Of a DNA stretch of 50,542 bases, positions 1-50,542 are shown piece by piece. A program made the position numbers and the translations under genes. Where the stretch lies: contig JAPLAE010000093.1 of assembly GCA_026393455.1 (NCBI GenBank), positions 1-50,542 on the forward strand. The letters are read 5' to 3'. Under the pieces are notes generated by a model that made no database searches, was not told the origin of the DNA, and worked only from the letters and a program-made list of their open reading frames with translations. This stretch comes from Actinomycetota bacterium (lineage in GTDB: Bacteria > Actinomycetota > Acidimicrobiia > Acidimicrobiales > Acidimicrobilacustridaceae). Position 1 is the stretch's first letter; the number at the start of each line of letters is the position of its first letter.

Positions 1-920
1 CTGAACCCTTCATCGAGGCCAACCGATGGCTCCCACCCGAGGATCCTTCTGGTCTCGCGCTGGTCAAACCAGTGGGCGACCGATAACTGCCGAGCAGCAA
101 AATGGGTGAGCGGCGGCTCAGAGCCGGGCCACACCCGATCAATGACCGAACCGATCCGGGCGGCAAGTGGCGCGGAGATCGACTTGGGTGAGCGAGTAAC
201 TCCTGCAGCATCGAGGATCGACGAGACCAGATCGCGTAACGGACGCGGTTCGCTGCCAGTGACGACCAAGGGCTCGAGCGTCGCTTCGTCGCCCGCGTTG
301 CAGTGATCTAGCGCGGCGACGATCGCTGTTGCCGCGTCGTCGACATAGGTCGTGTCCACCAACGCTCGCCCACCGTCGGGCAGTGCCAATCGACCAGCGC
401 GAGCACGATCGACAATTCGACCGATGAGTTGCGTGTCGCCAGGGCCCCACACCAGATGCGGACGAATGACGACAGTCGGAACGGTTGTTTCTTTGCGCAC
501 GAACGATTCGGCCATCGCTTTTGAACGTGTGTAACCGTCGCCTCCGTCGTAATCGGCGGCGAGCGCTGTCGATCCGACACTGGGTGCGTCGTGGAATGCC
601 ACCGACGGACTCGAAATGTGCACAAACCTGCCGCTCGCCGTTGCCGCCGCCAGTGCGTTGCGAGTTCCGTCGACGTTGATGGCCAGCATCTCGTTCCACG
701 ACGCCTTCGGAGCAACAAGGGCAGCGAGGTGAATCACCGCATCGGCATCGCGTGCTGCGTGCAGAACGGCTGAGCGATCACGAATATCCCCCCGCTCATC
801 GATTGCAGTTGATCCCGATGCGCTGCGTTGAAAACAGACCACGTGATCGCCGCGCTCCACGAGCAAATTCGCAACCGTCCTGCCAAGAAGACTCGAGCCG
901 CCCGTGACGAGAACGTTCAT
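1..920 (-). CDS. oleD: OleD-type NAD(P)-dependent 2-alkyl-3-oxoalkanoate reductase, C-terminus cut by window edge
   Basis: An open frame runs from ATG at 918-920 to the window edge without a stop, so about 306 residues are visible and the C-terminus is missing. The start opens with MNVLVTGGSSLLG, a Rossmann TGGxxxxG nucleotide-binding loop, and the short-chain-dehydrogenase YxxxK active site appears as YTRSK near residue 146. This is the extended SDR / 3-beta-HSD-epimerase family. By family knowledge OleD reduces the 2-alkyl-3-ketoacid made by OleA to the beta-hydroxy acid used by OleC. The start overlaps the stop of the OleBC gene as ATGA (920-917), which implies translational coupling. The oleD assignment rests mainly on position behind oleA and oleBC; the fold alone would fit many epimerase-like reductases. 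Confidence 0.85.
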   Translation of the reverse strand, partial: MNVLVTGGSSLLGRTVANLLVERGDHVVCFQRSASGSTAIDERGDIRDRSAVLHAARDADAVIHLAALVAPKASWNEMLAINVDGTRNALAAATASGRFVHISSPSVAFHDAPSVGSTALAADYDGGDGYTRSKAMAESFVRKETTVPTVVIRPHLVWGPGDTQLIGRIVDRARAGRLALPDGGRALVDTTYVDDAATAIVAALDHCNAGDEATLEPLVVTGSEPRPLRDLVSSILDAAGVTRSPKSISAPLAARIGSVIDRVWPGSEPPLTHFAARQLSVAHWFDQRETRRILGWEPSVGLDEGF

Positions 921-3364
921 CTTCCCGCCAGGAACGTCGAGGCAGACTCGACCAAGAGTTCGCGTTTCACCTTCGACTGATGCCTGATATCGACGGGCAA
1001 ATCCCCTTCGAGCACTGCGGCAATATCGAATACTGAGCTGGCGCGCACCGATGCCGTTATTTGGGGATCAGCAAGCCGCAGTTTCCCTTCAGCCTGAATC
1101 ACCACCGCAATTACTTGGGTTCCCCTTGGGCCAATGCCCACAGCAGCCACTTGACGGCCCAAACCCTTTGCAATCGGATCCTCAACCAGCGCAGACGGGA
1201 CAACCTGAGTCGCAAGGAACAGCGCGTGTTGCAAGCGACCAAGTTGATGAACGTCGCCGTTTGCAGCGATCCGCCCGAGATCGCCGGTGCGGTGGAATCG
1301 AACACCATCAATTGAAACCTCGGAGCGATGTTCTGTTGACCACTGTCGTTCGTAACCCTCGAACATCCATGAAGCATGAACGGCCAGTTCTCCCCATTCG
1401 CCGACTGCTACCGGTTCAGGGTTCGAATCATCGAGCGAAACGACCACAGCCTTGGCCCCATTGAGAACCTTTCCGGTATTGGTTCCGTCGCCAATCTGCT
1501 GCGTTGCGCCCACGCCGTCAGTCAGCGGCATGGCTTCGGTCATGCCCCAGGGCGAGCGAACATCGGCATCGGTGACTGCGGCAATCGCGGTTGCCAACTC
1601 GGTGGAGATCGGAGCACCAGCGAGCATCACGAGACGAAGCGCGGCTTTACGACCCGCAGCAGTAGCGGCAATTCGTCGAGCCGAAGCCGGTGAAAGCCAA
1701 GCAACGTCAACCTGTGATGAAGCGAGGACCTGTGCGAATCGATCGAAATCGAGTTCCGAAGGTTTTGTGACATCGATATCGGGCAACACACACGGAACGC
1801 CGAGCGCGGGCCCAAGCAGAATGAACGGTGCGAACGACGTAACGAAACCGTGTTCGCTCGACATCGCGAACGATTCGCTTATGACATCGCGCTGCGCCGC
1901 TAAGGCCCCATGCGTGTAGCGAACAGGTTTGGCGGGACCAGTTGAACCCGAGGTGTGCACGACTGCTGCTTCAGACTCGGGAGCAAGCGGCGGAAGTTGC
2001 GATTGAGACGTGGACCGATGCGTCGTCAACGAAAGTGCACGTGGGAATCGACTAGTGCAGACCATTCGCGCGCCAGGTGTCCAGCCCAAGGTTCTCGCTG
2101 CCGTCAGAGTTTTTGAGGTTCCAAATACCCACTGTGGGTTTGCACCTCTGAGAACCGTTCGAAGTCCTCGTGCACCGAGTCCGCTGTCAGCCACAACAAG
2201 GGCGCCACCGGCAAGCCATACGCCGTAGGCCGCAGCGAGCAGCTCCGCTCCGGGCGGCACGAGCATCGCAACACGATCACCGACTTCAAGCCCCGCCTCC
2301 ATCAGCATGCGCGCAATGTCTTGGGCCTCGATCGCTAATGACTCCCACGAAACGGAACCGCTGCGATCAGTAAATGCCGCGGACTTATCTTGGGAACGAG
2401 AACGAAGCGCTTCGGTTATCGCGGTAAATGAGTGAGGGTCGACCTCGTCTCGTTTGGAGTTGACGAACTCATTAGTCGAATGATCGGGACCAAGCACATC
2501 GTTAAGCCACGACGATGCGACGGCAGCCATGGGCTCGTCGAGTGGAACCAGATGGGCAGCTTCGGGGAAACGATGGACATCGGCATGGGGCGCTCGTCGC
2601 AGAAGATCGGCAAGAAAGCGATCGTGAAATACCGGGTCACGACCACCCCAGACGAGTAACAACGGAACCTGAAGGTTCGAAAGGTTGTCGGCTGATTTCT
2701 GCAGCGCCAACCATGACTCGTCTTTTTCACTCAATGGAATGTCGGTCACAAAGTCTGCAACCGCGGCGCGACGATCGGCTTTCCGGTACGGGGCGCGCAG
2801 CGCTTCCCGATACTGCTTCTTCGTCATCGCTGCAGTACCGGAAACAAAGACAGAGGTGCGACGGCACAACAGATCGACGAATCGACGCGCCGTTGAAATG
2901 AGAGGCGGCACCTTCGTGTTTTCGGGCAGGCCCACTCCGGTATTACCCAGAATTACGGCGCGCACATCGAGCGAGGAAGCGGCACCGAGTGCTACCGGGC
3001 CGCCCCAATCATGGGCAGCGAGCACAAGCGGGCCCGAGGTGTGCTGTTCGCAGAATGCAACAAGTTCTGCGACTCGCTCTTCGAGTGTTCGTCGCGTCGA
3101 GCGCTGCGACCAACCCATGCCGGTTTGATCAACAGCAATAACTCGCCATTCCGGCCTCAACGTTTCAAGGAAGTCTTTCCAGAGATACCCCCACGTGGGG
3201 TTGCCATGAACGCAGACAATCGTTCCGCGAGGTCCTTCGCCAGTATCGAGAATGCTCCATTCCACATCTGCAACACCAGAACGTTCGATGCGAACCGTTC
3301 GGTGCCACTGTGGATCAATCCCCCACCGTTCCCAGTCGGCGACAGACGGAGTTTCAATCGTCAA
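917..3364 (-). CDS. oleBC: OleBC fusion: beta-lactone decarboxylase - beta-lactone synthetase
   Basis: 815 residues in two parts. Residues 1-290 are an alpha/beta hydrolase of the haloalkane-dehalogenase type: HGNPTW oxyanion motif (53-58), nucleophile D119 in AAHDWGG, acid D243 in GGRDPVF, and base H271. Residues about 310-815 are an acyl-AMP-ligase-type enzyme with the P-loop TSGSTGPAKP (471-480) and a TGD motif in FHRTGDLGRI. By family knowledge OleC turns the beta-hydroxy acid into a cis-beta-lactone using ATP, and OleB decarboxylates that lactone to an internal olefin. OleB-OleC fusions are known from Actinobacteria such as Micrococcus. The start is TTG, 6 nt after the oleA stop, with no good ribosome binding site and no alternative start nearby, so translation is probably coupled to oleA. 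The 3' end overlaps oleD by ATGA. Confidence 0.9.
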   Translation of the reverse strand: MTIETPSVADWERWGIDPQWHRTVRIERSGVADVEWSILDTGEGPRGTIVCVHGNPTWGYLWKDFLETLRPEWRVIAVDQTGMGWSQRSTRRTLEERVAELVAFCEQHTSGPLVLAAHDWGGPVALGAASSLDVRAVILGNTGVGLPENTKVPPLISTARRFVDLLCRRTSVFVSGTAAMTKKQYREALRAPYRKADRRAAVADFVTDIPLSEKDESWLALQKSADNLSNLQVPLLLVWGGRDPVFHDRFLADLLRRAPHADVHRFPEAAHLVPLDEPMAAVASSWLNDVLGPDHSTNEFVNSKRDEVDPHSFTAITEALRSRSQDKSAAFTDRSGSVSWESLAIEAQDIARMLMEAGLEVGDRVAMLVPPGAELLAAAYGVWLAGGALVVADSGLGARGLRTVLRGANPQWVFGTSKTLTAARTLGWTPGARMVCTSRFPRALSLTTHRSTSQSQLPPLAPESEAAVVHTSGSTGPAKPVRYTHGALAAQRDVISESFAMSSEHGFVTSFAPFILLGPALGVPCVLPDIDVTKPSELDFDRFAQVLASSQVDVAWLSPASARRIAATAAGRKAALRLVMLAGAPISTELATAIAAVTDADVRSPWGMTEAMPLTDGVGATQQIGDGTNTGKVLNGAKAVVVSLDDSNPEPVAVGEWGELAVHASWMFEGYERQWSTEHRSEVSIDGVRFHRTGDLGRIAANGDVHQLGRLQHALFLATQVVPSALVEDPIAKGLGRQVAAVGIGPRGTQVIAVVIQAEGKLRLADPQITASVRASSVFDIAAVLEGDLPVDIRHQSKVKRELLVESASTFLAGR

Positions 3365-3370
3365 CGCGTA

Positions 3371-4384
3371 CTACCAAATCAGTTCGGCGACCGAACAGTT
3401 GAGTCCCGATCCGATCCCCATTAGAAGTACGCGGTCACCCACTGTCAACTGATCTGCGGTGACTGACAACGTGTAAGGAACTGCTGCCGGCCCAATGTTT
3501 CCGAACTCTGGATAGGTGAGCGGCACGCGAGATGTATCGATCGACAACAACTCACAAAGTTTCGTGGTGTGCACAGCCGAGACCTGATGAAGGATGTACG
3601 TGTCGCAGTTCGACCACTGCCAACCTTCGGCCAGCGCGTCGTTGAAGGTGACTTCAGCGAGATCAAGACCTGATTCGAGCAGAGCCGCCGTATCGGTGCG
3701 CATCTCGTCGAGATCACCAACACAGAGATCGTGATACTTCGTTGCTGCCCGTGTGACTCCCCCGAGGAACTGATGCGAACCCTGACGAGGACCACCCATC
3801 ACCATCGCTGCTGCGCCCGAACCTAGGGTGAGCGATGCGAACTGATCGAACACATCGGTGAGCGTGGAAGACGAGTCTTGAAGCCGAGCAATGGTCTGCG
3901 TCTGTGGTTGACGACTTCCTTCGCCATCGACGATGAGCGCCACCCTTGCTTGGCCCGACTCGATCATCGATGACGCGAGCGTCATTGCGTTGATGAAACC
4001 CAAGCACGCATTGCCGAGGTCGAAGTTCATTGCATTCGGTGAAAGACCCAACCGGTTGTGAACGGCGCAAGCAATGCTGGGCTCGAGATGGTGTTTGCAC
4101 ACTGAGGTGGAAATCAGCAGATCGACTTCCTCGGGGGCAACGCCCGCTTGTTCAAGCGCAAGAACTCCGGCCCGGGCTGCAGCATCGTCGAATGTGACAT
4201 CTTCAGGCCACCATCGACGCGCTCGGATACCGGCGACTGATTCGAGAAGTCCGGGACGAACGCCAACGCGTTCATAGGTTTCGGCCAGTTGTTCGTCGAT
4301 CCACGCCGAGGTGATGATCTCGGGAGCATCCACATGGGAGACCGACCACACATGGGATCGGGCGAACGTAACCGGTGAACTCAC
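3371..4384 (-). CDS. oleA: OleA, thiolase-fold acyl-CoA head-to-head condensing enzyme
   Basis: 337 residues of the FabH/KASIII-like thiolase superfamily. The nucleophile C127 lies in GNACLGF, followed by H266 in ILHQVS and N296 in FGNIGPA, the Cys-His-Asn triad. E101 stands exactly 26 residues before the cysteine, matching the Glu117-Cys143 spacing of Xanthomonas OleA, where the Glu deprotonates the second substrate. OleA performs non-decarboxylative Claisen condensation of two fatty acyl-CoAs to a 2-alkyl-3-ketoacid. It is the first gene of the oleA-oleBC-oleD operon. The start is GTG, placed 6 nt after a TAGGCT -10 box (4391-4396), consistent with leaderless mRNA. Without its neighbours it could be read as a KASIII; the OleBC gene next door makes OleA the better call. 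Confidence 0.9.
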   Translation of the reverse strand: MSSPVTFARSHVWSVSHVDAPEIITSAWIDEQLAETYERVGVRPGLLESVAGIRARRWWPEDVTFDDAAARAGVLALEQAGVAPEEVDLLISTSVCKHHLEPSIACAVHNRLGLSPNAMNFDLGNACLGFINAMTLASSMIESGQARVALIVDGEGSRQPQTQTIARLQDSSSTLTDVFDQFASLTLGSGAAAMVMGGPRQGSHQFLGGVTRAATKYHDLCVGDLDEMRTDTAALLESGLDLAEVTFNDALAEGWQWSNCDTYILHQVSAVHTTKLCELLSIDTSRVPLTYPEFGNIGPAAVPYTLSVTADQLTVGDRVLLMGIGSGLNCSVAELIW

Positions 4385-4390
4385 CTGTGC

Positions 4391-4396
4391 AGCCTA
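4391..4396 (-). promoter_or_regulatory. Candidate -10 box (TAGGCT), oleA
   Basis: On the minus strand TAGGCT is followed by 6 nt and the GTG start of oleA, with no Shine-Dalgarno sequence between. This fits a leaderless transcript. It lies in the 40 bp gap behind the preceding oxidoreductase gene, so the ole operon probably has its own promoter. No clear -35 was seen. Confidence 0.5.
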
Positions 4397-4424
4397 GGGC
4401 CCGATCGGCCGGTTCGGAAGATGG

Positions 4425-5306
4425 TCAACTCAATAGCGCCGGAGCAAGGCGTTGCCACGTCTCCATAGGGATCGAAGTCCCGTCGGATGGGAGAACTTGG
4501 ATACATACGTGATCTGCGCCGGCGTCGTGATGGGCCTTGACCCGATCGGCGATCGCACCTTCATCGCCCCACGCCACGATGGCGTCAACAAGGCGATCGG
4601 ACCCGCCATCGGCAATATCGGCATCGGTGAATCCGAATCGCTTCAGATTGTTCGTGTAATTCGGAAGCGTGAGGTACATCGACATGTGGCCGCGAGCTAT
4701 CTCACGAGCTTTCGCTGGATCGGTTTCAAGAACGACTGCTTGTTCTGGGCACAACCAACCACGAGCACCCATGACCTCGCGTGCGAATGCAGTGTGCTCG
4801 ACCGGAATGAAATACGGATGCGCACCCTGCGTGCGTTCTGCTGCGAGCTCAAGCATCTTCGGCCCAAGAGCGGCCAGAACTTTTTGCGGTGGAGCGCTCG
4901 GTGGCGCTGCGGTGAACAATCCATTGTCCATCCCGTCGAGGTACGACTTCATCGCCGAATAAGGCTTTGAATAGTCGTGACCACGAAGCCCAGCCACCAT
5001 CACTTCGTGACTCACGCCAAGCCCTAGAAGAAAGCGATCAGGGAACGCTTCTGAGACGGTGTTCCACGCTGAGTTCGCGCACAGCGCGTCTCGGGCGTAA
5101 ATCGAAGCGATGCCTGTGGCGACAACCATCTTCTTTGAAGCGGCCAGCAACAGCGTTGAGCTGACAAACGATTCACGGCCGATCATTTCTGGGATCCACA
5201 GAGCCCCGTATCCCAGTTCATCAATTTCTGCTGCAGTCTCCTGCGCCAGAGAAGACGGAACAAGATCAAGTTGATAGGCCCACAGGCCAACGCGTCCAAG
5301 ATTCAT
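4425..5306 (-). CDS. LLM-class F420-dependent oxidoreductase
   Basis: 293 residues of the luciferase-like monooxygenase fold (TIM barrel). It opens with MNLGRVGLWAYQLDLVP, contains a family-typical strand with ALWIPEMIGRES, and FLLGLGVSHE in the position of the usual GLG-SG strand. Such proteins in Actinobacteria mostly use coenzyme F420 for hydride transfer; the substrate cannot be read. The start was set at ATG 5304-5306: upstream in-frame sequence overlaps the divergent DUF2752 gene and looks non-coding. A TATGGT -10 box sits 6 nt before the start; the spacer GAGGGG could also serve as an SD. The gene ends 40 bp before oleA in the same direction. Confidence 0.85.
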   Translation of the reverse strand: MNLGRVGLWAYQLDLVPSSLAQETAAEIDELGYGALWIPEMIGRESFVSSTLLLAASKKMVVATGIASIYARDALCANSAWNTVSEAFPDRFLLGLGVSHEVMVAGLRGHDYSKPYSAMKSYLDGMDNGLFTAAPPSAPPQKVLAALGPKMLELAAERTQGAHPYFIPVEHTAFAREVMGARGWLCPEQAVVLETDPAKAREIARGHMSMYLTLPNYTNNLKRFGFTDADIADGGSDRLVDAIVAWGDEGAIADRVKAHHDAGADHVCIQVLPSDGTSIPMETWQRLAPALLS

Positions 5307-5312
5307 CCCCTC

Positions 5313-5318
5313 ACCATA
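5313..5318 (-). promoter_or_regulatory. Candidate -10 box (TATGGT), LLM oxidoreductase
   Basis: TATGGT on the minus strand lies 6 nt before the ATG at 5306. It is back to back with the DUF2752 -10 box, so the 58 bp between these divergent genes carries two promoters. Confidence 0.45.
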
Positions 5319-5351
5319 GGCAACGACAGCAGGTCGTGACGAGGTCGGCTC

Positions 5352-5357
5352 TACACT
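5352..5357 (+). promoter_or_regulatory. Candidate -10 box (TACACT), DUF2752 gene
   Basis: TACACT is followed by 7 nt and the GTG start at 5365, without a Shine-Dalgarno sequence. This fits leaderless transcription. Confidence 0.5.
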
Positions 5358-5364
5358 CGAAGAC

Positions 5365-5838
5365 GTGCTGACGAACCCCGTTGATTCGCCAAGTGAGGCA
5401 AGTTCCCCTCTCGGTGCGAACGCGGCGCGCACTCGTCGCATCAACCCCGGGATGGCAATCGCCGGCGGAATCGCGATTGCTGGATGTGTCGTCGTCGGCA
5501 TCGTCGACCCAAACAAAACGCAGGTCTTCCCCGCCTGTGCCTTCAGGGCGATGACTGGCCTCGATTGCCCCGGTTGCGGAATGACTCGTGGGCTCCATGC
5601 GCTACTCAACGGAGACGTGCTGCGAGCCATGAACCACAACATTTTGCTCGTCGTCATTCTTGCGACAAGTGCGGTGTGGTTTGGTTGGAATGCGATTGCT
5701 CGACGTATGGGCAAGCGCCAACTTCACTTTGAATTCAAACGCAATACCTGGATCGCAATCGGAGTCACAGTGTTCGCGTTCTGGGTTGTGCGCAATCTCC
5801 CTTGGGCACCGTTCAACTGGTTGGGCTCAGGCGCGTAA
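5365..5838 (+). CDS. DUF2752 membrane protein
   Basis: 157 residues. The hallmark C-P-x-C-G-x-T-R motif is present as CPGCGMTR (68-75) with an upstream cysteine at 58, followed by the family-typical LHALLNGDVLRAMNHN segment. Hydrophobic stretches at about 30-47, 92-110 and 130-145 suggest three membrane segments. The function of DUF2752 is not known; the paired cysteines suggest metal binding or redox but this is inference. The start is GTG just after a -10 box. It stands alone on the plus strand, divergent from the F420-type oxidoreductase and convergent with the gamma-carbonic-anhydrase-like gene 16 bp away. Confidence 0.85.
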   Translation: MLTNPVDSPSEASSPLGANAARTRRINPGMAIAGGIAIAGCVVVGIVDPNKTQVFPACAFRAMTGLDCPGCGMTRGLHALLNGDVLRAMNHNILLVVILATSAVWFGWNAIARRMGKRQLHFEFKRNTWIAIGVTVFAFWVVRNLPWAPFNWLGSGA

Positions 5839-5854
5839 GTGCTTGTGCTGAGTG

Positions 5855-6376
5855 TCAGTCGATGCGGCGCATCTCTGCTCGATACATCTTGCCTCGTTCG
5901 GCGTAATCACGAACGGCGATTTCTTGGATAAACGGTTGGTTGGGACCGACCTCGCGCAACTTGGCAGGTACGCCGAGCGCCATCATGCCGGTAGGCACTT
6001 CCATCCGGTTCGGTACCACGGCGTTTGAACCCACGAGCGAACCAGAACGAACAATCGCTTCATGAAGCACAACCGAACCGTTACCGACAAGCGAATTGCT
6101 TTCGATTGTGCAGCCTTCAAGGTGAACGATATGGCCAATTACGCAATCGTCGCCAACGATTGTTGGCCTCGTTGGAATGCAATGGATCACGGTTCCGTCT
6201 TGAATTGAGGTTCGCTCCCCGATGCGAATACCGCCGTTGTCGCCCCGCAGAACCGCACACGGCCAAATAGTGCTGTCGGCCCCGATCGTGACGTCACCAA
6301 TAATGACGGCTTCAGGATGCACCCACGCATCGGGATGGATGTCAGGGACCATGTCTCCCAGCGCGTAGATCGCCAT
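5855..6376 (-). CDS. Gamma-carbonic-anhydrase family hexapeptide-repeat protein
   Basis: 173 residues of left-handed beta-helix (hexapeptide repeats such as IIGDVTIGAD, RIGERTSIQD, IESNSLVGNG). It has the family RGD-type turn (VLRGDNGG, 43-50) and a first zinc-ligand His at H65 in GTVIHCIP. H82 follows in IGHIVHLEG, but at the place of the canonical third histidine (H-x4-H) there is E87, while H85 is two residues earlier. Activity as carbonic anhydrase is therefore uncertain; the PaaY/YrdA-like subgroup often has unknown roles. It is the last gene of an operon with the flavin reductase (3 nt between stop and start) and the MBL-fold hydrolase. Confidence 0.85.
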   Translation of the reverse strand: MAIYALGDMVPDIHPDAWVHPEAVIIGDVTIGADSTIWPCAVLRGDNGGIRIGERTSIQDGTVIHCIPTRPTIVGDDCVIGHIVHLEGCTIESNSLVGNGSVVLHEAIVRSGSLVGSNAVVPNRMEVPTGMMALGVPAKLREVGPNQPFIQEIAVRDYAERGKMYRAEMRRID

Positions 6377-6379
6377 GAT

Positions 6380-6877
6380 TTAGAACGCCACCCGGCCGTA
6401 GCCTCCGCGGAAGAACACAAGTGCTCCGCCTTCATGTTTCACATCAAGATCGGTAACAGCGCCGAGGATGATGTCGTGATCACCACCGTCGAGAACAGAG
6501 TGCAGATCACAATCGACGTAGGCCAGTACGCCGTTGAGAAGCGGCGCACCATTCGCAGATCGCTTCCAGCCAATTTCAGAAAACTTGTCGTCAGCCTTTG
6601 ACCCGAAAACACGACTTATGTCCTCTTGGTCGTCAGCGAGGATATTCACGCAGAACTTGCCAGCTTCACGAAGCTTGGCCCAACTCGCAGATGTCTTCGA
6701 AGCACTGAAAAGTACAAGTGCAGGATCGAGTGACACCGACGTAAAAGATCCGATCGCCATACCCGCCGGGCCATCATCGGTCATTGCAGTAATGACAGTC
6801 ACGCCAGTAGGGAAATGTCCGAGCACCTGGCGATACTTGGCACCATCAAAAGGAGTTGTCTTCGAATTCTCGCTCAC
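6380..6877 (-). CDS. Flavin reductase-domain protein
   Basis: 165 residues of the FMN-binding split-barrel flavin-reductase-like family: start with FPTGVTVITAMTDDGPAGMA (20-39), then the conserved SFTSVSLDPALVLF and FCVNILADDQEDIS. Such proteins reduce FMN/FAD with NAD(P)H to supply two-component monooxygenases. No partner monooxygenase is adjacent, so the partner may be the flavoenzymes elsewhere in the window or beyond. The start is GTG, 12 nt after the MBL-gene stop; the stop is 3 nt before the start of the gamma-CA-like gene, so the three genes are one operon. Confidence 0.85.
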   Translation of the reverse strand: MSENSKTTPFDGAKYRQVLGHFPTGVTVITAMTDDGPAGMAIGSFTSVSLDPALVLFSASKTSASWAKLREAGKFCVNILADDQEDISRVFGSKADDKFSEIGWKRSANGAPLLNGVLAYVDCDLHSVLDGGDHDIILGAVTDLDVKHEGGALVFFRGGYGRVAF

Positions 6878-6889
6878 AAGGGCGAGATC

Positions 6890-7723
6890 CTAGGCGAGGG
6901 TGATGGTCAATCCCTCGTAGGCGGCGGTAATCGAACCGACGCCCAATTCCCGTCCGGTTTCCTGCGCTTCAACAAGAAGCCGGTCGAGCATGTCATCGTC
7001 ATGACTCGGATCGTGGTGGAACAGCACCAACTGCCCAACCTCTGTTGCCGCAGCAACACGAACGGCATAGCCAACTGTGCAGTGACCCCACGCTGGCTTA
7101 CGTAGATATTCCTCGGGCGTGTATTGCGCATCGTGGATCAGCACATCGACACCCTGACAGAGTTCGAGGACGGACGGTTCGATCGAAACGCCATCGGCAG
7201 GTTCTTGATGGTCACTCACATAGGCCACGGAGAAACCGTTGCGCTCGACCCGATAACCGAAGGTGGTGTCGGTATGAGGAACTTCGAGTGCAGTGACTTT
7301 GGCGCCGGCAATTTCATGAACACCTTTTTCAAGGGTGAAAAAAGAAATCTTGCTCGGAAGGTCCTGGCGAGTAACCGGGAAAAATGGTGGCCGCATCAAG
7401 TCGTCGAATGCCTGAGCAAAACCAACACCATCGTGAGACGGCCCGTAAACATCGAGCGTTGATCCGGCAAGAAGTAGGGGCTGACAGAACGGAAGTCCTT
7501 GGACGTGGTCCCAGTGCAGATGCGTAACTAACGCGTGGGCGTGCAGTTCTTCCCCGGGTTTCTGGTCTGCACCGAAGTAACGCACGCCAGTGCCGAGATC
7601 GAGGAGGATCGGATCGAAATCGTCGTCGCGAAGAACAATGCTCGCGGTGTTCCCGCCGTAACGCGATGTGCTTTCGCCGGCGCACGGTGTTGAACCTCTC
7701 ACCCCGTAGAACGTGATTTCCAC
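6890..7723 (-). CDS. MBL-fold metallo-hydrolase
   Basis: 277 residues from the chosen start. It begins VEITFYGVRGSTP and shows YGGNTAS, LDLGTG, and the metal-binding HLHWDHVQG motif (HxHxDH), followed by downstream histidines (SDHQEP, IHDAQYTPEEY, HHDPSHDDD) of the metallo-beta-lactamase / RNaseZ-like family. Reaction: probably hydrolysis of a phosphodiester or related bond; the substrate is not evident. The GTG at 7721-7723 was chosen because a strong AGGAGG ribosome site lies 6 nt upstream, whereas an ATG seven codons earlier has none. First gene of the MBL - flavin reductase - gamma-CA operon. Confidence 0.85.
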   Translation of the reverse strand: MEITFYGVRGSTPCAGESTSRYGGNTASIVLRDDDFDPILLDLGTGVRYFGADQKPGEELHAHALVTHLHWDHVQGLPFCQPLLLAGSTLDVYGPSHDGVGFAQAFDDLMRPPFFPVTRQDLPSKISFFTLEKGVHEIAGAKVTALEVPHTDTTFGYRVERNGFSVAYVSDHQEPADGVSIEPSVLELCQGVDVLIHDAQYTPEEYLRKPAWGHCTVGYAVRVAAATEVGQLVLFHHDPSHDDDMLDRLLVEAQETGRELGVGSITAAYEGLTITLA

Positions 7724-7794
7724 TGCCCACCTCCTCCCCTGCAAGAACGAAGTGGGAACGCTAGGACAAGGGCCAAACGATGTGAAGGGCGAGT

Positions 7795-7802
7795 GACATG
7801 TC
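7795..7802. promoter_or_regulatory. 8-bp perfect palindrome, candidate operator
   Basis: GACATGTC, flanked by gagt and tcac so that an imperfect inverted repeat spans about 7791-7806. It lies in the 112 bp between the divergent MBL-fold and epoxide-hydrolase-like genes, about 21 bp upstream of the latter's -10 box, where a repressor could act on both. No regulator gene is adjacent. Confidence 0.2.
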
Positions 7803-7823
7803 TCACACCTCCCGGATTCTCGC

Positions 7824-7829
7824 TACCTT
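7824..7829 (+). promoter_or_regulatory. Candidate -10 box (TACCTT), alpha/beta hydrolase
   Basis: TACCTT is followed by 6 nt and the ATG at 7836 with no Shine-Dalgarno sequence; the same CGCTACCTTC context recurs before the gene at 22571. Confidence 0.5.
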
Positions 7830-7835
7830 CGTTAG

Positions 7836-8708
7836 ATGGAGATCAATGCCACCACCATTGAAACAAGCGAACTGACCTACGGGTGCCTCACCGCCGGCGA
7901 ATCAGGCCCGCTTGCCCTTTGCCTCCATGGGTTTCCCGACACCGCTCATGGATGGCGATATCTACTTCCCGCCCTCGCCGATGCCGGCTTTCGAGCCGTC
8001 GCCCCCTTCATGCGGGGTTATGCGCCGACCTCGATTCCGGCCGACGGCCAGTACCACGTGGCCACGCTCGCTCGTGATGCCACCGCACTTCATGAAGCGC
8101 TCGGTGGCGACAGCGATGCCGTCATCATCGGTCACGACTGGGGAGCGCTGGCGACCTACGGCGCTGCGGCCTATGCACCTGAACGCTGGCGGCGCGTTGT
8201 CACCGCTGCTGTTCCGCCCGCCGCTTCGATGGCAACCGCCATGACCAACTACGACCAACTCAAGCGCTCGTGGTACATGTTTTTCTTTCAGGTTGGTCTC
8301 TCTGATTACGTTGTTTCGGCGAACGACCTTGAGTTCATCGATCGACTGTGGGCGGACTGGTCGCCTGGGCACGATGCAACCGTCGACATGGACCACATCC
8401 GTACCTCGATCGGGAGTCGAGAAAATCTCGCGGCCGCACTCGGCTACTACCGCGCAACATGGGGAACCGAACCAGTGTCGGCTGCGTATCAAGACATCCA
8501 GGATGTGCTCGGTTCGCCACCCCCGCAACCAACGCTCTACATCCACGGTCGCAACGACGGTTGCGTTGGCGTGGAGTTCGCAGAGACCGCTGCCGCAGGA
8601 TTGAGCCCCGGCTCGAGTGCGACAATCATTGAAGGAGCCGGACACTTCACTCAGGTGGAGAAACCCGAAGAATTCAATCGTCTGGTCTTGGATTTCATTC
8701 AGTCTTAA
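7836..8708 (+). CDS. Alpha/beta hydrolase, epoxide-hydrolase-like
   Basis: 290 residues, full length for the family. HGFPD (31-35) gives the oxyanion hole, D101 in IGHDWGA is the nucleophile, D241 in HGRNDGC is the likely acid and H270 in EGAGHFTQ the base. An Asp nucleophile in GHDWG marks the epoxide hydrolase / haloalkane dehalogenase group rather than an esterase (Ser). The substrate is unknown. It is a single-gene unit with a probable leaderless promoter; its stop is only 3 bp from the convergent mutY stop. Confidence 0.85.
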   Translation: MEINATTIETSELTYGCLTAGESGPLALCLHGFPDTAHGWRYLLPALADAGFRAVAPFMRGYAPTSIPADGQYHVATLARDATALHEALGGDSDAVIIGHDWGALATYGAAAYAPERWRRVVTAAVPPAASMATAMTNYDQLKRSWYMFFFQVGLSDYVVSANDLEFIDRLWADWSPGHDATVDMDHIRTSIGSRENLAAALGYYRATWGTEPVSAAYQDIQDVLGSPPPQPTLYIHGRNDGCVGVEFAETAAAGLSPGSSATIIEGAGHFTQVEKPEEFNRLVLDFIQS

Positions 8709-8711
8709 GAG

Positions 8712-9593
8712 TCACGGCAAGGCGAGAGCGCCGTGGTTGCGTTCAACCGCCAATCCATCACGGACCAGAGAATCGGCAGCACGCAGCGCATCAGATGTGC
8801 CGCCGTCTCGATCGTTCCAACCGCACGCGTCTTGAAACTGTTCGGGAGAAACCTCGACGCCAGTTCTCAAAACATCAAGCAATCGCGCGCGACCTTCGCG
8901 AAACGACCCAACGAATTTCGATTGCCCTTTGCTGACTGCAGCCGAACCGATCGCAGGATCTGGCTCAACAGAACCTCCGACAAACCACGAACACGTCGAT
9001 GCGGTTGGACAGACTTCACAATTAGGAGAGCGCTTCGTACAGACAAGCGCCCCCAGATCGAGCAACCCCTGATTCCACGACCACCCCATGCCAACGGGTA
9101 CGACATTGTCGGCGAAGGTTTGGGCGACGCGTGCAGTAAGCCGCTCGCCTCGCTGTCGAGCAAGGATGCGGCCGACGTTGGTGTCTACGACCGCTACGTC
9201 TTGTTCATAGGCGAACGCCAATACCGCGCGAGCGGTGTACGGACCCAGTCCCGGCAACGCGAGTAGCGCGTCGAGCTCATACGGAATCACTCCATCATGA
9301 TTCTCGACTAAGGCCACGGCCGTTCGATGAAGATTCACGGCTCGTCGGTTGTAGCCAAGCCCGGCCCACTCGGTGACGACATCGCCAATGGGAGCGCGTG
9401 CACATGCGGTGACAGTTGGAAAACGTTCAAGGAATTGATGCCACCGAAGAATGACTCGCGAAACTTGCGTCTGCTGGAGCATCAGTTCCGAGACAAGCAC
9501 GGCCCATGGATCGCGAGTCTGCCTCCACGGCAATTCGTCCCGTCGACCTGCCGACCACACGAGTACCGCCTCGACATCAGGCACTCCGAGCAT
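8712..9593 (-). CDS. mutY: A/G-specific adenine DNA glycosylase MutY
   Basis: 293 residues. Catalytic E36 lies in SELMLQQTQV, the helix-hairpin-helix is LPGLGPYTA (113-121), and catalytic D137 is in VVDTNVG. The [4Fe-4S] ligands are C185, C192, C195 and C201 in the C-x6-C-x2-C-x5-C pattern. MutY removes adenine paired with 8-oxoguanine. The C-terminal MutT-like 8-oxoG recognition domain is short, as in other actinobacterial MutY proteins. It starts 3 nt after the stop of the MaoC gene and is apparently co-transcribed with it. Confidence 0.95.
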   Translation of the reverse strand: MLGVPDVEAVLVWSAGRRDELPWRQTRDPWAVLVSELMLQQTQVSRVILRWHQFLERFPTVTACARAPIGDVVTEWAGLGYNRRAVNLHRTAVALVENHDGVIPYELDALLALPGLGPYTARAVLAFAYEQDVAVVDTNVGRILARQRGERLTARVAQTFADNVVPVGMGWSWNQGLLDLGALVCTKRSPNCEVCPTASTCSWFVGGSVEPDPAIGSAAVSKGQSKFVGSFREGRARLLDVLRTGVEVSPEQFQDACGWNDRDGGTSDALRAADSLVRDGLAVERNHGALALP

Positions 9594-9596
9594 TGA

Positions 9597-10112
9597 TCAG
9601 TCTTCGGTGAAAACGTCTTCGCCGTATGGAAGTCCACGCTGCGGAGCGAACTCGCGCTTCCACACCATGACTCGGCGGCGAAATTCGCAGACCTCTTCGG
9701 AACGCTGATTAATACCTTTGGTCTCGACAGTCACAATGCCGCGCTTGCCATCGGAAGTTTCCTTTTTGGCTAGAACCTTGGTAACGGCATAAATCGTGTC
9801 GCCATGAAATGTCGGCTTGGCATGTTTCAGTGATTCCACTTCGAGGTTGGCGATTGCCGCCCCGCTTACATCAGGGACGCTCATGCCCAGGACAAGCGAA
9901 TACACGAGATTGCCGACGACAAGCGGTTGGCCCATCGGCGACTCGTTCTCGGCGAACCAGTTATTGGTATGCGTTGGGTGGTGATTCATGGTGATCATGC
10001 AGAAAAGGTGGTCGTCGGCTTCGGTAATGGTCTTCCCTGGCCAATGGCGATAGACGTCGCCCACCTCGAAGTCTTCAAAGTGGCGGCCGAATGGACGATC
10101 ATGAACAGTCAC
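9597..10112 (-). CDS. mch: MaoC-family hydratase, probable mesaconyl-CoA hydratase
   Basis: 171 residues with a single hot-dog MaoC domain: FEDFEVGDVYRHWPG, then ITEADDHLF and MNHHPTHTNNWFAE, and GNLVYSLVLGMSVPDVSG, ending with HGDTIYAVTKV. I recall very similar sequence in Streptomyces MeaC, the MaoC protein next to ccr/meaA in the ethylmalonyl-CoA pathway, which hydrates mesaconyl-C1-CoA to beta-methylmalyl-CoA. The Rhodobacter enzyme is about twice as long, so this is the short actinobacterial form. The GTG start has AGGAGA seven nt upstream. The methylsuccinyl-CoA dehydrogenase-like and malyl-CoA lyase-like genes nearby support the role. The next gene downstream, 3 nt away, is mutY. Confidence 0.8.
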   Translation of the reverse strand: MTVHDRPFGRHFEDFEVGDVYRHWPGKTITEADDHLFCMITMNHHPTHTNNWFAENESPMGQPLVVGNLVYSLVLGMSVPDVSGAAIANLEVESLKHAKPTFHGDTIYAVTKVLAKKETSDGKRGIVTVETKGINQRSEEVCEFRRRVMVWKREFAPQRGLPYGEDVFTED

Positions 10113-10142
10113 AACAACTCTCCTCTGCAGATGTCAACGATG

Positions 10143-10148
10143 AGCCTA
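10143..10148 (-). promoter_or_regulatory. Candidate -10 box (TAGGCT), mch-mutY
   Basis: TAGGCT on the minus strand lies 30 nt before the GTG of the MaoC gene and leaves a short leader that contains the AGGAGA ribosome site. The hexamer is the same as before oleA. Confidence 0.35.
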
Positions 10149-10162
10149 GGAGTTTCCGAAGG

Positions 10163-10168
10163 TAGATT
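10163..10168 (+). promoter_or_regulatory. Candidate -10 box (TAGATT), amidohydrolase
   Basis: TAGATT lies 22 nt before the ATG at 10191. The leader contains an AGGGGGA Shine-Dalgarno, so this gene would be leadered, unlike many others here. Confidence 0.35.
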
Positions 10169-10190
10169 CGACCCAGACACAGGGGGAACC

Positions 10191-11876
10191 ATGAACGATC
10201 TACTGATCACAGGCGGCACAGTCGTCGACGGCACAGGCGCACCGACCTTTACTGCTGATGTTCGAGTCCAAGGCGGCGTCATCACCGAGGTAGGGCCAAA
10301 CCTCGAGCCTCGAGGCGAAACGATCATCGATGCGACGGGTTGTCTCGTTGCCCCTGGGATCATCGACACCCATACCCACCTCGATGGCGCGATGTGGTGG
10401 AACCCTGAGCTCGATCCCCTGCCCGCATACGGAAACACCTCAATGGTGTTTGGCAATTGCGGAAACTCGATTGCTCCGCTCAAAGGCGAACAACGCGACG
10501 AAATAGTCGACCTCCTGTGTTTCCTTGAAGACCTTCCCCTGAAGGCGTTCGAACAAGAGATTCCTTGGTCGTGGCAGTCATGGCCCGAGTACATGGACGC
10601 GCTTCGCACACAGCCAACCGCGGTTCATGTCGCCGGATACCTCGGACATCTCGCGTTGCGCACCTGGGTCATGGGAGCCGATGCGTGGTCGCGCTCTGCG
10701 ACCACTGATGAAATTGCCGAGATGTGCGCGGTCCTCGACGAAGGCCTCGCCGCAGGTGCTCTCGGGTTGAGCATCAATCACTTCGACAAAGATCGCTCCC
10801 TCCGTCTCGTTCCTGGCTTTTTCGCCGAGGACGAGGAATTTCTCGCCCTCTTCCGCGTCGTCGCTCTCCACAAGCCCGCAACGGTTCAGATGATCACTCG
10901 CTTTAATGACACCGAGTTATCAATTGTCGATGCCAAACGTTTCGGCGCCATCGTTCGCGAAAGCGGCGTGCGCGCTCAGTACACCGGTATTCCTTTCAAC
11001 GAGCGTGATGCAGATCGCCAAACGGAATGGTGGGAACTTCACGAACAACTGAACGCTGATGGTGCCGACATGTGGCCAATGGTGAACTGCAAACCACTGG
11101 CGCCATTTTTCGGATTTGAAAGTTCACTCGTCTTCCAACGCGTGCCTGCGTGGAACGAAGTCATCAACGGTCCGACCGATGTGAAACTTTCGACATTGGC
11201 CGACCCCACGTGGCGCGACAAGGCTCGCACCGACTGGGATAACCGAACCCGATCAAGTCTTTCGAGAATCGATCGACCTCACGAGATGATTCTGACTATC
11301 TCTGAAACTGGGGTCGGTCCACTCGGAATCTCGCTACAGGATCTCGCCGATCAAACAGGACTACATGTTTCCGACGCGCTTGCCGATTGGGTTGTCGCCA
11401 ATGGTCTTGCCTCCCAGATGATGGGTATCCCAGAACGATTGAGCGAACGCGACGTTGTGCGAGCCATTCGTGACCCGCACACAGTGTTCAACATCAACGA
11501 CAGCGGCGCCCACCTTCAACTCTTCTCAGCGGCGGGTGAACACCTCTACATACTCACCCATTACGTCCGCGACGCTGGGCTCATCAGCATCGAAGAAGCG
11601 ATCCATGTCCTCACTGGCCGCACGGCCGAATTCTTTGGTCTCACCGACCGCGGCGTAATTGCTGAGGGAAAGATCGCTGATCTCGTGGTGTTTCGTCTTG
11701 AAGACCTTGAGCTTCGGGCCGAGGAACGCGCCTACGACGTTCCGCATGGGACTTGGCGCTTCACTCGCGCTCCTGCGGGTTTCCGCGCCACCATCGCTGG
11801 GGGCGTTCCCACGTGGATCAATGGCGCTTCGACCGGTGCTCATCCCGGACAGGTTCTTCAACCCATCAAACACTGA
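10191..11876 (+). CDS. N-acyl-D-amino-acid deacylase-like amidohydrolase
   Basis: 561 residues of the amidohydrolase superfamily (D-aminoacylase / AmidoHydrolase 3 group). The N-terminal beta-sandwich LLITGGTVVDGTGAP is followed by the metal motif IIDTHTHLDG (58-66, H61 and H63), then LGLSINHFDKDR, and a C-terminal INDSGAHLQL with the conserved Asp/His, ending in an EGKIADLVVF strand. It hydrolyses an amide or cyclic amide; N-acyl-D-amino acids are the family-typical substrate but the actual one is unknown. The start at ATG 10191 was chosen for the AGGGGGA site 6 nt upstream; longer in-frame sequence overlaps the divergent MaoC gene. A monooxygenase and a cupin follow on the same strand. Confidence 0.8.
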   Translation: MNDLLITGGTVVDGTGAPTFTADVRVQGGVITEVGPNLEPRGETIIDATGCLVAPGIIDTHTHLDGAMWWNPELDPLPAYGNTSMVFGNCGNSIAPLKGEQRDEIVDLLCFLEDLPLKAFEQEIPWSWQSWPEYMDALRTQPTAVHVAGYLGHLALRTWVMGADAWSRSATTDEIAEMCAVLDEGLAAGALGLSINHFDKDRSLRLVPGFFAEDEEFLALFRVVALHKPATVQMITRFNDTELSIVDAKRFGAIVRESGVRAQYTGIPFNERDADRQTEWWELHEQLNADGADMWPMVNCKPLAPFFGFESSLVFQRVPAWNEVINGPTDVKLSTLADPTWRDKARTDWDNRTRSSLSRIDRPHEMILTISETGVGPLGISLQDLADQTGLHVSDALADWVVANGLASQMMGIPERLSERDVVRAIRDPHTVFNINDSGAHLQLFSAAGEHLYILTHYVRDAGLISIEEAIHVLTGRTAEFFGLTDRGVIAEGKIADLVVFRLEDLELRAEERAYDVPHGTWRFTRAPAGFRATIAGGVPTWINGASTGAHPGQVLQPIKH

Positions 11877-11882
11877 TTCCAC

Positions 11883-11888
11883 TACCCT
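11883..11888 (+). promoter_or_regulatory. Candidate -10 box (TACCCT), monooxygenase-cupin
   Basis: TACCCT in the 30 bp gap leaves an 18 nt region before the ATG at 11907 that includes a GGGGGTGG ribosome site. It would give the monooxygenase-cupin pair its own promoter inside the block. Confidence 0.3.
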
Positions 11889-11906
11889 CACCTCTGGGGG
11901 TGGATC

Positions 11907-13727
11907 ATGAGCGAATCTTCATCATTAGACGTCGATCGATTACGAGCTCGGTATAGCGCCGAACGCGAACGCCGACTCCGATCCGATGGCATCGACCAGT
12001 ACCTCGAGACATCTGGAAGTTTCAAGAGCTACGTGCGCGATCCATGGGCCGAGGAAATCATTGAGCGCGATCCCCTCTTCGACGAGGTCGATGTTGCGCT
12101 CGTTGGCGCAGGGTTTGGCGGGCTCCTCACCGGAGCGCGTCTTCGCGAACTCGGCGTAGACAAGATCAGACTCATCGACAAAGCCGCCGACGTCGGCGGA
12201 ACCTGGTATTGGAATCGGTACCCCGGCGTGGCTTGCGATGTTGAGTCCTACATCTACATGCCATTGCTTGAAGAAACCGGCTACATGCCGAAAGAGAAAT
12301 ACAGCAAAGGCGACGAGATCTTCGAGCATTGCCAACGAATCGCCACGAAGTTCGATCTCTACCGCCATGCACTGTTTCAAACGGAAATTTCCGACATGCG
12401 ATGGGATGAAGACGGTGACCGCTGGGTCATCACCACCAACCGTGGCGACTGTTTCAAAGCAAAGTTCGTTTCCCTCGCCACCGGACATCTTCAGAAACCA
12501 AAACTTCCTGGAATCCCCGGCGTTGAATCGTTCAAGGGACACACCTTCCACACGAGTCGGTGGGATTTCGCCTACACCAGCGGAGATTCTCACGGCGGCC
12601 TTTCAGGGTTGGCTGACAAACGAGTCGGAATCATCGGAACCGGAGCAACCGCTGTTCAATGCATCCCCCACCTCGGTCGAGATTCACAGGAACTCTTGGT
12701 TTTTCAACGAACGCCATCGTCAGTCGATGTACGTGCCAATCGAGAAACGGATTCAACTTGGGTTGATTCACTCACACCAGGATGGCAACGAGAACGGATC
12801 GAGAACTTTCAGATCCTCACCGCCGGAGGAATCGTCGAACATGACCTTGTCGATGATGCATGGACAAGCATCACCAAGAAACTCCTCGCCATGCGTCTCA
12901 ACAACACCTCAGGCCTAAGCCCTGAAGAACTCGCCAAAACCATGGAGATCGCAGATTTCACCAAGATGGAAGAGGTCCGGGCACGAGTCGATGAACTCGT
13001 CGACGACGCAGCCACCGCCGAAGCATTGAAACCTTGGTACCGACAGTTCTGCAAACGTCCTTGCTTTCACGACGAATACCTGCAGAGCTTTAATCGAGAC
13101 AACGTCAGGCTCGTCGACACCGAAGGGAAAGGTGTTGAGCGAATCACCGAAACCGGAGTTGTGGTCAACGGCGTCGAACACGAACTCGACTGCTTGATCT
13201 ACAGCACCGGCTTCGAAGTAGGTACCGACTACGCCCACCGCACTGGCTTCGAGATCTACGGGCGAACTGGCGAGAGCCTCAGCGAAGCTTGGGAAGACGG
13301 AGTGCGCACGTATCACGGACTCCTTCTGAACGGATTCCCGAACCTGTTCATGCAGTCGATCGCCCAAGCAGGATTCACCGTGAACTTCCCGTACTTGATT
13401 GAGATCCAGGCAACACATTCGGCATGGTTGATCAACGAGGCACTCACTCACCAACTCGGCCCGATCGAACCCACCGAAGAGGCTGAAGCCGCTTGGGTGG
13501 AAACCATCGTGCTCCGCAATCAGGGCTCAGCCGAAAGTTCCGCCAATTGCACTCCCGGCTACTACAACAAAGAAGGCATGCCTGACGATCGATCCCGTCA
13601 ATCAGGTATGTACTTTGGCGCCCCCACTGAATACGGAGACATCCTGCGTGAATGGCGCGAAAGTGGAACACTCACTGGAACGACCCAGCAAAGAGAGGGC
13701 GAACGCCATGCTCAACGGAACCTTTGA
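11907..13727 (+). CDS. Flavin-containing (Baeyer-Villiger type) monooxygenase
   Basis: 606 residues. The first Rossmann FAD motif GAGFGG is at 67-72, followed by GGTWYWNRYPGVACD (97-111), typical of Baeyer-Villiger enzymes. The BVMO fingerprint FxGxxxHTxxW(D/P) is FKGHTFHTSRWD (209-220), and the second, NADPH-binding, loop GTGATA is at 244-249. Such enzymes insert oxygen next to a ketone using NADPH and O2. The length, with an N-terminal extension of about 60 residues, suits the cyclododecanone/steroid-type BVMOs; the substrate is not known. Its last 20 nt overlap the start of the cupin gene. Confidence 0.9.
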   Translation: MSESSSLDVDRLRARYSAERERRLRSDGIDQYLETSGSFKSYVRDPWAEEIIERDPLFDEVDVALVGAGFGGLLTGARLRELGVDKIRLIDKAADVGGTWYWNRYPGVACDVESYIYMPLLEETGYMPKEKYSKGDEIFEHCQRIATKFDLYRHALFQTEISDMRWDEDGDRWVITTNRGDCFKAKFVSLATGHLQKPKLPGIPGVESFKGHTFHTSRWDFAYTSGDSHGGLSGLADKRVGIIGTGATAVQCIPHLGRDSQELLVFQRTPSSVDVRANRETDSTWVDSLTPGWQRERIENFQILTAGGIVEHDLVDDAWTSITKKLLAMRLNNTSGLSPEELAKTMEIADFTKMEEVRARVDELVDDAATAEALKPWYRQFCKRPCFHDEYLQSFNRDNVRLVDTEGKGVERITETGVVVNGVEHELDCLIYSTGFEVGTDYAHRTGFEIYGRTGESLSEAWEDGVRTYHGLLLNGFPNLFMQSIAQAGFTVNFPYLIEIQATHSAWLINEALTHQLGPIEPTEEAEAAWVETIVLRNQGSAESSANCTPGYYNKEGMPDDRSRQSGMYFGAPTEYGDILREWRESGTLTGTTQQREGERHAQRNL

Positions 13728-14169
13728 TCCTTCCCGCTACAAGTGGCGCAGCGTTTCAATTGACGGTGGCCCTCACAAGATCAATCACGACTACACAATC
13801 TTGGGTCATGACCTCGACGCCGGAACGCTCGACATGGTCGTGCGTTGGAGCGCCGATGGCGGCCACTGCCCCATTCATCGCCACACAGCAACAACCACAG
13901 TGATTGTGCTCGAGGGCGAACAGCACCTTTGGGACATCGACAAAGGTGGAGTCGTTGGCGACCATCGCATGCGCAAGGCAGGCGATTACGCGCTCACCGG
14001 CGCAGAATCGCTGCCCCACCTTGAGCGCGGTGGTGACAATGGTGGAGTGGTCTTCTTCGGTGCCCACTCACCGACGGGTCTGCTTTATGAGATCGTCGAC
14101 GAAGACCTCAACGTGGTTTCCAATGTCACGATGGAATCGATTTTGGCCGACTTCGCAGCCAACACCTGA
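13708..14169 (+). CDS. Cupin-domain protein
   Basis: 153 residues. A single cupin core is visible: HCPIHRHTATTTVIVLEGE (52-70) with the HxH pair, and a second motif AGDYALTGAESLPHLE. It probably binds a divalent metal; the reaction is unknown, and it might act on the product of the monooxygenase or be an auxiliary protein. The ATG at 13708 was chosen because an AGAGAGG site lies 8 nt upstream; this start is inside the end of the monooxygenase gene (20 nt overlap), a sign of coupled expression. Confidence 0.75.
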   Translation: MLNGTFDPSRYKWRSVSIDGGPHKINHDYTILGHDLDAGTLDMVVRWSADGGHCPIHRHTATTTVIVLEGEQHLWDIDKGGVVGDHRMRKAGDYALTGAESLPHLERGGDNGGVVFFGAHSPTGLLYEIVDEDLNVVSNVTMESILADFAANT

Positions 14170-14200
14170 CTCCGATCGGACCACCGATGTGACCGGACGG

Positions 14201-14206
14201 TAACCT
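14201..14206 (+). promoter_or_regulatory. Candidate -10 box (TAACCT), mcd
   Basis: TAACCT is followed by 6 nt and the ATG at 14213 with no ribosome site between, consistent with leaderless mRNA. Confidence 0.5.
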
Positions 14207-14212
14207 TCATCC

Positions 14213-15817
14213 ATGACCGCTCCGGACCTCACAACTGCCGCTTCCGTCATCGAGACCGCCCACGGGGTAGTCGACGCTGGCATTCGCCATATCGCCGCCA
14301 ACGGAGGCCCTGATGCCAATCAGGTTGTGGCCTACGACGTTGCGCACGCAGCGTCGGCGGTAGAGACCGGGCGAGCGATGCTCGTGTACGGCACCAAGGG
14401 CGAACTTGAAGCGAAATTGGCCTGCGCCTTCGTTGCCGATGCCATTGGTGAACTCCTTCCCAAAGTCTTCGGTCGTGAAGCCGAGTGGAACATCGCTCCC
14501 GGCACACTCGACAGCACGCGTGACTTCGTCGCCACTTACCGTTCACCAGAGTTCCTTGCATCGCTGGCCGACACTCCCGGACCGCGCCACCTCGAGAGCG
14601 ATTTCGAAATGGTGCAGGACACGTTCCGACGATTCGCGAACGAAAAGATCGCACCCGTCGCAGAGCACATCCATCGAGAAAACTTAGATATCCCCGAAGA
14701 CCTCATTCAGGGTCTGGCCGAACTTGGTGGCTTCGGCCTCTCGGTTCCGGTGGAATACGACGGTTACAGCGAAGGCGGCGAAAGCGAATACATGGGAATG
14801 GTCGTGGCCACCGAAGAACTCGCCAAGGTCTCGCTTGGCGCTGGTGGTTCGCTCATTACCCGTCCAGAAATCCTCACTCGCGCTCTTCTTGCTGGTGGCA
14901 CCGAGGAACAACGACGCGAATGGCTTCCGAAGTTGGCATCGGCCGAGGTCATGGCTGCCGTTGCAGTGACGGAACCCGATTACGGCTCCGACGTTGCTGG
15001 CGTTAAGGCCACCGCCACTCCGACCAATGGCGGATGGCTTATCAATGGCGTGAAGACCTGGTGCACATTCGGTGCGCGCGCCGATGCGCTCATGTTGCTG
15101 GCCCGGACCAACACCGATAAGTCGCTCACCCACAAAGCACTCACAATGTTTGTCGTGCCGAAACCCCGAGGCGAAGGCCACGGTTTCGCATTCGTGCAGG
15201 ACGCTGGTGTTGATGGTGGCGCTCCTGGTGGCGGAAAGATGGAGGGTCGAGCAATCGACACAATCGGCTACCGCGGCATGCACTCCTACGAAATCGCGTT
15301 CGACAACTGGTTTGTTTCCGAAGCAAATCAAGTTGGTGGCGATGAAGGTCTCGGTAAGGGTTTTTATTACCAGATGGCCGGTTTCGAAAACGGTCGCTTG
15401 CAAACCGCTGCTCGCGCCGTGGGCGTTATGCAGGCCGCTTACGAAGACGCTCACCAGTACGCGCTCGATCGCGTTGTGTTCGGTCAACCCATTGCCGAAT
15501 ATCAATTGACGCAAGCAAAGCTCGGACGCATGGTCGTGCTGACTCAGGCGGCGCGACAGTTCTCCTACGAGGTCGCCAAGCTGATGGCCAATGGCGGAGG
15601 AATTCTTGAAGCCTCAATGGTGAAGGCCTATGTCTGCAAGGCCGCCGAATGGGTGACTCGCGAAGCCATGCAGATCCATGGTGGCTTTGGTTATGCCGAG
15701 GAATACAACGTCAGTCGTTACTTTGTCGATGCACGAGTGCTATCGATCTTCGAAGGCGCCGACGAAACCTTGTGCCTGAAGGTCATCGCTCGCCGCATGC
15801 TCGATGCGGTGAAGTAA
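14213..15817 (+). CDS. mcd: Acyl-CoA dehydrogenase with N-terminal extension, probable (2S)-methylsuccinyl-CoA dehydrogenase
   Basis: 534 residues: an N-terminal extension (about 1-120) precedes a full acyl-CoA dehydrogenase (about 125-534). The ACAD part shows VTEPDYGSDVAG (FAD/substrate region), GYRGMHSYEIAFDNW, RVVFGQPIAEYQ and the catalytic glutamate E514 in FEGADETL, as well as QIHGGFGYAEEY. The size and N-terminal extension match Mcd of the ethylmalonyl-CoA pathway (about 550 residues in Rhodobacter), which oxidises methylsuccinyl-CoA to mesaconyl-CoA. Mesaconyl-CoA hydratase-like and malyl-CoA lyase-like genes lie on either side. A generic ACAD cannot be excluded, but the context favours Mcd. 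A leaderless start is likely. Confidence 0.8.
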   Translation: MTAPDLTTAASVIETAHGVVDAGIRHIAANGGPDANQVVAYDVAHAASAVETGRAMLVYGTKGELEAKLACAFVADAIGELLPKVFGREAEWNIAPGTLDSTRDFVATYRSPEFLASLADTPGPRHLESDFEMVQDTFRRFANEKIAPVAEHIHRENLDIPEDLIQGLAELGGFGLSVPVEYDGYSEGGESEYMGMVVATEELAKVSLGAGGSLITRPEILTRALLAGGTEEQRREWLPKLASAEVMAAVAVTEPDYGSDVAGVKATATPTNGGWLINGVKTWCTFGARADALMLLARTNTDKSLTHKALTMFVVPKPRGEGHGFAFVQDAGVDGGAPGGGKMEGRAIDTIGYRGMHSYEIAFDNWFVSEANQVGGDEGLGKGFYYQMAGFENGRLQTAARAVGVMQAAYEDAHQYALDRVVFGQPIAEYQLTQAKLGRMVVLTQAARQFSYEVAKLMANGGGILEASMVKAYVCKAAEWVTREAMQIHGGFGYAEEYNVSRYFVDARVLSIFEGADETLCLKVIARRMLDAVK

Positions 15818-15834
15818 CCAACAAATCGCAGCCG

Positions 15835-16707
15835 TTAACTAAGCGCAGCGATCGCGTCGGCAACGGCGAGGATGTGTCGCGCAATGTCGACGTGCAGGTT
15901 CTCGATCATTCTTCCGTCGACAGTCACGACACCGCGGCCTTCGGCCTGCGCTTCGTCGAATGCGGCGATCACTTTGCGTGAGTGCTCGATCTCGTCGGCT
16001 GACGGCGCAAAGACCTCATTGCACGGTTCGACCTGACTCGGATGGATAAGCGTCCGGCCGTCGAATCCGAATTGCTTGCCTTGAACACATTCAGCGCGAA
16101 AACCTTCATCGTCTTTGATGTCGTTGTAGACGCCATCGAGGATGACCTTTCCGGCCAAACGGGCGGCCATCAGGCATTTCTGCAATCCGAACAGCAGAGG
16201 GGCCCGACCGGGCACGTGCTCGGCGTATAACTCTTTCGCCAAATCATTGGTGCCCATAACCAGAACTGTGAGTCGATCAGAAGCAGTGGCAATTGACTCT
16301 GCATTCAAGACCGCCACTGGCGTCTCAAGCATCGCCCACAGCTTGGTGCGTGCTGGTGCCCCGGCCGCTTCAAACGCTGCGATGAGTTGAGCAACTTCCT
16401 CGGCAGAATTCACTTTCGGCACAACAATCGCATCGGGCCCAGCAGCGGCGGCCGCAGCGATGTCATCCTCATGCCATTGCGTGCCAATTCCGTTGATGCG
16501 AATCGCAATTTCCTTAGCGCCGTAGTCGCCGCTCGCTGCCGCAGCACAGACCCGGGCTCGCGCCTCGGGCTTAGCGTCAGGGGCAACAGCATCTTCGAGG
16601 TCGAGGATCAACGCGTCGGCGGGAATGCCTTTGGCTTTTTCCAGGGCGCGCTCATTCGCACCAGGCATATAGAGAACAGAACGTCGAGGACGAAGCGCTT
16701 CACTCAT
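15835..16707 (-). CDS. mcl2: HpcH/HpaI (CitE-like) CoA-ester lyase, probable Mcl2-type malyl-CoA thioesterase
   Basis: 290 residues from ATG 16705-16707, which gives the usual N-terminus MSEALRPRRSVLYMPG; a longer in-frame extension would overlap the preceding gene and lacks similarity. Family residues are visible in LILDLEDAVAPDAK, AIRING, VVPKVNSAEEV, WAMLETPVAV, VMGTNDLAKEL and LIHPSQVEPCNEVF. The GTNDLAKEL signature resembles Mcl2, the (3S)-malyl-CoA thioesterase of the ethylmalonyl-CoA pathway, which releases malate. A citrate lyase beta-type lyase is the alternative. It follows mcl1 by 11 nt and is the last gene of the DUF885-eut-mcl operon. Confidence 0.75.
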   Translation of the reverse strand: MSEALRPRRSVLYMPGANERALEKAKGIPADALILDLEDAVAPDAKPEARARVCAAAASGDYGAKEIAIRINGIGTQWHEDDIAAAAAAGPDAIVVPKVNSAEEVAQLIAAFEAAGAPARTKLWAMLETPVAVLNAESIATASDRLTVLVMGTNDLAKELYAEHVPGRAPLLFGLQKCLMAARLAGKVILDGVYNDIKDDEGFRAECVQGKQFGFDGRTLIHPSQVEPCNEVFAPSADEIEHSRKVIAAFDEAQAEGRGVVTVDGRMIENLHVDIARHILAVADAIAALS

Positions 16708-16718
16708 GTCAGAGAACC

Positions 16719-17768
16719 TCAAAGTCCGTAGGTAGCGGCGAGTTCTGGGTCGTCGGCAGCAAGCGAGGTCGCAAGTTCCAACATGACCCGACACTGTTTG
16801 ACCGATGCGTCGTCTTCCATTTTCCCGTCGAGCATGAGTGCTCCGGTTCCGTCGCCCATTGCTTCGATAACACGACGAGCGTGCGCAACATCAGCTGGAT
16901 CGGGGCTGAAGACGCGCTTAGCGATGGCGATTTGTACGGGGTGAAGACTCCATGCGCCGACACAACCGAGCAAGAACGCATTACGGAATTGGTCTTCACA
17001 CGCGACGACATCGGCGATATCGCCAAAGGGTCCGTAGAACGGGAGGATTCCGTTAGCCACACAGGCATCGACCATGCGCGCAATCGTGTAGTGCCAAAGA
17101 TCTTGCTGGTAAACCGTGCGATCACCTTCGATGTTGCCATCGACAGGGTCTTGACGAACGAGATAGCCGGGATGGCCGCCGCCAACCCGCGTGGTCTTCA
17201 TGCCGCGATTTGCAGCGAGATCGGCGGGGCCAAGCGAAAGACCCTGCATGCGCGGACTGGCACCACAAATCTCTTCAACATTGGCCACGCCGCGAGCGGT
17301 TTCGAGAATCGCATGCACGAGAATCGGCCGCTCGAGTTTCGCCTTGGCTTCAAGTTGTGCAAGAAGGCGGTCGACGTAATGGATGTCTTCGGCCCCTTCG
17401 ACCTTCGGAATCATGATGACGTCAAGCTTGTCGCCGATTTCGGAAACGACGGTAACGATGTCATCGAGTCCCCATGGCGAATCCAGAGAGTTCACGCGGG
17501 TCCAGAACTGAGTCTTGCCGAAGTCGATGGTCTTGCCAACATGCACAAGGCCAGCACGCGCTGCCTCTTTATCTGCGGCAGGGACTCCGTCTTCAAGGTT
17601 GCCAAGCAGCACATCGACTGTTGGGACGATCTGCGGAAGTTTGCTAACCATCTTCTCGTTCGAAGGCGGAAAGAAGTGGATCATGCGGGCGGGCGTAACC
17701 GGAATCTCACGAACCGGTTCGGGGGCACCCACAGCCAGCGGGCGGAAGAAGTCCTTGGGATTTCGCAT
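16719..17768 (-). CDS. mcl1: Malyl-CoA/beta-methylmalyl-CoA lyase-like protein
   Basis: 349 residues of the HpcH/HpaI aldolase family, longer than CitE. Metal and CoA-site motifs: [58 protein letters not shown] and [13 protein letters not shown], then [13 protein letters not shown]. This pattern fits Mcl1, which cleaves beta-methylmalyl-CoA to glyoxylate and propionyl-CoA and condenses acetyl-CoA with glyoxylate to malyl-CoA. It starts 9 bp after eutC and precedes the Mcl2-like gene, on the same strand. The neighbouring mcd and mch candidates support an ethylmalonyl-CoA pathway role; exact substrate specificity is inferred. Confidence 0.8.
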
Positions 17769-17777
17769 GCCTTGAAA

Positions 17778-18566
17778 CTATCGGCCTGAGGCCTCTGATA
17801 ACGACGTAGGCCGTGCCGACTCCTTCACCATGAACCCGCTACGGCCCTGGATCACGAAGGCATCGACCAATCCGAGGATCCGCCAGACCGCATCTTCGGC
17901 CGCCACCCCGGCCGGATGGATGTTGGAAACGAGGTTTCGTTGGGCATCGGTATCGCCGGTTCGGGGACGATGGGCCAAATAGGCAGACAAGCTTTCGGCC
18001 GTGGCCAGCCCTGGCCGCTCGCCAATAAGTAGGACCACGTTCTGAGCATCGAGGGCCTCGCCGATGTCGTTCATGACTCCGACTCGACAATTGCGCACAA
18101 CGAACGGACGTCCAACCGACCATCCACGGGTTGCGGCATGGTCAAGTAATGGACCGAGCAGCGACGGGACTTGAGAGCTCACTGCGAGTGGTGAGAGACC
18201 GTCGCCAATCACGACCTGCAGATCAACACCAGATAGACAGTTTTCGCGCAGAGTCTCCGCGACACCTGCTTCTAACCGGCGACCTTTGTCTGGCCGAGCC
18301 AAATATTCCTCGCGTGATGCGGCTTCGCTCGTGACTTCAAATAAGTCAAAGCGTTTCACGAGTTCCTTCATTGGCGATTCGTCGAGCGAAAAGGTCGCGT
18401 TGAGCGCGTCTTTCGCAAATGCATGATCGGCACGCAGCTGCAATTGCGTTGACGTCCGATAGGCAGTTCCGGTACGGCCGATGAGCAACCGCGCAGGCGT
18501 CACGTTGGAGACATCGCCACCAACGTCGACTGCACCACGAAGCGTGTCAGGTAGGTCTGCGCTCAT
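17778..18566 (-). CDS. eutC: Ethanolamine ammonia-lyase small subunit EutC
   Basis: 262 residues. Recognisable family segments are LLIGRTGTAYRT, LRADHAFAKDALN, VIGDGLSP, and in the C-terminal half IGERPGLATAESLSAYL with RTGDTDAQRNLVSNIHP. EutC helps bind adenosylcobalamin in the EutB-EutC complex that deaminates ethanolamine to acetaldehyde and ammonia. Its ATG overlaps the eutB stop as ATGA. Gene order eutB-eutC is standard, but here the next genes are two CoA-ester lyases and no microcompartment shell genes or EutA reactivase are in the window. Confidence 0.93.
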   Translation of the reverse strand: MSADLPDTLRGAVDVGGDVSNVTPARLLIGRTGTAYRTSTQLQLRADHAFAKDALNATFSLDESPMKELVKRFDLFEVTSEAASREEYLARPDKGRRLEAGVAETLRENCLSGVDLQVVIGDGLSPLAVSSQVPSLLGPLLDHAATRGWSVGRPFVVRNCRVGVMNDIGEALDAQNVVLLIGERPGLATAESLSAYLAHRPRTGDTDAQRNLVSNIHPAGVAAEDAVWRILGLVDAFVIQGRSGFMVKESARPTSLSEASGR

Positions 18567-19963
18567 CGACCCAGTTCCTTGACCGATTCAGCGAACGCCT
18601 GCAGAGATTCAGGCCCGTTCGCCGAACCTTCCGCCAACTGGCCATCGGCGAAGATCCCGGTTTGTTCGAGCCACGCTGCGAACTCTGGGGCCGGACGTGC
18701 GCCAACAAGTTCACGAACGCCAGCAGCATCGTGATAACTCGTGGACTGATAATTGAGCATGACGTCGTCGGAACCGGGAACGCCCATCACGAAGTTGCAG
18801 CCCGCAGTCGCAAGCAGAACGAGTAATTGGTCGGTGGTGTCTTGGTTGGCCTCTACGTGGTTCGTATAACAAATGTCGATTCCCATAGGCAGTCCCAACA
18901 ACTTGCCCATGAAGTGATCTTCGAGTCCGGCGCGAATGATTTCCGTCGCATCGGCCAGATATTCCGGACCAATAAAGCCCACGACAGAATTCACAAGGAA
19001 TGGATCAAACGCACGCGCGACCCCGTAGGCACGCGCTTCGCATGTGAGCTGATCGATGCCACCGTGACCGTCGACGGAAAGTGCGGTGCCTTGGCCAGTC
19101 TCGAAATACATGACGTTGTCGCCGATGAATCCGTCGCGTGTCGCATGCGAGGCCAGCACTGCTTCGCGACCTTCGGCCAGACCCTGCAACGTCACGCCGA
19201 AACCGACGTTCGTCGCTTCAGTACCGCCAATACTTTGAAAGAGAAGGTCCACTGGAGCGCCACGCTCAAGCGCGGCAAGTTGTGTCGTGAAATGAGCTAG
19301 CACGCACGACTGCGCAGGTGCGCCCACTGCACCGATCAGGTCCTGCAATGCGTGCTCCAGCGCAACGACATTCTCGATTGCGTCACCAGCGGGATTCACA
19401 CCAATCACCGCATCGCCACAACCGAACATCAATCCGTCGAGCGCGGAGAGCACAACCCCGGCGATGTCGTCAGTGGGGTGATTGGGCTGAATCCTCACAC
19501 CGAGCACGCCTCGCTCACCCATGGTGTTGCGGCATCGAGTGACTGAACGCAGCGGCGCCGCCGCAGAAATGAGATCGCGAGCACTCATGATCCGGGCCGT
19601 GGCCGCCACGATTTCGGGCGTCAGGGCGTCTCTGACGCCACGTTGCCACTCTGCCGCGAAATTGGAAGACAAAACCAGTTCGCGCAACTCACCCACCGTG
19701 AGGGATCGAAGTTTTTCAAACTCCTCACGATCAAGGGAATCAACGATCAGGCCCGTCACATCGTCTTCGAGTAACGGTTCATCAAGGAAGCCGCTAAGTG
19801 GAACTTCAGCCAGAGCCATCTTTGCAGCCACTCGTTCTCGTTCAGAGTTGGCGGCAATGCCGGCGAGGCGATCGCCAGCTTTGGGCTCATTCGCGCGCGC
19901 CATCAATTCGCGAAGATCGGCGAAATGGAATGTTTCGCCGCGGAGGGTGACAGAGCGTTTCAC
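18563..19963 (-). CDS. eutB: Ethanolamine ammonia-lyase large subunit EutB
   Basis: 466 residues, close to the usual ~453. Recognisable stretches include CRNTMGERGVLGVRIQPNHP (144-163), the metal/ethanolamine region LFQSIGGTEATN, and GIDICYTNHVEANQDTTD. The GTG start at 19961-19963 was chosen because it yields the typical N-terminus (VTLRGETFHFADL) and overlaps the preceding TGA as GTGA; a longer upstream frame would run through the DUF885 gene. EutB forms the TIM-barrel catalytic core, with adenosylcobalamin, that converts ethanolamine to acetaldehyde and ammonia in the cytoplasm. Confidence 0.95.
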   Translation of the reverse strand: MKRSVTLRGETFHFADLRELMARANEPKAGDRLAGIAANSERERVAAKMALAEVPLSGFLDEPLLEDDVTGLIVDSLDREEFEKLRSLTVGELRELVLSSNFAAEWQRGVRDALTPEIVAATARIMSARDLISAAAPLRSVTRCRNTMGERGVLGVRIQPNHPTDDIAGVVLSALDGLMFGCGDAVIGVNPAGDAIENVVALEHALQDLIGAVGAPAQSCVLAHFTTQLAALERGAPVDLLFQSIGGTEATNVGFGVTLQGLAEGREAVLASHATRDGFIGDNVMYFETGQGTALSVDGHGGIDQLTCEARAYGVARAFDPFLVNSVVGFIGPEYLADATEIIRAGLEDHFMGKLLGLPMGIDICYTNHVEANQDTTDQLLVLLATAGCNFVMGVPGSDDVMLNYQSTSYHDAAGVRELVGARPAPEFAAWLEQTGIFADGQLAEGSANGPESLQAFAESVKELGR

Positions 19964-21165
19964 GCTTCGACCAAATCGGCCGGAACTATTTGCTCGGATA
20001 AAAGAATGGCAAAGCGATCTGGGTCGCCAGCCACCCAGTTTCGACAAAGCGGCAGACCTTCGACATAACACGAGATGTAGGACCGCCATGTTGGCGAAGT
20101 GAGAAATTCAATCGCTTTTGAGGCTCGAGCATGAGGAAGGAGGGCCCACCGCTCGATGTAGGCAACGACGTCATCGACTGGAACTCCGTCTTCATGGAGC
20201 AACCACGCTGCATTCGCCCGCACCGCGTCCATCGATTCACTCGCTATTCGCACCGCATGTGCGATTTCCGGATCAAAGTCGATCCCGTTGCTACGTAAAT
20301 GTTCAGCGACAAGCAGGTCGGGAACTTCACCAGCGATGATCTCCAGCGCGAGGTCGGCCAACCCTTCTGCGATCAGACACTGCGGCGTTCCGACACAGAA
20401 AATCGATTCTTCCTGCCAACCGCGAGAACGCACGAGACCAGATTCTTTTCGCGAATGCTCGGTGTGGTGACCGGGATAGGCCTCGTGCGCAACCAAGTGC
20501 CCGATGCTCGTTGCCAATACCGGCAGGTCGGTATTAATGGCGACCCGACTTTGCAGGTTCCCTTCGTAATAGTTGAAACCTGACCAGGGCTGATTCGACG
20601 CGAGTTCCCACGCGATGTGCTCGCCCTCAGGCAAACCGAACTGGCGTTGTGTTCGTTCGCGAAAATCTTCAGCAATCGAAGAAAGAACCGCGTCGAGTCG
20701 ATCGACGGGAATCGCCTGTGCTTCGCGCCACTCGATGATTCGTTCACGTACCGGACCCGAGCCAGGAAGAACTGCATCGAGCCGCACGTGGGCCCCTTCG
20801 AACTGGTCTTCTTCACGAAAGGTCGGCCGCACGCCGTAGCACCACTCAACTTCGTCGACGTAGGCAATCTCCTCCCCCGCCATCTTTCGGGCCGAGGTAT
20901 GCATCCCCGTCGCTTGAGCGCGCAACCAGCGCCGGCGCGACGCATCGAGCACACCGTCGTCGACTCCGGCATCGAGATCGACCACAAGTTGGCCAGCGCT
21001 TGCAACCAAAAATTCGGGAGTAGAAACCTGCTCTGCTGAAATGCGATCGGCAATAACTTCTGGGCCGTAATACGCGTCGACGAAGCCGTCGATATGACGG
21101 CCCATCCGCAACCCCAGTTCGATGTAGCGGTCAACGATCGACGAGTCTGTGATCGGCGCGCTCAT
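19960..21165 (-). CDS. DUF885 family putative metallopeptidase
   Basis: 401 residues, mostly helical. The zinc-binding-like motif HEAYPGHH (227-234) is followed by E267 in IAEGLADLA as a possible third ligand; this fits the DUF885 family, which is distantly related to M32/M3-type peptidases. The substrate is unknown. It is the first gene of the operon leading into eutB (GTGA overlap), an unusual partner for ethanolamine ammonia-lyase. A TAGAGT -10 box sits 7 nt before the ATG, so the operon probably starts as a leaderless mRNA. Confidence 0.85.
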   Translation of the reverse strand: MSAPITDSSIVDRYIELGLRMGRHIDGFVDAYYGPEVIADRISAEQVSTPEFLVASAGQLVVDLDAGVDDGVLDASRRRWLRAQATGMHTSARKMAGEEIAYVDEVEWCYGVRPTFREEDQFEGAHVRLDAVLPGSGPVRERIIEWREAQAIPVDRLDAVLSSIAEDFRERTQRQFGLPEGEHIAWELASNQPWSGFNYYEGNLQSRVAINTDLPVLATSIGHLVAHEAYPGHHTEHSRKESGLVRSRGWQEESIFCVGTPQCLIAEGLADLALEIIAGEVPDLLVAEHLRSNGIDFDPEIAHAVRIASESMDAVRANAAWLLHEDGVPVDDVVAYIERWALLPHARASKAIEFLTSPTWRSYISCYVEGLPLCRNWVAGDPDRFAILLSEQIVPADLVEA

Positions 21166-21172
21166 GACCCAA

Positions 21173-21178
21173 ACTCTA
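21173..21178 (-). promoter_or_regulatory. Candidate -10 box (TAGAGT), DUF885-eut-mcl operon
   Basis: TAGAGT on the minus strand is 7 nt before the ATG at 21165, in the 21 bp gap after the IF2B-like gene. There is no ribosome site. Confidence 0.45.
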
Positions 21179-21186
21179 CCGGCGAC

Positions 21187-21987
21187 CTAGATGACGTCGC
21201 CTTTAAACAATTCCGTTGCGATCGGACAATCGGTGCGGCGCAACGCATCGGCCACCGCCAGAGGACCAGTCGGCCCAACAATTTTGTCGATCATCGATAG
21301 CGGGACAACCTCGTCGTCGGCGTCCCACGGCTCGTCGGGGATGATTCGTTCACGGACTGGCTCCCACATTCGCTGAGGCAGAAAACGCCCAACGCCGGCG
21401 ACCGCCCACACAGGTACCTCGTGAGCTCTCGCAACAGATGCGGCCGCCAAGGATCCGGAAATTCCCAACCACTCGGTCGGCGCAACCGCCGATGCCTCGA
21501 GTAATACGAGGTCGGCATCGGCAACAGCAGCGCCGAGTCCGGCAAGCGGAACGTCGAGGGCATTCACATCGGCATCGACAAGCTGCATCACGAGTCCGCC
21601 GCCTTCCTGGTGCACGTCGACAACCAACACTTCAACGTCTCCCCGTCGGGGTAGCGCCGCACCAATGAGTTCGGGCCAGCCAAGAACCACGATGGTCGCT
21701 TCCTCAGGAAGCGAATGAGCTAACTCGACCGCCGTGCAATCATTTTCGAGTTCTTCGAGTGCAGCGCGGATTTCGGCATAGGGATCGCCTGCACACAGAA
21801 CTCGCGCACACAGCCATACCAGCGGAACAGATCCAGGCTGACGCTGCACGATACGTCGGCACGCGGTGACAAGACCCTGAGGGTCATTGGCGTAACTCGC
21901 AAGTGCTCTGGCAGTTTCGGAAACAATGACGCTCTGGGGATACCCCGTGGCTCTTGCCACATAGCGAAGTCGTTCAACCGGGTGCAT
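21187..21987 (-). CDS. IF-2B / MtnA-like protein, function unknown
   Basis: 266 residues. The N-terminal part is helical (ERLRYVARATGYPQ, ALASYANDPQGLVTACRRIV), and the C-terminal half has Rossmann-like strands with LVLLEASAVAPTEWLGISGS, AHEVPVWAVAGVGRFLP and VVPLSMIDKIVGPTGP. This layout resembles the initiation factor 2B alpha/beta/delta and MtnA (methylthioribose-1-phosphate isomerase) superfamily, where related proteins act on phosphosugars. The catalytic Cys/Asp of MtnA could not be placed, so no reaction is claimed. It is on the same strand as DUF885, 21 bp upstream, but that gene seems to have its own promoter. Confidence 0.6.
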   Translation of the reverse strand: MHPVERLRYVARATGYPQSVIVSETARALASYANDPQGLVTACRRIVQRQPGSVPLVWLCARVLCAGDPYAEIRAALEELENDCTAVELAHSLPEEATIVVLGWPELIGAALPRRGDVEVLVVDVHQEGGGLVMQLVDADVNALDVPLAGLGAAVADADLVLLEASAVAPTEWLGISGSLAAASVARAHEVPVWAVAGVGRFLPQRMWEPVRERIIPDEPWDADDEVVPLSMIDKIVGPTGPLAVADALRRTDCPIATELFKGDVI

Positions 21988-21996
21988 CAGAGTCGC

Positions 21997-22002
21997 ACCC
22001 TA
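21997..22002 (-). promoter_or_regulatory. Candidate -10 box (TAGGGT), IF2B-like gene
   Basis: TAGGGT on the minus strand lies 9 nt before the ATG at 21987; leaderless or very short leader. Confidence 0.35.
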
Positions 22003-22020
22003 CCGAAATGCGGACGAGTT

Positions 22021-22494
22021 TCAGGCCGTGTAGCCGGGCTTAAAGATCATGAGATAGAGCATGACCACAAGGATCAGGTGACCAATCCCCGTTGCCATCA
22101 TGATGCGGCCGCGTGCGGCGGCGTTTCCGTCACGGAACGCCTTGATGGCCGGACGAGCCACGAAGAACAGAACGGCAAGCAGGACGATCCAGAGCACCAC
22201 AGCGATGGAGATCCATGCCTGCGACATTTTGAAGAGCGCCTCGGTAGATCCCGCCTGCTTACTCATTGCCGAGAGACCAAAGCCCAAGATCCCGGCCAGA
22301 CCGATTCCAGGAAGGGAAAAGCGAAGGATTGACACATCGAGGCCATCGGCCGCGGCCTTGTCTCCGCCAGCAGTAAGGCGCACCAGCAATGGTGTGAGCC
22401 AGAGCGGAGCGAATCCAACGATGACCGCAAGGATGTGGAGTAGGAGAACGATGTTGTATCCGTTCCCGAATTCGGCGGCAGCGAGGATGTTCAT
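22021..22494 (-). CDS. Small integral membrane protein (DUF2269-like)
   Basis: 157 residues with four hydrophobic segments, about 15-40 (IVLLLHILAVIVGFAPLWL), 60-78, 92-115 (ISIAVVLWIVLLAVLFFVA) and 133-153. The early HILAVIVGF segment resembles DUF2269/CopD-type membrane proteins, but the assignment is weak. The ATG at 22492-22494 was chosen for the AGGAGA site 5 nt upstream; a longer frame would overlap the divergent gene. Role unknown. Confidence 0.7.
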   Translation of the reverse strand: MNILAAAEFGNGYNIVLLLHILAVIVGFAPLWLTPLLVRLTAGGDKAAADGLDVSILRFSLPGIGLAGILGFGLSAMSKQAGSTEALFKMSQAWISIAVVLWIVLLAVLFFVARPAIKAFRDGNAAARGRIMMATGIGHLILVVMLYLMIFKPGYTA

Positions 22495-22556
22495 GGTGTC
22501 TCCTGAGGTCTGAGCCGGGCAGCAGCCCGTGTGCGCTGACAAGAACCTACTCGCGC

Positions 22557-22562
22557 TACCTT
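22557..22562 (+). promoter_or_regulatory. Candidate -10 box (TACCTT), thioredoxin-fold gene
   Basis: CGCTACCTTC is identical to the sequence before the gene at 7836. TACCTT is followed by 8 nt and GTG at 22571, which supports that start over an earlier GTG at 22529. Confidence 0.45.
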
Positions 22563-22570
22563 CTGAGGCT

Positions 22571-23053
22571 GTGACTACCGATGTGCAGGCTGCCGTAGAA
22601 CTGAATCCCCTCACTGGCGAGAGCCGTCCGATCTCGGAATGGACCACCAACTTCCATCTGGCGTTCGTGGTCCTAGACCCTTTCACCAACGAAAGTTCCT
22701 GGATCCTGAAGACCGCCCTTCGGATTCTTCGTGATTATTCCGAGGCCGACGTGCGCATCGCCCTTCTCGTTACTGCGACCGAATCTGAGGTGCGCGACTA
22801 CGTCGGGCCACTGGCTTCAGAGATCTTGGTCTTCGTCGATCCCGACCGCACCGTGGCCAAGGCCTTTGGCCTCGAAACTCTCCCTGCCTTCGTGCACATC
22901 AACCAGGCTCATCAGGTCGAAGCATCCGCCCAGGGATGGAACCCACAAGAGTGGGCGGCTGTCGCAACAAACCTTTCAGCTCGCATGGACTGGACAGTGC
23001 CCGAGATCCCCGTCAGCGGTGACCCTTCACCGTTTTCCGGAACTGCCATCTGA
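22571..23053 (+). CDS. Thioredoxin-fold protein lacking CxxC
   Basis: 160 residues from GTG 22571; a GTG at 22529 would add 14 residues but lies before the likely promoter. The pattern FHLAFVVLDPFTNESSWILKTALRIL, then VRIALLVTAT, then ILVFVDPDRTVAKAFGLETLPAFVHIN resembles a thioredoxin fold with a cis-proline (TLPAFVHI). No cysteine is present from this start, so it is not a disulfide oxidoreductase. The C-terminal end ISGD-like region PEIPVSGDPSPFSGTAI is unassigned. Single gene, divergent from the small membrane protein and convergent with the solute-binding lipoprotein. Confidence 0.7.
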   Translation: MTTDVQAAVELNPLTGESRPISEWTTNFHLAFVVLDPFTNESSWILKTALRILRDYSEADVRIALLVTATESEVRDYVGPLASEILVFVDPDRTVAKAFGLETLPAFVHINQAHQVEASAQGWNPQEWAAVATNLSARMDWTVPEIPVSGDPSPFSGTAI

Positions 23054-23071
23054 CTCTGATCTCGCCTGAAT

Positions 23072-24724
23072 TCAGCGAGCGATCCACATCTGGGCCAACG
23101 ACACCGTCGCTCCGTCTTGACCGAGTCCGTCAACCCCCGAACCCGTCGACCATCTGGTGACATCACGCAGCTTTGGCGATGTCACGATCACTTCACGGAC
23201 CTGCACAAGGAACAAATAGGGCAGGTCGATTGCAATCTGTTCTTGGACGGTGCCGTAATCATCAACCTGCCGGGTTACATCGGCGGTTGAACGAGCGTCG
23301 GTAAACGCTCTTGTAACAAGCGGATTGATATATCGCGTCACATTGCTGCTGATCGCAGTTTGTTCTGCAGGAATGCCGTAAAAGAGGGGCTCATAGAAAT
23401 CGGGATGGGACGAGCCGAATCCCACCTGCAAAATTGCCTGAAACTGGCCGATCGCCGCGGCAAGAGAAAGCGTCGCTGGCTCTAAAAGATCGATTACCAG
23501 GTCGATCCCTGCTTGTTCGAGTTGTCCACGCCAGAGAGACGCAACACGCTCCATCGTCGTCCCTGGGGCTACCGACAAGTGAAAGGTGAGCGGAAGTCCC
23601 GTCTCTTTTGTGTACTCCTCCACCAGTTTCTTCGCACGATCCACGTCGCGAGCGGGAGCCGAGCGGTCAACAAACCACGGTGACGTATCACTCATCATTC
23701 CTCGGGCAATCGCGCCTTGACCAGCAAACGCCTTCGAAAGAATCTCGGCTCGATCTGTCGCATACGCGACCGCCCGGCGAGCAGTCAATCGGTCAAATGG
23801 AGCCTTCCCCGTCTCCAACGCAATGTTGACCTTTGGACGTTCCGCGTTGCGATCATCATGAATCGTGATTTTGGAATCTCGATTCTGCACACTCTCGAGA
23901 CGAACGAGTTGTCGCGGCTCATCAACTGCAGCCATGCCAACCTTTCCGTCGATTACAGCGGTTACTCGATCAGCGGCGTCCGGAATGGGAACAAATCGAA
24001 CGGCGTCGAGAAGGGGCAAACCCTTTTTCCAATACTTGGGGTTCTTCGCCAGGATTGTCACGCCCGCTTCATCAACACCTGACCATACAAACGGTCCAGT
24101 GCCAACCGGGTGTGGATCAAATCCTAAAAGCGTGGCCGGTGCCGCGACTGTTCCGATGCGAGTCGTGAGCACCTCGGGAAACGTCGACCATGCCGTCGAC
24201 ATTGTGACCAAAACGGTTTGAGGGTCGGTTGCGGTAATCGTGGAGATAGGCGCGAGCAAACTGGCATTTGAGCGATCGTTCTGCTGAGCCTTCAAATTGA
24301 ATGCAACAACTTCTGCAGTCAGCGGGGCCCCATCGCTAAACAAAATTCCAGGACGAACCGTTAGCGTCCACGCCGTAAAGCTTGGGTTGGGAACCACCTT
24401 GGCAAGAAGTTCCGGAACGGGATGATCGTTTTCATCACGAACCATGAGTCGGTCGTAGACCGCTCGCGCTGCTTGAAGTTCTTCGGTCGTCCATTGCCCA
24501 CCATTTGGGGACCACTTCGCTAGCACGGCGCTAACCGCTATATCGAGGGTGCCGCCTTCGATTGGCCCCGACGCGTTCACAACAGTCGACGAGGTCGACT
24601 CCGTCGTTGCGGCAGGTGTCGATTTTGAACCTGAGCAACCCGCCAACGACAAAACGGCCAAGGCCACAGCAACAGATGTGCCAAGTCGAACAAAGTGGCC
24701 AAGGGAGGAACGGGGGGCGTTCAA
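23072..24724 (-). CDS. ABC-transporter solute-binding lipoprotein, peptide (family 5) type
   Basis: 550 residues. A signal peptide ends in the lipobox LAGC with C30, followed by a Ser/Thr-rich linker, then a family 5 extracellular binding protein: LDIAVSAVLAKWSPNG, LTVRPGILFSDGAPLTAEVVAFNLK, a Cherry-core-like GTGPFVWSGV, and ARRAVAYATDRAEIL. These proteins bind oligopeptides or nickel-type ligands outside the membrane and deliver them to an ABC permease. No permease or ATPase gene lies next to it, so it is an orphan here. The start is TTG (24722-24724), 8 nt after a TACAGT -10 box. Confidence 0.85.
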   Translation of the reverse strand: MNAPRSSLGHFVRLGTSVAVALAVLSLAGCSGSKSTPAATTESTSSTVVNASGPIEGGTLDIAVSAVLAKWSPNGGQWTTEELQAARAVYDRLMVRDENDHPVPELLAKVVPNPSFTAWTLTVRPGILFSDGAPLTAEVVAFNLKAQQNDRSNASLLAPISTITATDPQTVLVTMSTAWSTFPEVLTTRIGTVAAPATLLGFDPHPVGTGPFVWSGVDEAGVTILAKNPKYWKKGLPLLDAVRFVPIPDAADRVTAVIDGKVGMAAVDEPRQLVRLESVQNRDSKITIHDDRNAERPKVNIALETGKAPFDRLTARRAVAYATDRAEILSKAFAGQGAIARGMMSDTSPWFVDRSAPARDVDRAKKLVEEYTKETGLPLTFHLSVAPGTTMERVASLWRGQLEQAGIDLVIDLLEPATLSLAAAIGQFQAILQVGFGSSHPDFYEPLFYGIPAEQTAISSNVTRYINPLVTRAFTDARSTADVTRQVDDYGTVQEQIAIDLPYLFLVQVREVIVTSPKLRDVTRWSTGSGVDGLGQDGATVSLAQMWIAR

Positions 24725-24732
24725 GGTCTACG

Positions 24733-24738
24733 ACTGTA
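24733..24738 (-). promoter_or_regulatory. Candidate -10 box (TACAGT), solute-binding lipoprotein
   Basis: TACAGT on the minus strand is 8 nt before the TTG start at 24724; no ribosome site. Confidence 0.4.
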
Positions 24739-24811
24739 CGCGGCCACACCCCTATAGAGCGGTCGCTGCTGCAGCAGTGCGCACAACCTCAATGAAGTGC
24801 GAGGATGCCTG

Positions 24812-25717
24812 ATGACCAGCGCCATCAAAGTCCGTGTGGGAATCGGCCTCGGAACCCTGTCTGGGGCAGCGACTCCCGATCGTTTCGCGTCAATTGTCGA
24901 CCGCTGTGAAGCACTGGGATTCGATTCTTTGTGGATGTCGGAACGGATCGGAGCAGAGACACCGGACCCGATGATTGCCCTCGCCATCGCCGCCGGTCGC
25001 ACGACACGAATGAAGCTCGGCACGTCGGTATTAGTTCTTCCTGGTCGGAACCCGGTCATCCTTGCGAAAGAGATGGCCACCCTCGATGTGCTTTCCGGTG
25101 GACGCTTTCTTCCCGCAGTGGGCCTCGGAGCAGTCGACCCCCCAGAACAACGGGCGTTCGGAGTTGAACGAGGTGAACGCGGGAGGCGTCACGATGAAGC
25201 ACTCGCGCTAATGCGCGCTTGTTGGACCGGCGAAGTCATTTCACACCACGGAGAGTTTTTCTCTGTCGACGATGTTCAGGTGTTACCTCGCCCCACACAA
25301 TCGCAACTCGATGTTTGGCTCGGAGGCATTGCGCCCAGCGAGCTTCGTCGAGTTGGACGCGTTGGAGACGGATGGCTGCCTTCGTTCTGCTCACCCACTG
25401 ACGTTGCCGAATCAATTCCTGTGATTGAAGCCGCTGCAGCAGAATTCGGTCGCACGATGGATCCACAGCATTACGGCGCATTGATTTCATACTCGGACGG
25501 GCCACTCCCCCAGCGCTTTGTCGACCTGATCGAACGCGGCCGTCCGGGACTCGATCCCCGTTCCGTCATCCCAACTCGAGATGCACTCCCGTCGTTACTG
25601 AAAGAGTTCATCGATGCCGGCGCGTCGAAGTTCGTCATCATCCCGTTGGTGGGCGATGCTGATCCTGATGCTGAACTCAGTGCCCTCGCTGAAGCGCTAT
25701 TGCCGCTAGAAACCTAA
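24812..25717 (+). CDS. LLM-class F420-dependent oxidoreductase
   Basis: 301 residues of the luciferase-like fold: VRVGIGLGTLSG, LGFDSLWMSERIGAETPDP, MKLGTSVLVLPGRNPVILAK, LDVLSGGRFLPAVGLGA and LDVWLGGIAPSELRRVGRVGDGWLP. These match the F420-dependent TIGR03619/03854-type oxidoreductases of Actinobacteria. The substrate is unknown. The ATG at 24812 was chosen because a GAGG site lies 7 nt upstream. Its stop is 10 bp from the convergent SnoaL-nitroreductase gene. Confidence 0.88.
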   Translation: MTSAIKVRVGIGLGTLSGAATPDRFASIVDRCEALGFDSLWMSERIGAETPDPMIALAIAAGRTTRMKLGTSVLVLPGRNPVILAKEMATLDVLSGGRFLPAVGLGAVDPPEQRAFGVERGERGRRHDEALALMRACWTGEVISHHGEFFSVDDVQVLPRPTQSQLDVWLGGIAPSELRRVGRVGDGWLPSFCSPTDVAESIPVIEAAAAEFGRTMDPQHYGALISYSDGPLPQRFVDLIERGRPGLDPRSVIPTRDALPSLLKEFIDAGASKFVIIPLVGDADPDAELSALAEALLPLET

Positions 25718-25727
25718 GGGCATCCGA

Positions 25728-26846
25728 TCACGAACTGCGGAACTGATTCCACCTTGTGAGTTCTTCGGCGGGCTTGCGCGGGGTGATGCGAAAGTCCGTG
25801 CCGATTGTGTGGGCGATTGGGAACAGGCCTACTTGCATCCATTCCTCGTAAGGAATCCCTAAGACCTCTGCGACCTCGCGCTCGCGGATCAACGTCAACG
25901 TCGTCCACGCCGATCCGAGTCCGCGCGATCGAAGGGCCAGCATGAATGACCAAAGCGCCGGTACAACCGACCCCCAACGGCCCGCCTGCCAAAACGTCGA
26001 AGTTCGATCGGCATGGGCCCCGGACCCATTTCCATCAGTCCGACCAGCGACGATGGGAACGCAGAGAACCGGAACCTTCTCAATATTCTCGGCAAGGTAG
26101 GCAACGCTGCGGGCAATGCGCTGTTGCGCTTCAGAGGTGCGGTCCACTCGATCTTCAGCCGCGTCAGTACGAGGACGACCAATGAAGTCGGCCATGGCAG
26201 AGCGATAGATCGCTGCGAGTTTGGCTTTGGTTTCGGCGTCGTCGACGAATATGAATCGATAGGGCTGCTGGTTTGACCCGTTGGGCGCGTGAACCGCAAT
26301 CTCCATGCACTCGGCAATGACATCGCGGTCAACCGAACGTTCGAGATCAAGCCGCTGCCGAACCGATGGCGTCGTCATGAGAATTTCATCAGGGTCGTGA
26401 ACAACTAATGGCCCCTGAAACAGGGTTTCATAAGCGTTCAACGTTCCCCAGTGTTCCCAAATGCGATCGATCAGTCCGTCATCAGTGAAGCGAAAGAGGA
26501 ATCCGTAAACGTTTTCGTAGGGCTTCCCGCCGATGGTCGTTGCTTTATAGAGATGTTGACGGAAGACGTAAGGCCCGTCGGCAATCGTATGGACGTCATC
26601 GAAACTGATCGTCGAAAGGTCATACCTATCGATTCGTCGGCCGTTCGGTTGCGGTGGTGACGGCGCTCGTCCCAAGATCCGTGCGCCCACTTCTTCTTTG
26701 CCACGGAACACTGTTTGTCCAGGTGCCGCGGGAAACTTTCCAAGACCGTTCCACCACTCGATGTCTTCCGTCATAAACGACAGACGGTCGACCTCGCGTC
26801 CAGCGACAAAGAACTGTTCGACTAGCGATTTATTGCGTTCGCTCAC
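25728..26846 (-). CDS. SnoaL/NTF2-like - nitroreductase fusion protein
   Basis: 372 residues. Residues 1-~145 are an NTF2-like cone (ERNKSLVEQFFVAG, TEDIEWWNGLGKFPAAPG, VFRGKEEVGARI, FRFTDDGLIDRIWEHW), the fold of SnoaL cyclases and limonene-epoxide hydrolase. Residues ~160-372 are a nitroreductase: SVRQRLDLERSV, IAVHAPNGSNQQPYRF (FMN/substrate region, 183-198), and a C-terminal WTTLTLIREREVAEVLGIP with PRKPAEELTRW. The second half likely uses FMN and NAD(P)H. The GTG at 26844-26846 was chosen for the GGGGGAT site just upstream; a GTG five codons earlier is also possible. Neighbours on both sides are F420-type oxidoreductases. The fusion is unusual, and the reaction is unknown. Confidence 0.8.
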   Translation of the reverse strand: MSERNKSLVEQFFVAGREVDRLSFMTEDIEWWNGLGKFPAAPGQTVFRGKEEVGARILGRAPSPPQPNGRRIDRYDLSTISFDDVHTIADGPYVFRQHLYKATTIGGKPYENVYGFLFRFTDDGLIDRIWEHWGTLNAYETLFQGPLVVHDPDEILMTTPSVRQRLDLERSVDRDVIAECMEIAVHAPNGSNQQPYRFIFVDDAETKAKLAAIYRSAMADFIGRPRTDAAEDRVDRTSEAQQRIARSVAYLAENIEKVPVLCVPIVAGRTDGNGSGAHADRTSTFWQAGRWGSVVPALWSFMLALRSRGLGSAWTTLTLIREREVAEVLGIPYEEWMQVGLFPIAHTIGTDFRITPRKPAEELTRWNQFRSS

Positions 26847-26911
26847 TTGATCCCCCAACACACCGGCGACACTGTCGACGCCCTCTTGGGAGCGTAATGC
26901 GGAGCGACGAA

Positions 26912-27886
26912 TCAGATCTTCAAGGGCTCGTCGCTGAGACCCATCTGCACTCGATCCACGAGTCCGCCGAATTTCTGCTTGATCTCGGCACTTACCGACT
27001 CGAGATCACCGATCACCGCAAATTCACGAAGCATCTCGTCGGTAATGAGATCGGCCATCGCTACCCATTCGCCCTGCTTTGACAGTCGATTGAGTTCATC
27101 GCCGACTTCGCCCCATCCGTGATGCTCGAGCACGCCGCGATAGGCGGGCGTCGAACCATAAAACGCGAGTTGCTGGCGAACTGCGGCCCTCTTAGGAGCG
27201 ATCTCGGCTTCGTCGCGACCCACGGCCGACATGATTGGGATGGTCACCTCGATGTCACTTCGCGAACGATTGGATCGATCGAGCCCTTTCGCAAGGTTGG
27301 TCATGGTCACATCGCGTAGATACGAAGGTGTTGTAAATCCGTGGGCCATGAGTCCGTCGGCAACTTCGCCGGCAACGGCGGTCATTGCCGGTCCGACAGC
27401 GGCAACAAAAACCCGTGGATTTCCGACCTCGCTTGAACCTTGGCTGAACATTGGCGTCATAAGCGTGTGCTTGTAGTACTCACCACGAAACTCCAGTGGA
27501 CTTCCGTTCTCCCAAGACTCCCAAATCGCCCGCATGGCAAGAACAAATTCGCGCATGCGCGCAGCGGGATCCGACCATGGCATTGAAAATCGTTTCGTGA
27601 TGTGAGGCTTGATCTGACTTCCCAAACCAACAATGAAGCGTCCGCCCGAGAGCCGATTGATGTCGTTAGCCAGCACCGCGACGTTCATCGGGTTTCTGGC
27701 GAATGCCACTGCGATCCCGGTAATGAGATCAAGGCGTTCGGTTGATGCTGCTCCCATGGCAAGTGGCAAAAATGGGTCATGGGAGATCTCCACCGATACT
27801 GCCCCATCAAATCCAGCATCCTCGGCCTGTCGAATTGAGGCAGCGGCGCTGGCCAGATCCCCATGGATGATTGCGTCAGTCTTCAT
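26912..27886 (-). CDS. LLM-class F420-dependent oxidoreductase (MSMEG-type)
   Basis: 324 residues of the luciferase-like fold: IRQAEDAGFDGAVSVEISHDPFLPL, LDLITGIAVAFARNPM, LSGGRFIVGLGSQIKPHI, MRAIWESWENGSPLEFRGEYY and VFVAAVGPAMTAVAGEVADGLM. The GSQIKPHITKRFSMPW segment is typical of the actinobacterial F420 family TIGR03617, to my recollection. Start: ATG 27884-27886 with a weak CAGAAT -10-like box 6 nt upstream; an earlier in-frame start lies at 27925. It is divergent from the tandem acyl-CoA dehydrogenase (91 bp between starts). Confidence 0.85.
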   Translation of the reverse strand: MKTDAIIHGDLASAAASIRQAEDAGFDGAVSVEISHDPFLPLAMGAASTERLDLITGIAVAFARNPMNVAVLANDINRLSGGRFIVGLGSQIKPHITKRFSMPWSDPAARMREFVLAMRAIWESWENGSPLEFRGEYYKHTLMTPMFSQGSSEVGNPRVFVAAVGPAMTAVAGEVADGLMAHGFTTPSYLRDVTMTNLAKGLDRSNRSRSDIEVTIPIMSAVGRDEAEIAPKRAAVRQQLAFYGSTPAYRGVLEHHGWGEVGDELNRLSKQGEWVAMADLITDEMLREFAVIGDLESVSAEIKQKFGGLVDRVQMGLSDEPLKI

Positions 27887-27977
27887 ATCGCCATTCTGGT
27901 GTGTCTCTCCACATGGGTGCGCCACTCATTCGGTGGATACGCTGCCGCGGTCCCGTATCTCGTTCTGGAGCAGCTCA

Positions 27978-30134
27978 ATGTCGATCGCCATTACCGAAGA
28001 CCACCGCACGCTTTCCGATGTCACCGCCGACTTTCTCGAGCGACACGATTCACGAGGGGCGGCCCGGGAACTTCTCGAAGCATCAGCAGAGACGATGCCG
28101 GCATTCTGGTCTGCGCTTGCGGATCTCGGATGGCTCGGTCTTCACATCCCCGAGGAGAACGGCGGTTCTGGATTCGGGATGCCTGAACTCGTTGTTGTTG
28201 TCGAACAGATGGGAGCGGGTCTTGCACCTGGACCATTCCTCTCCACGGTCATTGCGAGCGCGGCCATCACGGCAGTTGCTCCCGGTGACGTTGCTGCACG
28301 TCTCCTTCCTGGCCTTGCCGACGGCAGTGTCGTTGCTGGTATCGGATTTGGTGATGCACTCTCCTCGAAAGCAAACACCATCGCCGGAACTGCCAAATCA
28401 GTCTTGAGCGGCGCACTTGCCAATCTGCTCGTCGTAACCGTGGGCAGCGATCTTGCAATCGTCGACGCCACAACAAAGGGTGTCGACATCCGCCTCCTCG
28501 CGAATCTCGATCTCACGCGCCGAAGCGCTCAAGTCACCTTCGACGATGCAGAAGCGATCATCGTTCCCGGTGGCGCACAATCACTTATCGACTTCGCACG
28601 ACTCCTTCTTGCTGCTGAAGCAACCGGTGTCGCACGAGCCACAACTGATATGGCCGCCGACTACGCCCGCGAGCGTCAGCAGTTCGGACGAGCGATCGCC
28701 ATGTTCCAGGCAGTCAAGCATCACTGCGCCAACATGCTTGTTGAAACGGAAATCGCAACTGCTGAAGTTTGGGATGCTGCCCGCGCTGCAGCCGCCGGCG
28801 GTGAACAGTTCTCCTACGCAGCGGCGATGGCCGCAGCAACCGCAGCCCACGCCGGCGATCGAAACTCACAGATGAACATCCAGGTGCACGGCGGCATCGG
28901 ATTCACATGGGAACACGACGCGCATCTCTACTTGCGACGCGCTCTTGCGATCGAGGCGCTTATCGATGCCGAGCAAGCCGCCATCGACATCGCCAACCTC
29001 CTCCGCAAGGGCGTGAAGTTGGTGCGCTCTGTGGAACTTCCCCCTGAAGCTGAAGCGTTCCGATCTGAAGCCCGTTCAGCCATTGAGGCGGTCAAGGACC
29101 TTGAAGGAACCAAGCAGGTCCAGGCGCTCGTCGCTTCTGGCTACGCCGTCCCACATTGGCCCAAGCCATGGGGTCGTGCAGCAAGTGCAATCGAACAGCT
29201 CGTGATTGAAGAGGAGTTCAATCGTGCGGGATTCAAGCGACCCAGTTACCAAATCACTGGTTGGGTCATCCTCACACTCACGCAGCACTCCACCGACGAT
29301 CAGCTGGAACGTTGGATCATGCCCGCTCTTAATCAAGAACTCATCTGGTGTCAGCTGTTTAGCGAACCCGATGCCGGTTCTGATGCTGCTGGTGTAAAGA
29401 CAAAGGCCACACGCGTTGATGGCGGCTGGCTCGTTAATGGTCAGAAGGTTTGGACCACCGGAGCTCATCTTGCTTCGTTCGGCCTCATTACTGTGCGCAC
29501 GAACCCCGATCTCCCAAAGCACCAGGGCATCACGTGCATGGTTGTCGACATGCACGCTGAAGGCGTCGAGATTCGCCCGCTTCGAATGGTGAACGGTGGC
29601 GCCGAATTCAACGAGGTGTTCTTTAACGACGTGTTCGTACCTGATGACGATGTCGTCGGCCCGGTCGATGGCGGCTGGACGGTCGCTCGCGGAACGCTCG
29701 GCAACGAAAGCGTCAGCATCGGCAGTGGCGATGGCGCAATGGTTATCCCACCGGCTTCGTTCCTTGCACCATTCGACGCCAACCCCGAACGACTCTCTGG
29801 CGGCGCTGGTCGCATCGGCCGAGCCACTGCTCGTTCACAAGCGGCCGAGACACTCAACGTGCGCAGTGCACAGCGGGCCGTCGCCGGTGGTGAACCCGGA
29901 CCAGAAGGCGCGGTCACGAAGTTGCTGCTCACCGAAAACGCAGAAGAAGCCGCTGCGATTCTTTTCGAACTCGCCGGAACAACCGGGGTTTACCTCGAAG
30001 ACGAAGGATTCATGGGTGGCACGTTGCAACTCATGCATCGTGCCCTCGCTATTGCTGGAGGAACCTCAGAGATCAAGCGCAACCAGATCGGCGAGCGAAT
30101 TCTCGGACTCCCCCGCGATCCGCTGATCAACTAG
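27978..30134 (+). CDS. Tandem (double-domain) acyl-CoA dehydrogenase, FadE34-like
   Basis: 718 residues formed by two acyl-CoA dehydrogenase units in series: about 1-345 and about 355-718. The first has ERQQFGRAIAMFQAVKH, the FAD motif HGGIGFTWEHDAHLY (304-318); the second has VPHWPKPWG, LFSEPDAGSDAAGVKT, VDGGWLVNGQKVWTTGAH and C-terminal AIAGGTSEIKRNQIGER. The usual C-terminal catalytic Glu of MCAD-type enzymes is Gly (AGGTSEI), so the base must sit elsewhere, as in the IVD-like and ChsE-type ACADs. One active half plus one degenerate half, acting as a fused version of the alpha2-beta2 ChsE complexes, is the FadE34-type architecture of Actinobacteria used on branched or sterol side-chain acyl-CoAs. 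ATG 27978 follows a GGAG site. Substrate unknown. Confidence 0.85.
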   Translation: MSIAITEDHRTLSDVTADFLERHDSRGAARELLEASAETMPAFWSALADLGWLGLHIPEENGGSGFGMPELVVVVEQMGAGLAPGPFLSTVIASAAITAVAPGDVAARLLPGLADGSVVAGIGFGDALSSKANTIAGTAKSVLSGALANLLVVTVGSDLAIVDATTKGVDIRLLANLDLTRRSAQVTFDDAEAIIVPGGAQSLIDFARLLLAAEATGVARATTDMAADYARERQQFGRAIAMFQAVKHHCANMLVETEIATAEVWDAARAAAAGGEQFSYAAAMAAATAAHAGDRNSQMNIQVHGGIGFTWEHDAHLYLRRALAIEALIDAEQAAIDIANLLRKGVKLVRSVELPPEAEAFRSEARSAIEAVKDLEGTKQVQALVASGYAVPHWPKPWGRAASAIEQLVIEEEFNRAGFKRPSYQITGWVILTLTQHSTDDQLERWIMPALNQELIWCQLFSEPDAGSDAAGVKTKATRVDGGWLVNGQKVWTTGAHLASFGLITVRTNPDLPKHQGITCMVVDMHAEGVEIRPLRMVNGGAEFNEVFFNDVFVPDDDVVGPVDGGWTVARGTLGNESVSIGSGDGAMVIPPASFLAPFDANPERLSGGAGRIGRATARSQAAETLNVRSAQRAVAGGEPGPEGAVTKLLLTENAEEAAAILFELAGTTGVYLEDEGFMGGTLQLMHRALAIAGGTSEIKRNQIGERILGLPRDPLIN

Positions 30135-30148
30135 TTCGCAGGGAGCTG

Positions 30149-30228
30149 GAACCTCTTGGCGCTTTCGAATCAGTGAATTCGGGGGCCACGATCACCAGAG
30201 AACCGATGACTTCCAGAGGTTTTTTATT
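30149..30228 (+). terminator. Candidate long-loop terminator after the tandem ACAD
   Basis: ACCTCTTGG (about 30150-30158) can pair with CCAGAGGT (30213-30220), which runs directly into a T-rich stretch (TTTTTTATT). The loop of about 55 nt contains a smaller hairpin CGAAT/ATTCG. This could end transcription of the ACAD gene, but the long loop makes it uncertain. Confidence 0.3.
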
Positions 30229-30229
30229 G

Positions 30230-30313
30230 TGCCCGGAACGGGACTTGAACCCGTAAACCCTTGCGAGTCGGGGGGTTTAAGCCCCCTGCGTCTGCCAATT
30301 CCGCCATCCGGGC
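30230..30313 (-). tRNA. tRNA-Leu (anticodon UAA)
   Basis: Read on the minus strand: 7 bp acceptor stem GCCCGGA/TCCGGGC, anticodon stem GGGGG/CCCCC with loop CTTAAAC (anticodon TAA), long variable arm (type II tRNA), and T-loop GGTTCAAGTCC. The discriminator base is A, as in Leu tRNAs. CCA is not encoded. No integrase or direct repeat of its 3' end was found beside it. Confidence 0.95.
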
Positions 30314-30459
30314 TGGAACTGCTGCAACGGTACCGCCCCGACGGGAGCCGTTAGACAGCTTTCGGGAAGGAACCGACTCCAGCGGCGGCGCTCGTGGCGA
30401 GCAGCGCTATTCACTGTCCTGGCGACCCTCTGGACGGGCTGGTCTCGTGCGTGGGTCTC

Positions 30460-30978
30460 CTACTTCACAAAGAAGAACTCGGCTTTTTGAATCGGAGGGC
30501 TGTCACCCTCAACAGTTCCAATCATCTCTCCACGAACGCCTCTGTAAATCCCCGTTCCGCCGAGAATCACCAAGTGAACAACGTCGCCCTTGCCTAGCGA
30601 CTTCCCGATAACCGAGTCGAGGACTCCACTCACCATGATTGTGCCCTCTGGAAGCGAGTAGTCCCACGTCGAATCACGCCATGTTCGGTTGTTCGCTATA
30701 TCTGTGCGAACGGTGACCGACATGTAGACCTCATCACCGAAATACGGACCGTTCGGGGTCAGAGATGCCGTTCCATAAATAAAGGTTTCGTCTCCATCAG
30801 TCGTGCCAGTACTTCCAGTATCAAGTACCTCTGATTCGGTAACAGTTGTGTAGAGAGTCAACGAAGCTGTCGATGACTTCGACGTCGAATGCGCCGAATT
30901 CATAGACACGAGTGCGCCGACAACTAGTGCACAGATGGCAACAGCAGCGACTATTACGAAAATACGTTGCTTTTTCAT
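30460..30978 (-). CDS. Secreted or anchored AOC-barrel-like protein
   Basis: 172 residues. A lysine-rich start is followed by a hydrophobic segment (about 6-24, IFVIVAAVAICALVVGALV) that acts as signal peptide or membrane anchor. The rest resembles the allene-oxide-cyclase / dirigent-like beta-barrel, with the family motif GGTGIYRGVRGEM (140-152) and LTLYTTVTESEVLDTG. Bacterial AOC-like proteins have no settled role. ATG 30976-30978 was chosen for the AAGGA site 5 nt upstream; an ATG four codons earlier lacks one. By eye its GC is lower than its neighbours, and it sits alone between a tRNA gene and a gene-poor stretch. Confidence 0.65.
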   Translation of the reverse strand: MKKQRIFVIVAAVAICALVVGALVSMNSAHSTSKSSTASLTLYTTVTESEVLDTGSTGTTDGDETFIYGTASLTPNGPYFGDEVYMSVTVRTDIANNRTWRDSTWDYSLPEGTIMVSGVLDSVIGKSLGKGDVVHLVILGGTGIYRGVRGEMIGTVEGDSPPIQKAEFFFVK

Positions 30979-31344
30979 TTTTTCCTTCATGCGTGAGTTT
31001 GAAGGCGCTGCGTTTCCCCCGTTGCGTTGCTGCGCATGCGCATGGCCACAACGGTGGCGGTGAGTGATCCTTTGATGCCGCCGATGGTAAATATGCTCAG
31101 TTGTCGGAGTTCTCGTTTAAGGCAGTCAAGCGCCGCACAAACATCACTCGACTCTTTCCCGCCATACGCTCAACGAGGTGCAAGTGCACGCCCGAGCGCT
31201 CCTACGCCAGAACGATAAAGACAACGAAATCGACGATAGCCCGTTCACGTTTGCGAAGTGCTCGAAAGAACTATGACGGGAGTGGGTTTCAGATCATCGG
31301 ATTCACGTGCACTCTGCAGCGGCCCTAAACGTATCGACCTGAGT
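30979..31344. other. 366-bp stretch without a recognised gene
   Basis: No open frame here resembles a protein. The minus strand has short interrupted pieces, for instance one encoding LVERMAGKSRVMFVRRL before a stop, which might be a gene remnant. A more AT-rich spot near 31088-31096 (atatttacc on the minus strand) could be the -10 region of the AOC-barrel gene. Nothing else stands out. Confidence 0.4.
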
Positions 31345-31776
31345 TCAGGCCACTCGAGTCTGAGGCTGGCCCGCCGGCTGTGGGCCTCGCCGCCCGGCAC
31401 TCTGACCAGAGCGGCCACTGTTGCGCCGCTTGGCCACACCATCGCCCTCGTGAGGCGCTGTGCCCCGCATGACATCGGCCTCGACCGCTGCCCACATAAC
31501 GGTGCGGGCAGCGCCAGCGGTGGGCCCAGAGAGCGAATTTGAAACGATGACGCCGTCGATCATGTCGGCCAACACCGATACCCATGACCGGCCTTTGATT
31601 CGCACAGCGACGGTCACTGCCTCGCCTCCGAGGGCATCGGACTGTCTCTTCATCGTGCGATCGACACCAGCTAAGCGAGGCGGACTGCGGAAGCTCGGCA
31701 CCACGAGCCCCGCGGCGCGCGCCACCTCGCCAAGAGTTCGGGCGGCGGCTGCGAAGCGCAGCGAAGAAGCTTCCAT
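31345..31776 (-). CDS. Conserved actinobacterial hypothetical protein
   Basis: 143 residues. The N-terminal 80 residues (LRFAAAARTLGEVARAAGL, VPSFRSPPRLAGVDRTM, AVTVAVRIKGRSWVSVLADM) match a pattern I recall from short conserved proteins of Actinobacteria; the last ~30 residues are Arg/Gly/Pro/Gln-rich and probably disordered. No function is proposed. It is divergent from the PD-(D/E)XK nuclease gene, with a CATAGT -10-like box 7 nt before its ATG. Confidence 0.6.
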   Translation of the reverse strand: MEASSLRFAAAARTLGEVARAAGLVVPSFRSPPRLAGVDRTMKRQSDALGGEAVTVAVRIKGRSWVSVLADMIDGVIVSNSLSGPTAGAARTVMWAAVEADVMRGTAPHEGDGVAKRRNSGRSGQSAGRRGPQPAGQPQTRVA

Positions 31777-31783
31777 GACCGCA

Positions 31784-31789
31784 ACTATG
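31784..31789 (-). promoter_or_regulatory. Candidate -10 box (CATAGT), conserved hypothetical
   Basis: CATAGT on the minus strand is 7 nt before the ATG at 31776, without a ribosome site. Confidence 0.35.
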
Positions 31790-31830
31790 CCAACAGGGTG
31801 TGACAGTCCCCATCAACGAGCGCGCCGCCG

Positions 31831-31836
31831 TACCAT
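31831..31836 (+). promoter_or_regulatory. Candidate -10 box (TACCAT), Fe-S nuclease
   Basis: TACCAT is followed by 8 nt and the ATG at 31845. It lies inside a possible longer frame beginning at GTG 31800, which is why the later start is preferred. Confidence 0.45.
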
Positions 31837-31844
31837 TCAGCGCG

Positions 31845-32810
31845 ATGACTGTTGATGAGGCGCCACTCAATCCTGCCCAGCAGGAAGTGCTCGATCTTCT
31901 CGGGGCCACCCCTGAGGACCGTCCATCGTTCGCGCCCACACTCAAGGCAACGCTCCGTGCCGACCTCGAAGATGCACTCTCCGACCTCGCCTCAGAGATC
32001 AGTCCCGATTCCCCCATGTTCGTCAATAAACATGACCTCGCCATGGCCCATGGCTGCGAGCGTCGTTACCTCGCCGAAAAGGAAAAGCCCTTCGAGTGGA
32101 GTCCGCCCCTCGCACGCGGAACCATCGCCCACAAAGCCATCGAACTCTCCATGCACCAACGGCGGCGCCCGATACCTCTTGAACTTGTTGACGAGGCCAT
32201 GGACCGACTTGAACGATCTGACGATTCCATTTCGTACTGGCTCAGCACGTGCTCCGAAACCGATCGAGCCGAGGTTCGAGCATTCGCCAACGAACGGGTG
32301 GCCACATTTCTCGAGTGCTTCCCTCCGGTCAAAGTCGGATGGTCTCCCGTTACCGAGGCTCGCATGCGCCTCGAACTCCTTGACCACCGCATCGTGATTT
32401 CCGGCCGATCGGATCTCACACTCGGCCGTGCCGACGGCCTCACTGCAGGCAAGGTCATCATCGATTTCAAGACCGGCTCGATGTCACCAACCCACACCGA
32501 CGACCTTCGCCTCTACGCACTTCTCGAAACCATCCGTATCGGCACACCGCCTCGTCTTGCCGCCTCCTATTACCTCGATGCTGGAACAGCCCAGGCCGAG
32601 GCCATCACTGAAGACGTCCTGCACACTGCAGTCGCCCGCACCGCCGACGGAATCCGAAAGCTTCACGAACTTTCCGTCGGGAAACGAGCGCCCGTTTTTC
32701 GTCCGAGTTGGGGTTGTCGTTGGTGTCCGATCCGCACAGAGTGCGAACCGGGGCGCGCGTTTCTTGGTGAGGCCGACGCAGACAACAGCGATCGGTTCGA
32801 CGACAACTAA
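31845..32810 (+). CDS. PD-(D/E)XK nuclease with Fe-S cluster (RecB/Cas4-like)
   Basis: 321 residues. Nuclease motifs in order: GTIAH (92-96), D190 in ISGRSDLTLG, D207-F-K209 in IIDFKTG, and LRLYALL (221-227), the RecB-family arrangement. Cysteines C71 (in HGCERRYL) and C291, C294, C300 (CRWCPIRTEC) fit the [4Fe-4S] staple of AddB, Cas4 and RecB-like exonucleases. It probably cleaves single-stranded DNA ends. No helicase or Cas gene is nearby, so it is a stand-alone member common in Actinobacteria, with unknown role in repair. A GTG at 31800 could extend it by 15 residues, but a -10 box lies between. Confidence 0.85.
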   Translation: MTVDEAPLNPAQQEVLDLLGATPEDRPSFAPTLKATLRADLEDALSDLASEISPDSPMFVNKHDLAMAHGCERRYLAEKEKPFEWSPPLARGTIAHKAIELSMHQRRRPIPLELVDEAMDRLERSDDSISYWLSTCSETDRAEVRAFANERVATFLECFPPVKVGWSPVTEARMRLELLDHRIVISGRSDLTLGRADGLTAGKVIIDFKTGSMSPTHTDDLRLYALLETIRIGTPPRLAASYYLDAGTAQAEAITEDVLHTAVARTADGIRKLHELSVGKRAPVFRPSWGCRWCPIRTECEPGRAFLGEADADNSDRFDDN

Positions 32811-32828
32811 TAGTCACCAAATAACTCG

Positions 32829-34160
32829 TTAGAACGGATCGATTGCCGCTTCGGATGCTTCGGCCTCGGCGATATGAAGTGCGTCTTCTGCGCCAAATTC
32901 GTGATCAACCGCGTCCATGGTGCCCAAACGATTAAATCCGAAACGAAGAATTACAAAGACCGTCAGGAACAGTGTGCCGGCGCCAGCCACTGTCCACTGC
33001 ACGCCGATGATGTCAACCAGCCAACCCTGAATCAGCGCTCCGAGCGGAATCGCAGCGGTAAGCACCATGAGATACAAGGCCATCGTGCGGCCGCGCATCT
33101 CCTCTTTCACCTGCAATTGCACCGTGGTGTTGAGGCTCGCAGTGATACCCAGATAACCGGCGCCCGCAACAAGAAGTGCTGCGGCGCCGACGATAGCGAT
33201 CGGCGCTGCACCGAGCACCACAAGTGCAAAGCCGTAGGCAACCATTGCAACAGTGAGCACACGGCTTCGCGACGCACGACCCCCGCGGCCGGCGACGATG
33301 GGGGCAACGATGATTGCCCCTGCCCCGAGACAACCCGCCAAGAGGCCGTAGGCCCCATCGCCAATTCCATACACCTTGGTGGAAAACACAACCAAGAGGT
33401 TGAACAGTGGTCCGCCGAGCATCCCAAGCGAGAACACCACGATCAGACAGGTCACGATGCCAGGCACCGTGCGTACATATCGCATTGCATCTCGCATCTC
33501 CGCAATTGGACGCGACTTTCCAACCTTGACTGCACGCACAAGCGGTGGCACCGAAATCACAAGTAACCCGGCAACCATCGCGAGGAATGAAACCGCGTTG
33601 ATAAAAAAACACCAACTGACACCCAACGTTGCGAGCACCACTCCGCCAAGCGCAGGACCAAACGCGCGCGCTGCGTTGAACTGAGCGGAATTCAGCGTGA
33701 CAGCATTCAGCAGGTGCTCTCGAGGAACGAGTTCGGTTACGAACGACTGCCACGATGCCACGGTGAATCCACCCGCAAACGCACCGAGCGTGAGTATGAC
33801 GAGGAAGAAACCAATATTTCGAACACCTTGAACCCATTCGAACCAAAGAACAAAGGTGATCGCCGCCTGGATGACGCCCCCAATGATCAAAACCTTGCGG
33901 CGGTCGAACCGATCGGCGACTGAACCGGCATACGGACCAGTAATAACCATCGGCGCATAACCAAGGAAGCCGGCGAATCCAAGCCATGCCCCGCTACCGG
34001 TAATTGTGTAAATCACATAAGGCACTGCGACCATCTGCAACCAAGAGCCGCTGCTCGAGAGCAACGACGCACACCACATCCATCGAAAGTTGCGGTAGCG
34101 AAAAGCAATAAACGCGCTGTCTTGTTTCGGGAGTTTGGGGGACGAGGTGAGGTCGCTCAC
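32829..34160 (-). CDS. MFS transporter (EntS/MFS_3-like)
   Basis: 443 residues with 12 predicted membrane segments. Near the N-terminus AFIAFRYRNFRWMWCASLLSSSGSWLQ and the MFS loop GSVADRFDRRKVLIIGG are characteristic of the EntS-type (MFS_3) exporters. The second half begins around a loop with AEMRDAMRYVRTVPG. Substrate unknown. The GTG at 34158-34160 overlaps the TGA of the upstream acetyltransferase gene as GTGA, so translation is likely coupled; the upstream frame adds six residues inside that gene. The stop is 18 bp from the convergent nuclease stop. Confidence 0.88.
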   Translation of the reverse strand: MSDLTSSPKLPKQDSAFIAFRYRNFRWMWCASLLSSSGSWLQMVAVPYVIYTITGSGAWLGFAGFLGYAPMVITGPYAGSVADRFDRRKVLIIGGVIQAAITFVLWFEWVQGVRNIGFFLVILTLGAFAGGFTVASWQSFVTELVPREHLLNAVTLNSAQFNAARAFGPALGGVVLATLGVSWCFFINAVSFLAMVAGLLVISVPPLVRAVKVGKSRPIAEMRDAMRYVRTVPGIVTCLIVVFSLGMLGGPLFNLLVVFSTKVYGIGDGAYGLLAGCLGAGAIIVAPIVAGRGGRASRSRVLTVAMVAYGFALVVLGAAPIAIVGAAALLVAGAGYLGITASLNTTVQLQVKEEMRGRTMALYLMVLTAAIPLGALIQGWLVDIIGVQWTVAGAGTLFLTVFVILRFGFNRLGTMDAVDHEFGAEDALHIAEAEASEAAIDPF

Positions 34161-34747
34161 GAAAGCCACGCGGCGCAAAGATCTGGACCACGTTCGACCC
34201 AGTCTTCAAAGGTCAATCCAAAGCGAATGTGATCTTCCCAATTCCCATCGATCTCAAGGAATCCCTTCGAAATACCTTCATCTCGAAGTTCGAGTTTTTG
34301 CACCACTCGGAGGCTCGCCTCATTTCGAGGAACGATCGCGATCTCAACCCGATGCAATCGAAGTTCATCGAAGCAGTACTGAGCCAACACGACTAAGGCC
34401 TCGGGGGTATAGCCCTTGCCTGCTTTTGCCTCATCGATCCAATACCCGATGCTGCCGCTTTGGAATGGGCCCCTCTGGACTGCTGACAAATTGATCTCAC
34501 CGGTGAACTCTCCATCGACAAAAATCCCAAAGCCGTAGGCCGAACCCAACTGACGCTCACGTTGGCGAGCGTTGCATCGAATCGAGAACGCGTCGCGGTC
34601 CTCGATGACGTCAGGAGCACCAACCGGTCGGGTTGGCTCCCATTTGGTCAGCCACTCGCTGTTTCGACGTCGAACTTCACGCCATGCGGGAAAATCTGTC
34701 ACTAAAAGAGGACGCAGCAGTACTCGTCGTCCGAACAGGGTGGTCAC
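34157..34747 (-). CDS. GNAT family N-acetyltransferase (RimJ-like)
   Basis: 196 residues. The N-terminal strand RVLLRPLLVTDFPAW is the RimJ/RimL-type start; the acetyl-CoA loop is AKAGKGYTPEALVVL, followed by LRLHRVEIAIVPRNEASLRVVQKL. Such enzymes acetylate protein N-termini, ribosomal proteins or small molecules; the substrate is not evident. The start GTG 34745-34747 lies 8 nt after a TAGGAT -10 box; in-frame sequence upstream is shadow of the ppx-side spacer. It is translationally coupled to the MFS transporter gene that follows. Confidence 0.85.
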   Translation of the reverse strand: MTTLFGRRVLLRPLLVTDFPAWREVRRRNSEWLTKWEPTRPVGAPDVIEDRDAFSIRCNARQRERQLGSAYGFGIFVDGEFTGEINLSAVQRGPFQSGSIGYWIDEAKAGKGYTPEALVVLAQYCFDELRLHRVEIAIVPRNEASLRVVQKLELRDEGISKGFLEIDGNWEDHIRFGLTFEDWVERGPDLCAAWLS

Positions 34748-34755
34748 AAGTGGCG

Positions 34756-34761
34756 ATCCTA
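34756..34761 (-). promoter_or_regulatory. Candidate -10 box (TAGGAT), GNAT-MFS pair
   Basis: TAGGAT on the minus strand lies 8 nt before the GTG at 34747, in the 70 bp gap after ppx. No ribosome site is present. Confidence 0.45.
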
Positions 34762-34817
34762 GCGACCGGTCGGTTGGAGCGATTCGATCAGCACCCGTCT
34801 CGGTCCGAGCAACCCGC

Positions 34818-35735
34818 CTACGACTCGGCCAACAGCGACATCGCCAATCCATCGAGGATGTCGGACTCAGAAACAAGACAATCGGAAAGACCAAGTCGCC
34901 TCATCGTCGCCACAAGCACGCATAAACCTCCCACGATTACATCGGCGCGCTGTTCTTCGAGCCCTGGGTTTTCCTTACGCTCCGCAATTGATTCGGTGGC
35001 AAGTGTCCGGAAGACGTCTTCGACGGCCGGTTTGGTGAGCACGAAATGGTGGATCTGTTCGCGGTCGTACTCGGCCAACCCGAGTTCAACCGACGCGGTA
35101 TTGCTCACGGTTCCGGCAAGTCCGACAAATGTGCGCGCCTCGCCCAAATTCGGGATCGCACGCAGCACGTCATCGAGATAAATCTCGATGACCGAAATTG
35201 CTTGCGAAAGTTCTTCGGCCGTTGGCGGATCATGGTGGAACCATGCCTCGGTAATCCGCACGCAGCCCATGTCCACCGAAATGGTTGATTCCGCTTCGGT
35301 GGTTCCGAACACAAACTCAGTGGACCCTCCGCCGATATCGCAGACCAAAAATGGTCCGAGTTCCGGGTCGAGGTCAGCAGTCGCTCCTTGGAACGAAAGG
35401 CGACCTTCCTCTTCGCCAGAAATCACTTCGGGCATGACACCAAGAATTTCATGTGCGGCTTGAAAGAACTCCTCGCGATTCGACGCGTCTCGCGACGCAG
35501 AGGTCGCAGCCATGCGAATTTTCGTGACTCCGTACTGATCGATGACTTCTCGGTACTCACGCAGCACATCGAGCGTGCGCTCAATTGCCGCTTCGTTGAG
35601 TCGGCCGGTGGCGTCGACGCCTTGGCCAAGTCGAGTAATTCGCATCAACCGTTCGATCTGGGTTCGTCCATCCGAAGTGATCAACAGACGGACCGAATTT
35701 GTTCCACAATCGATAGCTGCAACTGGTGTCGTCAT
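34818..35735 (-). CDS. ppx: Ppx/GppA exopolyphosphatase-like phosphatase
   Basis: 305 residues, the short actinobacterial form. Phosphate-binding motifs of the ASKHA fold are visible: AAIDCGTNSVRLLI (D9), CDIGGGSTEF (132-141), and GLAGTVSNTASVELGL. The catalytic-type glutamate is near 109 in ISGEEEGRLSF. Members hydrolyse polyphosphate or (p)ppGpp. It starts with ATGA overlap on the DUF501 stop and is the last gene of the eno-side block. The same gene order DUF501-ppx is found in Mycobacterium. Confidence 0.92.
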   Translation of the reverse strand: MTTPVAAIDCGTNSVRLLITSDGRTQIERLMRITRLGQGVDATGRLNEAAIERTLDVLREYREVIDQYGVTKIRMAATSASRDASNREEFFQAAHEILGVMPEVISGEEEGRLSFQGATADLDPELGPFLVCDIGGGSTEFVFGTTEAESTISVDMGCVRITEAWFHHDPPTAEELSQAISVIEIYLDDVLRAIPNLGEARTFVGLAGTVSNTASVELGLAEYDREQIHHFVLTKPAVEDVFRTLATESIAERKENPGLEEQRADVIVGGLCVLVATMRRLGLSDCLVSESDILDGLAMSLLAES

Positions 35736-36220
35736 CGGATCACTCGAATCGGCGCATCGATCGGGAGAAGATCGCGCTCAACGAGTCGATCGTTTGTCCA
35801 TTGCCCAACGGGGTCATCGCCACCGGCAAGCCAATAGGCGTAGTGGGCGTGGAGGCATTTGAGTCCTTCGCGGGTGCCTCCAACTCCCCCATAAGGAGCG
35901 GGACCAGTGTGATCAGCTGGCATCGCCCGATTGCGTTCAACTGCATATGCGGCGTGCGCGGCAGCAATGACCTCAGGGCCAAGCGCGGCTTCGGCTTCGC
36001 GCACTCCGCCGTCAGATTCAACTGTTCCAATTGCAGACCGCAGCGACGGATCGCAAAGCCAGTAAAGCGTCGGCATTGGCGTGCCATCGGGGAGAAGGGG
36101 CTCGTTCCGCAACACTGCCGGATCGCCGTCGCTGCGTCGAACAACGACTTCAAAATCTCCCATCGGGGCCCGTCCGAGCAGCTCGGCAATCCGGGCTCGC
36201 TCGTCGGCCACTGTGGTCAC
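35732..36220 (-). CDS. DUF501 protein
   Basis: 162 residues. The family features LPDGTPMPTLYWLCDP and KCLHAHYAYWLAGGDDPVG are present; the conserved Cys and His residues hint at metal binding but the function is unknown. In many actinobacteria DUF501 follows ftsB/divIC; here the preceding gene is coxG. The GTG start (36218-36220) overlaps the coxG TGA as GTGA, so translation is coupled to coxG. A second GTG three codons downstream is possible. Confidence 0.9.
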   Translation of the reverse strand: MTTVADERARIAELLGRAPMGDFEVVVRRSDGDPAVLRNEPLLPDGTPMPTLYWLCDPSLRSAIGTVESDGGVREAEAALGPEVIAAAHAAYAVERNRAMPADHTGPAPYGGVGGTREGLKCLHAHYAYWLAGGDDPVGQWTNDRLVERDLLPIDAPIRVIR

Positions 36221-36897
36221 TTCCGCCGACGTCGACGCACAAGTCCATACACAATCAATGCGCCGATGGCGACACCCAGAACAGGGACAGCGCGTTTCAG
36301 AACCGGCGAACCAGCCTGTAGGAGATCGATTGCTTCTGGTTCAGGTTGATCGATCTTGCGAATGGTTGGTGCTTCCTCGGCAACAGCAGAGGCAGCTGGC
36401 GCTGCAGCAGGAGCAGCCTCTGCAGCGGCATCAGCTGCGGGAGCAAGCACATCGTCGACGAGAACGGTTTGTTCGAGATTGTCAACGAACTGAGTGAGAA
36501 TCTTGGCACTCACGTCAGCCAGGACTCCGCGGCCGAACTGAGCGACCTTTCCGGTCACTGTGAGATCGGTGGTTACCGTGACGTGTGTTTTGTCACCCGC
36601 AGCTTCGAGCTGTGCGGTGATTGTGGCGCTGGCATTGCCCTGACCTCGAGTGTCACGGCCCGACGCGTCGAGAACTGCTTTGAAGTTGACGTCATCGCGC
36701 TCGATGAAGATGGCCTTGCCTTTGTACTGCGCTTGGATCGGACCAACCTTGACCTTGACAATGCCTCGGTACTCATTGCCTTCGATCTCTTGGAGTTGCG
36801 CGCCGGGCAGGCATGGCGCAATTCGCTCAACGTCGGTCAGCACCTTCCACGCCATTTCGATTGGCACACTTACATCGAAGGTGTTGATCAGTTCCAT
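36217..36897 (-). CDS. coxG: CoxG-like SRPBCC membrane-anchored protein
   Basis: 226 residues. The SRPBCC (CoxG) domain occupies about 1-150, with the signature VERIAPCLPGAQLQ and [17 protein letters not shown]. An Ala/Pro/Glu-rich linker follows, and a C-terminal hydrophobic helix (about 201-220) ends in RRRRRK, i.e. a tail anchor. By family knowledge CoxG recruits molybdo-hydroxylase complexes to the membrane. The ATG overlaps the end of the nucleotidyltransferase gene by 10 nt. The stop overlaps the DUF501 start. Confidence 0.9.
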   Translation of the reverse strand: MELINTFDVSVPIEMAWKVLTDVERIAPCLPGAQLQEIEGNEYRGIVKVKVGPIQAQYKGKAIFIERDDVNFKAVLDASGRDTRGQGNASATITAQLEAAGDKTHVTVTTDLTVTGKVAQFGRGVLADVSAKILTQFVDNLEQTVLVDDVLAPAADAAAEAAPAAAPAASAVAEEAPTIRKIDQPEPEAIDLLQAGSPVLKRAVPVLGVAIGALIVYGLVRRRRRK

Positions 36898-37475
36898 TGC
36901 TCGAGATCCTCCACGGTGTCGACGTCCGACGCGTCGCCCGGGCACGCTACCGCGGCGACGAGCTCAGGCCTCCCTCGCAACAGCGCTCGCGCACCCTCGT
37001 CGCCTTCGTTTGGAAGGTCATCCCAGACCTCCGCCCCAAGACGCACAGGATTTCCGCGCTGGCCTGCATAGGTGGCCACCACAATCGGTCGCTCGGTTTC
37101 CATGCGTGAAACCAACTGCCATGCCTCCGGCACCACGAATGGCTGATCGGCCAGACCCACGACTACTGCCTGGGCCCCAGCGTCTCGTGCTGCGGCGATT
37201 CCCGCCAACAAGGAACTCGCCTGTCCCGATGCCCAGAGAGGGTTGTCGACAATCACGACCCCCTCGGGCACGATCCCGTCCAGCGGCACCGCACCAGCCA
37301 CCACAAGGACCGAGGCGAAGCACCCGGCATCGAGGGCGGCCTGGACTGCGATCGCCACGAGGAACTTCCCGTTCAACTGCGCCAATTGCTTCGGCCCATC
37401 AACAAATCGAGAAGAGGATCCAGCGGCGAGGATCACGGCGATCTGGGGCTGAGGGGCATTCACCAGCACAGTCAA
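36888..37475 (-). CDS. MobA/MocA-like molybdenum-cofactor nucleotidyltransferase
   Basis: 195 residues. The nucleotide-binding loop LAAGSSSRF(x)DGPKQL and the [12 protein letters not shown] segment are those of MocA-type transferases, which attach CMP or GMP to molybdopterin for maturation of molybdo-hydroxylases. The start is uncertain: TTG at 37473-37475, or GTG two or four codons later (37469 and 37463). It is translated with coxG (10 nt overlap). It is divergent from coxS. Confidence 0.85.
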
Positions 37476-37525
37476 TCATCCGCCGAGCAGACAGTCACCA
37501 AGCAGAGCCTCTCGCTGACCTCGGC

Positions 37526-37531
37526 TAGTGT
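37526..37531 (+). promoter_or_regulatory. Candidate -10 box (TAGTGT), coxS-coxM
   Basis: TAGTGT in the divergent gap lies 49 nt before the coxS ATG; a GAGGGGGAAC ribosome site follows. No -35 was certain. Confidence 0.3.
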
Positions 37532-37580
37532 TTCACCCGTTCGCCGGTGCAGTTCCGGCAAGTTCGCACCGAGGGGGAAC

Positions 37581-38054
37581 ATGAAGATCACGGTGACCGT
37601 CAATGGCGTCGAACGCACAGGTGACGTCGAACCACGCACACTTCTTGTGCATTTCCTTCGAGATGAGCTCAACCTCACGGGCACCAACGTCGGATGCGAC
37701 ACGTCCTCATGCGGCGCGTGCACCATCCACGTGGAAGGCCAATCGGTGAAGTCGTGCACCATGCTCGCCGCTCAAGCCGATGGTCTCGATCTCACCACCA
37801 TCGAAGGACTCGCCAATGGCGACATCCTCCATCCGATGCAGCGCTGTTTCCAAGAGAACCATGGCCTGCAGTGCGGTTACTGCACTCCGGGCATGGTGAT
37901 GGCCGCGGTTTCGCTGCTTGACGAAAACCCGAACCCTTCCGAGACCGACGTACGCATCGGCCTCGAAGGAAATCTCTGTCGCTGCACCGGCTACCACAAC
38001 ATCGTGAAGTCCGTACTTGCCTGCGCCGCAGAATCGAATGGGGCAGCAAAGTGA
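37581..38054 (+). CDS. coxS: Small Fe-S subunit of Cox-like molybdo-hydroxylase
   Basis: 157 residues. Plant-type ferredoxin cluster: C39, C44, C47, C59; second [2Fe-2S] cluster: C98, C101, C133, C135 (CGYC and CRC). This is the small subunit of xanthine-dehydrogenase-type enzymes, passing electrons from Mo to FAD. The ATG at 37581 has a GAGGGGG ribosome site. The coxM start overlaps its stop as GTGA. Unlike usual M-S-L order, S and M are on the strand opposite to L. Confidence 0.93.
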
Positions 38055-38878
38055 TCCCCGCAGCCTTTGAATACGTGCGTGCCGATTCCGTCGATGCCGC
38101 CCTGAGCGCTCTCACCGAATACGGCGATGAAGCAAAACTGCTCGCTGGCGGACATTCGTTAATTCCGCTCATGAAGCTTCGTCTTGCAGCGCCTTCAGTT
38201 CTTGTCGATGTCGGCCGCCTCGATGACCTGCGCTACATCAACGATGCCGGGGACTACATCTCCATCGGTGCTCTCACCCGCCATCGCGACCTCGAGACCA
38301 GTTCGCTCCTGGCATCGGCGGCTCCGCTCCTTGCTCACGCTGCAGGCCATGTCGGTGATCCTCAGGTCCGCCATCGCGGAACCATTGGCGGCTCGTTGGC
38401 TCACGCTGATCCCGCTTCTGATCTTCCTGCGGTTGCGCTCGCCATGGGGGCCACGATCGTGGCGACTGGCCCCAACGGCACCCGAGAAATCGCAGCGTCA
38501 GAGTTCTATACAGGCTTTCTCGAATCGGCCCTTGCTCCCGATGAACTTCTCACCGAAATCCGCATCCCGAAGCTCGACACCCAGGGCTGGTCATTCCAGA
38601 AGTTCAATCGACGTGCTCAGGACTGGGCGATTGTTGGCGTGGCCACTGTTCGTGCCAATGGCTCCACCGGCGTTGGACTCGTGAATATGGGATCGACTCC
38701 CCTTCTGGCCTCGGCCGTGATGGACGCAGTGAAGTCCGGGGCCAATGCCGCCGATGCTGCTGCCCTCGCCAACGAAGGCACCGAAGCGCAGAGCGACATC
38801 AATGCGTCATCGGAGTACCGCGAACATCTCGTACGCGTCTTGGTGCGTCGTTCGCTCGAAGAATCTGGGCTTTCCTAA
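38051..38878 (+). CDS. coxM: FAD-binding medium subunit of Cox-like molybdo-hydroxylase
   Basis: 275 residues of the FAD-binding domain of molybdo-hydroxylases. Nucleotide motifs [15 protein letters not shown] (32-46) and [16 protein letters not shown] fit CoxM. It starts with GTG overlapping the coxS TGA. It is converging on the XdhC gene, 29 bp away. Confidence 0.93.
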
Positions 38879-38907
38879 CGTCATCGACCGCCTCACGGCG
38901 ATCGCAG

Positions 38908-39705
38908 TTAGTGAATCGAGCCAGTTGTATCGCTGAGCGAAGAACTCACGCGTCCGGTGCGAGCCGCAATCACCTCAGCGCAAATGGCAATCGCCGTTTC
39001 TTCTGGCGTTCGCCCACCAAGGTCGAGGCCGATGGGCGCATGCAGCCGAGCAGTGACCTGTTCCATATCAGCACCGGCCTGGGCAAGGCGCTCAAGGCGT
39101 TCCTCGCATGTACGGCGACTTCCCATAGCGCCGAGGTAACCCACATCGGTTGCTAAGGCCGCTTGAATAGCCGGTACATCGAACTTGTGGTCATGGGTGA
39201 GTACACACACTGCATCGCGCTGACCGAGACGATCACCAACTTTCTCAAGGTGTCGGTGAGGCCAGTCGACGACGACATCATCGGCATTCGGGAACCGTCG
39301 CTTCGTTGCAAAAACTTCGCGTGCATCGCAAACCGTGACTCGATACCCCATGACCTTTGCAATTTTCACCAGTGCGCCGGTGAAATCCACTGCTCCGAAA
39401 ATCAACATGTGCGGGGGCGGAGCAAATGATTCGATGAAAATCGACACTGCCGTTTCACGTGCCTCACCGTGCGGTCCGTAATGGCGAATACCCGACCGTC
39501 CACCCGCAAGTTCTCCGATTGTGTCGCGAAGAACAACGCGATCGAGATCAACATCGCCGAGTGTTCCTTGGGAATCGATTCCGTCGCCAACAATCAGTTT
39601 GGCGCCAAGGTTTTCGCCTTCGATGACCGTGGCCAACGCAACTGGTCGGTGATCATTGACCGCTTCGCGCCAAAGTTCGTAGATCGAGTCCGCCATTGCG
39701 TTCAC
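38908..39705 (-). CDS. XdhC/CoxF-type Mo-cofactor insertion/sulfuration protein
   Basis: 265 residues. N-terminal ~90 residues resemble the XdhC_CoxI domain (LATVIEGENLGAKLIVGDG), and the C-terminal Rossmann part (MLIFGAVDFTGALVKIA, AMGSRRTCEERLERL, IGLDLGGRTPEETAIAI) is XdhC_C. XdhC-family proteins bind and protect the Mo cofactor during insertion of a terminal sulfur. Start GTG 39705 overlaps the previous gene's TGA as GTGA; the ATG three codons on (39696) is the alternative. Confidence 0.85.
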   Translation of the reverse strand: MNAMADSIYELWREAVNDHRPVALATVIEGENLGAKLIVGDGIDSQGTLGDVDLDRVVLRDTIGELAGGRSGIRHYGPHGEARETAVSIFIESFAPPPHMLIFGAVDFTGALVKIAKVMGYRVTVCDAREVFATKRRFPNADDVVVDWPHRHLEKVGDRLGQRDAVCVLTHDHKFDVPAIQAALATDVGYLGAMGSRRTCEERLERLAQAGADMEQVTARLHAPIGLDLGGRTPEETAIAICAEVIAARTGRVSSSLSDTTGSIH

Positions 39706-40016
39706 CAGTCCAGCGGTTCGATGAACAGGTGAATGGTTCCGCCACAGGTGAGACCAACGGCAAAGGCCTCGTCATCGCTATAGCCGAAGGTGACAAGCCG
39801 ACGTTCGCCCGTCGCAAGAATGTCGAGCGCTTCTGAGACCACAGCGCCTTCAACACATCCACCAGAAACGGAACCAGCGACTTCGCCGGTCTCGGCCACC
39901 GCCATCGAGGCGCCGGGCAGACGAGGTCCCGAACCTTCGATATCGACAACGCGTGCAAGAGCCACCTTGTGACCAGAACGACGCCAGCGATCAATGTCGT
40001 CCATGATCTCTTTCAT
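39702..40016 (-). CDS. XdhC_CoxI-domain protein
   Basis: 104 residues that consist only of the XdhC_CoxI domain: VVDIEGSGPRLPGASMAV, VSGGCVEGAVV, and a C-terminal CGGTIHLFIEPL. It is the small partner of the 265-residue XdhC-like protein. The start ATG overlaps the coxE TGA by one base (TGATG). Confidence 0.85.
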   Translation of the reverse strand: MKEIMDDIDRWRRSGHKVALARVVDIEGSGPRLPGASMAVAETGEVAGSVSGGCVEGAVVSEALDILATGERRLVTFGYSDDEAFAVGLTCGGTIHLFIEPLDW

Positions 40017-41170
40017 CAGTTCACCTCCACGCGTTGTAGGACCGACATTGATCGTACGGGGCGAGCTCCGCCTCCAGCGACGACCGCCGACAGTCGGTCA
40101 AGAGCGTCGAGCGAATGACCTTCGATGAACTCGTCGATGAACGGCAATGCCGCCGCCATTCCGCGAGCGAGCGGGGCATACCCATCAGTGGCTTTCAACG
40201 GATTCACCCAGACGATTTTGTGAGCGACACGCGACAGACGCTCCATTTCTGACGCCAAAAGTTCAGGCTCTCCCCGATCCCAGCCGTCGGAAAGAATCAC
40301 GACGATGGCGCCCCGAGCCATTCCCTTTGTGCCCCATTCATCGTTGAAACGACCAATGCCTTCTCCGAGCCGAGTACCACCGGACCAATCTTCCACCGAG
40401 CCCGCTGCTCGTTGCATGGCCTTGTCTGGGTCTCGGGTGGAGAGTTCACGCGTGAGTCGAGTGAGGCGGGTGCCCAGAGCAAACGCTTCAACCTTTGCAC
40501 CGGCAGAGACTGCCGCGTGGGCGTAGCGAAGCAACGAACGGCTATAGCTCGCCATCGATCCGCTGATATCAGCGATGATCACGACACGGCGCGGTACCCG
40601 TGTGCGCTGCAAGGTTCGGAGTTGAAGAGGTTCTCCCCCGGTTCGCAGCGACTCGCGAATCGTGCGGCGGAGGTCGAGCGTTCCATAAGAACGACGCGAC
40701 GGTCGCCGCCGACGGGAGGCGCGCGTAACTGCTGAAATGCGCATAGTTGCAATCAACCGGTCGGCTTCAGCACGCTCGTCGTCGTTCAGCGACGCGAAGT
40801 CCGCGGAATGAAGAGTCTCGGTTCGACTAAAGCGCAACACTGCAACATCGTCCGTTTCGACATCTGCAGAATCTTTTTGCGCAGAATCGAGTGCTTCATC
40901 GTCAGCGATGATGGCTTGATCGCTCTTCGTGATCGGCGACTGTGAAAGTGCAATCTCTGTCCCCAGAATCCAATGACGGAAAACAAGGTCGTACAACTCG
41001 ATCTCGGCAGGTGAATGGGCCAGCGTTGCTCGACCCGCCCAGTACACCGATCGCACGTCATTGTTGACGAGCCCCACCGCTTCGACAAAGGAGATCACGC
41101 TGCCGATAGGAACAGCGAGGCCAGCAGTACGCAGCAGTGCAACAAGGTCAATAACGCCTTCGTCATTCAT
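40016..41170 (-). CDS. coxE: CoxE-like VWA-domain protein
   Basis: 384 residues. The von Willebrand factor A domain occupies the C-terminal half with the MIDAS motif DISGSM (201-206) and SDGWDRGEPELLASEM. The N-terminal half is helical with an Arg-rich stretch (RASRRRRPSRRSY). By family knowledge CoxE pairs with the MoxR ATPase CoxD to mature the Mo active site. It follows coxD by 9 nt and precedes the XdhC_CoxI gene with a one-base overlap. Confidence 0.9.
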   Translation of the reverse strand: MNDEGVIDLVALLRTAGLAVPIGSVISFVEAVGLVNNDVRSVYWAGRATLAHSPAEIELYDLVFRHWILGTEIALSQSPITKSDQAIIADDEALDSAQKDSADVETDDVAVLRFSRTETLHSADFASLNDDERAEADRLIATMRISAVTRASRRRRPSRRSYGTLDLRRTIRESLRTGGEPLQLRTLQRTRVPRRVVIIADISGSMASYSRSLLRYAHAAVSAGAKVEAFALGTRLTRLTRELSTRDPDKAMQRAAGSVEDWSGGTRLGEGIGRFNDEWGTKGMARGAIVVILSDGWDRGEPELLASEMERLSRVAHKIVWVNPLKATDGYAPLARGMAAALPFIDEFIEGHSLDALDRLSAVVAGGGARPVRSMSVLQRVEVN

Positions 41171-41179
41171 GGCACTGCG

Positions 41180-42091
41180 TCAGTTCTCGCGCTGAGCCGC
41201 ATCAACAAGTGCGCTAATTCCGTGTGCTCGAACTCGATCGGCATCCTCGCGATATTTCACGACCGCCCCAAGCGATGCGTCGACGGACGCAACATCGATT
41301 TCTGTATGCCCAAGAGCCGTAAGTGCCATCACCCAATCGATGGTTTCGGCTACGCCTGGCGGCTTAAACAAACCAATCGTTCGCAACTCAGCAACAAGAA
41401 GCGCCACCTGACGAGCAAGAACATGACTGGCTCCCGGCACGCGAGAACACACAATGGCGATCTCACGTTCGCTATCGGGATGTTCCACCCAATGGTAAAG
41501 ACAACGTCGCTTTAACGCATCGTGGACATCACGAGTTCGATTCGATGTGATGATCACGATCGGGGAAACCTTGGCGCGAAACGTGCCGAGTTCAGGAATC
41601 GTGACGGCGTTCTCGGCCAGCACTTCGAGAAGGAACGCTTCAAACTCATCATCGGCCCGATCGAGTTCGTCGATCAAAAGAACCGGAGCAACCTCGTGTC
41701 GATCAGAGATGGCATCGAGAAGTGGCCTGCGAATGAGAAAGCGTTCGCTGTAAAGCTCGTTTTCGACGGCAGCAACGTCGGAGCCAATCGTGCCGGCGGC
41801 TTCTGCGGCGCGAAGGTGAAGCAGCTGACGCGGATAATCCCATTCATAGAGCGCCTGCGCTGCGTCAAGACCCTCGTAACACTGCAGCCGGATCAACTCT
41901 CCACCGGTAAGGGCGCTCAGCGTCTTCGCCACTTCGGTCTTACCTACGCCGGGTTCACCTTCCAGCAACAGCGGTCGCTTCATAGAAAGCGCAAGAAAGA
42001 TGGCCGTAGCCAATCCTTCATCAGCCATGTAACCGTTGTCGGCTAATCCGACAACGACTTCCTGCACAGAAGTTGGGAGGGAGGAGCTCAC
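41180..42091 (-). CDS. coxD: CoxD-like MoxR AAA+ ATPase
   Basis: 303 residues. Walker A GEPGVGKT (45-52), Walker B LLIDELD (138-144), and sensor region ITSNRTRDVHDALKRRC are visible. MoxR ATPases remodel or mature metal enzymes; CoxD is needed for the Mo-Cu site of CO dehydrogenase. The start GTG 42089-42091 is 7 nt after a TAGCCT -10 box and lacks a ribosome site, so the coxD-coxE-xdhC operon likely begins here. The longer in-frame extension through 42151 overlaps pirin's end and looks non-coding. Confidence 0.9.
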   Translation of the reverse strand: MSSSLPTSVQEVVVGLADNGYMADEGLATAIFLALSMKRPLLLEGEPGVGKTEVAKTLSALTGGELIRLQCYEGLDAAQALYEWDYPRQLLHLRAAEAAGTIGSDVAAVENELYSERFLIRRPLLDAISDRHEVAPVLLIDELDRADDEFEAFLLEVLAENAVTIPELGTFRAKVSPIVIITSNRTRDVHDALKRRCLYHWVEHPDSEREIAIVCSRVPGASHVLARQVALLVAELRTIGLFKPPGVAETIDWVMALTALGHTEIDVASVDASLGAVVKYREDADRVRAHGISALVDAAQREN

Positions 42092-42098
42092 GGTGGAG

Positions 42099-42104
42099 AG
42101 GCTA
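42099..42104 (-). promoter_or_regulatory. Candidate -10 box (TAGCCT), coxD operon
   Basis: TAGCCT on the minus strand lies 7 nt before the coxD GTG, within the 44 bp gap after pirin. Confidence 0.45.
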
Positions 42105-42135
42105 CCGGTGAGTGGCTTCACCGATCGAAGCCGGG

Positions 42136-42840
42136 TCAGGCCGTGGCCCACACAATGAGTTCTGCGCCCTCGGGGCCGGCCGTGATCGCCTGTGGTCCTT
42201 CGTCGGTGAGTCGCACCGCAGCGCCCTGCTCGAGAGCCTTGTGGTCATTGATTTCTGCTGAACCGAGTGCCACAAAGACGTGCACATGCACAGCGACGGG
42301 AAGCGAGACGGTCTCGCCAGGCTTCAATCGGCCGACAGACATCACCGCATCGCGCTGATTGATATGAATCACCGCTCCGCTTCCGGTACCGCCGGCGATG
42401 GCAACAAGACCACCAGCGTTAAGTAACTCGGTGACGTCCTGCTGCTCGTACCCAGGCTCAAGACCAACCGTGTCGGGCGGTACCCACATCTGCACAAAGT
42501 GAGCTTCGACATCGGGACTGGGATTCTGTTCGGAATGACGAATACCTCGGCCGGCGGTCATTCGTTGGGCGAGACCGGGACCAATGATCCCGTGGTTTCC
42601 AAGAGTGTCTGAATGTTCGACTTCACCCGACAAAACCCACGTGATGATTTCCATATCGCTATGGCCATGCGTGCCGAACCCCGTAGCGGGCGCGACCCGA
42701 TCATCGTTACTGACGAGGAGTAATCCATGACCAGTGTTCGTTTGGTCGACGTAGGAACCGAAACTAAAACAGTGGCGGGAATCGAGCCATCCGATTTGTG
42801 TCTCGCCTCGGGCGGCCGCGTTACGAATCTCAATCGCCAT
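42136..42840 (-). CDS. Pirin family protein
   Basis: 234 residues with two cupin domains. The metal ligands of the N-terminal cupin are visible as H58 and H60 in GTHGHSDMEII, and H102 and E104 in GIRHSEQN, equal to the ligands of human pirin and YhaK/YhhW. Related bacterial proteins act as quercetin 2,3-dioxygenases or redox sensors. Substrate unknown. It follows the 48-residue membrane protein by 7 nt, and together with coxL forms one operon. Confidence 0.88.
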   Translation of the reverse strand: MAIEIRNAAARGETQIGWLDSRHCFSFGSYVDQTNTGHGLLLVSNDDRVAPATGFGTHGHSDMEIITWVLSGEVEHSDTLGNHGIIGPGLAQRMTAGRGIRHSEQNPSPDVEAHFVQMWVPPDTVGLEPGYEQQDVTELLNAGGLVAIAGGTGSGAVIHINQRDAVMSVGRLKPGETVSLPVAVHVHVFVALGSAEINDHKALEQGAAVRLTDEGPQAITAGPEGAELIVWATA

Positions 42841-42847
42841 CGGTTGG

Positions 42848-42994
42848 TCAGGCCCTCAAGAAGAAGACATAAAACACCAAGAACATTCCGATTGTCACCC
42901 CGGCTGAGGCGATCAGCGTCCACTTCGCAGAACTCTGCCAGCGCTGCTTGGTTGCAGGCACTTCGCGCGGTTTCGGATTGATCGGTTGGGTCAT
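42848..42994 (-). CDS. Small single-span membrane protein of the cox operon
   Basis: 48 residues, ATG 42992-42994. A basic N-terminal segment (MTQPINPKPREVPATKQRWQ) precedes one hydrophobic helix (about 27-46, LIASAGVTIGMFLVFYVFFL). It lies 16 nt after coxL and 7 nt before pirin, on the same strand. Too short for routine gene finders; no family is recognised. It might anchor the enzyme complex. No ribosome site is strong, so expression would rely on coupling. Confidence 0.55.
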   Translation of the reverse strand: MTQPINPKPREVPATKQRWQSSAKWTLIASAGVTIGMFLVFYVFFLRA

Positions 42995-43010
42995 CGTGTC
43001 ATCGGCTGAC

Positions 43011-45320
43011 TCAAAGGCCAGTGACTGCCCGCCACACGCGCTCTGCGGTGTAGGGCATGTCGAGATGAGTAACGCCAAAGGGTGAGAGCGCATCGATGAC
43101 CGCGCTCTGCACTGCAGGCGTGCCACCAATTGCTCCGGATTCGCCGATGCCCTTCGCTCCGAGGGGATTGACAGGCGATGGCGTTTCCAGCGGCACAAGA
43201 TCGAAACTCGGGAACTCTGCCGCCGAACCGAAGGCATAGTCGGCAAGGTTGGAGGTCTGAGGATTGCCATCCTCGTCGTACATCATGTGTTCGAAAAGGG
43301 CCTGGCCCACGCCTTGGGCAATTCCGCCGTGCCGCTGCCCTTCAACGATCAAGGGGTTGAGAATGCGACCGGCATCATCACACGTGACGATACGGCGAAG
43401 CGTGGTTTTGCCGGTTTCGGTATCGACCTCGACGACAGCGACATGAGCGCCGAATGGGAAGGTCGCGTTCTCGGCGGTGAACGTCAGAGCGGCTTCGATT
43501 GGCAGCCCCGTCGCTCCAGCGCCCATCGGTCCGACGATGTCTCCGGCCCTACCGACTTCGGCCCACGTCTTGGAAAGTGATGGGGTTCCTGCAACATGGA
43601 AAACACCACGATCGACATCGAGCTCGATGTCATCGACATTGGCCTCGAGAAGTTCAGCCGCAACTGCTCGTGCCTTGTCGACAACTTGTCCGGTCGCTGT
43701 CCATACCGCTGAACCGCCGAGCTGAAGCGAACGTGAACCCATCGTTCCGCCGCCTTCAGCGACACGATCGGTATCGCCAGCGACGACATCAATGTTTTCC
43801 ATCGCGATTCCGGTGAGATCACTGGCCAACATCGCCCAAGCAGTGTTGTGGCCCTGCCCGTGTGACGAGGACCCTGTGTAAACCGTGAGCCCGCCCTTTT
43901 TGTCTAGGACCACCTTGGCGAATTCGCCTTGGTTGCCTGCTGGACCAGCCGTGATTTCGACATAGACGGCAACACCGATGCCGAGTTGGATTGGGTTACC
44001 GGCGGCGCGTCGCGCAGCTTGTTCGGCACGGAGTCCTTTGTAGTCGGCTTCGGCCAACGCCACGTCGAGAGCAGCCGCGTAATCGCCACAGTCATAGACC
44101 GCGCCTGTCGGTGTTGTGTACGGGAATTGGTCGGCGGCAATCAAGTTGCGACGACGAACATCTACCGGGTCCATTCCGATTTCCGCAGCGAACAAATCAA
44201 AAGCTCGCTCGATGGCTGCGGTTGCTTCGGGACGTCCGGCACCGCGATAGGCCTCGATCGGAGTTGTATTCGTCATCACCGATTTCACGTTGCATTCGAT
44301 CTTCGGGATTGTGTACGTGCCCGGCGCCATGGTGCGCGTCATGAACGGCAGAAACGTTCCCATGCCGGGGTAGGCACCAACATCTTGAAGAACCGTCAGG
44401 CGATAGGCCTCGACGGTTCCATCTCGGGAGCCGCCAATTTCGATCTTGTGAACCTGGCCGCGTCCGTGTGGCATTGAGACCATGGACTCGCTACGTGATT
44501 CCGCCCAGCGAATAGGACGATTGACCGTGCGTGCCACCCACGGCAACAACATCTCATCGGTCTGCAGATTGATTTTGGCGCCGAACCCACCACCGACGGC
44601 AGGAGCAATGACATGGACCTGTTCCGGTTGGAGCTCATAGACACCCGCCAACTTGCCCTTTACGGAATGGGGAGCCTGCGTTGACGACCAAACGATCACT
44701 CGGCCTTCATGCCAGACCACAGCGAGCCCGCGAGGTTCGAGCGGCGCGACTGCGACACGTTGATTTACGAGATCGCGAGTAACGACGACCTCGCAACCAT
44801 CAAACAATTCTTCGGTGTAGCCGAAGGGAACTTCTAATGCGATGTTCGATCCGTGTTCGGGGTGAAGGATCACCTGATCGGTCGCAGCAAAAACTGGATC
44901 GACAGCAACGTCGAGTGGATCGAAATCGACAATGACGAGTTCGGATGCGTCTTCAGCAGCAGCAGCTGTTTCGGCGATGATCACTGCAATGGCTTCACCA
45001 ACAAAACGCACAACGTCGGTAGCTAACCAAGGGCGGGCGAGAATATCGGGCACCATTCCAGGTAGCGCTACAGGCGCTGGTCCGAGATCTCCGGCTGCAG
45101 CGATATCGGCAGCGGTGAACACGGCCACCACTCCGGGGGCCTGACGCGCTTCAGACACATCGAGTTCGGTGATACGAGCATGAGCGATCGTTGAGCGCAC
45201 GAAGTGAGCATGAAGCGCCCCTTCGAGCAGTGGCTCTTGTAGATCAGCGGTGTAGCGAGCTCCGCCAGTAAGGAACAACGGATCCTCACGACGCTGAACA
45301 CGGGTACCCATCACGCTCAT
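43011..45320 (-). CDS. coxL: Large Mo subunit of form II Cox-like molybdo-hydroxylase
   Basis: 769 residues. It has the xanthine-oxidase-type fold: VGGGFGAK (242-249), IEAYRGAGRPEATAAIERA (355-373), SSHGQGHNT, and the catalytic glutamate E727 in KGIGESGAIGG. AYRGAGR marks form II; form I (real CO dehydrogenase) has AYRCSFR with the copper-binding cysteine. No such Cys exists here, so CO oxidation by Mo-Cu chemistry is not supported and the true substrate (aldehyde or N-heterocycle are family options) is unknown. ATG 45318-45320 was chosen for the GGGGGAG site 8 nt upstream. It lies 69 bp behind ftsB. Confidence 0.92.
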   Translation of the reverse strand: MSVMGTRVQRREDPLFLTGGARYTADLQEPLLEGALHAHFVRSTIAHARITELDVSEARQAPGVVAVFTAADIAAAGDLGPAPVALPGMVPDILARPWLATDVVRFVGEAIAVIIAETAAAAEDASELVIVDFDPLDVAVDPVFAATDQVILHPEHGSNIALEVPFGYTEELFDGCEVVVTRDLVNQRVAVAPLEPRGLAVVWHEGRVIVWSSTQAPHSVKGKLAGVYELQPEQVHVIAPAVGGGFGAKINLQTDEMLLPWVARTVNRPIRWAESRSESMVSMPHGRGQVHKIEIGGSRDGTVEAYRLTVLQDVGAYPGMGTFLPFMTRTMAPGTYTIPKIECNVKSVMTNTTPIEAYRGAGRPEATAAIERAFDLFAAEIGMDPVDVRRRNLIAADQFPYTTPTGAVYDCGDYAAALDVALAEADYKGLRAEQAARRAAGNPIQLGIGVAVYVEITAGPAGNQGEFAKVVLDKKGGLTVYTGSSSHGQGHNTAWAMLASDLTGIAMENIDVVAGDTDRVAEGGGTMGSRSLQLGGSAVWTATGQVVDKARAVAAELLEANVDDIELDVDRGVFHVAGTPSLSKTWAEVGRAGDIVGPMGAGATGLPIEAALTFTAENATFPFGAHVAVVEVDTETGKTTLRRIVTCDDAGRILNPLIVEGQRHGGIAQGVGQALFEHMMYDEDGNPQTSNLADYAFGSAAEFPSFDLVPLETPSPVNPLGAKGIGESGAIGGTPAVQSAVIDALSPFGVTHLDMPYTAERVWRAVTGL

Positions 45321-45389
45321 TTGGTCCACTCCCCCTCATAAATGCCGGTGCGGCTCCCTGAGGTTAGTTGACGCTTGAGCGGAACCTTC

Positions 45390-45839
45390 TCAGCGAACGA
45401 GAGAGGATCCGAGACCCTCGAAGGGCCACGCATCGGGGACTCGAACCGGGTCTCTGGCCTCGGGGAGCAAGTGATACACCTCTTCACCGGCTTTGGCGTA
45501 GCCGTATTGCTCTCGAGCCAGACGCTCGATTTCCGCATCGGTTTGCAATGCATCGGCCTGCGCCTGCGCTTCGGCATTGGCCTGATCGAGGTCGGCTAAA
45601 CGCTGCTCGGCCGCAGCGGCGGTCCTGTGCTGATCAAGAAGCGTTCGAGTTGGGGCCAAGAACGCCACAACTGCGACGGTAACGATTACCAAAATCACTG
45701 GGGTGATGATCCAGCCAGAACGCAGAAGCAGCGATCGCTTCACTTTGGCGTGCTTGTTCCCAGACGGTTTCGCGCGCGCGCTGGAGCGCTTTCGCGTGGC
45801 GCGAGATTCCGCGCGTGTTCGTCGGGACAAGCGAGACAT
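45390..45839 (-). CDS. FtsB/DivIC-like septum formation initiator
   Basis: 149 residues. A basic N-terminus (SRLSRRTRAESRATRKRSS) precedes one membrane span (about 41-63, IITPVILVIVTVAVVAFLA) and a heptad-rich coiled coil with AEIERLAREQYGYAKAGEEVYH, the family signature. By family knowledge it joins FtsL/FtsQ in the divisome. Mycobacterial counterpart by position: Rv1024. It starts 2 nt after the enolase stop. The gene after it is coxL instead of the expected DUF501. Confidence 0.9.
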   Translation of the reverse strand: MSRLSRRTRAESRATRKRSSARAKPSGNKHAKVKRSLLLRSGWIITPVILVIVTVAVVAFLAPTRTLLDQHRTAAAAEQRLADLDQANAEAQAQADALQTDAEIERLAREQYGYAKAGEEVYHLLPEARDPVRVPDAWPFEGLGSSLVR

Positions 45840-45841
45840 AA

Positions 45842-47143
<1,302 letters not shown>

Positions 47144-47147
47144 TCAA

Positions 47148-47163
47148 TGCGGCTTCAGCCGCA
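47148..47163. other. Hairpin between mazG and eno
   Basis: TGCGGC-TTCA-GCCGCA is a perfect 6 bp stem with a 4 nt loop, 22 bp before the enolase ATG. On the transcribed (minus) strand no T-run follows, so it is not a typical terminator; it could affect the enolase leader. Confidence 0.4.
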
Positions 47164-47168
47164 GTTTT

Positions 47169-47191
47169 CCACGTCGGCGCGCGGGCCGTGG
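47169..47191. other. Second hairpin between mazG and eno
   Basis: CCACG and CGTGG flank a GC-rich core (cggc/ggcc). It is followed on the transcribed strand by AAAA, not T, so it is not a clear terminator. Confidence 0.3.
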
Positions 47192-47197
47192 GGACGG

Positions 47198-48562
47198 TCA
47201 GAGACCAGCGCGTCCCTCTAGTTCAGCACTCCTAGCCGCATCGCGGTAGTTCACGGCTGCCGCGCGCAGAGCCGTTTCGGGATCGATCCCAGCACGACGG
47301 GCCTCATCGACGATGGCGAAGAGCATTAACCCGACGGTTTGGTCATCAGGCGTCGAGCCAAACCCTGCAATCGCCGCCTGAAGCGAAGGGGCCACCGGCA
47401 ACGCGTTCTGGTCGAGATCGGCGAGCGAACCGGCCTTCTTCTGGATCTTCAGCGCGTAAAGCAACGCGGGAATTGCATCCGGAACGCCGTCGAAAACACT
47501 TTCCCGGCCCTTCTCGACCTTTTTGATTTGTTCCCAGTTCCGCACCACGGCGTCAGCATCTTCGGCTTCTACATCGCCGAAGACGTGCGGATGACGCGAC
47601 CGCAACTTGTCGTGCACATTCAGGGCAACATCAGCGATCGTGAATTGACCCGCCTCTGATGCCAACTGACTATGGAAGAGAACTTGGTATAAGAGATCGC
47701 CAAGTTCCTCTTCTAAGTGTTCATAACCAGTACCTGCTTCGACATCGAGTTGGTCGATGGCTTCAAGCACTTCGTAGGACTCTTCAAGTAAATGGCGGCG
47801 CAGAGAACCGTGTGTTTGCTCACGATCCCAGGGACATTCAGAGCGAAGCACAGCGACAAGCTCAACAAACCGCATCAGTTCCTGGGCAACAGGCGACGCC
47901 AACTCTGGGATGTAGATCGACGTGAGATGGTCGGCTACGACGCGATCGAGGTCCGCCCACGGAATCTCTTCAACGACTTCATCGGGAAGACCAAGGCGTT
48001 GCAGCACCGTGATAGTCGCGTCCGCCGAAAGGCACGAATTGATTCCCGCATCGAGCGCCAATTTTACGTCGGAGAGCACGTCAGCGGAATCGCATTGAGC
48101 GACCAACAGTGGACCGCGCTCTCCCGCTGCGTCGATGGCGAAACGGTGACCATCGATGATTCGGACTCCTACCGAAACCGGATCAATGCCAAGGCGCGCC
48201 CATGTGAGATCAAGAAACGACAGAGCCGGAATGATCTCAACCTGACATCGCGGATCGGCAAGCAGGAGTTCAACGGTGCGCTCAGCAACAATCGGTGAGC
48301 CCGGCACGGCGTAAAGAACTTCGCCTGAGCGGCTCGCTGCCGTTATTAGCCGCTCGACAATCTCGGGGTACACCGCTTCGATATCTGAAGAGGTTTCGTA
48401 GACCTCGTCGAACGATTGCGCGTTCGCCATTATTGAGGCCGCTGGGTGGCGACGGGTGCGAACAAACTGTTCGGAAATCTCTTCGATCGCCTGTCGAGTT
48501 CCAACCGTAAGGAATTCAACGTCGCCAGGGCCGAGCCCAATGATGACGACCCGTGCGGTCAT
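47198..48562 (-). CDS. mazG: TP-methylase - MazG NTP pyrophosphohydrolase fusion
   Basis: 454 residues. Residues 1-~220 are a tetrapyrrole-methylase-type domain (VVIIGLGPGDVEFLT, YAVPGSPIVAERT, LSFLDLTWARLGIDP). Residues ~240-454 are MazG: SECPWDREQTHGSL (241-254), LLEESYEVLEAID (258-270) and HLEEELGDLLYQV (282-294) with the metal-binding EExxE. This is the YabN-like fusion; MazG hydrolyses NTPs to NMP and pyrophosphate and may lower ppGpp stress. The ATG at 48560-48562 was chosen because MTARVVIIGLGPG is the normal N-terminus. It starts 10 nt after the PpiC gene. Confidence 0.92.
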   Translation of the reverse strand: MTARVVIIGLGPGDVEFLTVGTRQAIEEISEQFVRTRRHPAASIMANAQSFDEVYETSSDIEAVYPEIVERLITAASRSGEVLYAVPGSPIVAERTVELLLADPRCQVEIIPALSFLDLTWARLGIDPVSVGVRIIDGHRFAIDAAGERGPLLVAQCDSADVLSDVKLALDAGINSCLSADATITVLQRLGLPDEVVEEIPWADLDRVVADHLTSIYIPELASPVAQELMRFVELVAVLRSECPWDREQTHGSLRRHLLEESYEVLEAIDQLDVEAGTGYEHLEEELGDLLYQVLFHSQLASEAGQFTIADVALNVHDKLRSRHPHVFGDVEAEDADAVVRNWEQIKKVEKGRESVFDGVPDAIPALLYALKIQKKAGSLADLDQNALPVAPSLQAAIAGFGSTPDDQTVGLMLFAIVDEARRAGIDPETALRAAAVNYRDAARSAELEGRAGL

Positions 48563-48572
48563 GGTCGGCAGA

Positions 48573-49643
48573 TCACTGCAGGGGAAGTCCGGCGATCGTT
48601 GATGACGTTGTTGATGTTGCGCCCGACGGAGCAACGATCTTCGCCGTCGCCGTATCGAACTGTCCGTAGCGACCATTCACCGAGATCCGCGCGCTGGAAG
48701 CAATGCGCTGAAGTTCAGCTCCGACGATTGCGTCGGCATTATCCGCCACAGCCATTTTGAGCGAATCTTTGAGTTGCTCAAATGTCAACTTGCCACGAGC
48801 CGTTACCAAGATCAGGTGATAGCCAAACTTTGTTTTCACCGGTACACCAACCACACCAACCGGCTGAGCCCATGTGGCATTGTCGAATTCGGTCACAAAA
48901 GTTCCGGCTGGACCGCATGGAAGCGCTCCACCCGCCGCTGCGGAACCAGTGTCCTGAGACTTCGCTGCAGCCAGCGCTGCAAAGTTCGTGGTTCCCTTAA
49001 GTTGGGACTGGATGTCGTTGATCGAGGCCAGCGCTGTTGCGTACTGCGCAGCAGTAGGAGTTGAGTTACTCGCTCCGCTACCAGCAAGAACGAGGATGTG
49101 ACTCGCACACACAAGGTCGCCCTGGTACTGATCCTTGGTCGACTCGTACAACTTGCGCAGTCCATTGTCGGTCTGCGCGTCAGCAATGACCGCAGCGCTA
49201 AGAACGTTCTGCGCGGCGACACCTTCGACGAGGGTGTTCTGATACGAGGCCGGAAGGTCACCAAAGACCGAGCTTCCGCTGCCGTTCGTGAAGTTCTTCT
49301 CCAACAGTGCCTTCGCTTCGGCACGATCTGCGTCAGTCACCGTGAGACCGCGTTCGTCGACCCCAACTTGGGCCAATTGCAGACTGAGTTGATCATTCAG
49401 AAATGCGGCCGTGAAAGAAGTCGTCCATGAATTGCCATCGGCAGAACGAAGAGAACTTGCCCCGCCCGAACTCTCGTACACCTTCGAAAAGGCCTCGATC
49501 TGAGACTGAAAGTCACTGTCGGATAACGACCACTTGTTCACTGTCATCGCCGTCGGGTTGACAGATGAGCATGACGAGCCAATGACGGCCATCACGAGGG
49601 CGAACAGGAGGGCGGCGATGGAGATACTGCGCGTCGTCTTCAC
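48573..49643 (-). CDS. PpiC/SurA-type peptidyl-prolyl isomerase, exported, probable lipoprotein
   Basis: 356 residues. The N-terminus (MKTTRSISIA, hydrophobic 8-22, then GSSC with C25) is a signal peptide; C25 may be lipidated although the lipobox IGSSC is imperfect. A SurA-like N-terminal part is followed by a parvulin (rotamase) domain from about 179 (CASHILVL) to ~310 including FGYHLILV. Tail is Ser/Thr-rich. The role would be folding of exported proteins. The position between mfd and mazG is that of the lipoprotein lpqU region in mycobacteria. The GTG at 49641-49643 was chosen for the typical KTTR start; upstream GTGs are near the -10 box. Confidence 0.85.
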   Translation of the reverse strand: MKTTRSISIAALLFALVMAVIGSSCSSVNPTAMTVNKWSLSDSDFQSQIEAFSKVYESSGGASSLRSADGNSWTTSFTAAFLNDQLSLQLAQVGVDERGLTVTDADRAEAKALLEKNFTNGSGSSVFGDLPASYQNTLVEGVAAQNVLSAAVIADAQTDNGLRKLYESTKDQYQGDLVCASHILVLAGSGASNSTPTAAQYATALASINDIQSQLKGTTNFAALAAAKSQDTGSAAAGGALPCGPAGTFVTEFDNATWAQPVGVVGVPVKTKFGYHLILVTARGKLTFEQLKDSLKMAVADNADAIVGAELQRIASSARISVNGRYGQFDTATAKIVAPSGATSTTSSTIAGLPLQ

Positions 49644-49653
49644 AAGGTTGATC

Positions 49654-49659
49654 ACACTA
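49654..49659 (-). promoter_or_regulatory. Candidate -10 box (TAGTGT), PpiC-type gene
   Basis: TAGTGT on the minus strand lies 10 nt before the GTG at 49643, between it and the mfd stop at 49685. Confidence 0.35.
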
Positions 49660-49684
49660 ACGGAGCCAGGCGATAACCTGATAG

Positions 49685-50542
49685 TCACCCCTCATCGGGC
49701 GGGGCGAGGTCCTGGAGCGCTAAGACGAGGTCCTGAACAATCGAGCCAGCTGACGCAAGATGAAGTTGAAGGTGTTGCGATTCAGACTTGTAGACCGAGC
49801 CCTTATAGAGCCGGTCGAGCCTGATTGTGGCCGATGTCCGCAACGCCAGAGGTGAAATCCGAGCCACGAACTTCGGGCCACCGAATCCAGGGCCCTTCGT
49901 GACCGCCAGATCGGTCACCCCAGTACGAACACATTCAGCGCGCAATGTGGCCACAGCAAGCAGTGCATCGGCGTCCGCTGGTACCGGCCCATAGCGGTCT
50001 TCCCATTCGGCCCGAATGTCGGCTACTTCATCGATAGATGTGACACCGGCAAGACGCCGATAGGCCTCAAGCCGGAGATCTTCTCGCTCGACGTAGTCGG
50101 CGGGAAGCGATGCATCGATTGGGAGTTCAAGTTTGATTTCCACCGGCTCGGGAATCGATTCACCCTTAAGTTCGGCAACCGCCTCAGTGACCATCTGGCA
50201 GTAGAGGTCGTAACCAACTGCCGCGATGTGTCCGCTCTGACCCGTGCCGAGCAAGTTGCCAGCGCCGCGAATCTCAAGATCTCGCATCGCGATGCGGAAT
50301 CCTGAACCGAGTTCCGTCGCTTCACCGATCGTTCGAAGCCGTTCGAAGGCTTGTTCGGTAAGCGCACGATCAGGAGGAAAGAACAGATACGCATACGCGC
50401 GACTTCCGGAACGGCCAACACGACCGCGTAGCTGATGAAGCTGGCCGAGACCCAAGAGATCGGCCCGATCAACCACCAATGTGTTCACCGTGGGCATATC
50501 AATCCCCGACTCGATGATGGTCGTGCAAACAAGAACGTCGAA
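49685..50542 (-). CDS. mfd: Transcription-repair coupling factor Mfd, C-terminal part
   Basis: The frame runs off the window's right edge; 285 residues of the C-terminus are visible. The helicase motifs V and VI are TTIIESGIDMP and LHQLRGRVGRSG, followed by IRGAGNLLGTGQSGHI and the TRCF C-terminal (D7) domain around LPIDASLPADYV. Mfd displaces stalled RNA polymerase and recruits UvrA. The start and the rest of the protein lie beyond the window. Position before mazG-eno matches other actinobacteria. Confidence 0.95.
   Translation of the reverse strand, partial: FDVLVCTTIIESGIDMPTVNTLVVDRADLLGLGQLHQLRGRVGRSGSRAYAYLFFPPDRALTEQAFERLRTIGEATELGSGFRIAMRDLEIRGAGNLLGTGQSGHIAAVGYDLYCQMVTEAVAELKGESIPEPVEIKLELPIDASLPADYVEREDLRLEAYRRLAGVTSIDEVADIRAEWEDRYGPVPADADALLAVATLRAECVRTGVTDLAVTKGPGFGGPKFVARISPLALRTSATIRLDRLYKGSVYKSESQHLQLHLASAGSIVQDLVLALQDLAPPDEG

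Follow-up and report, generated by a model that had tools for sequence, protein, structure and literature searches.

A predicted oleA-oleBC-oleD cluster for long-chain internal alkenes in an acidimicrobial MAG

Using family models, alignments and trees, we identified three adjacent genes, oleA, oleBC and oleD, that very probably form an ordinary ole operon for the production of long-chain internal alkenes, as judged from their sequences. The window analysed here is a stretch of 50,542 nucleotides and represents the entire contig C25 of a MAG that totals 2,278,588 bases on 152 contigs and is 82.9% complete. All three genes are on the minus strand and run from position 4384 to the end of the contig. 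The novelty of the locus seems to be taxonomic, the enzymes and the pathway being already known. Features of the genes and their relatives are described below.

The first gene, oleA (4384-3371, minus strand), has a GTG start and encodes a thiolase-fold protein of 337 amino acids that is predicted to join two fatty acyl-CoAs. It is separated by a gap of 6 bases from oleBC (3364-917, minus strand), which has a TTG start and carries both domains in one open frame of 815 amino acids. The third gene, oleD (920-3, minus strand), encodes a putative 2-alkyl-3-oxoalkanoate reductase of 306 amino acids and is still open at the contig end. These three adjoining frames bear out the gene order proposed in a preliminary description of this DNA, and the ATGA overlap between the oleBC stop and the oleD start, also proposed there, can be read from the sequence at 920-917 (minus strand). 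That description took the overlap as a sign that the enzymes form one assembly; the junction is informative on translation but not on this point. No clear ribosome-binding site was seen by eye before either oleA or oleBC.

An F420-type LLM oxidoreductase is located at 4425-5714 on the minus strand, its end lying some 40 bases from oleA on the upstream side. The same type of gene holds this place beside oleA in two of the named loci, L036 and L037, and the listed frame of 429 amino acids is probably over-long, because its counterpart has 293. We considered and rejected a wider functional operon: the F420-type oxidoreductase upstream and sufB downstream recur within the genus, but the other families examined have different flanks.

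The fusion of oleB to oleC, which had been claimed earlier, is real, because Pfam places an alpha/beta hydrolase domain (Abhydrolase_1, residues 48-278) and an AMP-binding domain (residues 325-671) in the same 815-residue frame. The OleB part, a putative beta-lactone decarboxylase, spans approximately residues 1-295 (2480..3364, minus strand). It contains D119 and H271, both at the positions where they had been placed, together with D243 and N55, and all four residues are invariant in the 64 aligned OleBC rows (62 of the 71 fused named loci, the locus L018 and the window; the others were too short). The putative nucleophile D119 and the acid D243 line up with the haloalkane-dehalogenase-like chains 8ckp and 8ooh, and H271 lines up with 8ooh. 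The OleB part has no match to an OleB-specific family model, and the nearest named models are those of haloalkane dehalogenases.

The OleC part, a putative beta-lactone synthetase, spans approximately residues 316-815 (920..2419, minus strand). Residues of the A3, A5, A7, A8 and A10 motifs are present, and the nine OleC motif residues that were checked are identical in 64 of 64 aligned proteins. The sequence TSGSTGPAK at residues 471-479 had been called a P-loop; the motif is indeed there, but the label is loose, since adenylate-forming enzymes have this stretch as their A3 core motif. The scores are 226 bits on NF006754 (E 5.7e-67), 180 bits on NF045786, the Xanthomonas beta-lactone synthetase (OleC) model, which is below its cut-off of 900, and 107 bits on the generic fatty-acid ligase model NF004837. 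By these scores, the OleC part resembles beta-lactone synthetase more closely than it does other ligases. Neither OleC nor OleD reaches the strict cut-offs of its Xanthomonas or Shewanella models. Within the genus, OleBC evolves faster than OleA, with identities of 91, 78 and 69% as compared to 98, 92 and 87% (L005-L007).

In the published pathway, condensation of two activated fatty acids by OleA is followed by reduction (OleD) and formation of a lactone (OleC), from which OleB splits off CO2, giving a cis internal alkene (PMC7158056, as far as the available text goes). The window sequence contains no departure from this scheme. We infer every reaction and the product from characterised relatives: OleA would carry out a non-decarboxylative head-to-head condensation of two fatty acyl-CoAs, OleD would reduce the keto group of the OleA product, the OleC part would close the beta-lactone with the use of ATP, and the OleB part, tethered to OleC, would remove CO2, so that an alkene with an internal cis double bond is formed. 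The tether between OleB and OleC may ease the hand-over of the lactone.

An alkene is likelier than a beta-lactone as the end product, because the OleB part looks intact. Some Actinobacteria make beta-lactones from oleACD clusters that have no oleB (PMC7064751, available in part), and a beta-lactone or a compound derived from one could be formed here as well if the OleB part were weak or inactive. However, OleB is present and fused, its four residues are retained in every aligned row, and the cluster contains neither a P450 nor a glycosyltransferase, all of which makes such a product improbable.

Three matches to PF00487 (fatty acid desaturase, a broad family) score above the cut-off in the window genome, and a family search of the same genome found no match to pfaD, which points to ordinary saturated or monounsaturated acyl-CoAs as the more probable substrates. 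Polyunsaturated hydrocarbons, which marine gammaproteobacteria make by way of a Pfa synthase, were rejected as a product because this search of the window genome gave no pfaD match. Within the class, pfaD exceeds the cut-off in only two of the 395 genomes sampled. One of these, G027, also has the full oleA-oleBC-oleD order (L018). In the OleBC tree it falls together with two rows that are filed as Ilumatobacter (support 100). Downstream of its oleD, at no more than about 2 kb and facing it, are two matches to fatty acid desaturase (L166, approximately 9823-11591, minus strand).

The first protein is assigned on sequence grounds as OleA and not as a housekeeping KASIII. It scores 413.2 bits on the family model NF006720 (cut-off 285, E 8.8e-124), on which the solved Xanthomonas OleA chain scores 476 bits and whose cut-off is exceeded in none of 14 control genomes. 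In contrast, it scores only 101 bits on the FabH model TIGR00747, which has a cut-off of 292. Among solved structures, it is closest to the 3row/3s21 group (E 1.6e-83). The comparison with the characterised Xanthomonas enzyme that the preliminary description had proposed as a check gives 148 identities in 331 aligned residues of the 3row chain, with four key residues kept: E101, C127, H266 and N296 of the window protein align on Glu117, Cys143, His285 and Asn315. The codons of E101 (4082..4084, minus strand) and C127 (4004..4006, minus strand) are 26 residues apart. Residues 101-128 fit the pattern published for OleA, EPxx[AS]x(14,18)DxxNACL (PMC7158056, seen in part). This pattern is found in all 80 of the best 80 among at least 541 named loci and in 0 of 20 FabH proteins, although the named loci were collected in part with NACLGF as a seed, so that the last part of the pattern is not independent there.

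A tree of 102 proteins splits 82 OleA rows from 20 FabH rows by one branch with support of 100; it includes one characterised OleA, on a long branch, and FabH as the sole type of KASIII. An OleA that fell inside KASIII had been named beforehand as the result that would count against the assignment, and the two are separate in the tree. If the first gene were instead a KASIII of fatty acid synthesis, its neighbours would be an ordinary hydrolase, ligase and reductase. NF006720 does bear the name 3-oxoacyl-ACP synthase III, but it also takes the characterised OleA. Moreover, the counterpart of Glu117 is present, the three-gene order is conserved in relatives, and the genome has its own FabH elsewhere (contig C41, 330.9 bits on TIGR00747). 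On the family models, the tree, the residues and this separate FabH, we rejected the KASIII reading as very unlikely.

OleD, a putative SDR, carries YTRSK at residues 130-134. Its best model is NF042422 (OleD), with 247.5 bits (E 2.2e-73) against a cut-off of 580 for a protein truncated by the contig end, and the next model that is not OleD gives 78 bits. The counterpart in L036, with 322 amino acids, reaches 253 bits and is likewise below 580. The window OleD is incomplete, because this same-genus counterpart has 322 amino acids rather than 306. The preliminary description had listed three genes with a full set of expected catalytic residues; all of the residues that it gave were found, but the third gene is cut short. 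The E-values for OleA, the OleC part and OleD exclude a chance resemblance.

The arrangement is widely conserved among relatives. A scan of named genomes yielded at least 541 confirmed OleA relatives, of which the best 80 were kept. Among these best 80, OleB and OleC are in one frame in 71 and separate in none, while in 8 the OleB part runs off the end of the sequence. The order oleA-oleBC-oleD on one strand is present in 61 of the same best 80, and 18 of the 19 loci without it stop before oleD would be visible. The exception, L075, has an OleA with no match to OleB, OleC or OleD within 6 kb downstream, and is possibly a stand-alone OleA or part of a different pathway.

All four Ole parts are present in 26 of 30 loci from the class. 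More broadly, 67 of 395 genomes sampled from the class, among them 51 of 267 of good quality, match OleBC in full or in part at E 1e-60 or better, and 35 of 183 genera are represented. Each of the six sampled genomes of the window's genus has a match. In a sample of the phylum, 25 of 396 genomes match OleBC at 1e-100, and in six of these the match is confined to the OleC part. These six (G474, G582, G640, G675, G683 and G744) match at 1e-104 or better in frames of approximately 600-730 amino acids, which are either a separate OleC or another ligase.

The nearest named OleA proteins, taken from the best 80 of at least 541, are 97-98% identical to that of the window and belong to L034 (an Actinomycetota MAG), L035 (an Acidimicrobiia MAG) and L036 (a MAG filed as Candidatus Microthrix). 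An acidimicrobial lineage had been suggested from the sequence, and this agrees with the closest named relatives in that set, which are MAGs of Acidimicrobiia and Acidimicrobiales. From the names of isolates, the habitat is presumably freshwater. The cluster belongs to the window's genus, because a contig of the same-genus genome G220 spans the locus with matching upstream genes: those upstream of oleA in the window match G220 at 92-98% with their order kept, and beyond oleD the G220 contig runs into sufB and a transporter-like gene. Although the MAG is incomplete and fragmented, with the cluster at a contig end, a misbinned or chimeric contig bearing ole genes foreign to the organism is scarcely credible given this agreement with G220 and the matches in all sampled genomes of the genus.

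A survey from 2020 gives Micrococcales as the sole Gram-positive order with ole genes, and neither "Acidimicrob" nor "Ilumatobacter" occurs in its main text (PMC7158056). Within the open-licence literature we found no work tying ole genes to Acidimicrobiia, and the available text of a paper on Ilumatobacter coccineum YM16-304 (PMC3910706) contains neither "olefin" nor "hydrocarbon". The earlier statement that the trait is notable for this lineage is no more than half right, as 67 of the 395 class genomes match OleBC. Among the best 80 of at least 541 named loci, the range of ole genes extends to the window's class, Nitriliruptoraceae, Nanopelagicales and Modestobacter (L111), with taxon names taken from record titles, some of which are plainly wrong. 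Five records, L056, L058, L073, L077 and L089, are titled Bifidobacterium breve (four) or Ferrithrix thermotolerans (one). Their ole genes group with those of other actinobacterial MAGs, L077 being outside the acidimicrobial branch, and the titles look wrong.

A transfer of ole genes from Actinobacteria to the gammaproteobacterium Pseudohaliea rubra has already been reported (PMC7158056, in the part available). In our trees, the OleA of this species (L106) pairs with that of an Acidimicrobiia-labelled MAG, L079 (support 99). Its OleBC groups with the Acidimicrobiia-labelled L080 and L102 (support 88; within a six-row group at 99) and not with Micrococcales. What is added here for Pseudohaliea rubra is a closer predicted donor side. 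It is possible, and we offer it tentatively, that Acidimicrobiia and several further actinobacterial lines have long possessed ole and inherited it largely vertically, that the fusion was made once before these lines split, and that the donor to Pseudohaliea rubra was acidimicrobial-like rather than a member of Micrococcales.

The ole enzymes themselves are known, their taxonomic reach less so, and complete fused clusters can now be placed in Acidimicrobiia. If the trait is indeed old and vertical, uncultured planktonic actinobacteria would be an overlooked source of long-chain alkenes. Should the genes work as predicted, common uncultured aquatic actinobacteria may contribute to biogenic hydrocarbons, and the role of membrane alkenes could be studied in a new class by way of cultured Ilumatobacter.

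The window cluster shares features with three known systems. The OleA of Xanthomonas campestris oleABCD, which has been solved (3row), shares Cys143, Glu117, His285 and Asn315 with the window OleA. In that organism oleB and oleC are separate genes, unlike the fusion in the window. The Micrococcales, namely Micrococcus luteus and its relatives, have the same gene order with oleB and oleC fused (PMC7158056 and PMC7064751, both in part), and the named Micrococcales rows L104 and L110 have a layout identical to that of the window. Over the BLAST match, the window OleA shares 54% identity with that of L104 and 56% with that of L110. However, Micrococcales differ from the window in class, and the window OleA is in a separate branch of 50 rows (support 99). 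The oleB-oleC fusion has been described from certain Actinobacteria, typically Micrococcales, with one outside case in Granulosicoccus (PMC7064751, text available in part). Clusters of the lipstatin and nocardiolactone type (oleACD) have the predicted OleA, OleC and OleD chemistry in common with the window. These clusters are without oleB in the available part of the same source, whereas in the window oleB is present and fused to oleC.
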